Of a stretch of 33,128 nt of DNA, positions 1-33,128 are shown in pieces. The notes beneath the pieces were generated by a model. That model was given only the letters and a program-made list of their open reading frames with translations, was not told the origin of the DNA and searched no databases. A program made the position numbers and the translations under genes. Every line of letters begins with the position of its first letter. Position 1 is the first letter of the stretch. The stretch is from the IMG/VR virus record IMGVR_UViG_3300030060_000247, positions 1-33,128 of that record, one strand, 5' to 3'. Source of the DNA: a virus.

Positions 1-152
1 CCCTCTTCAAAGGCTGTGGCATTAGGATCGCCTGCCACATAGCTTGAAGCACGCCAGTTTGAACGCGCCTCTAAGTCTCGCAAAACTTTTTGACCATGCT
101 CTGTATCAAAGGTTTCACGATACATAAACTTTAGCTTGTCTATTTCCTTCAC
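1..152 (-). CDS. Bbp19-like small late protein, truncated by the window edge (allele 1)
   Basis: This is the first 50 or so codons of a small gene running off the left edge. It starts with GTG at 152, overlapping the portal stop as GTGA, so the two are translationally coupled. The visible protein matches the complete copy at 32476-32676 almost residue for residue; the base changes I see are mostly silent (for example in the codons after MKEID). The family resembles the Bordetella phage BPP-1 Bbp19 protein, a small gene commonly lying between portal and scaffold genes. Its role is unknown to me. The missing 3' part is represented by the other end of the contig. Confidence 0.7.
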   Translation of the reverse strand, partial: MKEIDKLKFMYRETFDTEHGQKVLRDLEARSNWRASSYVAGDPNATAFEE

Positions 153-604
153 TTAGAAACCATCCTTACGGCCTGCGCAGCCTGTGCTGTCGATGCCACA
201 TCTTCTTGCTCTTGCTGACGTTGCAGTGCTTCTTGTTGCGCTTGCTGTCTTTGCTGACGAATTTGATCGACTTCACGCTGGGTCTTCAAAGTAACCTTTG
301 GCACCCCTAGTGAATCAGTTATATGGCGCACCAAGCCATCAGGGTCAATGTGATCTGCAACAGGCAGTCCCTCTGCAAGCGGCAATAAGATTTCAAGCGC
401 TCTCATAGTATTGTTCAAGCCACTAGACTTCTGCGCCCTAGCCAATGGCGATACATATTCTACATCAATATCAATGCCTTGCAGAGACGTAGGTGGCACC
501 GCTAACATATCAGCACGTAGCATCAAAGCAAACACACGGTCAATCAATGGTCGCAACAACTCATTCATCAACCTGCCAAGCACTGGTCCGATTACACGCA
601 TACG
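1..604. repeat. Left copy of imperfect terminal overlap
   Basis: This stretch aligns without gaps to 32525-33128 (constant offset 32,524). By hand count there are about 45 mismatches in 604 bases. The first 76 and last about 65 bases are identical, and the differences lie between them. It covers the start of a Bbp19-like gene and the C-terminal part of the portal gene. The late operon is continuous across the junction, so the contig most likely closes on itself as a circle and carries two strain alleles of this segment. A true tandem duplication is less likely. Confidence 0.9.
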
Positions 605-1738
605 TTCTTCTTGACGCTGTATGACCTCTGTTGCTGTCATCTGCGCAGAACCTGCCGTTAGTATCTGGTCAATATAGAACGCCTGTCTTATAGCTGCCCT
701 GCGCTGTTCTTCCATGCTCAAGCCAATAGGAATGTTAGCGCCCGTGTTCAGCGGAGTGATTGTCTCTCTTGTGCCAGCGCGGAAGAAGTTTAGGCCACCT
801 GGCTGTGTGCGAATTGGCAAGATGAACCCGTCATCAGGCACAAGCAATGGTGGGTCTATCTGCTTTTGAGCAGCTTGAATGATAGTCTTAGACATCAAGT
901 TTATCATCTTAACATCTGGCAATGCCGTCATTGCAGGCGACCTGCCCATCACCTCACCAGTTGCCTTGAGGAAACGCGGCACAACATATGGTAGTTCTTC
1001 AAAGCCACCTTCACTAATTATCATCTCTGATTTTTTACAAATATACACCGACATAAACGGCATATTTAGATTGTTTGGCTTTGTTACATCTCTGTCAGTG
1101 CGTGGTGATACGACATGAAGTATCTCTACTTCTTCGTCAGGCTTTTTCTCAAATGTCTTGCGAATAAAGTCACCAACATTTTCTAAGCCAAAACGCTCTA
1201 CTGCTTGCTCTGCCGTTGACTCATACAGACGATAAACTGTGTCAACCATGCCATACTGATCTTCTGACACATAAAACTCAGATATGTGGCGTGTGCTGAA
1301 ACGTAGCTTGTCTCTGTCCATCTCGCAGAACATGCAGGCTGTGCCAAAAACAACAAGGTCAACATACGCTTCATGCACTTCTGTTTCAAAGTTTGACCTC
1401 TGAAACGCCTGCATCATGCGCATACTTGTGTCTTGCAACCAGCCGCGCACCTCATCGTCACGGTTGAGAGCTTCGTTTTTGATATCCAAATGAAACCACG
1501 GTGATGCACCACTTGTAAGCATGCCATGAAGAAAAGCAGCCATGAGATCAATCGACTGCAAAGCGGTGCCATCGTAAATTAACTCCATCCGCTTTTCACC
1601 ACGGGAGCGTTTTTTTACAACGTCAGACTTGCGAGGCAGCATATAGTCGGCAAGCTCTTGGTAGTGAGTGTCCCAGTTGTCTCGCTTGTATTTGAGATGA
1701 TCGTATCTCTTGATGATTTCTGCTGCTTCTTTTGCCAT
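149..1738 (-). CDS. Portal (head-tail connector) protein
   Basis: At 529 aa, this matches the T7 gp8-type head-tail connector family in size and character. The N-terminus carries a run of helices (KRDNWDTHYQELADYMLPRK), followed by the typical YDGTALQSIDLMAAFLHGML stretch and a G-S-PW-F segment. The middle has GRSPAMTALPDVKMIN and MTATEVIQRQEE, both characteristic of podovirus portals. The C-terminus is a glutamine-rich coil (about residues 485-515). The portal forms the dodecameric ring at the capsid vertex, through which terminase packs DNA and to which the tail attaches. It lies directly downstream of the proline-rich small gene (2-bp gap) and its stop overlaps the next gene. A second, partial allele sits at the other window end. 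The assignment is by sequence resemblance and gene order and is strong. Confidence 0.93.
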   Translation of the reverse strand: MAKEAAEIIKRYDHLKYKRDNWDTHYQELADYMLPRKSDVVKKRSRGEKRMELIYDGTALQSIDLMAAFLHGMLTSGASPWFHLDIKNEALNRDDEVRGWLQDTSMRMMQAFQRSNFETEVHEAYVDLVVFGTACMFCEMDRDKLRFSTRHISEFYVSEDQYGMVDTVYRLYESTAEQAVERFGLENVGDFIRKTFEKKPDEEVEILHVVSPRTDRDVTKPNNLNMPFMSVYICKKSEMIISEGGFEELPYVVPRFLKATGEVMGRSPAMTALPDVKMINLMSKTIIQAAQKQIDPPLLVPDDGFILPIRTQPGGLNFFRAGTRETITPLNTGANIPIGLSMEEQRRAAIRQAFYIDQILTAGSAQMTATEVIQRQEERMRVIGPVLGRLMNELLRPLIDRVFALMLRADMLAVPPTSLQGIDIDVEYVSPLARAQKSSGLNNTMRALEILLPLAEGLPVADHIDPDGLVRHITDSLGVPKVTLKTQREVDQIRQQRQQAQQEALQRQQEQEDVASTAQAAQAVRMVSK

Positions 1739-1740
1739 GT

Positions 1741-1944
1741 CTAACCCATCAATGTTGGTGTGCCATCAGTTGTCTTTTTCTCGCCAAGCGCACCTGCAAC
1801 GATTGTCGATCCACGACCACGACGCCGTCCCATCTCTTCTCGTTGCGCCTCTTCAGCCATAGCTCTTGCGCGACCAACATCTGGTTTTGGCGGCACTGGT
1901 GGTGGCGGTGGCGGTGCTGGCATTTTTGGTGTCAGAAAACTCAT
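1741..1944 (-). CDS. Small proline-rich protein between terL and portal
   Basis: This 67-aa protein starts MSFLTPKMP, continues with a run of prolines (residues 8-19) and ends in an acidic/basic region with a GRRRGRGST patch. Tiny proteins of this pattern are, as I recall, frequent just upstream of portal genes in marine podoviruses, but no function has been assigned that I know of. The gene is translated with its neighbours: it sits 9 bp after the V/E/T-rich gene and 2 bp before the portal start. The proline-rich tract suggests an extended, disordered N-terminus that binds a partner, perhaps portal or terminase. That role is inference only. Confidence 0.75.
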   Translation of the reverse strand: MSFLTPKMPAPPPPPPVPPKPDVGRARAMAEEAQREEMGRRRGRGSTIVAGALGEKKTTDGTPTLMG

Positions 1945-1953
1945 ATGTTGCTC

Positions 1954-2514
1954 CTAGTCATAAAGTACCCCTCCACCCTCAAGTAAAGTGCCTGCGGCCC
2001 CAGGCTTTTTAGAACGTGTTGGTGTCCTTCTACCACGCGCAAGCCCCTCGTTTGGATCGTCTGGCACTACTTCAGGTGTTACCTCTGGCGTAACTTCGGG
2101 TGTTTGATCGCCAAAAATTGTTTCAACAATCTCTCCACCTATTTGTTGTACTGGCTTTTCAATAACCTCTTCAAACGCCTCATCCAAAAGACTTGGTATA
2201 TCTTCAAGAGGCTCAACAATCTCTGCTGCTATTTCTTGTGCGCCTTCCAAGATGTCACCGCCAACTTCTGCAACTGGCTGCCCCACGCTTTCAACAATAG
2301 TTGTAGTCAGGTCTAGGGCAGGTTGAGCTACATCTAATATTGTTTCGGGGGTCTGCGCAACAGTCTCTACCGCCTCCTGCACAACGTCAGTCACTGGCTC
2401 TGCAACCTCTGTAACTGTTTCAGCAGTCTCGCCAGTAACATCAATAACAGGCTCTGCTACTTCTTCAACAACTTCAGTTACTGGCTCTAGCACTTGCGCA
2501 ACAACTCCACCCAT
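1954..2514 (-). CDS. V/E/T-rich periodic protein of unknown function
   Basis: This 186-aa protein is dominated by Val, Glu, Thr and Ala. From about residue 8 to 130 it shows a quasi-repeat in which E-P-V-T/I-x-V and E-T-V/A-x-x-V units recur roughly every 11-15 residues (EPVTEVVEEV, EPVIDVTGET, EPVTDVVQEA). The pattern looks like an amphipathic extended helix or a repetitive fibrous protein. A TPEVTPEVTPEVVP linker follows near residue 140. The C-terminus is basic (RGRRTPTRSKKPG) and ends in LLEGGGVLYD. It is very acidic overall apart from the tail. I do not recognise the family. The position between terL and portal suggests a head-assembly or packaging accessory role. Low complexity means that homology searches may be misleading. 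Confidence 0.75.
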   Translation of the reverse strand: MGGVVAQVLEPVTEVVEEVAEPVIDVTGETAETVTEVAEPVTDVVQEAVETVAQTPETILDVAQPALDLTTTIVESVGQPVAEVGGDILEGAQEIAAEIVEPLEDIPSLLDEAFEEVIEKPVQQIGGEIVETIFGDQTPEVTPEVTPEVVPDDPNEGLARGRRTPTRSKKPGAAGTLLEGGGVLYD

Positions 2515-2523
2515 TACCTTCTC

Positions 2524-3810
2524 CTAAACATGGAAAGGATTGTATTCACTGATCGCAACCTTTTGTGAAGGGCGTCCGACACTCGCCCTATTCTCCAACC
2601 CAATAGCCAAATACCTAAACGAATCCGCACAATGAGAAGTGTAGTCGTGGCGCGGATGGTCGCGGAAAACCTTTCTCCTATCGTCCCAGTCTTGGCGGTA
2701 CTGTCTAAGCATTTCCAGGCCATCTCTGCATCTATCCTTATCAAAGTGGCATTTAGGTATCAATAGACGTGCAGCATTAATACCGTCAGCTACTTTCATT
2801 TTCGGTATAACACGAAAACGTATGCCAAGCGAGTATGCAGTTTCTAATCTACTTTTACCAGACCCTAACTCTCTTACTTCAATATCATGTGGTGCAAGAT
2901 GATCGCCATAGTAATAATCTTTTTGCTTGAGAATGTCAGCATAGTGGTCAAGCCCCACTCCCGAACTCTCGTAGTAATCAATAATATTTACCGCACCGCT
3001 ACGAAAGACCTGCGCAAACCAGATAGACGTTGAATCATTTATACCCAGATCCCATGCGGTATGCACAGGATATGCAGGGTCATATGGAACCCGTGTAACC
3101 CTTCCACTATCATCGGCATCAACCAACAGCTTTGCATAATACGCTCCAACAATAGCCGCTGTGAAAGAACACTCATACTCCTGTTCATATTGCTCTGGAG
3201 TCATTTGATCTCTGGCAGCTTCTAGCTCTTCTGCCTTTACAAGTTCGCTCTCAGATGCCTTTACAACCTTATGATACCACTGGTCAGATCCATTCTCTTC
3301 TTCTGACTTAGCCTGTTCTAATAGATCAAAAAAATGATTATGTCCCGCTGGGGTGCCTAGAAATACAGCCGCACCCTCTCTGTCGGATAGTGCTGGTCTT
3401 ACAACCTCCCCCCATACCCTTGGGTTTTGCATACCAAACTCATCAAATACGCATAGATCAAGATAGATACCTCTCAGACTATCTGGATTCTCAGCAGACA
3501 ATAACATCAGCCTACCACCATTTGGAAAGTCTACACGCAACTCAGTCTCATTGAAACTAACGCCAGGAATGACAGAGGCATAATACTTTACATAATCCCA
3601 AGCAATACGTTTGGCCTGCGTAAAAGTAGGTGCAATAAACGCAACCCTTGGTCTAGGTAGCTCACAAATCAAAGCATACTTTATCAAATGATTGACTGCC
3701 CAGACTGTCTTACCAAAGCGTCTGTGCATCACCAGCACATTCCAACGCTTCACACTCTTGTGCATTTCTGCTTGTAAGGATCTAGGCTTGTAAGGGATTT
3801 TGACTTTCAT
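2524..3810 (-). CDS. terL: Terminase large subunit (ATPase/nuclease)
   Basis: The DNA-packaging motor, which also cuts concatemers. I chose the internal ATG at 3810 (428 aa) because GGGAAGG lies just upstream and the ATG overlaps the terS stop. The N-terminal ATPase shows a Walker A variant MHRRFGKT (28-35), a Walker B with catalytic acid LCVFDEFG (119-126), and a coupling-type LGTPAGHN segment (151-158). The C-terminal RNase-H-like nuclease starts at TAWDLGINDST (D254), and a late acidic site sits in HDYTSHCADSFRYL. It is shorter than T7 gp19 but complete in motifs. The next gene downstream starts 9 bp after its stop. Confidence 0.95.
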   Translation of the reverse strand: MKVKIPYKPRSLQAEMHKSVKRWNVLVMHRRFGKTVWAVNHLIKYALICELPRPRVAFIAPTFTQAKRIAWDYVKYYASVIPGVSFNETELRVDFPNGGRLMLLSAENPDSLRGIYLDLCVFDEFGMQNPRVWGEVVRPALSDREGAAVFLGTPAGHNHFFDLLEQAKSEEENGSDQWYHKVVKASESELVKAEELEAARDQMTPEQYEQEYECSFTAAIVGAYYAKLLVDADDSGRVTRVPYDPAYPVHTAWDLGINDSTSIWFAQVFRSGAVNIIDYYESSGVGLDHYADILKQKDYYYGDHLAPHDIEVRELGSGKSRLETAYSLGIRFRVIPKMKVADGINAARLLIPKCHFDKDRCRDGLEMLRQYRQDWDDRRKVFRDHPRHDYTSHCADSFRYLAIGLENRASVGRPSQKVAISEYNPFHV

Positions 3811-4187
3811 CAGCCTTCCCACATAATCTTCACACCACCGTCAGTAACCTCTACACCAGCACGGTTCTTACTATCCCCATACTGGTCTGGCATAACCTTG
3901 CCTACCTTCCAACGTACATGTAAAGCATAATCCCTTAGAACATTAGGATCATAGTTCTTCTCACCACTCAACTGATGCTGATACATAGCCTCAACATCCT
4001 CTAGTGCCTTCTCAGCACTCTGCTGTTGAGCAGTCTTGATAGCATTACTAATCTCAGGATCACTGCCCATCCTTGTGTACAAAGCAGACCTAGATACACG
4101 GTTACGCTCACATGCCTTCACAAGTGTATAACCCTGCATCACATCAGATGCTACCCTGTCAATCTTAGCCCTGGGTATCTTAGCCAT
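3810..4187 (-). CDS. terS: Terminase small subunit
   Basis: This 125-aa protein recognises phage DNA for packaging. The ATG at 4187 is preferred because CGGAGAGA lies 6 bp upstream; a longer reading from 4256 has no such site. The N-terminus contains a helix-turn-helix pattern (GYTLVKACERNRVSRSALYTRM, split here by the turn at NRVS). A central helix runs SAEKALEDVEAMY, and the C-terminal segment LRDYALHVRWKVGKVMPDQYGD is the hallmark ending of many small terminases (R-W-x-x-x-x-x-P-x-x-Y-G-D). Its stop overlaps the terL start by one base. It is the first gene of the leftward packaging block and its promoter should lie in 4188-4518. Confidence 0.88.
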   Translation of the reverse strand: MAKIPRAKIDRVASDVMQGYTLVKACERNRVSRSALYTRMGSDPEISNAIKTAQQQSAEKALEDVEAMYQHQLSGEKNYDPNVLRDYALHVRWKVGKVMPDQYGDSKNRAGVEVTDGGVKIMWEG

Positions 4188-4408
4188 GTTCTCTCCGTGT
4201 GTGGGATAGTAGTAATTAACACATATACAGCGCGGCTGCGCTTCTAGGGTGTGCATGCTTTTTTACTATCCCCCCCTAGGGCTTGCGTTGTCAGATTGCA
4301 GTTCTACATTGCCGCGTGAAAGTGTCCGTTCTGTGCGTGAAATAAAATGTAACAACACACCATTCCACAACCACCAAACAACGCTGAATAACTGCCTAGC
4401 TCACTGGT

Positions 4409-4437
4409 ACAATGTGCAACAATGTTTTACGCAATGT
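4409..4437. repeat. Cluster of three ACAATGT-type heptamers
   Basis: ACAATGT occurs at 4409-4415 and 4419-4425, with a one-base variant GCAATGT at 4431-4437. The heptamer is an odd dyad (ACA-N-TGT), so it reads nearly the same on both strands and is the right shape for a dimeric regulator. The same word is repeated five times at 8310-8376. The cluster lies 20-50 bp upstream of the rightward -35 box, a normal place for an activator or repressor array. Confidence 0.6.
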
Positions 4438-4455
4438 TACTAATAGCATTTTTTC

Positions 4456-4486
4456 TGTTGACAGTATACTAACCATAGTTTAGTGT
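4456..4486 (+). promoter_or_regulatory. Candidate early rightward promoter
   Basis: TTGACA (4458-4463) is a perfect sigma70 -35 hexamer embedded in TGTTGACAG. Seventeen bases later TAGTGT is a poor -10 match. The promoter lies 30-60 bp upstream of the first gene of the plus-strand block. The identical 9-mer is the left half of the palindromic operator at 9327-9345, which overlaps another TTGACA. This suggests a shared regulator or promoter class. Confidence 0.5.
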
Positions 4487-4518
4487 CTTAATTATTAACT
4501 AAAGAAAGGATCAAACAA

Positions 4519-4728
4519 ATGAACAACGTGATGACATGCAACGCAGACTGCAAACGCGCTGGCTGGGTTGAATACTTTGGCGAGTGCGACTTGCCCTGGC
4601 TGGACATTCATATCTCAGTCGCACCAGGCACAGACCTTGATGACGTGATCACTGCCTTTTGCCATGACGACCAAGAGATGATCCGTATCAATGGCTGGAA
4701 CTTCACATTTGAAAGAATCGGAGCGTAA
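4519..4728 (+). CDS. Early small protein, unknown
   Basis: A 69-aa protein of unrecognised family and first gene of the early block. It starts at ATG 4519 directly behind AAGAAAGGATCAAACAA, the leader that recurs before most genes here. It has three cysteines near the N-terminus (MTCNADCKR and GECDLPW) that could form a metal site, then a mixed alpha/beta stretch (IHISVAPGTDLDDVITAFC) and an aromatic C-terminus. It is neutral to acidic with no membrane segment. The next gene starts 2 bp after its stop. Function unknown. Confidence 0.75.
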   Translation: MNNVMTCNADCKRAGWVEYFGECDLPWLDIHISVAPGTDLDDVITAFCHDDQEMIRINGWNFTFERIGA

Positions 4729-4730
4729 CA

Positions 4731-4901
4731 ATGGATAACTCAACAATTCTCGCAGCAACTATGCTTATTTCTGGAATGTTTTGTGTTCCCGTCATGGTTA
4801 TCGGTGCCGCACTCGTAAACATTCCAATGTTTATCGCTGGCTTTGTTTTGGCCTTTGCCTGTATCTGGGCAATGGCTGGACTCTTCTTAACTTCTGAATA
4901 G
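4731..4901 (+). CDS. Small two-helix membrane protein
   Basis: A 56-aa protein starting MDNSTILAATML and ending LFLTSE. Nearly the whole length is hydrophobic, in two predicted membrane helices (about residues 5-27 and 31-52) separated by a short VNIPM turn. There are almost no charged residues. It begins 2 bp after the preceding stop with no separate strong ribosome site, suggesting translational coupling. Possible roles include an early inner-membrane modifier or superinfection exclusion, but this is inference from topology and location. I recognise no family. Confidence 0.65.
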   Translation: MDNSTILAATMLISGMFCVPVMVIGAALVNIPMFIAGFVLAFACIWAMAGLFLTSE

Positions 4902-4924
4902 AAACACACGGAAGGATAAAACTA

Positions 4925-5098
4925 ATGATACGTTACGAAGTAAAAACACCACATAAATCTTTTGTGGGCTGCGAGGATACAATGACAGAAGCAGTCGACT
5001 ATATTCAGTCATTGGTTGACGCTGGCGTTGATATTCTTTCCGTCGAGTATTTTGACAGAGACGAACGTGTAGCAGCAATCAGAAATGGCGAAGTTTAA
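4925..5098 (+). CDS. Early small protein, unknown
   Basis: A 57-aa protein beginning MIRYEVKTPHKSF and ending AAIRNGEV. It starts at ATG 4925 behind GGAAGGATAAAACTA, a variant of the common early leader. The sequence suggests a small alpha/beta fold: an N-terminal strand, an amphipathic helix (TMTEAVDYIQSLVDAG) and a second strand (VDILSVEYFDRDE). It is acidic overall. I recognise no family and cannot assign a function. Its leader, its codon pattern and its tight fit between neighbours support it as a real gene. Confidence 0.68.
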   Translation: MIRYEVKTPHKSFVGCEDTMTEAVDYIQSLVDAGVDILSVEYFDRDERVAAIRNGEV

Positions 5099-5124
5099 TA
5101 AACACCAAGGAAGGATCAATCACA

Positions 5125-5550
5125 ATGTTTATTCACAAAAAATCATCATTCTTTGCAGGTTTAAAAGCTACAAACGCTTGCCTTTCATCATCTGATAATA
5201 TCGGCAAGCTGCGCGATAGAGTGCAAAATAATTTCTACAAAGAAATGGCTGTTATACATCCTGATCATGGTTGCGTAGCGCGTTTCCGGTTCTATTGCGG
5301 CACTAGCAAGGTTTACTGCCTTGCATGGCTTGGCAGTGGTGAGCAGCATGGCAGTGGTTATGGTAGTGCTGGCGGCTATGGTTACTGCAAAGCATCAAGC
5401 GCAATGGCAAGCGCGTTAAAGCTGGCGGGTGTTGATATGTCAGAAAACATCAGCGGCAAGGGTGAAATGGCAATGCGCGATGCTGCTTTCGCTGTTGGTC
5501 AAATGCTGACAGGCAAACGCAAGTTCTACATTCATGAAGCGCACTCGTAG
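5125..5550 (+). CDS. Conserved-looking hypothetical protein with Gly-rich centre
   Basis: A 141-aa protein starting at ATG 5125 behind AAGGAAGGATCAATCACA. Residues 72-92 contain a glycine/serine/tyrosine-rich segment (GSGEQHGSGYGSAGGYGYC), followed by a helix (SSAMASALKLAGVDMS) and a conserved-looking C-terminus (AMRDAAFAVGQMLTGKRKFY). I have seen the GSAGGYGYxKxSxA pattern in hypothetical proteins of phages and plasmids, but know no biochemical role. Five cysteines are present (residues 19, 50, 58, 64 and 87). It is soluble with no signal peptide. The larger size and the motif make it one of the best characterisation targets in the early block. Confidence 0.82.
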   Translation: MFIHKKSSFFAGLKATNACLSSSDNIGKLRDRVQNNFYKEMAVIHPDHGCVARFRFYCGTSKVYCLAWLGSGEQHGSGYGSAGGYGYCKASSAMASALKLAGVDMSENISGKGEMAMRDAAFAVGQMLTGKRKFYIHEAHS

Positions 5551-5556
5551 GGGCTA

Positions 5557-5691
5557 ATGATGGACAGGCTTGAAATATTCAACAATGCGCTATTCCTTCT
5601 GATCATGGGCCTAGTGATATGGGGACTCATGGGCAGCGAGGCATGGCTATGGCAAGTGTTCAAGTGGGCAATAGATACCTTTGGAGGGTAA
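5557..5691 (+). CDS. Tiny single-pass membrane protein
   Basis: A 44-aa protein, starting MMDRLEIFNN and ending IDTFGG. Residues 11-27 form a hydrophobic helix (ALFLLIMGLVIWGLMG), and the C-terminal part is tryptophan-rich and amphipathic (EAWLWQVFKWAI). Start codons ATG 5557 or 5560 follow the preceding stop closely, and no clear Shine-Dalgarno is seen, so coupling is probable. Its last codons (GGA GGG) form the ribosome-binding site of the next gene, which ties the two together. Function unknown; topology fits a small membrane-active early protein. Confidence 0.55.
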   Translation: MMDRLEIFNNALFLLIMGLVIWGLMGSEAWLWQVFKWAIDTFGG

Positions 5692-5695
5692 AACA

Positions 5696-5899
5696 ATGGA
5701 AAACTATGTAGCAGATAAGCTAATCAAAATTTTAGAGGGCATCAAAGACTGTAATTATACAATGCAAATGGATGACCCATCCCAAAACCCAGACTTTGAA
5801 AAAGATTGGTATAGACCAGCAGAGAGAAAGCAGAGCCACTTGGTAGAAAAACTTATAAACACAATAAAAGAGGATGTGGACAGCATCGCTTGGAAATAG
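5696..5899 (+). CDS. Early small protein, unknown
   Basis: A 67-aa protein with ATG at 5696, placed 7 bp after GGAGGG (5683-5688). A reading from a TTG at 5681 is possible but would bury that site. The sequence is helical and polar: MENYVADKLIKILEGIKDC, a central QMDDPSQNPDFEKDWYRP loop, and a C-terminal helix with SHLVEKLINTIKEDVDSIAWK. I recognise no domain. A strong hairpin (5912-5940) follows within 15 bp of its stop. Confidence 0.68.
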   Translation: MENYVADKLIKILEGIKDCNYTMQMDDPSQNPDFEKDWYRPAERKQSHLVEKLINTIKEDVDSIAWK

Positions 5900-5911
5900 T
5901 CAACAACCCTA

Positions 5912-5940
5912 CCCATTGGCGGTTACATGCCGCCAGTGGG
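5912..5940 (+). terminator. Strong intergenic hairpin (11-bp stem)
   Basis: CCCATTGGCGG (5912-5922) pairs with CCGCCAGTGGG (5930-5940) around a 7-base loop; all pairs are Watson-Crick except one G-T. No T-run follows, so it is not a classic rho-independent terminator. It may be an RNA-processing or stability element, or a factor-dependent pause site. It sits between two early genes and about 30 bp before the next standard leader. Confidence 0.6.
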
Positions 5941-5981
5941 CCTCAAACCGCCAGCAATGGCATGTTAAGAAAGGATCAACA

Positions 5982-6296
5982 ATGAACACTATTAAGATTG
6001 GCAAGGTTTTCTACGATGACCATTGTGAGCGCGACTTGATTGCACCGACAATCATTCGCCAAACTAAGACTCACTATTTTATTGATGGCACAGACAACGA
6101 GGCTCTGCGTGAGCTGCTGAGTGATGCTAATCACTACAAGGAACACTCTTGGTTTGACACTAATTATTTTGGTCTTTGTAGGTCTGCTGCTAGGACATAT
6201 GAAGCCATTTGCAAGCACCTAGAAAGCATTGATGCAGAGGATGTAGTCAATACTCCAAAGCTATATGTGAAGAAACACAATAGGCGCGGATATTAG
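5982..6296 (+). CDS. Early protein, unknown
   Basis: A 104-aa protein starting at ATG 5982, right behind AAGAAAGGATCAACA. A longer in-frame reading from 5874 crosses the hairpin and the ribosome site and is rejected. The sequence begins MNTIKIGKVFYDDH, has a strand-rich first half (IIRQTKTHYFIDGT), a helix (EALRELLSDANHY), and a C-terminal helix (RSAARTYEAICKHLESI) with a basic tail (VKKHNRRGY). I do not recognise the family; it could be a small nucleic-acid- or protein-binding early product. Confidence 0.75.
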   Translation: MNTIKIGKVFYDDHCERDLIAPTIIRQTKTHYFIDGTDNEALRELLSDANHYKEHSWFDTNYFGLCRSAARTYEAICKHLESIDAEDVVNTPKLYVKKHNRRGY

Positions 6297-6301
6297 AAAT
6301 A

Positions 6302-6323
6302 GGTGGGGCTTAACAACCCCGCC
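6302..6323 (+). terminator. Short GC-rich intergenic hairpin
   Basis: GGTGGGG (6302-6308) pairs with CCCCGCC (6317-6323), with one G-T pair and an 8-base loop. It lies 6 bp after one early gene stop and just upstream of the next AAGAAAGGATC leader. No T-run follows. It repeats the stop, hairpin, leader pattern seen at 5912-5940 and 7664-7725. Confidence 0.5.
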
Positions 6324-6346
6324 CAACAGCAAGAAAGGATCTAACA

Positions 6347-6805
6347 ATGTATTCAGTAAACATGGCAGGAATTTATCACATCCAAAAATGGATTGATGAA
6401 AACCAAGACTGCAATCCAAAGGTTTTTGATTTGTGGGCAAATGGCATCGCTTCAGAAATAAATCGCTGCGCGAGTCTAGACGATGACTTGCAGAGAAATG
6501 GTGAGTTTATTTATGAGGTTGGGCTACGTGACGCGCGTGGTTACGTCATGACAATATCGCTTGATGAAAGTCACTTCAATTCAGAGAGGGCAGAACAATT
6601 AGCAAGAAAGGATCAAACAATGGCTAAACAATGGGATGTAAGGATTCGTGCAACGGTTACGAAAACCATTCGCGTAACAGCAAAAACAGAAGATAATGCG
6701 TGGAATTTGGCGCATGAAATTTTTAGCGTTGGTTCTACAGACGATGCAGAAGACTATGAACAGGACACAGTATTCATAGAAAAGGTAGAGAGGGCAGAAC
6801 AATGA
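6347..6805 (+). CDS. Early protein, apparent stop-loss fusion of two small genes
   Basis: The open frame gives 152 aa from ATG 6347 (leader AAGAAAGGATCTAACA). It looks like two proteins joined. Residues 1-83 (MYSVNMAGIYHIQKW to ESHFNSERAEQ) are unrecognised. The rest begins at an internal Met (ATG 6620) with its own perfect AAGAAAGGATCAAACA leader and reads MAKQWDVRIRATVTKTIRV, resembling the DpnD/PcfM-like small family. The joint lies in a 28-nt repeat: CAATTAGC here (6597-6604), versus CAATGAGC at the end of this same gene, where TGA is the stop. A single T for G at 6600 would therefore have removed the first gene's stop. Both the fusion and a 61-aa internal product are plausible. Confidence 0.7.
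   Translation: MYSVNMAGIYHIQKWIDENQDCNPKVFDLWANGIASEINRCASLDDDLQRNGEFIYEVGLRDARGYVMTISLDESHFNSERAEQLARKDQTMAKQWDVRIRATVTKTIRVTAKTEDNAWNLAHEIFSVGSTDDAEDYEQDTVFIEKVERAEQ
6583..6610 (+). repeat. 28-nt direct repeat, copy 1 (stop lost)
   Basis: Matches 6787-6814 in 27 of 28 positions. The only difference is T6600 against G6804. In copy 2 that G makes both the TGA stop of the upstream frame and the ATG of the next gene; copy 1 has neither. The repeat contains the first part of the early leader (AGCAAGAAAG). Confidence 0.85.
6620..6805 (+). CDS. Possible internal translation start: DpnD/PcfM-like small protein
   Basis: This is an in-frame reading from ATG 6620, giving 61 aa, inside the longer fusion gene. 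It is supported by the full early leader AAGAAAGGATCAAACA immediately upstream, as good as any other start in the block. The protein has a strand-rich start (KQWDVRIRATVTKTIRVTAK), a helix (EDNAWNLAHEIF) and an acidic C-terminus (DDAEDYEQDTVFIEKVE). The pattern resembles small DpnD/PcfM-type proteins (from memory, weak). It probably is the ancestral stand-alone gene. Whether it is still made separately cannot be seen from sequence alone. Confidence 0.5.
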   Translation: MAKQWDVRIRATVTKTIRVTAKTEDNAWNLAHEIFSVGSTDDAEDYEQDTVFIEKVERAEQ

Positions 6806-6814
6806 GCAAGAAAG
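6787..6814 (+). repeat. 28-nt direct repeat, copy 2 (stop and start intact)
   Basis: This is the partner of 6583-6610. Here the repeat encodes the end of one gene (CAA TGA) and the overlapping start of the next (ATG at 6802). Confidence 0.85.
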
Positions 6815-7089
6815 TATGGCACATAAGCTACATTTCAGCAATGGTCGGACCATGCGTAGCGACTACCGATTGCGGTATGATGGCATGGGGAAATAGTGGT
6901 TATTCAGTGAGGTTATTGGATATGGGCAACGATGGCGAAAAACTATTGTTGCACATAGATCCAAAACATACCGATGAATTGAAGATCTACCAGCTGGTAG
7001 GCTACGCGGTAAACTGTGATCTGCCCTATTCAATTACAGAGTGGGCAGAGTTTATGGAAGATGAACAGCAAGAAATAGGCAACGCCTAA
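6802..7089 (+). CDS. Early protein, unknown
   Basis: A 95-aa protein whose ATG overlaps the preceding stop as ATGA, inside the 28-nt repeat, so it is translationally coupled. It starts MSKKVWHISYISAMVGP and contains strand-rich segments (YSVRLLDMGNDGEKLLLHID) and an acidic C-terminus (EFMEDEQQEIGNA). The N-terminal half has GPCVATTDCGMMAWGNSG, with two cysteines. I recognise no family. Unlike its neighbours it lacks a complete AAGGATCAA leader, because the repeat here continues as AAAGTATGG instead of AAAGGATC. Confidence 0.72.
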   Translation: MSKKVWHISYISAMVGPCVATTDCGMMAWGNSGYSVRLLDMGNDGEKLLLHIDPKHTDELKIYQLVGYAVNCDLPYSITEWAEFMEDEQQEIGNA

Positions 7090-7107
7090 CAGAGAAAGGA
7101 TCAAATC

Positions 7108-7419
7108 ATGTCTAGTAATTACAAAATAGACCTCAATAGCATCACATTCGATGCTTATATAGAAATAGACAAATTAGACAAAACTTTTGTCGGGACTGCC
7201 AACTATCTTGGCTTGGCTTACTTCTGGCACATGGAATACAAGCATTATCTGCGAGACTGCACGATTGCAAAGCGCAGGAAGATTCACAAAAAGTGGTTGG
7301 ACGCTGGCCTAGATTTGGTTGGCGTAAGTGATAGGCATCTTAGCATTGTCATAGACGTACTAGATGGCGTTACTTTAGATTCTGGCTGCAAAGTCACCAG
7401 AGATGGACTTACTTGGTAA
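7108..7419 (+). CDS. Early protein, unknown
   Basis: A 103-aa protein starting at ATG 7108 behind AGAGAAAGGATCAAATC. It begins MSSNYKIDLNSITFDAYIE, has a helix with aromatic residues (GLAYFWHMEYKHYLRD), a basic patch (AKRRKIHKKWLDAGL), and ends DGLTW. The basic helix might contact nucleic acid, but no known motif is visible. It has no signal or membrane segment. Function unknown. Confidence 0.72.
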   Translation: MSSNYKIDLNSITFDAYIEIDKLDKTFVGTANYLGLAYFWHMEYKHYLRDCTIAKRRKIHKKWLDAGLDLVGVSDRHLSIVIDVLDGVTLDSGCKVTRDGLTW

Positions 7420-7436
7420 AAGAGAAAGGATCAACA

Positions 7437-7655
7437 ATGTACGTTGTATTTTATACAGAACGATTGCCGCACGGTGAGCCGGATCAGCTTTGGTCAAATG
7501 ACTTGGCCTCCGGCCCTGTTTACCTGCATGACCGCTGGGAAGTCTGCGAGGAAAAAGAGGAAGCGGTTAAGATATACCGCCAGCTCATTGACAGGGACAG
7601 CACTCACAATGCAGGGATCGCACCCATCAGTGAGGAATATTCAACAGACTGGTAA
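7437..7655 (+). CDS. Early small protein, unknown
   Basis: A 72-aa protein with ATG at 7437 behind AGAGAAAGGATCAACA. A longer reading from 7413 would include the ribosome site. It reads MYVVFYTERLPHGEPDQLW, then DRWEVCEEKEEAVKIYRQL and an acidic end (EEYSTDW). The order strand, loop, strand and charged helix suggests a compact alpha/beta protein. Family not recognised. Two consecutive hairpins (7664-7693 and 7696-7725) follow its stop. Confidence 0.7.
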   Translation: MYVVFYTERLPHGEPDQLWSNDLASGPVYLHDRWEVCEEKEEAVKIYRQLIDRDSTHNAGIAPISEEYSTDW

Positions 7656-7663
7656 AAGAGAAA

Positions 7664-7693
7664 GGGCCAAGTCGGGGGCATCCGGCTTGACCC
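7664..7693 (+). terminator. Intergenic hairpin upstream of HTH gene (first of two)
   Basis: GGGCCAAGTCGG (7664-7675) pairs with CCGGCTTGACCC (7682-7693) over a 6-base loop, with one mismatch and one G-T. No T-run follows. It lies 9 bp after the preceding stop and is directly followed by a second hairpin. It could be an attenuator or RNA-stability element. Confidence 0.55.
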
Positions 7694-7695
7694 AA

Positions 7696-7725
7696 TGACT
7701 GGTGAAGGATCAACAAAACCAGTCA
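7696..7725 (+). promoter_or_regulatory. Hairpin presenting an AAGGATCAA leader in its loop
   Basis: TGACTGGT (7696-7703) pairs perfectly with ACCAGTCA (7718-7725). The 14-base loop contains GAAGGATCAACAAA, the standard early ribosome-binding leader, but with no start codon following in the loop. The real HTH gene start (7743) has its own GAGAGAGGATAGC site. This looks like a displaced or decoy leader, or the scar of a cassette insertion. Confidence 0.5.
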
Positions 7726-7742
7726 CTGAGAGAGAGGATAGC

Positions 7743-7937
7743 ATGACAGCAGAAGAATTTAAACAGGAAAGAAAGCGTTTAGGCTTAACAATGGTGGCTA
7801 TGGCTCAAAGCATTGGAGTTAGCCAGCAAGCAATCTGGTATTACGAAACTGGCAAAAGATCGGTGCCAAAACCGATTGAGTTGCTACTAGAGTCTAGGCG
7901 TGTGTATGAAAAGCTAACAGAGAAAGGATTAGAGTAA
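7743..7937 (+). CDS. XRE/Cro-type helix-turn-helix regulator
   Basis: A 64-aa DNA-binding protein. The HTH reads LGLTMVAMAQSIGVSQQAIWYYETGKRSVP (in two helices, with recognition helix around SQQAIWYYE), typical of the Cro/C1 fold. A short C-terminal helix (PIELLLESRRVYEKLTEKG) follows. The ATG at 7743 follows GAGAGAGGATAGC, and a longer reading from 7695 would start in the hairpin. The stop overlaps the next gene (TAATG), so the two are coupled. As a small Cro-like protein without a C-terminal effector domain it probably represses an early promoter; the ACAATGT or TGTTGACAG sites are candidate targets, by inference. Confidence 0.82.
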   Translation: MTAEEFKQERKRLGLTMVAMAQSIGVSQQAIWYYETGKRSVPKPIELLLESRRVYEKLTEKGLE

Positions 7938-8272
7938 TGCCAGCAAAGAAAAGTGAAATGCTTACTATTAAGCTAACGAGGCAAGAGTTTAGTTTGATTA
8001 CAGAATGGTGCATGTACCACTTCTGGGACAAAACAAATGGCTTTCAGGACGACATAAATGTTGATGAGCTTATGGGGTGGGCAACGTCTTGTCTGCTAAT
8101 GGCAAGACTTAAAACCATTGCAGATGAAAACAATATCTTTTTTGGCTTAGAAAAGGATGAGATTTACAAAGAGGATGACACTGACAGGCAGAAAGTAAAC
8201 TCAGTGACGCAAGCATTTGTAGATCAATATGCCGCAAACGTAGAACGGATTGCAAAAAAGAGAGAGGCGTGA
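7937..8272 (+). CDS. Protein of unknown function coupled to HTH gene
   Basis: A 111-aa protein, last gene of the early block. Its ATG overlaps the HTH stop by one base. It starts MPAKKSEMLTIKLTRQEFSLI, has aromatic helices (TEWCMYHFWDKTNGF) and a long charged helix (ELMGWATSCLLMARLKTIADENN), and ends in a basic tail (ERIAKKREA). It appears helical and soluble. The stop codon TGA lies in the loop of the terminator hairpin. Its tight coupling to the HTH gene suggests it could modulate that regulator, but no family is recognised. Confidence 0.75.
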   Translation: MPAKKSEMLTIKLTRQEFSLITEWCMYHFWDKTNGFQDDINVDELMGWATSCLLMARLKTIADENNIFFGLEKDEIYKEDDTDRQKVNSVTQAFVDQYAANVERIAKKREA

Positions 8273-8285
8273 GCCTCTCTTAGTT
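8261..8285 (+). terminator. Rho-independent terminator of the early block
   Basis: AGAGAGGC (8261-8268) pairs with GCCTCTCT (8273-8280) around a GTGA tetraloop (GNRA type), followed by TAGTTTT. The upstream gene's stop codon falls in the loop. This is the cleanest classical terminator in the window and ends the rightward small-gene transcript. Confidence 0.82.
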
Positions 8286-8301
8286 TTCTCTAGGGAGGAA
8301 T

Positions 8302-8412
8302 ATGAAAACACAATGTTATAACACAATGTATACACTTACATACAATGTTATAACACAATGTCTACACTTACAATGTAGACACTTTTTTTATTTAAAAATA
8401 ATTAATTGTTAA
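8302..8412 (+). CDS. Possible 36-aa leader ORF over the repeats
   Basis: ATG 8302 follows TAGGGAGGAAT, an excellent Shine-Dalgarno. The frame runs 36 codons (MKTQCYNTMYTLTY onward) to TAA at 8410-8412, entirely over the repeated and AT-rich DNA. The protein is cysteine-rich (5 Cys) with no recognisable feature. The strong ribosome site just after a terminator is odd. It could be a decayed gene end or a leader peptide, and coding is uncertain because the repeats dictate the sequence. Confidence 0.25.
   Translation: MKTQCYNTMYTLTYNVITQCLHLQCRHFFYLKIINC
8310..8372. repeat. Two tandem 31-bp iteron-like repeats
   Basis: 8310-8340 and 8342-8372 are identical except for one base (A8330 versus C8362) and are separated by a single T. 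Each carries two ACAATGT words, and a fifth begins at 8370. An AT-rich stretch (8382-8412) follows directly. The pattern (tandem repeats beside an AT-rich segment) is what iteron origins and regulator arrays look like. Which of the two it is cannot be decided here. Confidence 0.75.
8359..8390 (+). terminator. Second hairpin with T-run
   Basis: TGTCTACA (8359-8366) pairs perfectly with TGTAGACA (8374-8381) over a 7-base loop, followed by CTTTTTTTA. It has the form of a rho-independent terminator reading rightward, although the stem is AT-rich. It overlaps the second 31-bp repeat, so it may instead be part of a protein-binding array. Confidence 0.5.
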
Positions 8413-8497
8413 GTTGCTACCACTACACTTTGTTAGCATGTGTTAACACTGTGTGTCTGTAAACAATGTTTCAAATATCATGGATTTTGTTGACAGT
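8413..8497. other. AT-rich intergenic between iterons and nuclease gene
   Basis: No gene is seen. It contains TGTTAGCATGTGTTAACA-type dyads around 8431-8448, one ACAATGT at 8463-8469 and the 9-mer TGTTGACAG at 8487-8495 beside the nuclease stop. Another ACAATGT lies just inside the nuclease gene at 8526-8532. Together with 8310-8412 this is the best candidate for a replication origin in the window, by inference only. Confidence 0.4.
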
Positions 8498-8890
8498 CTA
8501 GTCTGTTGTCTCAATTTTTTCTCTAACAATGTAAAACCATGTTTGAAGAGAAACGATCACCGTAGCATCTGTGGCAGTAAATTCTGGGTTAACGTGACAG
8601 AGAAAGAGGCGGCACCACACATCCTGCCTATCGTATTTGTAGATCAGCACTGGCATCAAATCCCCTGCTGAGTCTACAGCTTGCTGCCACCACGCATCAG
8701 CACCGCCTACAGGGCCGCTAGCGTACCTCTTACACTCTACTGACCATTGTGGAATGTAGATATCACAGCCACCCTTGGTCTGATATTGAGAAAGATTGCG
8801 GCGCACGTTGGCATAGCCGAGGTGGTCTTTGATCTCGTTGACACACCACCGCTCAAAAGCAGAACCTTTATCTCTACTTTTCTTGCTCAT
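8498..8890 (-). CDS. PD-(D/E)XK nuclease, resolvase-like
   Basis: A 130-aa nuclease from ATG 8890 (an ATG at 8899 is also possible). An N-terminal acidic residue sits in SAFERWCVNEIKDHLG, a central GGCDIYIP provides the Asp, and WSVECKRYAS provides the E-x-K, giving the E...D...ExK catalytic set of archaeal Hjc/VRR-type nucleases. A later WWQQAVDSAG and PVLIYKYDRQ fit small phage resolvase-like proteins in this superfamily. It probably resolves branched recombination or replication DNA before packaging. Its start overlaps the upstream DnaJ-type zinc gene by 17 bp. It is transcribed leftward with the HTH gene. The fold call is fairly secure; Holliday-junction specificity is inferred. Confidence 0.82.
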   Translation of the reverse strand: MSKKSRDKGSAFERWCVNEIKDHLGYANVRRNLSQYQTKGGCDIYIPQWSVECKRYASGPVGGADAWWQQAVDSAGDLMPVLIYKYDRQDVWCRLFLCHVNPEFTATDATVIVSLQTWFYIVREKIETTD

Positions 8891-9140
8891 GCCATCCATA
8901 CACTAGTTTGCAAGTTGGGCATTGTAGTCTTCCGTCTAAAAAGGTTTTACAGCATACACACATATCTGCTGCCAGTAACCGCTTAAACCTGCCGTCGCCA
9001 ACCTCAAATTCCTTAACCTTGCCCAAACCGTCACAACGGTCACAGTGATCTTGCACAACCTCGTCAGCCTCAAACCAACAACGCCGACGCACCCAACCGC
9101 TGCCGTTACAGGTCTTGCATTTCGTCTCTGAAAAAATCAT
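8874..9140 (-). CDS. DnaJ-type zinc-finger protein
   Basis: An 88-aa protein with two CxxCxGxG motifs, CKTCNGSG (near residue 8) and CDRCDGLG (near 30), as in the DnaJ central zinc domain. A second pair, CVCC and CPTC, lies near the C-terminus (residues 60-80), enough for two zinc sites. There is no J domain. The start is uncertain: ATG 9140 keeps the zinc motifs and overlaps the HTH gene by 35 bp; ATGs at 9152 and 9158 are alternatives. It lies between a repressor-like gene and a nuclease gene in a leftward operon. The role is unknown; RNA or protein binding is likely. No partner can be named. Confidence 0.72.
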   Translation of the reverse strand: MIFSETKCKTCNGSGWVRRRCWFEADEVVQDHCDRCDGLGKVKEFEVGDGRFKRLLAADMCVCCKTFLDGRLQCPTCKLVYGWHEQEK

Positions 9141-9309
9141 TGGGTGCAACATCTCCATCGGTAGCCACAAATATCTTGCCCATTGTTTGTGGGCTTGGAC
9201 GCCTGCTGCCAGACAACAGCCTATTTATAGCTGCCCGACTCATGCCAGCACGCCGCGCCAGTTTGGCCTGCGATATATTATTTTTTTCTAAATATTCTTC
9301 CAAAGTCAT
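9106..9309 (-). CDS. Cro/C1-type helix-turn-helix repressor-like protein
   Basis: A 67-aa protein with the HTH NNISQAKLARRAGMSRAAINRLLSG split over two helices (recognition helix SRAAINRLLSG) and RRPSPQTMGKIFVATD, the standard XRE pattern. ATG 9309 is chosen; GTG 9324 is an alternative that would start 3 bp from the operator at 9327-9345. Neither has a clear Shine-Dalgarno. It diverges from the recombination operon across a 19-bp palindrome that overlaps the rightward -35 box. By analogy with lambdoid control regions it probably represses that promoter and its own. There is no protease-type C-terminal domain, so it is more Cro-like than CI-like. Confidence 0.82.
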   Translation of the reverse strand: MTLEEYLEKNNISQAKLARRAGMSRAAINRLLSGSRRPSPQTMGKIFVATDGDVAPNDFFRDEMQDL

Positions 9310-9326
9310 ATTTTTTTGTATCACAG

Positions 9327-9345
9327 TGTTGACAGCCTGACAACA
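9327..9345. promoter_or_regulatory. 19-bp palindromic operator overlapping the early promoter
   Basis: TGTTGACAG-C-CTGACAACA is an inverted repeat with 8 of 9 half-site positions matching. It contains the -35 hexamer TTGACA (9329-9334), so a bound repressor would block the rightward promoter. A further half site TGTTGAC lies at 9361-9367. It sits between divergent genes, the downstream one of the leftward pair being an HTH regulator, which is the expected binding protein. Confidence 0.68.
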
Positions 9346-9358
9346 AGTATGGTTAAAG
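9329..9358 (+). promoter_or_regulatory. Rightward promoter of the recombination operon
   Basis: TTGACA at 9329-9334 is a perfect -35 box. Candidate -10 words follow at 9352-9357 (GTTAAA, 17-bp spacing) or at 9348-9353 (TATGGT, 13-bp spacing); neither is ideal. A transcript start near 9360 fits translation from ATG 9390 better than from 9360. Confidence 0.5.
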
Positions 9359-9389
9359 TATGTTGACTATACACAGAGAGAGACAGGAT

Positions 9390-10244
9390 ATGCCACAGAT
9401 ACCAGATTATAGAAAGTTTTTTGGCGCAAAGCACGACAGTGCATCTGGAGCAACGCAGGAGCAGTGGGAGTATGTACTCAAGCTGTATTGCCGACACCTA
9501 GGCGTGTCCTTGCCGATGGCGGCTAGACCTTGGTGCGGTATCTGTGTGGAACATGGCGCGTCAAGAGTAGTTCTTGATGGTCAAGAGCTTCTAGCGGCTA
9601 CACAAGAGGCTATGACCAAGTACAAGGACTACAGACCGCGCGATTGGGATGACGGCAAAGACAGAGAAGAGTTTGTGGCCTTCCAAGAATATATGCCCGA
9701 CATGATTTTATTTGCAGTCAACGCGCTGAAAAAGTTTTTCCAGCAGGCAAACAGAGTCGAGGGCAACAAGCAAGAGTGGCACAAAGAACCAAAGATTGAC
9801 GTACCTATCCTGCTATATCGTGATTTCTTTGGCGCTGGCCTTCAAGTAGACTTGAAGTGTAAGCCACCGCTACGCAACCCACCCAAAAAAGATGGCACAA
9901 GAACCTGGCGCGTACCAAAGCCAGAGATCATCCCAACATGGTTACAGACTCAACAACAGTCTGTGTATTGGAAAGCCAGTGGTGAGCCGCCAGCCTTGCT
10001 GTATGTGTCAGCGGCTGGCTATCACATAGCAACAGCAGAAAACTGTGAACAGCTTTCAGAACAAAACCTAGAGCGTGCGTATCAAGAAGTTGTGCGCAGT
10101 TGGCTCATATCACAGAACTTACTTAAGGCGGCACGCGGTAACTGGCATGACTTAGCCGGTTTGGTTCAGCCAGATTTTAACGAGATAGCACGGCGTCATG
10201 GACCGTCAATCGTGGACGTAGCTAAAAATCTATGGAGTTTCTAA
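9390..10244 (+). CDS. PD-(D/E)XK exonuclease, RecB/lambda-exo-like
   Basis: A 284-aa protein from ATG 9390, which follows GAGAGAGACAGG closely; an ATG at 9360 would be leaderless. The N-terminus is helical with GICVEHGAS (50-58), resembling the ingress region of phage exonucleases. The core shows VDLKCK with D154-x-K156, then a long loop and WLQTQQQSVYW, with Q189-x-x-x-Y193 matching the RecB-family QxxxY motif, followed by PPALLYVSAAG. I cannot confidently place the upstream acidic residue of the active site. The presence of an annealing protein and an SSB-tailed protein in the same operon supports a two-component recombination role: 5' resection, then annealing. The annotation is by motif and context. 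Confidence 0.68.
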   Translation: MPQIPDYRKFFGAKHDSASGATQEQWEYVLKLYCRHLGVSLPMAARPWCGICVEHGASRVVLDGQELLAATQEAMTKYKDYRPRDWDDGKDREEFVAFQEYMPDMILFAVNALKKFFQQANRVEGNKQEWHKEPKIDVPILLYRDFFGAGLQVDLKCKPPLRNPPKKDGTRTWRVPKPEIIPTWLQTQQQSVYWKASGEPPALLYVSAAGYHIATAENCEQLSEQNLERAYQEVVRSWLISQNLLKAARGNWHDLAGLVQPDFNEIARRHGPSIVDVAKNLWSF

Positions 10245-10492
10245 TGTTTGAGAATTTTACTAAGCGTTTTGAAAAAGAACAGGAGCCAACGTTTAGCTGT
10301 TGCGATGCAAAGTATCATGTTGAAGTAATCATCACATTCCGCAAATCCTACGCGGTCAGGGCGTTTGGCGCAAAAGACGCAGGGGCAAAAACAGTTGATA
10401 AGATCAAAAGACAAAACAAAAACTATTTACGCCAAGGGTTGCATTTTATTGAGGCAACAGCAGAAAAAGCAGAAAGGATCAAAGATGACTAA
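10244..10492 (+). CDS. Small protein, unknown
   Basis: An 82-aa protein starting at ATG 10244, whose A is the last base of the exonuclease stop (TAATG), so the two are coupled. It begins MFENFTKRFEKEQEP, has a CCDAKYHVEVIITFRKSYAVRAFG strand-rich middle and a helical basic C-terminus (KTVDKIKRQNKNYLRQGLH, EKAERIKDD). It is basic overall. I do not recognise it. Its last codons contain the AGAAAGGATCAAAG leader of the next gene, which overlaps its stop by 8 bp. Confidence 0.7.
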   Translation: MFENFTKRFEKEQEPTFSCCDAKYHVEVIITFRKSYAVRAFGAKDAGAKTVDKIKRQNKNYLRQGLHFIEATAEKAERIKDD

Positions 10493-10838
10493 AGACGGAT
10501 GTTACACAGCGTATGGACGGCCAGCTTACAAAATGGCAAGGCGAAATGACCCAAGCACAAGCCATGATGCCGCAGAACAAATGGATGCAACAGCTATGGA
10601 GTCTATTGTAGCTGACGCAATATGGGAGATCGGTGCAGCAGGTGCGATTGCTGATGATGTCTGCAATGCCCTGCCGCAGCATGCTTATAACAGCATCACG
10701 CCACGTTTCAAGCCACTAAAAGAAAAAGGCATCGTCATCGTAGATGGCACCCGCCGTAAAGCAAAGTCAGGGCGCACGCAGATGGTGATGTGGCACAAAG
10801 AGTTTTACCAAGGATCAACAGGAGGATCAAATGACTAA
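10485..10838 (+). CDS. Winged-helix DNA-binding protein
   Basis: A 117-aa protein starting at ATG 10485 behind AGAAAGGATCAAAG; a longer reading from 10365 overlaps the preceding gene heavily and is rejected. After an N-terminal NDPSTSHDAAEQM segment it shows the usual phage winged-helix pattern: helix ESIVADAIWEIGAAG, second helix AIADDVCNAL, recognition helix NSITPRFKPLKEKG, wing IVIVDGTRRKAKSGRTQMV and MWHKEFY. Proteins with this NDPxTSxxAA start and sGR-vW end are common in phage early regions with no agreed function. It is likely to be a small DNA-binding protein of the recombination/replication block. Confidence 0.75.
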   Translation: MTKDGCYTAYGRPAYKMARRNDPSTSHDAAEQMDATAMESIVADAIWEIGAAGAIADDVCNALPQHAYNSITPRFKPLKEKGIVIVDGTRRKAKSGRTQMVMWHKEFYQGSTGGSND

Positions 10839-11688
10839 AAGACTTACACCATCAGAATTAGATAAGTTTCTTTCATCACCACCAAGCGGCAGTGTTACTC
10901 GTGAAATACCGCCGAAATTAGCAGAGTCTATACTCAAAGAGAAAAATCCAAGAAACAGACCAATCAATCAAAGCAAAGTTGTTGGTTTGTCCAAAGAGCT
11001 TTCTCAAAATAAGTGGTTATTGAACGGTGAAACTTTAAAATTTTCTGACGAGCGTTTCCTCTTAGATGGGCAGCACAGGCTTGAGGCGTGCGTTAGATCA
11101 AACACTGCCTTTATTGCTCATGTTATATTTGGGATCGATAAAGAAAGCTTCCAGACTATAGACATTGGCAAGAAAAGAGATGGCTCTGACACCCTCGCTG
11201 TGATGGGTGTGCCAAACTACAGCAGCGCATCAACTATAATTCGCATGATAATTGCGTATGAAAATGGACTTTCAGACACACCCAAGCACGGAATTTCAAA
11301 CGATTGGATTAAGAGGAAGTACTTAGATGAAATTGACCATGACCTTTTGCAAGAGTCTATTGCCGTTGCAGACAGGCTTTACAAAACAACAAAATGGCCA
11401 CGCGGTGTTATCGGTGCATTTTTCTATACTTGTGTTAAGAAAAAGCAGCGTGAGGAAATCACTAAATTTTTAGATGACATGTGCAAAGGAATTGGCAACA
11501 AGGCACGGGCGCCGGTGCGGTTTCTCCTTGAAAATGTAAACCGCATGCGCATTGACAGAGACTTTAATTTGCGTGCGCATAATTACAGCGTCATGCTTAG
11601 TAGGGCTTACAGGAACTACAAGAATGGCAAGGCATCAACAAAAGCAGATGTAACCGTCAGCCTTGTTGATAAAATGGTGGACTTCTAA
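10831..11688 (+). CDS. ParB/sulfiredoxin-fold DGQHR protein
   Basis: A 285-aa protein with ATG 10831 behind a double leader (AAGGATCAACAGGAGGATCAA). It contains LDGQHRLEA (78-86), the DGQHR signature of ParB-like and DndB-type proteins. A following segment, F-x-x-IDIGKKRDGSDTLAVMG (near 107-126), is typical of the family as I remember it from phages and mobile elements. The remaining 150 residues are helical (RGVIGAFFYTCVKKKQREEI). ParB-fold proteins bind DNA and many hydrolyse nucleotides, but no ParA partner or centromere-like array is seen here, so plasmid-type partitioning is unlikely. A role in DNA replication, modification sensing or transcription is possible. Family call moderate; function open. 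Confidence 0.72.
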   Translation: MTKRLTPSELDKFLSSPPSGSVTREIPPKLAESILKEKNPRNRPINQSKVVGLSKELSQNKWLLNGETLKFSDERFLLDGQHRLEACVRSNTAFIAHVIFGIDKESFQTIDIGKKRDGSDTLAVMGVPNYSSASTIIRMIIAYENGLSDTPKHGISNDWIKRKYLDEIDHDLLQESIAVADRLYKTTKWPRGVIGAFFYTCVKKKQREEITKFLDDMCKGIGNKARAPVRFLLENVNRMRIDRDFNLRAHNYSVMLSRAYRNYKNGKASTKADVTVSLVDKMVDF

Positions 11689-11855
11689 TGGACAAGGATC
11701 AAATCACAAAAATCGTAGATGAGCTTTTGAATGAAAGAGATCTGCGTATGGATGACTTGTTCAATCAGTTGCAGCAAGCCAAAAGGGATTTAGTACTGTT
11801 GGATTATAAATGTAACGATTTGGAAAAGCGTTTACTGGAGAAAGATAATGACTGA
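11688..11855 (+). CDS. Small coiled-coil protein
   Basis: A 55-aa protein, starting MDKDQITKIVDELLNERD and ending KRLLEKDND. Its ATG overlaps the ParB-like stop (TAATG) and its stop overlaps the next start by 8 bp, so it fits snugly between two genes. The sequence is almost all charged helix with leucines in a heptad-like pattern (LFNQLQQAKRDLVLLDYKCNDLEKRLL), suggesting a dimeric coiled coil. Function unknown; it could be an adaptor of the recombination complex. Position and overlaps make it a convincing gene despite its size. Confidence 0.65.
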   Translation: MDKDQITKIVDELLNERDLRMDDLFNQLQQAKRDLVLLDYKCNDLEKRLLEKDND

Positions 11856-12492
11856 TCTAAACAAAACTATGGATGCCATAAATGAGTTGAACAAAACTCA
11901 TGGCGTCAAACAAAAGGGCGACAAAATGTACACGCAAGTTGTGCATCGTATGGAGGCTTTTCGCAGACATCACGGCACAGACTTTGGTGTGGAGACAAAA
12001 ATACTTGTGGACGATGGACACAGGGTTGTCGTGCAAGCGTATATTACCTTTGCACAGGGCGGGGTTCTAGGCTCTGGCATGGCAGAAGAGATTAGAGGAC
12101 AGGGCCATGTAAACACGACAAGTGCGCTGGAGAACGCTGAAACATCAGCAGTAGGACGCGCACTGGCAAGCCTTGGCCTTGCTGGTGGTGAGTATGCGTC
12201 TGCAAACGAAATGGATGCCGTGAGTCGCAAGTCAGATGCTATTCAGTCAAACAAGGCAGATCCTATCCAACTTGTGAAGAAGCCACTAAGCAAAGAAGAG
12301 GCAGAGTGGCTTGCACACAACGAGGCAACCCTAGATCAGTACACTTTAAAAGATCTTGAGATCTTTATGAAGAAGCCTTTTACAAAGGCAACGATGCAAA
12401 GCATTAAAGAAAAAGACATTGATGCTTACAACGATTTCAAGACTCTGTTTGTCGAAACAAGAGAAAAGTTAAAGGAGAAGGCAAATGGCTAG
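11848..12492 (+). CDS. Single-strand annealing protein (Erf-like)
   Basis: A 214-aa protein. It has the pattern I associate with phage Erf/Rad52-type single-strand annealing proteins: KGDKMYTQVVHRMEAFRRHHG near residue 22, a strand-rich core (RVVVQAYITFAQGGVLGSGMAEE), then SALENAETSAVGRALASLGLAGG (near 91-113) and ASANEMDAV. The C-terminus is a charged helical extension (KKPLSKEEAEWLA). It would coat ssDNA made by the exonuclease upstream and pair it with a complementary strand. The gene overlaps the coiled-coil gene and the SSB-tailed gene at either end, so all three are co-translated. The precise SSAP subfamily cannot be fixed without a profile search. Confidence 0.68.
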   Translation: MTDLNKTMDAINELNKTHGVKQKGDKMYTQVVHRMEAFRRHHGTDFGVETKILVDDGHRVVVQAYITFAQGGVLGSGMAEEIRGQGHVNTTSALENAETSAVGRALASLGLAGGEYASANEMDAVSRKSDAIQSNKADPIQLVKKPLSKEEAEWLAHNEATLDQYTLKDLEIFMKKPFTKATMQSIKEKDIDAYNDFKTLFVETREKLKEKANG

Positions 12493-12817
12493 GAGATGGA
12501 AACAAGTGATGACAGTGAAGCTGTTTAACTACACAGGCAATGGTTCAGCTACACATAGCAACTCTAAATTTAGGCCGCACATCGGAAAGCCAGCACAACC
12601 TGGCACCGTAACATTTTCTCCAGACAAGCTGTATGATGTGCAACTCTTTGAGAATGACGATGGCACAAGAGCAGTACGCTTCCAAGAGATTATAGAGTAC
12701 CAAGCAGATGATAATATTGCTGATGATATTTCACAGCCAGCACTAAAACCTGTTGGGCAAGTCGTGCAGATGAAGCACGCAGACAAGGGAGACATAGACG
12801 ATGACATCCCCTTCTAA
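12485..12817 (+). CDS. SSB-tailed small protein, possible single-stranded-DNA-binding protein
   Basis: A 110-aa protein with ATG 12485 behind AAGGAGAAGGCAA; an internal start at MTVKLF is possible. The extreme C-terminus is GDIDDDIPF, an acidic run ending in the IPF tip by which bacterial SSB proteins recruit partners. The body (VKLFNYTGNG, GTVTFSPDKLYDVQLFENDDGTRAVRF) has strands that could make a small OB-fold, but I do not recognise a canonical SSB domain; it is shorter than E. coli SSB. Next to an annealing protein, an ssDNA-binding role is logical. The tail is directly seen; the OB-fold is inferred. Confidence 0.62.
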   Translation: MARRWKQVMTVKLFNYTGNGSATHSNSKFRPHIGKPAQPGTVTFSPDKLYDVQLFENDDGTRAVRFQEIIEYQADDNIADDISQPALKPVGQVVQMKHADKGDIDDDIPF

Positions 12818-12995
12818 TCGCCTTTTAAGCCCCAGAGAGGTGGCTTTAGAGATTTTTGGTAGTGATACCCGCCCAAAGGTACAAAGGGTGCGTGAGCTTA
12901 TCCAAAGGGGCGATATAGAGGCAAAGAAGCTGGGCGGTATGTATTATGTACCCAAAACAGAGATAGACAGGCTGCTCAGTGCCGAAAAAAAATAA
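12801..12995 (+). CDS. Excisionase/MerR-like HTH protein
   Basis: A 64-aa protein reading LLSPREVALEIFG at the N-terminus, then PKVQRVRELIQRGDIEAKKLGGMYYVPKTEIDRLL. This is the helix, turn, helix, wing pattern of the small excisionase/helix-turn-helix_17 type, with GGxYYVPKxEIDR as the wing. Despite the similarity to Xis no integrase or att site is visible in the window, so I would not call it an excisionase; it may be a transcription factor. It overlaps the SSB-tailed gene by 17 bp and its stop overlaps the next GTG start by 17 bp. Confidence 0.75.
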   Translation: MTSPSNRLLSPREVALEIFGSDTRPKVQRVRELIQRGDIEAKKLGGMYYVPKTEIDRLLSAEKK

Positions 12996-13182
12996 AACAA
13001 AAAGACGACACGCGCCTTCTGGTCAAACAGTCACATGTGATCTTTGCGGAGAAACACATGGGCTGATGACTGGAACGTGGGTGATAAACGGAGAGGGAGA
13101 TCTTTTGTGTTATGGCTACGGAAAAAATTGTTTCGCTACAAGAGTCGCGCAGTCTGAAAGACGCGCGGATAGTAGCACCTGA
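12979..13182 (+). CDS. Small zinc-ribbon-like protein
   Basis: A 67-aa protein from GTG 12979 (MPKKNKTKRRHAPSG). A basic N-terminus is followed by TCDLCGETHG (C-x-x-C) and, about 27 residues on, LLCYGYGKNC, giving four cysteines plus a histidine that could bind one zinc ion. It resembles small phage zinc-ribbon proteins but no family is identified. It overlaps the HTH gene upstream by 17 bp and the next gene by 71 bp in another frame. The non-ATG start and long downstream overlap lower certainty. Confidence 0.55.
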   Translation: MPKKNKTKRRHAPSGQTVTCDLCGETHGLMTGTWVINGEGDLLCYGYGKNCFATRVAQSERRADSST

Positions 13183-13381
13183 TTACTACGCTGCTTTGAT
13201 ATTAGATGGCTGGGGACCATACAGAATACTAGAAGAACACGGGTTCAAACCGCACAAAGCAAAACACATTATCCCACTAAACGGTGAGATAAGTGGTGGG
13301 TACCTTACAGAACCATACGTTATAGAATGTCTGGCTCAGTATTTGGCTGCTGGTGGTGAGCCTATGCCATGCGTTTCTTAG
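13112..13381 (+). CDS. Small protein at end of rightward operon, unknown
   Basis: An 89-aa protein from ATG 13112, starting MATEKIVSLQESRSL and ending GGEPMPCVS. It has a mixed alpha/beta sequence (IVAPDYYAALILDGWGPYRILEEHGFKPHKAKHII) without recognised motifs. Its start lies 71 bp inside the zinc-ribbon-like gene, in another frame, and lacks an obvious ribosome-binding site, so the true start might be different. Its last 20 bp overlap convergently with the terminal gene of the leftward late operon. I see no terminator between the two. Confidence 0.6.
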   Translation: MATEKIVSLQESRSLKDARIVAPDYYAALILDGWGPYRILEEHGFKPHKAKHIIPLNGEISGGYLTEPYVIECLAQYLAAGGEPMPCVS

Positions 13382-13493
13382 GCTTCTTGCCTTTTTTCTT
13401 CATAGCAATAGCTGTCGCTGCTTGCTTCTTCATCTTGGCAGACTTTGGTGGGCGTCCTCTCTTGGACCCGTAAGTTCCTTTTCCCATCGGCAT
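13362..13493 (-). CDS. Tiny basic protein (MPMGKGTYG type)
   Basis: A 43-aa protein that starts MPMGKGTYGSKRGRPPKSA and is Lys/Arg-rich to the end (KKKGKKPKKRMA), last gene of the late operon. Its ATG overlaps the DUF6321-like stop as TAATG. Very small proteins with the MPMGKGTYGSKxGRPPK start are, as I recall, frequent in marine phage late regions. The function is unknown; the charge suggests DNA or capsid-interior binding. Its 3' end overlaps the convergent rightward gene by 20 bp. Confidence 0.7.
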   Translation of the reverse strand: MPMGKGTYGSKRGRPPKSAKMKKQAATAIAMKKKGKKPKKRMA

Positions 13494-13786
13494 TATGCTT
13501 TTCCTTTCTTAGCTTTGTTGCGTTTGGAGATTGCTGCCGCCTTCTTCCTTGCGTCAGCCTTGCTGCTTGCACCCCATGCGCGGAGTGACAGTAGTAAGCG
13601 CGTTGGTTTGCCATCTTTGAACTCTGGCCCCCTCATGTTGCCCATGCGTGCTAGGAAACTAGCCCTGCGTGGATTGTCACCAGACTTTATCGGGCGTTTC
13701 AAGTTTGCGCCCGTGGTTCTCTTGAAAAAGTCTCTGCCCTTCTGATTCAAGCCACCTTTTGGATTTTGAAATCTTTTAGCTACCAT
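13493..13786 (-). CDS. DUF6321-like conserved phage protein
   Basis: A 97-aa protein containing NPKGGLNQKGRDFFKRTTGANL, SGDNPRRASFLARMGNMRGP and RLLLSLRAWGASSKADARKKA, all strongly conserved in a small protein family (DUF6321, from memory) found widely in phages. It is basic with a KAKKGKA tail and has no known activity. Placed directly downstream of the lysozyme (overlap 11 bp), it may be a virion or late accessory protein. The recognition is good but the function is open. Confidence 0.82.
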   Translation of the reverse strand: MVAKRFQNPKGGLNQKGRDFFKRTTGANLKRPIKSGDNPRRASFLARMGNMRGPEFKDGKPTRLLLSLRAWGASSKADARKKAAAISKRNKAKKGKA

Positions 13787-14228
13787 CAGACAAAGCTCTC
13801 ATACGCTTGACCAAACGCTTTGCACGGTTTGGAACTTGGTCATGCCAACGAGAGTCAACCATCTCATCAGCAGCCTTGTTCCAGTCTCTTGCATCTACAC
13901 CAGCCTTCATGCCTTTGAACTTGCTTAGTCTTGGTCTACCCATATTAAACATCATATTTGCAATGACAAGCTGGCACTCTTCGGGCAGATCATCAAAGTC
14001 ATCATACAATGATTTGCAATCATCCAAGGTTACAGCAATGTCGAGAGAAAAGACTTGACGCACACGCTCCTCATCAATAGGCGTACCAACAGGCTGACCA
14101 TTCTCAGGGTCATTTTCTGTAACGAGATGCCCTATGCCGAACGTGGGCAAGCCAAGATGGTCTAGATATATCTCGTACTTGCAACCCTCATCTTCAGCAA
14201 GTTCTTCTCTAAGCTGATCCTTGTTCAT
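13776..14228 (-). CDS. Endolysin, T4-type lysozyme (GH24)
   Basis: A 150-aa muramidase that cleaves the MurNAc-GlcNAc bond of peptidoglycan at lysis. The catalytic triad is visible with the T4 spacing: E14 (EDEGCKY), D23 (IYLDHLG) and T29 (PTFGIGH). The C-terminal lobe has VIANMMFNMGRPRLSKF and DSRWHDQVPNRAKRL, both typical of T4 lysozyme (the WhxQtpnRak motif). There is no signal peptide or SAR-type anchor, so it needs a holin. Its start overlaps the small gene upstream as ATGA. Candidate holins lie upstream in the same operon at 15221-15430 and 14896-15221. Confidence 0.94.
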   Translation of the reverse strand: MNKDQLREELAEDEGCKYEIYLDHLGLPTFGIGHLVTENDPENGQPVGTPIDEERVRQVFSLDIAVTLDDCKSLYDDFDDLPEECQLVIANMMFNMGRPRLSKFKGMKAGVDARDWNKAADEMVDSRWHDQVPNRAKRLVKRMRALSDGS

Positions 14229-14356
14229 GCACGCGCTTTCTTTTTCTTGCCGTTGTTGCCACGCAGTTTGGCAAAGTCAGCACCAGTAATTTTGTTCCTT
14301 GGTGCAGCAACCCTTGCAAGTTTCTTTTGCTTTGGTGACAGTTTCTTTCCTGGCAT
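14225..14356 (-). CDS. Tiny basic late protein (PGKKLSPKQKKLARVA type)
   Basis: A 43-aa protein starting MPGKKLSPKQKKLARVAAP, with RNKITGADFAKLRGNNG and a KKKKARA end. It starts at ATG 14356, overlapping the previous stop (TGATG), and its stop overlaps the lysozyme start as ATGA. Similar tiny proteins are, in my memory, common in marine phages near the lysis genes. Extremely basic. The function is unknown; coupling to lysozyme is by position only. Confidence 0.72.
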   Translation of the reverse strand: MPGKKLSPKQKKLARVAAPRNKITGADFAKLRGNNGKKKKARA

Positions 14357-14487
14357 CACCCTCTCCTTTTGCCGTTCTTCTTCAACAAACTCTCAAGCAT
14401 TTTTGCTTGTCCTGCGTGCGCTTTGGATGCGCCGCGTAGCTTCTTGGCAACCTTCTTGACCTTTGCCTTTGCGGTTTTTTTCATCAT
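14356..14487 (-). CDS. Tiny lysine/alanine-rich late protein
   Basis: A 43-aa protein from ATG 14487 (MMKKTAKAKVKKVAKK), with LRGASKAHAGQAKMLESLLKK and NGKRRG at the end. The longer reading from 14583 overlaps the DUF5824-like gene and is rejected. The start overlaps that gene as ATGA, with GGCGAAAAAG upstream. It is H1-like in composition and probably binds DNA or an acidic partner; unrecognised otherwise. Confidence 0.68.
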   Translation of the reverse strand: MMKKTAKAKVKKVAKKLRGASKAHAGQAKMLESLLKKNGKRRG

Positions 14488-14717
14488 GTCTTTTTCGCCT
14501 TCTTCTTGCGCAGTAAATCTGCGTCTGCCTTGCGTGCGCCACCCTTGCCAGTGGCAAAGCTGCGTACCCTGCCAGCGGCCCACTGATGCGCAGAAACCTT
14601 GGGCCTAGAGCCTTGTGAATAATATGCTCCCAATCCTCTGGAGTACACCTTACTGAGAGTTGATTTAGATATGCCAGAAGACTTGGAATATTTGTCAATG
14701 ACCGCTGCTTTGCTCAT
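14484..14717 (-). CDS. DUF5824-like conserved phage protein
   Basis: A 77-aa protein with the run KSSGISKSTLSKVYSRGLGAYYSQGSRP (in two blocks) followed by SAHQWAAGRVRSFATGKGGARKADADLL. This pattern (K-x-S-x-x-S, RGxxAYxxxGSRP, QWAxGRVxSF, A-x-xD-xDLL) is shared by a small family in phages and large viruses (DUF5824, from memory). It is basic and likely binds nucleic acid or assembles in the virion. ATG at 14717 overlaps the previous stop as ATGA. Confidence 0.8.
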   Translation of the reverse strand: MSKAAVIDKYSKSSGISKSTLSKVYSRGLGAYYSQGSRPKVSAHQWAAGRVRSFATGKGGARKADADLLRKKKAKKT

Positions 14718-14896
14718 CCGCGACTCCTCTCCCTGCTTATTCTGTCCATCATAGCTTTAGTTAGTTTGCCTTGTTTGTAAAGACGCCGCGTGCGCTTAAT
14801 TTCTTCTTCACGCTTCTTAGGGTTTTTGGCACCGCGTACATACTTCTTTGGCACACCGCCCCTCGTCTTTGGCACCTTTGGAAACTTTCTAGCCAT
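14714..14896 (-). CDS. DUF5872-like small basic late protein
   Basis: A 60-aa protein, MARKFPKVPKTRGGVPKKYV, then AKNPKKREEEIKRTRRLYKQGK and a basic end. It resembles the N-terminal conserved part of small phage proteins assigned to DUF5872 (from memory, moderate). Its ATG overlaps the stop of the frame carrying the C-terminal half of the broken holin-like gene (TAATG), which shows that that frame is the natural upstream coding frame. Function unknown. Confidence 0.72.
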   Translation of the reverse strand: MARKFPKVPKTRGGVPKKYVRGAKNPKKREEEIKRTRRLYKQGKLTKAMMDRISRERSRG

Positions 14897-15221
14897 TACT
14901 TCTTGCCTCCGAAAAACTTGGTTGCTGCCCTTGTACCAAATGAGGCTGATACGATTATGCCTAGTGTATATCTATAGTAGTCTGGCATAGCATCCAAAGC
15001 AGTAAATCCTTGTGCTACAATCTCGCGCCCCCACTCTCCACAAAAGGCTAACACAAGAGGCACAGAGAACAAAATTGTAAGCCACTCGTCTTTTCCATAA
15101 TAGTCGCTTCAGCCTTGGCCTTTGCGACTTTCGTTGCGCTTTCTGCCTTAGTTTTTTCCACTTTACCATCTAGCCACGTCCCTGCTAACGAAGCGATTGG
15201 TCCTATAAGAGCCTGTAACAT
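14896..15221 (-). pseudogene. Holin-like membrane protein split by a -1 frame change
   Basis: Two frames together look like one membrane-protein family of phage lysis regions. Frame 1 runs from ATG 15221 (MLQALIGPIASLAGTWLDGK, then an Ala/Lys helix to IMEK) but continues as nonsense to TAG at 15048. Frame 2 resumes after AAG at 15092-15090 with GAC at 15090-15088 and reads KDEWLTILFSVPLVLAF, then AMPDYYRYTLGIIVSASFG and TKFFGGKK to TAA 14896. Its stop overlaps the next ATG, as a natural gene's would. From memory, relatives have some 20 more residues between the helix and DEW, so a deletion plus frame change is likely. Programmed -1 slippage at GGAAAAG or an assembly indel are alternatives. 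Confidence 0.68.
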
Positions 15222-15430
15222 TAGTGCTTCTCCGAGTTTAGCCAGACTGCCAGGCTGCCTGTCATTGCACCAGTCACAACACTTATCAAACTAGCCTGCT
15301 GGGTTGTAAGATCAGGCTGTGACAATGCCCATTCTATGCAGCGGATGTAAACACCTGTCATTACTAAGATACAAAAACGCGGCAGTATCTTTAGCTCAAG
15401 CATTTTCCTTGCAACATCTTCTACCGTCAT
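15221..15430 (-). CDS. Small membrane protein, candidate holin
   Basis: A 69-aa protein. LKILPRFCILVMTGVYIRCIEWAL is the first hydrophobic segment (about residues 13-36), and SLISVVTGAMTGSLAVWLN the second (48-66), with a LSQPDLTTQQA loop between. Small proteins with this layout occur next to lysozyme genes in marine phages and are usually suspected holins. The start overlaps the preceding stop (ATGA) and its stop overlaps the next start (TAATG). If the neighbouring holin-like gene is truly broken, this one may supply membrane permeabilisation alone. Function by context. Confidence 0.65.
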   Translation of the reverse strand: MTVEDVARKMLELKILPRFCILVMTGVYIRCIEWALSQPDLTTQQASLISVVTGAMTGSLAVWLNSEKH

Positions 15431-16119
15431 TTCTGGCTCTCCCTGATTGCTTTCATGGTTTCACGCATTGATGGTGGACGCGGTGCATCTCTCACGAAAT
15501 CACACAAAAATTCACGCGGGAACCATTCATCTAGCCGAAAGTTGATGGTTTCTTGAATATTGTACGCGCCACGGTACACACACCATCTCTGATCTTCAAT
15601 TTTTTCACAAGCTACCAAGCGGCAAACAACATGCTCTGGCTCTGCTCTAGCGGTGTGTGCTTTGAGCAACATGATAAACCCAAACAAAACACCACAGCCA
15701 ATCAGGCCCATGACTACCCAAGCAATAATCTCTACAAACTTTTGCCTGCGTTGCCTCTGAATATACAAAGTTTCCTGACGAGATTTTCTTATCTTGCCTT
15801 CCATAGCAACAAGCTCATCCCACTTTGACTTGCCGTACATCATGCCTATGAGGTTTTTTAGGTCTGTTCTTTCCTGTTGCGCTTTCTGCTTTGCGGCAAA
15901 GGCTTCCATAGCCTCTTGCTCAACAGACTTGCCAGCAAACAGTTTCTTAAATATTGGAGGATTCTTGGCCTCTTTTTCTAGCATGTCTAGGTCGCTGAGT
16001 GCGCCCATCCATCTGCCAAGATCAGATGCCATGCTCTCTATATCACGCCCTATCTGCACACCTTTTTTCACAGCATTAAAAGCAGCGGTGGCGGTAGCCA
16101 TGACGGTAACGGGGTCCAT
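15427..16119 (-). CDS. Membrane-anchored late protein, conserved in marine phages
   Basis: A 230-aa protein. It begins MDPVTVMATATAAFNAVKKG and continues with a soluble helical segment (DIESMASDLGRWMGALSDL, NPPIFKKLFAGKSVEQEAMEAF, IRKSRQETLYIQRQRR) of a type I recall in many marine phage genomes. A single transmembrane helix follows near 131-153 (IIAWVVMGLIGCGVLFGFIMLL). The C-terminal domain has six cysteines (VVCRLVACEKI, QRWCVY, FLCDF and others) and may be periplasmic and disulphide-linked. It is not a recognised holin or spanin. It overlaps both neighbours by 1-4 bp. The role is unknown; envelope passage or late assembly is possible. Confidence 0.75.
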   Translation of the reverse strand: MDPVTVMATATAAFNAVKKGVQIGRDIESMASDLGRWMGALSDLDMLEKEAKNPPIFKKLFAGKSVEQEAMEAFAAKQKAQQERTDLKNLIGMMYGKSKWDELVAMEGKIRKSRQETLYIQRQRRQKFVEIIAWVVMGLIGCGVLFGFIMLLKAHTARAEPEHVVCRLVACEKIEDQRWCVYRGAYNIQETINFRLDEWFPREFLCDFVRDAPRPPSMRETMKAIRESQK

Positions 16120-16301
16120 CAGTACACCTTCATATCCTTACTGACTGCTTCTGGTACACAGTAAGCTGTTATCTTCTGCCCTTGCGCGTGCAGCTTCTTA
16201 GCAAAGTACACACACTCATTTATATCGCGGAACCGCATTATCTCTGGCGTCCGTTTTGCATCTACAAAGACATACAAAGCAAAGGCAACAATCGTTTCCA
16301 C
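16119..16301 (-). CDS. Small late protein with N-terminal hydrophobic segment
   Basis: A 60-aa protein from GTG 16301. METIVAFALYVFVDAKR suggests a short membrane or signal-like segment, followed by FRDINECVYFAKKLHAQGQKITAYCVPE with two cysteines. Small proteins with this F-x-x-xx-C-x-xFA-x-xL...CVP pattern are, as I recall, frequent in marine phages. The stop overlaps the next start (TGATG). Function unknown. Confidence 0.65.
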   Translation of the reverse strand: METIVAFALYVFVDAKRTPEIMRFRDINECVYFAKKLHAQGQKITAYCVPEAVSKDMKVY

Positions 16302-16302
16302 A

Positions 16303-16521
16303 TTAACTACTAAGCCTTTCTAGCCTGTCCTCAAGACGCTGTAGACTATCAGTTATTCTTTGCAAATCGTTACGCAACTCACCCCTGGACACAAAGTCCT
16401 CGCGTGTCCTGTTGATGAGTATATCCAGCCGCTTTACCTCACGCGCTTGTGTGCCAAGAAACCATCCGCCAGCCATGACCAGAACGCCGATCAGGCCGTC
16501 TATTATGTGAACAAGGTCCAT
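16303..16521 (-). CDS. Single-pass membrane protein with coiled coil (XhlA-like)
   Basis: A 72-aa protein. The N-terminal membrane helix IIDGLIGVLVMAGGWFLG (6-23) is followed by a long coiled coil (REVKRLDILINRTREDF, then RITDSLQRLEDRLERL). The topology (one membrane anchor plus a coiled coil) resembles haemolysin XhlA-type or Rz-type lysis proteins. The gene directly follows the tail fibre, with a TGATG overlap. It may function in lysis or as a fibre-linked accessory protein. Not decisive without a profile match. Confidence 0.68.
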   Translation of the reverse strand: MDLVHIIDGLIGVLVMAGGWFLGTQAREVKRLDILINRTREDFVSRGELRNDLQRITDSLQRLEDRLERLSS

Positions 16522-19500
16522 CAGCCTGCTTCTAACGCTGCGAGGCGTGTTTCAATATCTGCTAATCGTTGTTCTGTAGCTGCACCAATAAATGCCAACA
16601 ACTCTGGGTAGCGAACACCTAACCGTGTGCGTTTGGTTGCACCCTCTGGTGCTTCTTCTTCTGTGTCGTATGTGTCAACGCGAGTGTAAGCGTCTTTGGC
16701 TTCTACAGCCTCAACGGCAGCACTAACCTGCTTGCCGTCATCGTCATAAACGGCATCAGCAGCCTCAACAGCCTTCACAGCGGCTACCTCTGTGCTTGTT
16801 TCCCACCAAGTATCGCTACACCAAAACGCATACTTCGTTGCGTCTAGCCCAGCGTCAGACATGGCAGCTTGTACTTCTTGTGCAATTACGCCTGTGTGGG
16901 TACGGGCTGCGTCACCCTTTGCTGTAACTTTGCTTTTCCATTTGAATGTCTTGAACAACTTGCTGATGGCTTTCGCAGCAGTAATTTCTGCGCTGGTGAG
17001 TGTTGCAATGTTTTGCTTTTCGTTTTCGTCAGATGTTTGGATAGTGCCGTTGGTCGCAAAGATATCGTCAAACCTTATAGAAGCCCCGCCTAAATCTGTA
17101 GCGTCATCGTCAGTGCCGCCAGTGTTAGTCGTTGGGGTTATAGCACCATTACCAAAACGCAACCCTTTGTGGCCTGACGTGGTGGACATTATCGCTAAAT
17201 CGCTACTGACTGTGCTAATGTCTCCCACAGACGTACCATCTCGTTGGAAGCCAATAAGTTGACCGTCATCACTGTTTCTGGATATTGCCATCACAATTCC
17301 GCTGTCTCTAGCAAACAATGATGATGATGTTGGTCTTAAACTAACGCCTTCTCCTGAAGTTCCTGCTGATGTTCTGCCGACCAGCAGATTGCCGCTGCTG
17401 TCGATACGCATCTTCTCGGTAGTTCCGATATTAAAAATGTGCGCTGCACTAGAACCGCAACGATATTGAAAATTGTTTGTCGACGCATTTCTATTGTCAA
17501 AAAAGTAATCACCATTTCTTGTAACGACAAAACTGTCGCCTTGAAAACGTGTGATATCACCGCTTGATGATTCCAACTTTATTTGGTGTGTATCACCAGA
17601 TACAATGTGAAGGGGGCAAGTATCTGGGCTGTTAGTACCTATGCCAACCTTGTCATTCCCCCCATCAACAAACAACATATTGGCGTTGCCGTTAGACTCA
17701 ACACGGAAGTCTACGTTTTGACTGTCCTCGTTTACTACAGCTTCTGTTTGACCAATTTTAATTCCAGAAACAAGACTGTCAGCCCTACGAACATTTAACT
17801 GTAATTCACCATCTTCAGCCGTGTTTGTAACATCACGCAAAACACTTTGAATTTCTGAAAATACGACTGAATTGCCAGCACTATCGTCTGCTTTAAATAA
17901 TATTGCTCCTGTTGAGTCACCATCAGCGGGGCTGCTAGAATCTCTTACCAAAGCTATTTTAGGACCAGCATTTGCATCTGCGCTTGTAGATGTAAGTGTA
18001 AGGTTTGTATGGTCAGAAATTGATGAAGTGATTGCACCGCAAGTAAGTGTTGCTGTGTTTACTATGTCAACATTACCGTCAATATCAACAGCATCTAGGT
18101 TGGTGGTGCCGTCAACGTCTATGTCTCCACTGATATCGAGTGAGCCAAATGTTCCAACGCCAGTTGTAGTAATATTGCTAGATCCAACGTCAATCGCGCC
18201 GAAGCCGCTTGTGATGCTGCCGCTGTTGAGTGCGCCAGTTGTAACAATGTTAGAGTCTCCAGCCGCTGGTGCAGCCCCGATATCAGACAGCACTTCTGAT
18301 GCAGACCTACCCTCTACAGATGTTCCATCTATTCGTAAGAAATCATTATCAGCAACGCCTGATGTGAATATGGGAATATTAGTGTTAGATATACCAAAAG
18401 TTAAAGCAGCTTGACCACCTATGTCGGACAACACCTCTGATGCAGAACGCCCCTCAATCGCTGTGCCATCCACGCGCAAGAAATCATTGTCAGCAACGCC
18501 GCTGGTAAACTTTGGCACATTGTTGTTTGAGATGCCTGTGTCCAAAGTGGCAGTGGCTGTAATGGCTGTTCCGTTCAACGTCATGGCATCGGCCTCAAGC
18601 GTGCCGTCAAAGTCACCATCTACTGCATCTATATTACCTTTGAATACTGTAGCCGTGATTGTCCCTGTGCTTGGGTTGTAAGTTAGGTTGCCATCCATCT
18701 CCAAGCCAACATTGCCTGTGCTTGAGGTGGCATCTTCTACAAAAGTAATAAGGTTTTCTTCGTTTGTGCTTTCGTTATCCGTGACCAAAACGTGAGCAGA
18801 GTTAGTGGCGTCAGTGACAGTTACACCCGCGATCACAGTATTCAGTGCTGTGCCATTGACAGTGATTGCATCAGCCTCAAGTGTGCCATCAATGTCAGCA
18901 TCACCGCTAACGTCTAACGACCCAGCGTCTAACTCGCCAGTGAGTGTGATGTTACGGAAACTAGCAGCATCTTTGTTGCTATCGACTACTACAGCCTTAG
19001 ATGCCGCTACTGTACCTGCTGTAACGCCATCAATGGCCTCTAACTCAGCCTCATTGATAACTGCCCCAGAACCAAGTGTAAGCTCCCCCGACAGTGTTAT
19101 GTTGCGGAAGCCCGTGATGTCTTTGTTGCCATCAACTAGAACGCCCTTGCTTGCTGATACGGTTCCTGCCGTGACGCCAGAAAACAAGCTCTCAATCAAC
19201 AAGTCATACTTGGAACTATTTGTGTTTGTCGTAAGAGGTTGGGAGCCGCTAGATGTGTGTGCCTCATTTACAAAGAAGATATTGCCAGTGCTTGTGTCTT
19301 TGACAATATCGCGCTGGTTGTAGGACGTAGATGCTGCCCAATCCCCTCTGTTGGTGCCAAGCTCTTGAGTAACAGACAACTCACCAGAGCTATCAAACGC
19401 AAGAATCTTGTTAGCACGATCTGTTGCGCCAACCGTAAACTCAGTAGATGTCATGGTGTTTGTGCGAGATAGCTTGATGGAGCGGTCAAGCTCGTCTTGC

Positions 19501-19853
19501 TGGTCTTGTGTCATAAGAGTTAGCTTATCAAGCGCATCCTCATGTGAGGCGGCAGGGAATGGATCATTAGGAGTGTAGTCTGTGGCCTGTGTCTGCGCAG
19601 TCTGGCGTAGCAGCACCACTGTTTGCGCAGATGTTGGCGCACTGCCAAACACCACATTACCACCACTTGAATTACCAACACCCGTAACGCTGTAATGCGT
19701 TGTCTTCGTCTGAACAGTCTCTGTGCCAGTAGCTGTGGTGCGCAGGATGACAGTGATATCGTCATCGTCAAATATCTTGAAGGAGTAAGCAAAGGTGGTG
19801 GTAGAACCATTCCCTGTGTAGCTGTTCCTTTTGGTTGTGCTGCTAACTGTCAT
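16521..19853 (-). CDS. Tail fibre with T7-type N-terminus and C-terminal S74 chaperone
   Basis: A 1110-aa host-recognition protein. The start (ATG behind AAGGAGT) gives NSYTGNGSTTTFAYSFKIFDDDDITV, the T7 gp17-type tail-attachment domain, and HEDALDKLTLMTQDQQDEL (near 105-123). The centre is rich in short beta-repeats (SGELTLGSG, SGDIDVDGT, DADIDGTLEAD). Two near-identical 35-residue blocks (SGVADNDFLRVDGT then EGRSASEVLSDIG, and a second copy) lie around residues 440-530. The end holds a peptidase S74 domain: SDENEKQNI gives S941 and K946, and GVIAQEVQAA follows, typical of intramolecular chaperones that trimerise the fibre then cleave themselves off. The last 25 residues form a coiled coil (EQRLADIETRLAAL). 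Confidence 0.9.
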   Translation of the reverse strand: MTVSSTTKRNSYTGNGSTTTFAYSFKIFDDDDITVILRTTATGTETVQTKTTHYSVTGVGNSSGGNVVFGSAPTSAQTVVLLRQTAQTQATDYTPNDPFPAASHEDALDKLTLMTQDQQDELDRSIKLSRTNTMTSTEFTVGATDRANKILAFDSSGELSVTQELGTNRGDWAASTSYNQRDIVKDTSTGNIFFVNEAHTSSGSQPLTTNTNSSKYDLLIESLFSGVTAGTVSASKGVLVDGNKDITGFRNITLSGELTLGSGAVINEAELEAIDGVTAGTVAASKAVVVDSNKDAASFRNITLTGELDAGSLDVSGDADIDGTLEADAITVNGTALNTVIAGVTVTDATNSAHVLVTDNESTNEENLITFVEDATSSTGNVGLEMDGNLTYNPSTGTITATVFKGNIDAVDGDFDGTLEADAMTLNGTAITATATLDTGISNNNVPKFTSGVADNDFLRVDGTAIEGRSASEVLSDIGGQAALTFGISNTNIPIFTSGVADNDFLRIDGTSVEGRSASEVLSDIGAAPAAGDSNIVTTGALNSGSITSGFGAIDVGSSNITTTGVGTFGSLDISGDIDVDGTTNLDAVDIDGNVDIVNTATLTCGAITSSISDHTNLTLTSTSADANAGPKIALVRDSSSPADGDSTGAILFKADDSAGNSVVFSEIQSVLRDVTNTAEDGELQLNVRRADSLVSGIKIGQTEAVVNEDSQNVDFRVESNGNANMLFVDGGNDKVGIGTNSPDTCPLHIVSGDTHQIKLESSSGDITRFQGDSFVVTRNGDYFFDNRNASTNNFQYRCGSSAAHIFNIGTTEKMRIDSSGNLLVGRTSAGTSGEGVSLRPTSSSLFARDSGIVMAISRNSDDGQLIGFQRDGTSVGDISTVSSDLAIMSTTSGHKGLRFGNGAITPTTNTGGTDDDATDLGGASIRFDDIFATNGTIQTSDENEKQNIATLTSAEITAAKAISKLFKTFKWKSKVTAKGDAARTHTGVIAQEVQAAMSDAGLDATKYAFWCSDTWWETSTEVAAVKAVEAADAVYDDDGKQVSAAVEAVEAKDAYTRVDTYDTEEEAPEGATKRTRLGVRYPELLAFIGAATEQRLADIETRLAALEAG

Positions 19854-19905
19854 TTTTTACTCCTTACACCTTTATACGCTATTTTCGGTTTACTTAAAAG
19901 AAAAC
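19854..19905 (-). other. Short leader between ejection protein and fibre
   Basis: A 52-bp gap with the fibre ribosome site AAGGAGT. It contains no clear hairpin or promoter. It is one of the few non-overlapping junctions of the late operon, so a promoter or processing site could be present but I cannot see it. Confidence 0.3.
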
Positions 19906-22900
19906 TCAATTTTGAAGTGATTTGGTCAATTCAAGTCCAGATTTTGCTATTTCAATCATAGTCAAATACAACTGGTCAATCATTTGCCTTTTTTCCTCTG
20001 GCTCTGCTGGACCTTGGTGTATTAGGCGAATTGTTTTGTTTATGTTTGCCAAGCTATCCCTGTAACCAAGCAACGGAACTAAGTTTAAATCTGTTTCAGA
20101 CAAAACTTTATAAGCTTCGTTCAACCTGTTTTCGCCTTGCAATTTTTTAAATGTGTCTAAACGCCCAGAAACCTTCTCGTATTGCCTATAAAAATCCTCA
20201 ATAAATTGAGAGCTTCCAGTTGGCTTGCGCACCAAAAATGCCTGTATTATTGGCAAATCCTCTAACGTCCTTGATGGCTTCGTTGGCTCAACAACAATTC
20301 CAGATTCAACTAACGCTTTATCTGCTGCCTGTATAGCGTATCTGCCAAGCGTTCCTGTCCATGAGCTTATCAAATGGTCTATCTTCTGTGGACTTGATGG
20401 CCCATAACCAAAAGTAATCTCATTAATTGTTTTCCCCAACGCTTTTGCTGTTGAGCTTGTGTATTGATTATACTGAAACTCAGGCAACATGTTTTCCATA
20501 CCGCGAGAAACTATTGGCCTATCAGTAAAAAAATTTCTGTTTGCTTTAAACTCTATAAAAGGCTTTGCAAAGTCAGGTATTGGCCCCATGCTTAGTGCTG
20601 CATCTTTGGCAAACTCTGTAAAAAATCTTGACAAATGACCTGGGTCTTTTGATTCAACAAAATCCATCATATATTCTGCGCCTGTACCAAACAAAAGTCC
20701 TAACTCAAAAGGTTTTGGCACGCGCCACACATGGTAATTCTCAGGCTCGTTTATCGAGCCATCACCAGTTATAAAAATCCAAAACAAATCTTTTTGCCAT
20801 CTTGGCAAACTTTGATATCGTGGATCATCATGGTTCTTGTACCAAAGCAGCATGCTTGGCAAGGTTATGTAAGCGAATATTTTTGCAGATGTGCCAAGTG
20901 GTCTTTTTTGAAAAGCCTCATATATCTTTGCGTAGCCTTGAACTCTGGCATTAAAAAACGCTGAAACCATATTAAGGGCTTGCATTTGCGTTCCCATTTT
21001 TGAGAAGTCGATAGTGATGTCTCTACTCTCAAAACCAGCTTGTTCTATTATGTCTCTATCAGTTAATTTTTTACGTTTTTTAAGTTGGTTAAAGGCAAGT
21101 TTGTATTGCCCTATTCTTCCAGAGCTTTCAAAAAACTCAGACGCTATCCTCAATGACTCAAGTGGGCTTGTAACAATATTCCTAACTTTGCCTTTCGTTA
21201 GATAACGCTTCATATCTTGCCGAAAGTAATTCCTATCAAAGCTTACAAGCATAGACTGTAACGCACCTGATTTGACCCAATCTTGGTACATTTTATCTTT
21301 GCGTATCATATGCCAGAAACCCATAGCATTATGATAAAATGGTATGAATCCACGATCACTCATTATTGCTGCGGATAGAGCATCTCTTTGAAGGTTTCGT
21401 ATCATAAAGTCTGGAGCAAGCGTTGCGCCAGCCCTCAACAGCCTTGATGGGGTTCCAAGAAACCTTAGAAACATATTTGACTGATAGCCGTTCATATCGC
21501 GCAAAGCAGAGGCAATCTCTTCACCAACTTCCCAAATTTCACGCTTACCTTTTCTAAATATAGCAATCTCTGTATTGCTAACCACTTGTCCATTCCTACG
21601 GAAAACAGTCATACCATCCGCAAACTCTGGCTTGATAGGCCCATCAAAAGCAGCTTCAAGCTCTTTTGCTGTAATTTTGGTGCCTCTAACTTTTGCTGGG
21701 ACTTTTTTAATATTAGGGAATGTTTCAGGCAGTTTTTCTACCATCTCAATAAAGCTAGTATAAGCTTTGTTTCTCTCTGCCAAGGCAATGTGGTGCAGTG
21801 CATTTAAATGCACGCTTTCGATTGGGTTGACTATCTTTTTCTGACTGCCCTTAAAGCGTTTAAATGGGTTGCGAACAGCAGAACTAAAATTACTGCCACT
21901 CATGCTCACTGCTTCATCAAGAACCCGATAAAAAGGAACGTAATCCTTGTTCGCCTCAAGGATAGAGTTTCTTACTTCACGACTAAGAACACCGCTATCA
22001 ACAACAAAGTCTACTGTTCTATTTTGGAACTCCACCATTTCTTTAAAAGTAGATTCATATTTTGCTCCTAACTCAACAACTGTTGCTCTAGCTGAATCAA
22101 GCGGAACTCCGGTTTCCTTTCCTTGCTCTGCTTTTTCCAACGCCCTTTTAGATACAGCGTAAGCAGTAAATTCCTTAAAATCTTTATCTGTTTTAATATT
22201 ACGCAAAACCTCTAATAATCCTGGGCCATTTCTTTTCAAAGTTGCAAAATCTAATGTGCCGTATTGCAGGGTGTACATACCGCGCCCAATCATACCTGGC
22301 TGCAAACGCATCTGCGTGTAAGGCGTCATCCTACTTTCAAACGTACCGCCCTCACGTTCAAAGTTTCTTACAGCTTTTAGAATTGGGTGTAGTCTGTCGA
22401 TATAATTTGTAACAAATTTTGCCTTTGTGTCAGACAGAGCCTCCCTTGGTTTCGGAACCTCAAACTCAACTCTTTCTACGACTTTATTGACTGCATCAGA
22501 CGCGCTGACTTCAGTGGGTACGGCATCCCTTCTTGCAAACTCAACTGCATCGACAGGCTCTAAACCGCTTTCACGCGCCTCATTATAACGCTCTGCATTT
22601 AATTCTGGGCGCACTATGTTTCTAGCGTCCTCTGGACGAAACTCATAGTTTACATCTGGCTTTGCACTTTTTGGATTAGAGTCTTGTTTGAATGGCTGTA
22701 TTACGTCAGTCGTAAGTGGCTCATTGCGAAACTTTTGAATGTTATCGCTTGCCAAATCCTCACGCATACGATCATTGAGGGATACTTCTTGCATAACTTC
22801 TGGCGTTGTTTTTGAGGTTTTTTTGACCCGATCTGTAACCATTTTTGTGGCTTTTGCGGCGCCTTCAAGACCACCAAATGTACCAAGAACAAGTGCAGTG

Positions 22901-23832
22901 TTTATAAGCTCATCAGATGTAGGCAACTGCCCTTCCAAAAGGGAGCCAACACCTGTAAATGCTGCGTATTGAGTTGCATATTTTCCTGTCAAACTTTTTG
23001 CGCCTATCCATCCAGGCGCAGCAACGCCTACTCCTAAAGTCAGGCCAGACTTCATGCCTTCTTTAAAACCATGCTCAATAAAAGACCCCCACCAGTCTTG
23101 CCAGCCTCTTGTTTCTCCATTCTGCAAAGCATCAATATACATTGATTTGATACTTTCATTTACAAACCCAGCAGCAAAACCACCTGCGAAAACATTTCCA
23201 CCAGTAGCTGCGGAGCCAGCAACAGCGGATGGCAAGAAAACTGGTAAATCAGCAGTTATATTTGTAACGCTTTCCCACCATCGCTCTAAATGTCCAGTAT
23301 CTTCTGGCTCAGGAGCTAAGGCTTTTGCAGAGTTAAAACCAATTTTTCCATCGCTATGATATTGTACAGCTAGATTAATTGTTGATTTTCCAAGCCCTCT
23401 ATCCCAATACTCACCCCACTCTGCTTTCTCTCCAACAGACCACTCTTTTACCTCTTTTATAACATCTTGCCAGTATGACTGTATTTCTCTAGTGCCAGAT
23501 ATGGGTTTGCCAAACTCCTCTTCAGCGAATGTAAACGCTTGTCCCTCAGTCAAAAATGGCAAAGGTGCAACAGGCATATCTTCTTCTGTTGGAAACGGCT
23601 GGCTTTCATCATCTTCTTTTGCTTGAGGCTGTGCTGATGTTTCTGTTGTTATCTGTTCTTCTTCATTTGTTGGGAGAGTAGATGTCGTGGGCATGCCTAA
23701 GGACTGCATGATCTCTTGTTCAGAAAACCCAGCACCGCTTAAAACATTTACTTGCTCTTTTGCATAAGCATCAATCTCCTCTTGAGAGAATCCTGCGCCT
23801 TGCAAATCCAGTATTTCATTATAAAGACTCAA
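19906..23832 (-). CDS. Large internal virion/ejection protein (gp16-like, LPD38-type)
   Basis: A 1308-aa protein, the largest in the genome. TTG start at 23832 overlaps the gp15-like stop. Two copies of a short motif open it (LQGAGFSQEEIDAY and LSGAGFSEQEIMQS). A glycine/alanine stretch near residues 200-270 (FLPSAVAGSAATGGNVFAGG) looks membrane-seeking. The C-terminal third has TPSRLLRAGATLAPDFMIRNLQRDALSA, FFNARVQGYAKIYEAF and YITLPSMLLWYKNHDDPRY, resembling the LPD38-type domain of large polyvalent phage proteins. I see no lysozyme motif at the N-terminus, unlike T7 gp16. It presumably enters the cell with DNA and forms a periplasm-spanning conduit. Confidence 0.8.
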   Translation of the reverse strand: MSLYNEILDLQGAGFSQEEIDAYAKEQVNVLSGAGFSEQEIMQSLGMPTTSTLPTNEEEQITTETSAQPQAKEDDESQPFPTEEDMPVAPLPFLTEGQAFTFAEEEFGKPISGTREIQSYWQDVIKEVKEWSVGEKAEWGEYWDRGLGKSTINLAVQYHSDGKIGFNSAKALAPEPEDTGHLERWWESVTNITADLPVFLPSAVAGSAATGGNVFAGGFAAGFVNESIKSMYIDALQNGETRGWQDWWGSFIEHGFKEGMKSGLTLGVGVAAPGWIGAKSLTGKYATQYAAFTGVGSLLEGQLPTSDELINTALVLGTFGGLEGAAKATKMVTDRVKKTSKTTPEVMQEVSLNDRMREDLASDNIQKFRNEPLTTDVIQPFKQDSNPKSAKPDVNYEFRPEDARNIVRPELNAERYNEARESGLEPVDAVEFARRDAVPTEVSASDAVNKVVERVEFEVPKPREALSDTKAKFVTNYIDRLHPILKAVRNFEREGGTFESRMTPYTQMRLQPGMIGRGMYTLQYGTLDFATLKRNGPGLLEVLRNIKTDKDFKEFTAYAVSKRALEKAEQGKETGVPLDSARATVVELGAKYESTFKEMVEFQNRTVDFVVDSGVLSREVRNSILEANKDYVPFYRVLDEAVSMSGSNFSSAVRNPFKRFKGSQKKIVNPIESVHLNALHHIALAERNKAYTSFIEMVEKLPETFPNIKKVPAKVRGTKITAKELEAAFDGPIKPEFADGMTVFRRNGQVVSNTEIAIFRKGKREIWEVGEEIASALRDMNGYQSNMFLRFLGTPSRLLRAGATLAPDFMIRNLQRDALSAAIMSDRGFIPFYHNAMGFWHMIRKDKMYQDWVKSGALQSMLVSFDRNYFRQDMKRYLTKGKVRNIVTSPLESLRIASEFFESSGRIGQYKLAFNQLKKRKKLTDRDIIEQAGFESRDITIDFSKMGTQMQALNMVSAFFNARVQGYAKIYEAFQKRPLGTSAKIFAYITLPSMLLWYKNHDDPRYQSLPRWQKDLFWIFITGDGSINEPENYHVWRVPKPFELGLLFGTGAEYMMDFVESKDPGHLSRFFTEFAKDAALSMGPIPDFAKPFIEFKANRNFFTDRPIVSRGMENMLPEFQYNQYTSSTAKALGKTINEITFGYGPSSPQKIDHLISSWTGTLGRYAIQAADKALVESGIVVEPTKPSRTLEDLPIIQAFLVRKPTGSSQFIEDFYRQYEKVSGRLDTFKKLQGENRLNEAYKVLSETDLNLVPLLGYRDSLANINKTIRLIHQGPAEPEEKRQMIDQLYLTMIEIAKSGLELTKSLQN

Positions 23833-26000
23833 TTTGCCCCCATAAGGTTATTAAAAATTGGTGGATTTGGGCCTGTTTTCCATTTTTGGTACTCTTCGCT
23901 ATTTAAATAATCCTGCATGCTTTGATTAGGCAATTTTTGTGGTGGCCTTACTTCATCTAGCCCTGGCATTTCTTGATTTTGAGCTAAACCCTGCCTAATC
24001 TCTTGCATTAACTCTTGATCGCTTGGTGTAAACTTCTCGTCTGCTTGAATTAAAAAACTCGGAGATCGCGGATCTAATAAGTCTGTAGCAGATATCCCAT
24101 CACCAAGCCCCTTTAAAAACCTTTTTCTCATTTGCTGCGTAAAGTCATAAAACCTTGCATCACTTTGTAGGTTAAGTTTTGCAAAAGCTGGATTTCCAAT
24201 AATTTTGTCTTTATAAGCATTTAAAAAAGCTTGGAATCTATCCAACTCTTTAAGACGTTGTGAGCTAAAAGCTGATTCTGTTGCCCTTTGTCTAGTTGAA
24301 ATATAATTCTCAAAATCACTTACATCATCATCACTAAGACTTTGCCCTGATCTTTCCAATAAACTTAAACCAGCCCCATTGTTTGCTGCTTTTGTTTCAT
24401 CAGAGTCACTGGGAACAGTAAATTTTTGAGTTAAGGATGCTATTTGCCCTGTAAATACTTTGTCTCTTGTTTCTCGAAATATTCCGGGGGAACTATCAGT
24501 CAAAATCTCTCCCCTTGACCTTCTCCCAGCTAAATCTTTTAGCTGTTCACGCAAAGTCTCTCCAGCGCCCCCAATGAAATCTAATTGATTCAAATCAGTT
24601 ATGCTTAATTGACCATTTAATATTTTTTCTTTGTTTTCTGTGTAAATTTTTTCATTTGTATCCCTTTCAATTCTATCATTTTTTCTTTGTGTAAAAGAAA
24701 CTTGGTTTCTGGCTGACTGCAATCTATTTTGCCACAAGTCCTCAATTTTAAGCTTTTGCTCCTCTGTCAAGGTTTTCCACTCTGACTCAAGTTGCTTGTT
24801 GCCTTCAAAGTTGCCTTTTCTTGCATTTTCTAAAAGAGATTCAACAGTTTCTATAGTATCAAAATCAGCTTCCCCGATATCAGATATGGGAAGATACGAA
24901 ACAAATCTTGCAACTTGTTCATCGTCAGTATCTGATAATTTTTTGTTTTTGGCTGCAATAAGTTTATTTAATACCCTTTCGCGCATAGCTTCTTCAGCGC
25001 CAGTCAAATCAATGCGCCCTGCCTCAAATGTAGTTCCATCCACTCCAGGCACTTCAAACATCAAGGTAATAACAGAGTCATTCTTTCTTACTGAATTAAT
25101 TGCAGCATCAATCTCTTCAAACGCAATATCTTCTAAGGGAAGATTATTAATATCCCCTATAATACCGTCATTGATTTCTTGTTTTAGTGCAGTTCTTCTG
25201 GTGCTTATCGAGGTTCGCAAAGAATCTTTAACTGAACTTGAAACCATAAGTCTGTCAATTCCAGTTTCTATCTCATCTAGTCTTTCAAAAGTGGTCGCTG
25301 ATGCTATAGCTTCATTCTTAGAGCTTGCCAGAACTCTTTGACCTATCTGATGAGCCGGTATTCTTGGATTGCCACCGTTAGCAACCAAACTGTTTGCAGA
25401 TTCTATCAAGTCCATAGAGACTGTTGCGAGGTATTCACTGTCCTCACTTCCATTAAGTTCTGCTAAAGCACTATCAACTCTAGCGTTATGCGAACGGGTG
25501 CTTTCGTTGGTGCCGTGATTAAAAGCATTTGTTTTGGCATTGGTAAGCTTGGGCGCGAGGCCATTCAAAACTTTTCTTTCTACCAAAGATTTTTGCCTAT
25601 CAGTTAAAGGCAACGCGGCGATTCTTGACTTTGCTTTTGCCGTTATGCTTTCGTTAAATGCAGTCGCAGCCGCGCTCGTTGTGGTAAACCTAGTTGATGA
25701 ATTAAGTATGTAATCATCAGCAAGTCTTCCAAACTCAAGACTTAACTGATTTGCGGCCTTGTCTGTCTCTCTACTCTGTTCAGCTTTCTCAAACTCAAAA
25801 TCTATTCTTGCCTTTTGAGAGTTATAATTAATTTGATTTTGCGCAAAATTTTGACCAGCCCTGCCTATAGTTTCACCAAGAGAGGCTAACTGTCTAGCAG
25901 GAGAGGACAGAGCCTGTGCATCAATGCTTGTGCCAAGCTGACCCGTTGCCACGTCAACAGATGGCCCAAGACCTTTGTTATAAAGGGGTATTTTTGGCAC
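23829..26000 (-). CDS. Internal virion protein (gp15-like)
   Basis: A 723-aa protein from GTG 26000, overlapping the gp14-like gene by 23 bp. It starts MPKIPLYNKGLGPSVDVATG and is long, helical and charged (QNQINYNSQKARIDFEFEKAEQSRETDKAA; RIERDTNEKIYTENKEKIL), matching the architecture of T7 gp15-type ejection proteins. A C-terminal PPQKLPNQSMQDYLNSEEY tail is typical. It would assemble in the core above the portal and leave with DNA. Identity is by gene order and composition; no enzyme motif. Confidence 0.78.
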   Translation of the reverse strand: MPKIPLYNKGLGPSVDVATGQLGTSIDAQALSSPARQLASLGETIGRAGQNFAQNQINYNSQKARIDFEFEKAEQSRETDKAANQLSLEFGRLADDYILNSSTRFTTTSAAATAFNESITAKAKSRIAALPLTDRQKSLVERKVLNGLAPKLTNAKTNAFNHGTNESTRSHNARVDSALAELNGSEDSEYLATVSMDLIESANSLVANGGNPRIPAHQIGQRVLASSKNEAIASATTFERLDEIETGIDRLMVSSSVKDSLRTSISTRRTALKQEINDGIIGDINNLPLEDIAFEEIDAAINSVRKNDSVITLMFEVPGVDGTTFEAGRIDLTGAEEAMRERVLNKLIAAKNKKLSDTDDEQVARFVSYLPISDIGEADFDTIETVESLLENARKGNFEGNKQLESEWKTLTEEQKLKIEDLWQNRLQSARNQVSFTQRKNDRIERDTNEKIYTENKEKILNGQLSITDLNQLDFIGGAGETLREQLKDLAGRRSRGEILTDSSPGIFRETRDKVFTGQIASLTQKFTVPSDSDETKAANNGAGLSLLERSGQSLSDDDVSDFENYISTRQRATESAFSSQRLKELDRFQAFLNAYKDKIIGNPAFAKLNLQSDARFYDFTQQMRKRFLKGLGDGISATDLLDPRSPSFLIQADEKFTPSDQELMQEIRQGLAQNQEMPGLDEVRPPQKLPNQSMQDYLNSEEYQKWKTGPNPPIFNNLMGAN

Positions 26001-26502
26001 TACCTAAATCCCTTTCGTAAGAGCTAACTTGAAGATCATATAGTCTTTGATTCTGTTGTGCAGATGAAAAATCGGAAGCGCCGCCAAGCAAACTTTGCAA
26101 AGCCGCTAGATTTGCTCCTGCCGCCCGTGACTCTCCCTCAAGGCGGCGCATGGCTGCCGCTCCTGCTGAACGCGCCGCTTCAACTGACGCAGCATACTGC
26201 ACGCGCTGTGCGTCACGCTCTGTACTAAAATATGTATCAGCCATTGCCTGCAAAGGACTGCCAGACATTTGAACACCTGACTTTGCGGTAGCTGTCCTTT
26301 GTATTCCACGCAATCTTTCTGCGCTTGCGCGAACAGACGCCTCTTGCTGCGCTCTTGCGCGTTGCGTAAGAACAAGGTTGTTCTCTTCAACTTTTGCCTG
26401 AAACTCTCCAAGTTGTCGCGCTTGTTTAGCTAAAGCACGATTGCCTTTGAACCCCAAAACGCTTTGCGCTACACTCGCAGCTTGTGCAACACCTTCAGCC
26501 AT
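25978..26502 (-). CDS. Internal virion protein B (gp14-like)
   Basis: A 174-aa alanine/glutamine-rich helical protein. It begins MAEGVAQAASVAQSVLGFKG, carries RQLGEFQAKVEENNLVLTQRARAQQEASVR and the segment KSGVQMSGSPLQAMADTY, and has RSAGAAAMRRLEGESRAAGAN. This composition and the internal GVxxxGSPLxxxAD signature are typical of podovirus gp14-type ejection proteins that form an outer-membrane pore. ATG overlaps the previous stop (TAATG). Confidence 0.82.
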   Translation of the reverse strand: MAEGVAQAASVAQSVLGFKGNRALAKQARQLGEFQAKVEENNLVLTQRARAQQEASVRASAERLRGIQRTATAKSGVQMSGSPLQAMADTYFSTERDAQRVQYAASVEAARSAGAAAMRRLEGESRAAGANLAALQSLLGGASDFSSAQQNQRLYDLQVSSYERDLGSAKNTPL

Positions 26503-26924
26503 TATATCACCCTTGCCATTCTAATATAGTCCTCACCGCGTACACCATATTTACGCATCAATCCCTCATGCTCTAGGCCAAGCCATTCAGCAAATCTTAT
26601 AGCTGGATGATCTTTAACATGAACGCTCGCCTGCATCCTGCGCAGTTTGTGTTCTTCAAATATAGTATCAACTACACCTTTTGTATAACGCGCAAATGGC
26701 GCAGCCCTACGCTTTGCCTCTGGAGACACCAAAACCCAAAGCTCACCAACCCCAAACCACATAACGTGCGCACCACCCACGGCAAGTATCTCCTCACCAT
26801 CTACCAAAGTATAAGCCACAATATTATCGTGGTTACACAGTCCCGCCCTTGATTCAGCGGTGAACTCATAACCCAACTCAATGTTGTGAACGTCACTTTC
26901 TTGAAACTTTCGCACGTTAAGCAT
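26502..26924 (-). CDS. GNAT-fold protein, gp13-like internal virion protein A
   Basis: A 140-aa protein from ATG 26924, which overlaps the tail-tube B stop by 8 bp. The sequence follows the GNAT acetyltransferase pattern: ILAVGGAHVMWFGVGELWVLVSPEAKRR, then a helix, then MQASVHVKDHPAIRFAEWLGLEHEGLMRKYG and YIRMARVI. Podoviruses often have such a GNAT-like protein (DUF2833/gp13 type) between tail-tube and ejection genes. The acetyl-CoA loop (Q/RxxGxG/A) is not intact as far as I see, so enzymatic activity is doubtful. Confidence 0.75.
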   Translation of the reverse strand: MLNVRKFQESDVHNIELGYEFTAESRAGLCNHDNIVAYTLVDGEEILAVGGAHVMWFGVGELWVLVSPEAKRRAAPFARYTKGVVDTIFEEHKLRRMQASVHVKDHPAIRFAEWLGLEHEGLMRKYGVRGEDYIRMARVI

Positions 26925-29334
26925 CAAATGTATTAGACCTCCTCATTACTGCCAAGACGGTCATAGGCAACGGCTGGGACTGCCTGATAAATACCCTTGC
27001 ATCATTATCATAGCCAGATGGGAAAGATATCTCTTTATCGCCATCAAACATCGGAATAGCTGTATCCATTGACATAGAACTATCACGAAACGGCAAACGA
27101 TCAAGGTTGCTTTCGTCTGGGCCAATCTCTGCACCGACCGTATCTATAAACCGCACTGTTGTACCGTGAATACGCTTTATCTTGCCCTGAGAGACGCCAT
27201 CATTGGCTCCACCTTCCATCCGCAGGGTTTGTACCTTGGAGTCGAAAGAGTAGCCTACATGCACCGTAGAGGCGCTACGATCCAGTGTTATGGCACCACC
27301 TGAGACAGTCTTGTTTGCGTGCGCCGATCCATCTGCAAGAATTTGCACCGTCTCCCCCTCAAGATGGTTTAACCCGCTTATCGTGGTTGTCGCACTACTA
27401 TCATATGTCAGGCCAGAATCTACAAAGAACGCATCTGATACATCACTACCAAACTCAATCTTTTCCATAAACACGATATGGCGCACTGTTGCACTGTTGA
27501 CCGTGCGCTTGACTGACAAGTAAACTTGGTCTTCTTCACCTGATGGTATCGCAGTAATGCTTTCGACGACACCACTATTGCCAATAGGATGGCTGTGCCA
27601 CCCAACTGTTTGGTTCTGTGGATCATAAGAAAGACCAATCAAAACACCATCACTACGCACAAACCATAAGATTAGTTCTGGTTCTTGCTGCCAAATCATG
27701 TCAGTCAAACCACCACGCGCCAGATGTTCTGCCAAGACGGTTAAATCACGTCCAACAAGACCATCAGTATCCAAGTCAAACGTAACCTCTTTAACCTTTT
27801 CTTGGCCCTTTTGAATTAAGATGGTGCTTGCTCCAGCACGTATCGGGCGCACATTTGATGATCCAAAAGTAGTTTCTCGCAGTACGTTTACATTCGTTGG
27901 TGTTATAGGTTGTGTGCCTGTGCCACCTGACATTGTAAACTCTGCGCTTGATGTCAGGACTTGCAAAAAGCGTCCCTGTATCATGTGCTTGATAACGTTT
28001 ACTTGGTCTGAAGCAATAGTCACGTTGATTGCATTGTCATCCACAGTGCCAGGTGTGTGGTTCTCAAAGTCAGCAGTGACAGAGCCAAAGATTGTTTGCG
28101 GTTGAGACGTGGTGCCAGCAAAAAACAAACGCTCTTCAAAAAAAGCAATCGCTCTTGGAAAGCCATTACGAATACTAAACGCACCACGCGACCAGTTTGT
28201 TGTTCCTGATGTCGCGTTTGCAGGAAGCACTAAGTCATTGATAACACTATTAACTGAACTGTTTTGCACAATCGCGGTTGCTGTAGTTGCGTTTGTAACA
28301 GCGGTAATTTTTACAAAGCCTGTGCCACTGTGCTGGTACTGCCAAGTGTGGTTGCCGTAAACTTCTGAGCCAGAAAGATGCACTGGTGCTTGTGCGCCAG
28401 TTGCTTCGTTAGTTCCTGCATCTGTTTTTTTGTAGACGTTACCGTTGAAATGAATAATGTCATTTTGTGAGTATTGATCGCTTGTAGACCACTCATCGTG
28501 AGATACCTCAATCACATCTCTAAATCTGAATATAGATCCGACATCCTTAGACGCATCAAACAAATCTGCTGATGCAGTAAGTGTTACTGTGCCAGTGTTG
28601 GCATCCGACGTAATCGTTGTCGTTGTTGAGTTTTCATCTTCATAAGGGCCGTCAATAAAGTCTATGTCAGCAAGCGTAAAGCTAGTTGTAGTGGTTCTTG
28701 TTAGCTTTGCTGGCTCGTGATCCTTGTGCGCCAAGAACAACACATCCGCTGACTGCACATGATTTAGCTCAAACACCTCTGTTGCAGAGTATGTCGTAGT
28801 TACCTCAACAATCTTACCAGCAGTACCACCACTGCTGTATGCCGTAAACGCACTGCCATTGATACCAGATAATTCAAAAGTATTTGTTGTTTGATTGGCT
28901 ACCGTAAACTCGCGGTTGTTAAGCTCGACCATACCAGCAACACTTGAAATGAAGACTCTATCTCCGTTGCTAAATCCGTGAGAGTTTGACGTTATGACAA
29001 CGGGGTTCGCTGCTGTAGCGCCCGTGATGGTTTTTGTTGCTTCAGTAAGTATTCCTTCGTCTTTGTAAAAACGTATGTAGTTTGCACCAAACTCAAGCAC
29101 ATATGCCTGCTCGTCGCTAAACTCAAAGTTGATAAGACGCACTTTGCCGCCATCTTTGGACTGCCCAGCAAACTTGGTGCCTGGACGACGGGTGACTCCC
29201 CCTTGAGGAAAGATAATCATATTCTCTAGCTTTTGTGCGCCAGAAGTGTACTTCTGTAAATCTATGCGCCCTTCCAAACGCGGAGAAAACTCTCCAGACT
29301 GGAAGTTTGTGATGATAGTTGAAACACGCGCCAT
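26917..29334 (-). CDS. Tail tubular protein B (gp12-like)
   Basis: An 805-aa protein beginning MARVSTIITNFQSGEFSPRLEGRIDLQKY, the unmistakable start of podovirus tail nozzle proteins (NFxxGExSPxLxGRxDLxKY), followed by LENMIIFPQGGVTRRPGTKF. The rest is beta-rich, with FEERLFFAGTTSQPQTIFGS and VLAEHLARGG. It forms the hexameric nozzle under the gatekeeper ring and carries the fibres. Internal insertions (TTNTFELSGINGSAFTAY) vary between phages. The start is 2 bp from the gp11-like stop. Confidence 0.93.
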   Translation of the reverse strand: MARVSTIITNFQSGEFSPRLEGRIDLQKYTSGAQKLENMIIFPQGGVTRRPGTKFAGQSKDGGKVRLINFEFSDEQAYVLEFGANYIRFYKDEGILTEATKTITGATAANPVVITSNSHGFSNGDRVFISSVAGMVELNNREFTVANQTTNTFELSGINGSAFTAYSSGGTAGKIVEVTTTYSATEVFELNHVQSADVLFLAHKDHEPAKLTRTTTTSFTLADIDFIDGPYEDENSTTTTITSDANTGTVTLTASADLFDASKDVGSIFRFRDVIEVSHDEWSTSDQYSQNDIIHFNGNVYKKTDAGTNEATGAQAPVHLSGSEVYGNHTWQYQHSGTGFVKITAVTNATTATAIVQNSSVNSVINDLVLPANATSGTTNWSRGAFSIRNGFPRAIAFFEERLFFAGTTSQPQTIFGSVTADFENHTPGTVDDNAINVTIASDQVNVIKHMIQGRFLQVLTSSAEFTMSGGTGTQPITPTNVNVLRETTFGSSNVRPIRAGASTILIQKGQEKVKEVTFDLDTDGLVGRDLTVLAEHLARGGLTDMIWQQEPELILWFVRSDGVLIGLSYDPQNQTVGWHSHPIGNSGVVESITAIPSGEEDQVYLSVKRTVNSATVRHIVFMEKIEFGSDVSDAFFVDSGLTYDSSATTTISGLNHLEGETVQILADGSAHANKTVSGGAITLDRSASTVHVGYSFDSKVQTLRMEGGANDGVSQGKIKRIHGTTVRFIDTVGAEIGPDESNLDRLPFRDSSMSMDTAIPMFDGDKEISFPSGYDNDARVFIRQSQPLPMTVLAVMRRSNTFDA

Positions 29335-29335
29335 T

Positions 29336-29932
29336 CTAGAACCTTATATTCACAAAATCATCAGCAATGATCTTATCAGGCATGCCCTCCATAGCATCTA
29401 TTGATCTAGCCTCACGCAATCGTAGTTCGTAAAGCTGTTGCATACCTTGTGCCACGCTAGTGCTGCCAGTGATTGCATAGGCTGTTTCTGATGCTAGTTT
29501 GTGAGCAATAGAGCTAGACAACAGGGAGTCAAACAACTCTGTGTCCTCTACCCTAGCAATGTACACAATCTGACAAGTATCTTCGTCGCTCAGTATCTTG
29601 CGCCCCTCCACCTTGAACATAACCTGCGTATCGTAAGCAGCTATGTCACTGTCTACATTGCTGTTGAAAAACGACAGAACACGCAAACAAAAAGGATCTG
29701 TGGGCAAAGTAAACTGACTGGTAAATCCGAAAGCAGGTGCAGCAGAGTCTTTGGCAAGCTCTGCGCGTGTAATCGCTACGTTCCAAGGGTGTGCGCGTAG
29801 AACAGAGTCACGCACGGTTTCAAAACGACGGTTACACAATCTGGCTTCTTTAGAGTTTTCTGTGAGCGCGGTGATAGTTGCAGCGCCCAACAAGTCCATC
29901 GCCTCGTTACAAATATCGACCACGGAAGGCAT
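29336..29932 (-). CDS. Tail tubular protein A (gp11-like)
   Basis: A 198-aa protein from ATG 29932; a TTG at 29953 gives a longer form without support. It begins MPSVVDICNEAMDLLGA and continues ENSKEARLCNRRFETVRDSVLRAHPWNVA, both diagnostic of the gp11/gatekeeper family (NxALxxLG..., RDxxLrxHPWxFA). It closes the portal exit and joins the tail. An AGGGG site lies 10 bp upstream, and the GC-rich hairpin 29960-29977 sits just before it. Confidence 0.93.
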   Translation of the reverse strand: MPSVVDICNEAMDLLGAATITALTENSKEARLCNRRFETVRDSVLRAHPWNVAITRAELAKDSAAPAFGFTSQFTLPTDPFCLRVLSFFNSNVDSDIAAYDTQVMFKVEGRKILSDEDTCQIVYIARVEDTELFDSLLSSSIAHKLASETAYAITGSTSVAQGMQQLYELRLREARSIDAMEGMPDKIIADDFVNIRF

Positions 29933-29959
29933 AGCAGTATCACCCCTTTGCAAGTAAGA

Positions 29960-29977
29960 GGGGGCAATGCTGCCCCC
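29960..29977 (-). terminator. GC-rich hairpin after the capsid/decoration genes
   Basis: GGGGGCA (29960-29966) pairs with TGCCCCC (29971-29977) across a 4-base loop, between the decoration-like and gp11-like genes. Read leftward, TCTTACTTG follows, not a clean T-run. It probably reduces transcription or protects mRNA downstream of the abundantly needed head proteins. Confidence 0.58.
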
Positions 29978-29984
29978 CCAAAGT

Positions 29985-30494
29985 TTAGTTTACAACGTAC
30001 TCAATTACGAATGAGAGGTCGCCTGCGGTATCACCCGCTGCGTCAAACAGCAGACCAATAAACAGGTACCCACCTGGGTCTGAAGATTGACCTGCATCCT
30101 CCCATACTCGCTGACCGAGCAGGTTGATGTTACGCGCTTCAAACGTGACATCAGTACCAACACCGCCCACAGCGCCGCGTAGGTCTGTGATTGCAGATGC
30201 ATAGGCATCATCGTCAAGTGCAGTGAAAGTACCGTCACTCTCTGAATAAATGCCAACATCGCAAGTGTTGGTTGTGCCAGAATCGAGGTCATCATTGAAA
30301 AGTTTGATGCTCACGATTGCTGCGTTTGAAGGAATAGGAGCAAGCATCACTGTGTCTGTTGCTGAAAGATCTCCAGCAGCCAGTGCGATTGTTCCCATTG
30401 CAACGCGCTTTGTGCCGTGCAAAGTCCTAGCTGGAGATGCCACTTGAGGCAGTGCCAGCAGGTTGGACACGAGAGTCGTATTTACATTAGCCAT
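29985..30494 (-). CDS. Probable capsid decoration / minor head protein
   Basis: A 169-aa protein, MANVNTTLVSNLLALPQVASPARTLHG, then beta-rich segments (TDTVMLAPIPSNAAIVSIKLF; CDVGIYSESDGTF; YLFIGLLFDAAGD). It is acidic with no charged helices, like small beta-fold decoration proteins encoded directly after the major capsid gene in many podoviruses. ATG 30494 follows GAGAGGAGTAGAAA. Hairpin 29960-29977 follows its stop. Function is inferred from location and fold character. Confidence 0.7.
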   Translation of the reverse strand: MANVNTTLVSNLLALPQVASPARTLHGTKRVAMGTIALAAGDLSATDTVMLAPIPSNAAIVSIKLFNDDLDSGTTNTCDVGIYSESDGTFTALDDDAYASAITDLRGAVGGVGTDVTFEARNINLLGQRVWEDAGQSSDPGGYLFIGLLFDAAGDTAGDLSFVIEYVVN

Positions 30495-30508
30495 TTTCTA
30501 CTCCTCTC

Positions 30509-31387
30509 TTAGTCTGGGGTTTCATCACAGAAGATTTTGACAACCTTGGCTTCTTCCATCCGCACAGCACCAATGTCCATGCAGTAGTAAACCTGGGTCG
30601 CATAACCTTTGTCGTTGCGCTCATCAATCCTAGCTTGTACATCTTTGCCAACACCAAGAGTGATACCATCTTCAGCCCATGCAAAGCAGGATCTGATGTC
30701 ATTGGAATCAATATCCAGACGGTTGGTCATAATGAACTGGAAGCCCATGAAGGTATCCACGTCACCCTGAACAAGTGCCTTGATAGTATTGAAGTCCGAT
30801 GACGTTACCTGCGTTGTGCCAAGCAAGTCTTCGATCTGCTTTGGCCCTACAGCAATGTAGCGTGGGATTGAAGGATCAACGTCATTCAAGTCCATCTTAC
30901 GCTTGGCTTCAGTGAGCTTTGCGATAGTCAAACCGTCGTTTGACGATGCAGAGCCAACCATATTGTTGGTGGCATCTAGGGTTGCCGAGCCAGAACCTGT
31001 CTCACCAGTAGAGGCAGTGCCAAGTGCGGCAGTGATGATGACATCATCCATAGCGCGTCCCATCGCTGCAGCAGCAGCTTGCGCATAGCTAGATGTCGGG
31101 TCGATCAGCATACGCACCTTATCCTGGTCATCAATCAGGTCGGCAAATTCGTATGATGCAATCGAAAGACGCCGCCTTTGATGTGGCGTGTCAATCTGTG
31201 GTGTGTCGGCATGGCGGCTGCTACGCAGTTGCGCAGTCACACTACCGATCTGGTCTATGAAGGCGTTCTTACCTACAACAGTTTCCAAGCGCACCGCATC
31301 CCGCAGACGAGAACCCATCTGCTGAGATAGCATCTGCACATTGGCAGAATACTGTTGTACAAACGCCGTGGTGATTTGTGTGGACAT
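30509..31387 (-). CDS. Major capsid protein
   Basis: A 292-aa protein. It begins MSTQITTAFVQQYSANVQMLSQQMGSRLRD, has VGKNAFIDQIGSV and the RRRLSIASYEFADLIDDQDKVRML segment, SSYAQAAAAAMGRAMDDVIITAALG, and a C-terminal ATQVYYCMDIGAVRMEEAKVVKI. This fits the phage capsid family typical of short-tailed marine and related phages (HK97-like fold). ATG follows AGAGGAGGACAGC, the strongest ribosome site seen in the late operon, matching high expression. The scaffold and one small gene precede it. Confidence 0.92.
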   Translation of the reverse strand: MSTQITTAFVQQYSANVQMLSQQMGSRLRDAVRLETVVGKNAFIDQIGSVTAQLRSSRHADTPQIDTPHQRRRLSIASYEFADLIDDQDKVRMLIDPTSSYAQAAAAAMGRAMDDVIITAALGTASTGETGSGSATLDATNNMVGSASSNDGLTIAKLTEAKRKMDLNDVDPSIPRYIAVGPKQIEDLLGTTQVTSSDFNTIKALVQGDVDTFMGFQFIMTNRLDIDSNDIRSCFAWAEDGITLGVGKDVQARIDERNDKGYATQVYYCMDIGAVRMEEAKVVKIFCDETPD

Positions 31388-31413
31388 GCTGTCCTCCTCT
31401 CACACGGTTTCGT

Positions 31414-31644
31414 TTACACTAATGTCGGTGCGCTACCCTTTCGGACGCTCCTGGCTTTTTTAGCGCTTGTGGCGCTGCCGTCTTTCCGACTGCCAGCAGG
31501 ACGTTCTTTGCCGCTACCCTGCATCACCCACTCAAAGTATTTATCTGCGAGTAGGTGAGGTTCCAAAACGTCACGCGCACTACCAAACTCGATTGCGTAA
31601 CGTAAACACTCTAAGCGTATTTGTACCAAGTCATTCTGTTCCAT
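31414..31644 (-). CDS. Small protein between scaffold and capsid
   Basis: A 76-aa protein from ATG 31644, overlapping the scaffold stop by 14 bp. The N-terminal half MEQNDLVQIRLECLRYAIEFG, RDVLEPHLLADKYFEWV is helical and looks conserved; the second half is basic and low complexity (RPAGSRKDGSATSAKKARSVRKG). I recall similar N-termini in marine podoviruses but no function. Perhaps it helps head assembly or links scaffold to DNA. Confidence 0.68.
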   Translation of the reverse strand: MEQNDLVQIRLECLRYAIEFGSARDVLEPHLLADKYFEWVMQGSGKERPAGSRKDGSATSAKKARSVRKGSAPTLV

Positions 31645-32473
31645 GCAATACACTCATAAGTTCATTAACTCTATCAATCGCCGCCTGGCGTGCAACAGGG
31701 TCTTTTCTGTTCATGTAATTAGGACCATGCATGATCGCCTGTATTTCTTGCTGTGCCGATTGACGAGAAGCAAGACTTGTTTGCGCAGCATCAGAAACGG
31801 TATCCTCGCTTGTAACACTACTGCGAAACTCTGCCATTTTTGCAAAGGCGCGAATAAAGTCAGGATGATTTCCAACTTTTGTGCCGTCTGCTAGTTTCAT
31901 ATCTAGCAAATCACCGCCACCAAATTGTTTGGCAACCTTTCCAGCATCCGTAAGTTTTGCATCAAACTCTTCACCCCACTCTTGACGCAAGGCCATTTCA
32001 GTAGAGTTTCTTTGCTGGGTTTCTGCTTGAACACTGCTTTCAGAGGCTGCAGATGCCATGCCCCTATAATATTCTAGTATTCCACTTGCCTGATCTGGTG
32101 TTAGCCGCAGGCTATGAGCCATCTCTGCATAAGACTTTGCGCCATCTTCAGAAATCAACACGCCATCTGGCGCTATCTCATAACCCTCCGCGCTTTCTGG
32201 CCTTCCTAGCTTTCCATAGATATTGTCTAGGTCTGCATCTGTAGGGTTTGTCGGGAACGGTAGTTTGTCTGCACCAATCAAACGCTGCGCGTTTACATAT
32301 GATCTAGCAAGATTACTAACGTCTTTTATAGGATTAAGACTTGGATGTTCTCTTAGGTCTTCTGGTATCATTGATAAGAAATCGTTACCAGACCCGCCTG
32401 ATGCAATCTCTGCTGGTGTTTCCAGCGGTGCTGCTTCTGGCTGGGCTACCTGTTCGATAGCTTCCTCTGACAT
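31631..32473 (-). CDS. Capsid scaffolding protein
   Basis: A 280-aa protein. An acidic N-terminus (MSEEAIEQVAQPEAAPLETPAE) is followed by FLSMIPEDLREHPSLNPIKDVSNLARSYVNAQRLIG, a signature of podovirus scaffolds (IPExLRxxPsL...sla..yv.a...iG), then RPESAEGYEI and LRLTPDQASGILEYY. The C-terminal helix with RQAAIDRVNELM is basic and would bind capsid. Immediately upstream of the capsid genes; ATG 32473 follows AAGGAGTAACC. Confidence 0.9.
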   Translation of the reverse strand: MSEEAIEQVAQPEAAPLETPAEIASGGSGNDFLSMIPEDLREHPSLNPIKDVSNLARSYVNAQRLIGADKLPFPTNPTDADLDNIYGKLGRPESAEGYEIAPDGVLISEDGAKSYAEMAHSLRLTPDQASGILEYYRGMASAASESSVQAETQQRNSTEMALRQEWGEEFDAKLTDAGKVAKQFGGGDLLDMKLADGTKVGNHPDFIRAFAKMAEFRSSVTSEDTVSDAAQTSLASRQSAQQEIQAIMHGPNYMNRKDPVARQAAIDRVNELMSVLHGTE

Positions 32474-32475
32474 GG

Positions 32476-32676
32476 TTACTCCTTAATCATCATGTTGTGG
32501 ATATGAAGAAGAACGGCACGCTTGCCCTCTTCAAAGGCTGTGGCATTAGGATCGCCTGCCACATAGCTTGAAGCACGCCAGTTTGAACGCGCCTCTAAGT
32601 CCCGCAAAACTTTTTGACCATGTTCTGTATCAAAAGTCTCACGATACATAAACTTTAACTCATCTATTTCCTTCAC
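32476..32676 (-). CDS. Bbp19-like small late protein (complete copy)
   Basis: A 66-aa protein with GTG 32676 overlapping the portal stop (GTGA). Its sequence MKEIDELKFMYRETFDTEHGQKVLRDLEARS...NATAFEEGKRAVLLHIHNMM fits the Bbp19-type pattern (F-x-x-tF-x-t-x-x-G-x-xVL-x-DL...F-x-x-GkRav-x-xI). These tiny proteins lie between portal and scaffold in BPP-1-like podoviruses. Its function is unknown. A partial allele is at 1-152. Confidence 0.78.
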   Translation of the reverse strand: MKEIDELKFMYRETFDTEHGQKVLRDLEARSNWRASSYVAGDPNATAFEEGKRAVLLHIHNMMIKE

Positions 32677-33128
32677 TTAGAAACCATCCTTACCGCCTGC
32701 GCAGCTTGTGCTGTCGATGCTATGTCTTCTTGCTCTTGCTGACGTTGCAGTGCTTCTTGTTGTGCTTGCTGTCTTTGCTGACGCATTTGATCTACTTCAC
32801 GCTGGGTCTTTAGAGTGACCTTTGGCACCCCTAGTGAATCTGTGATATGGCGCACCAAGCCATCAGGGTCAATGTGATCTGCAACAGGCAACCCTTCTGC
32901 AAGTGGCAGTAAGATTTCAAGCGCCCTCATAGTATTGTTCAAGCCGCTAGACTTCTGCGCCCTAGCCAATGGCGATACATATTCTACATCTATATCAATG
33001 CCCTGAAGAACCTCTGGAGCAGGCGCAAGCATATCAGCGCGTAGCATCAGGGCAAACACACGGTCAATCAATGGTCGCAACAACTCATTCATCAACCTGC
33101 CAAGCACTGGTCCGATTACACGCATACG
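32525..33128. repeat. Right copy of imperfect terminal overlap
   Basis: Partner of 1-604 (offset 32,524, no gaps, about 93 % identical by hand). The contig ends inside the portal gene. Both ends finish in stretches of perfect identity, as expected when an assembler walks around a circle and re-enters along a different allele. Confidence 0.9.
32673..33128 (-). CDS. Portal protein, C-terminal part (allele 2, truncated by window edge)
   Basis: This is the last 151 or so codons of a second portal allele. The frame is open to the window end, so no start is present. The protein is nearly identical to residues 379-529 of the complete portal. It differs mainly at ADMLAPAPEVLQ (against ADMLAVPPTSLQ), DQMRQQ (DQIRQQ) and DIASTA (DVASTA). 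Most other base differences are silent, so both alleles are under purifying selection. It is not an independent gene. Confidence 0.88.
   Translation of the reverse strand, partial: RMRVIGPVLGRLMNELLRPLIDRVFALMLRADMLAPAPEVLQGIDIDVEYVSPLARAQKSSGLNNTMRALEILLPLAEGLPVADHIDPDGLVRHITDSLGVPKVTLKTQREVDQMRQQRQQAQQEALQRQQEQEDIASTAQAAQAVRMVSK

Follow-up and report, generated by a model that had tools for sequence, protein, structure and literature searches.

How can two small phage genes come to share one reading frame while the downstream one keeps what looks like a complete ribosome site of its own? The question is raised by a locus in the IMG/VR virus record IMGVR_UViG_3300030060_000247, the whole of which (33,128 bases in one contig, hereafter the window) was analysed. 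The window comes from a marine phage and has a G+C content of about 45%; its large terminase shares about 50% identity with the terminases of HTVC010P-like Pelagibacter phages. Searches of the phage collection and of genome contigs found no relatives, and hence gave no host or prophage context. Searches for tRNAs and against Rfam returned nothing. The two contig ends (1-604 and 32525-33128) share a 604-nt overlap of 92.5% identity, the differences being scattered, and the head-tail connector gene is partly duplicated there, in two versions. This overlap probably reflects a circular or redundant genome and an assembly from more than one strain; given the 92.5% figure, the contig may be a mixture of strains.

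Table 1. Features of the fused locus and its linkers, in window coordinates.
Feature	Positions	Strand	Remarks
Start linker of gene A	6328-6349	+	95% identity (21/22) with the 6601-6622 linker
Fused ORF, 152 aa	6347-6805	+	unique in comparison with 36 relatives
Gene A (upstream part)	6347-6598	+	from alignment; 24 distinct relatives; conserved to the HF codons 76-77 (6572-6577)
Repeat copy 1	6583-6610	+	17-nt linker (6583-6599) followed by the opening 11 nt of the second linker
Second linker, TAGCAAGAAAGGATCAAACAATG	6600-6622	+	AAAGGA at 6607-6612, ATG at 6620-6622; identical 23-mer in L034
Linker TAG	6600-6602	+	one base outside the frame of gene A; stop of gene A in some relatives
DpnD/PcfM-like small protein, 61 aa	6620-6805	+	57-59% identity over the matched part to proteins of unrelated contigs L028-L030
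Repeat copy 2	6787-6814	+	ribosome-site linker and first codons of the next gene
ATGA overlap	6802-6805	+	the fused frame stops and the next gene starts here
Next gene (MSKKVW..., 95 aa)	6802-7089	+	94.6% DNA identity to L031 from 6798

A conserved gene without its usual stop

The initial annotation described a frame that reads through from an upstream protein into a small downstream protein, and the sequence bears this out: the frame beginning at ATG 6347 stays open to the TGA at 6803-6805, passing through an internal ribosome site and the ATG at 6620. The upstream part, here called gene A, is a real conserved gene that normally ends near the joint, as had been supposed. Its core of 77 conserved residues, ending in HF, forms the beginning of the fused frame, and alignment with 16 relatives gives 56-88% identity and 30 invariant columns. 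Gene A was found in 36 related contigs, which represent 24 distinct ORFs and 21 junction classes. In all 36, it is 76-83 aa long and terminates 2-7 residues past HF with TAA, TAG or TGA; only in the window is this stop missing, and the frame runs on to 152 aa. The fusion is thus specific to this contig, with the long form present in 0/36 relatives, and a fusion that is the norm of the family is ruled out. The fused frame is confirmed as real in the consensus.

What follows gene A is highly variable, with about 20-22 unlike genes occupying this position among the relatives. In many of them, the next ATG lies in the frame of gene A, with a single stop between the two. Compared with L008, gene A of the window lacks about 13 nt between HF and the AGAGAGGGC linker, and because of this shortened 3′ end its usual stop is gone. 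The residues SERAEQ that follow HFN in the fused frame are largely translated linker. A PHROGs search with the fused frame and its parts gave no useful match. A screen of 385 candidates from the loci at hand gave seven other fused frames with two ribosome-site starts; judged by eye only, none of them resembles a junction of these linkers.

A composite repeat at the joint

The annotation also reported a 28-nt direct repeat with a single difference, and both the sequence and a repeat search agree. Copy 1 reads AGAGAGGGCAGAACAAT-T-AGCAAGAAAG and copy 2 reads AGAGAGGGCAGAACAAT-G-AGCAAGAAAG, the copies being spaced by 204 and differing only at T6600 versus G6804. By our own estimate, the chance of a 28-nt match with one mismatch in 33 kb is about 1e-6, and a chance origin is ruled out for the 17-nt linker part. 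The 28-nt unit occurs in no contig besides the window.

On the sequence, the match is a composite whose left 17 nt and right 11 nt differ in nature. The left part, AGAGAGGGCAGAACAAT, is the linker with the ribosome site of the 6802 gene and is common to both places; it resembles the linkers that follow gene A in relatives (AGAGAGGGCAAATCATG, AGAGAGGGCAACAAAATG). Within the family, the exact 17-mer is confined to the two places in the window, and its other matches lie in contigs that are apparently unrelated. The right 11 nt are the start of the second linker at 6600 but the first codons of the next gene at 6804, where relatives carry ATGAG[C/T]AAGAAGGC. This right-hand part of the match is largely a resemblance between linker and codons. 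Most simply, the repeat is a trace of the DpnD-like gene having been inserted between gene A and the 6802 gene. Its copies lie 204 bp, or 68 codons, apart, so that recombination between them with retention of the G would leave gene A ending in ERAEQ at a TGA overlapping the following start, an overlap that L031 and L032 also show ahead of the homologous gene.

The nature of T6600 follows from the second linker, of which it is the first base. Over 23/23 nt, this linker is identical to one in the related phage L034, where it stands before another gene; L085 has a near form of it, with nearly the same preceding sequence and a different gene after. In 29 other family linkers of the form N-AGCA-purines-GG...ATG, taken from distinct contexts that are not all independent, base N is T in 24/29, A in 4/29, C in 1/29 and G in 0/29. 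The TAG that begins with this T is the stop of gene A itself in L035, L036, L040, L061 and L063. At the joint of the window, the bases 6598-6602 read ATTAG and hold no ATG and no in-frame stop. Read in the frame of its own ATG, the second linker is free of stops and gives L-A-R-K-D-Q-T-M, exactly the stretch that connects the halves of the fused protein.

Similar linkers precede several unrelated genes of the window, with starts at 4519, 5982, 6347, 6620, 7108 and 7437, and the same type apparently serves as the ribosome site of 4519, 5982, 6347, 7108 and 7437.

The downstream gene and its possible products

The label "DpnD/PcfM-like" given to the small protein comes only from a match to the Pfam family PF14207 that falls below the threshold (16.5 bits, E 0.0089 for 6620-6802, against a gathering score of 25 bits). 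The nearest relatives of the 61-aa protein score 17.5 and 24.3 bits against the same family. A paper search turned up nothing that treats DpnD together with PcfM. In the context it has in the window, the DpnD-like gene occurs in no other contig.

The claim that this gene keeps its own full ribosome site is upheld by a complete linker of the type used elsewhere in the window, with the SD-like AAAGGA 7 nt ahead of the ATG. No unusual structure is predicted over the 6620 start. Initiation at 6347 would be expected to give the 152-aa fused protein, because there is no stop between the halves. Given the complete linker and the lack of unusual predicted structure, the internal start is also likely to yield the free 61-aa protein.

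Linkers as probable places of gene exchange

L031 is 94.6% identical to the window over 6798-7429 and carries a quite different gene before 6798; L032 and L033 similarly have the 6802 gene behind other genes, with homology beginning at 6797-6798. L007/L036 have no DpnD-like gene at this place, and a 39% homologue of the 6802 gene comes straight after gene A. Similarity to relatives tends to begin or end at boundary sequences, as in the L031 block. Between 4200 and 8300, 23 of the 42 homology-block ends fall in linker zones against a random expectation of 5.5, or 5.3 after circular shifts, an excess that is partly expected since genes align better than the spaces between them, which weakens the statistic. 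Judging from these block ends, the linkers are likely to be places of gene exchange.

The segment 6604-6634, which comprises the linker and the first five codons (MAKQW), matches L031 1393-1423 at 93.5%, and in L031 it begins a protein (MAKQWWEMWF...) different from the DpnD-like one. Exchange at linkers may therefore include the first codons.

At 8310-8372, downstream of the early genes, lie two 31-nt direct repeats, ACAATGTTATAACACAATGTNTACACTTACA (97%, spacing 32), and from 8310 or 8341 up to 8500 the DNA shares about 95% identity with L031 and L032; these repeats are perhaps an operator or origin. In the intergenic stretch 5893-5985, inverted-repeat parts (CCCATTGGCGG...CCGCCAGTGGG) lie before a start linker. 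L031, L032 and L033 carry this stretch too, there in front of different genes, which recalls extended start-associated sequences.

How the junction arose

These findings lead to a model, to which we assign a probability of about 0.7, in which the joint is a junction of two start linkers, that is, a mosaic junction in a variable early region. In this region, small genes are set apart by short linkers that contain a ribosome site and often a stop codon, and that probably act as places of gene exchange between these phages. The DpnD-like gene, with its own linker (6600-6622), would have been inserted in front of the 6802 gene and behind gene A, leaving the insert flanked on both sides by the 17-nt linker that belongs to the 6802 gene. 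Lacking its own stop, gene A reads through the first linker and meets the TAG of the second linker out of frame, so that the two genes share one frame. The stop would have been lost, or would never have formed in frame, when the linkers were joined, presumably by homologous or microhomology-driven recombination. The sequence, its uniqueness, the linker identity and the block boundaries are direct observations; we infer the order of events, insertion versus loss and the exact crossover, as no contig shows the immediate ancestor. Such a mechanism would be an ordinary one, and most likely no point mutation was involved.

A point mutation is what the initial annotation had proposed: a 28-nt unit with ATGA would have been duplicated around the DpnD-like gene, copy 1 later losing its stop by a G to T change at 6600. 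The 28-nt match with its single mismatch fits this proposal, as does the fact that a G at 6600 would end gene A in ERAEQ-stop, the same arrangement as at the 6802 start. The stop loss is nevertheless improbable, because to the right of 6600 copy 1 agrees with the family linker, as carried by L034, at 23/23 nt and copy 2 at only 10/11, and because T is the usual base of these linkers and G is never seen. The homologues, which were to be checked for a TGA at the joint, have none there, their stops (TAA, TAG, TGA) lying at several other places.

A broader proposal, also doubtful, is that linker joining routinely makes in-frame fusions, each with a free downstream form, this locus being one of them before loss or fixation and possibly tethering partners. 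It starts from linkers that are open in the frame of the downstream ATG, while the internal ribosome site survives.

It is rather unlikely that the joint is a sequencing or assembly artefact or the consensus of mixed strains, in which case the real genomes would have the TAG in frame or the two sides would be wrongly joined. With the frame off by one base, one indel would be enough to bring back an ordinary stop; the overlapping contig ends are only 92.5% identical; and no second contig crosses the joint. Indel errors are rare in a short-read consensus, and the joint has no long homopolymer. The exact stretches shared at the joint, of 17 and 10 nt, are short for an assembly mis-join.

A fusion selected because gene A and DpnD-like proteins are partners, with both a tethered and a free 61-aa form being useful, appears least probable of all. 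The internal linker is intact, and gene A has a DpnD-like gene immediately behind it in three unlike lineages (the window, L038/L003 and L044/L009). Against this, such genes make up 3 of about 22 different genes in that position, with weak Pfam matches; in L013/L042, the DpnD-like gene lies one gene further off; the seven joining residues are plain translated linker; the structure model of the fused protein is of low confidence (mean pLDDT 50); and one contig is too few for a test of selection. Among 58 representative small proteins, DpnD-like matches numbered three, with weak scores; the arrangement hints at a partnership, with too few cases (3/58) to count.

Under the junction of two start linkers, the locus shows, base by base, how small phage genes can become fused when they are swapped at ribosome-site linkers. 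As the linkers carry a stop, the frame at the junction would decide whether two genes or one result. Because gene A and the next start are often in frame with a single stop between them, many phages would be just a small step from such a fusion. Should the fused protein be made, this could be a cheap route to new multidomain proteins that keeps the free downstream product.

Comparison with known systems

Gene 68 of the mycobacteriophage Island3 has its 3′ end in common with its upstream neighbour and is absent from Brujita, and the 3′ repeat shared by genes 67 and 68 was read as recombination between repeats (PMC3029335). As here, a small gene is present in one phage and missing from a relative, and a repeat is shared with the upstream neighbour. 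In Island3, the repeat covers about 60 bp of coding end and the genes remain separate, whereas in the window it covers 17-28 nt centred on a linker with a ribosome site, the upstream stop lying out of frame.

The SAS/ESAS of Cluster K mycobacteriophages are short repeated sequences before the starts of many unrelated small genes (PMC3203893), and the window likewise has a short repeated sequence immediately 5′ of the starts of unlike genes. The phages are unrelated and the sequences differ, being GGGATAGGAGCCC in Cluster K and of the types AGAAAGGATCAA-ATG or AGAGAGGGC-ATG in the window, where the linkers, unlike those sequences, often contain the upstream stop. For phage mosaicism, short boundary sequences have also been put forward as sites of recombination (see the discussion in PMC3029335). 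The likeness lies in short conserved sequences at gene borders where unlike genes are exchanged; recombination at them in the window is deduced from the ends of homology blocks.

Overlapping ATGA stop/start pairs with translational coupling (PMC6728339) offer a further parallel. The overlap at 6802-6805 is of this kind, and so are the stops that precede the homologous gene in L031 and L032; the joint at 6598-6602 differs from such pairs, having neither an ATG nor an in-frame stop. The closest precedents are Island3 67/68 and the start-associated sequences, to which the present locus adds the twist of a linker stop that is out of frame.
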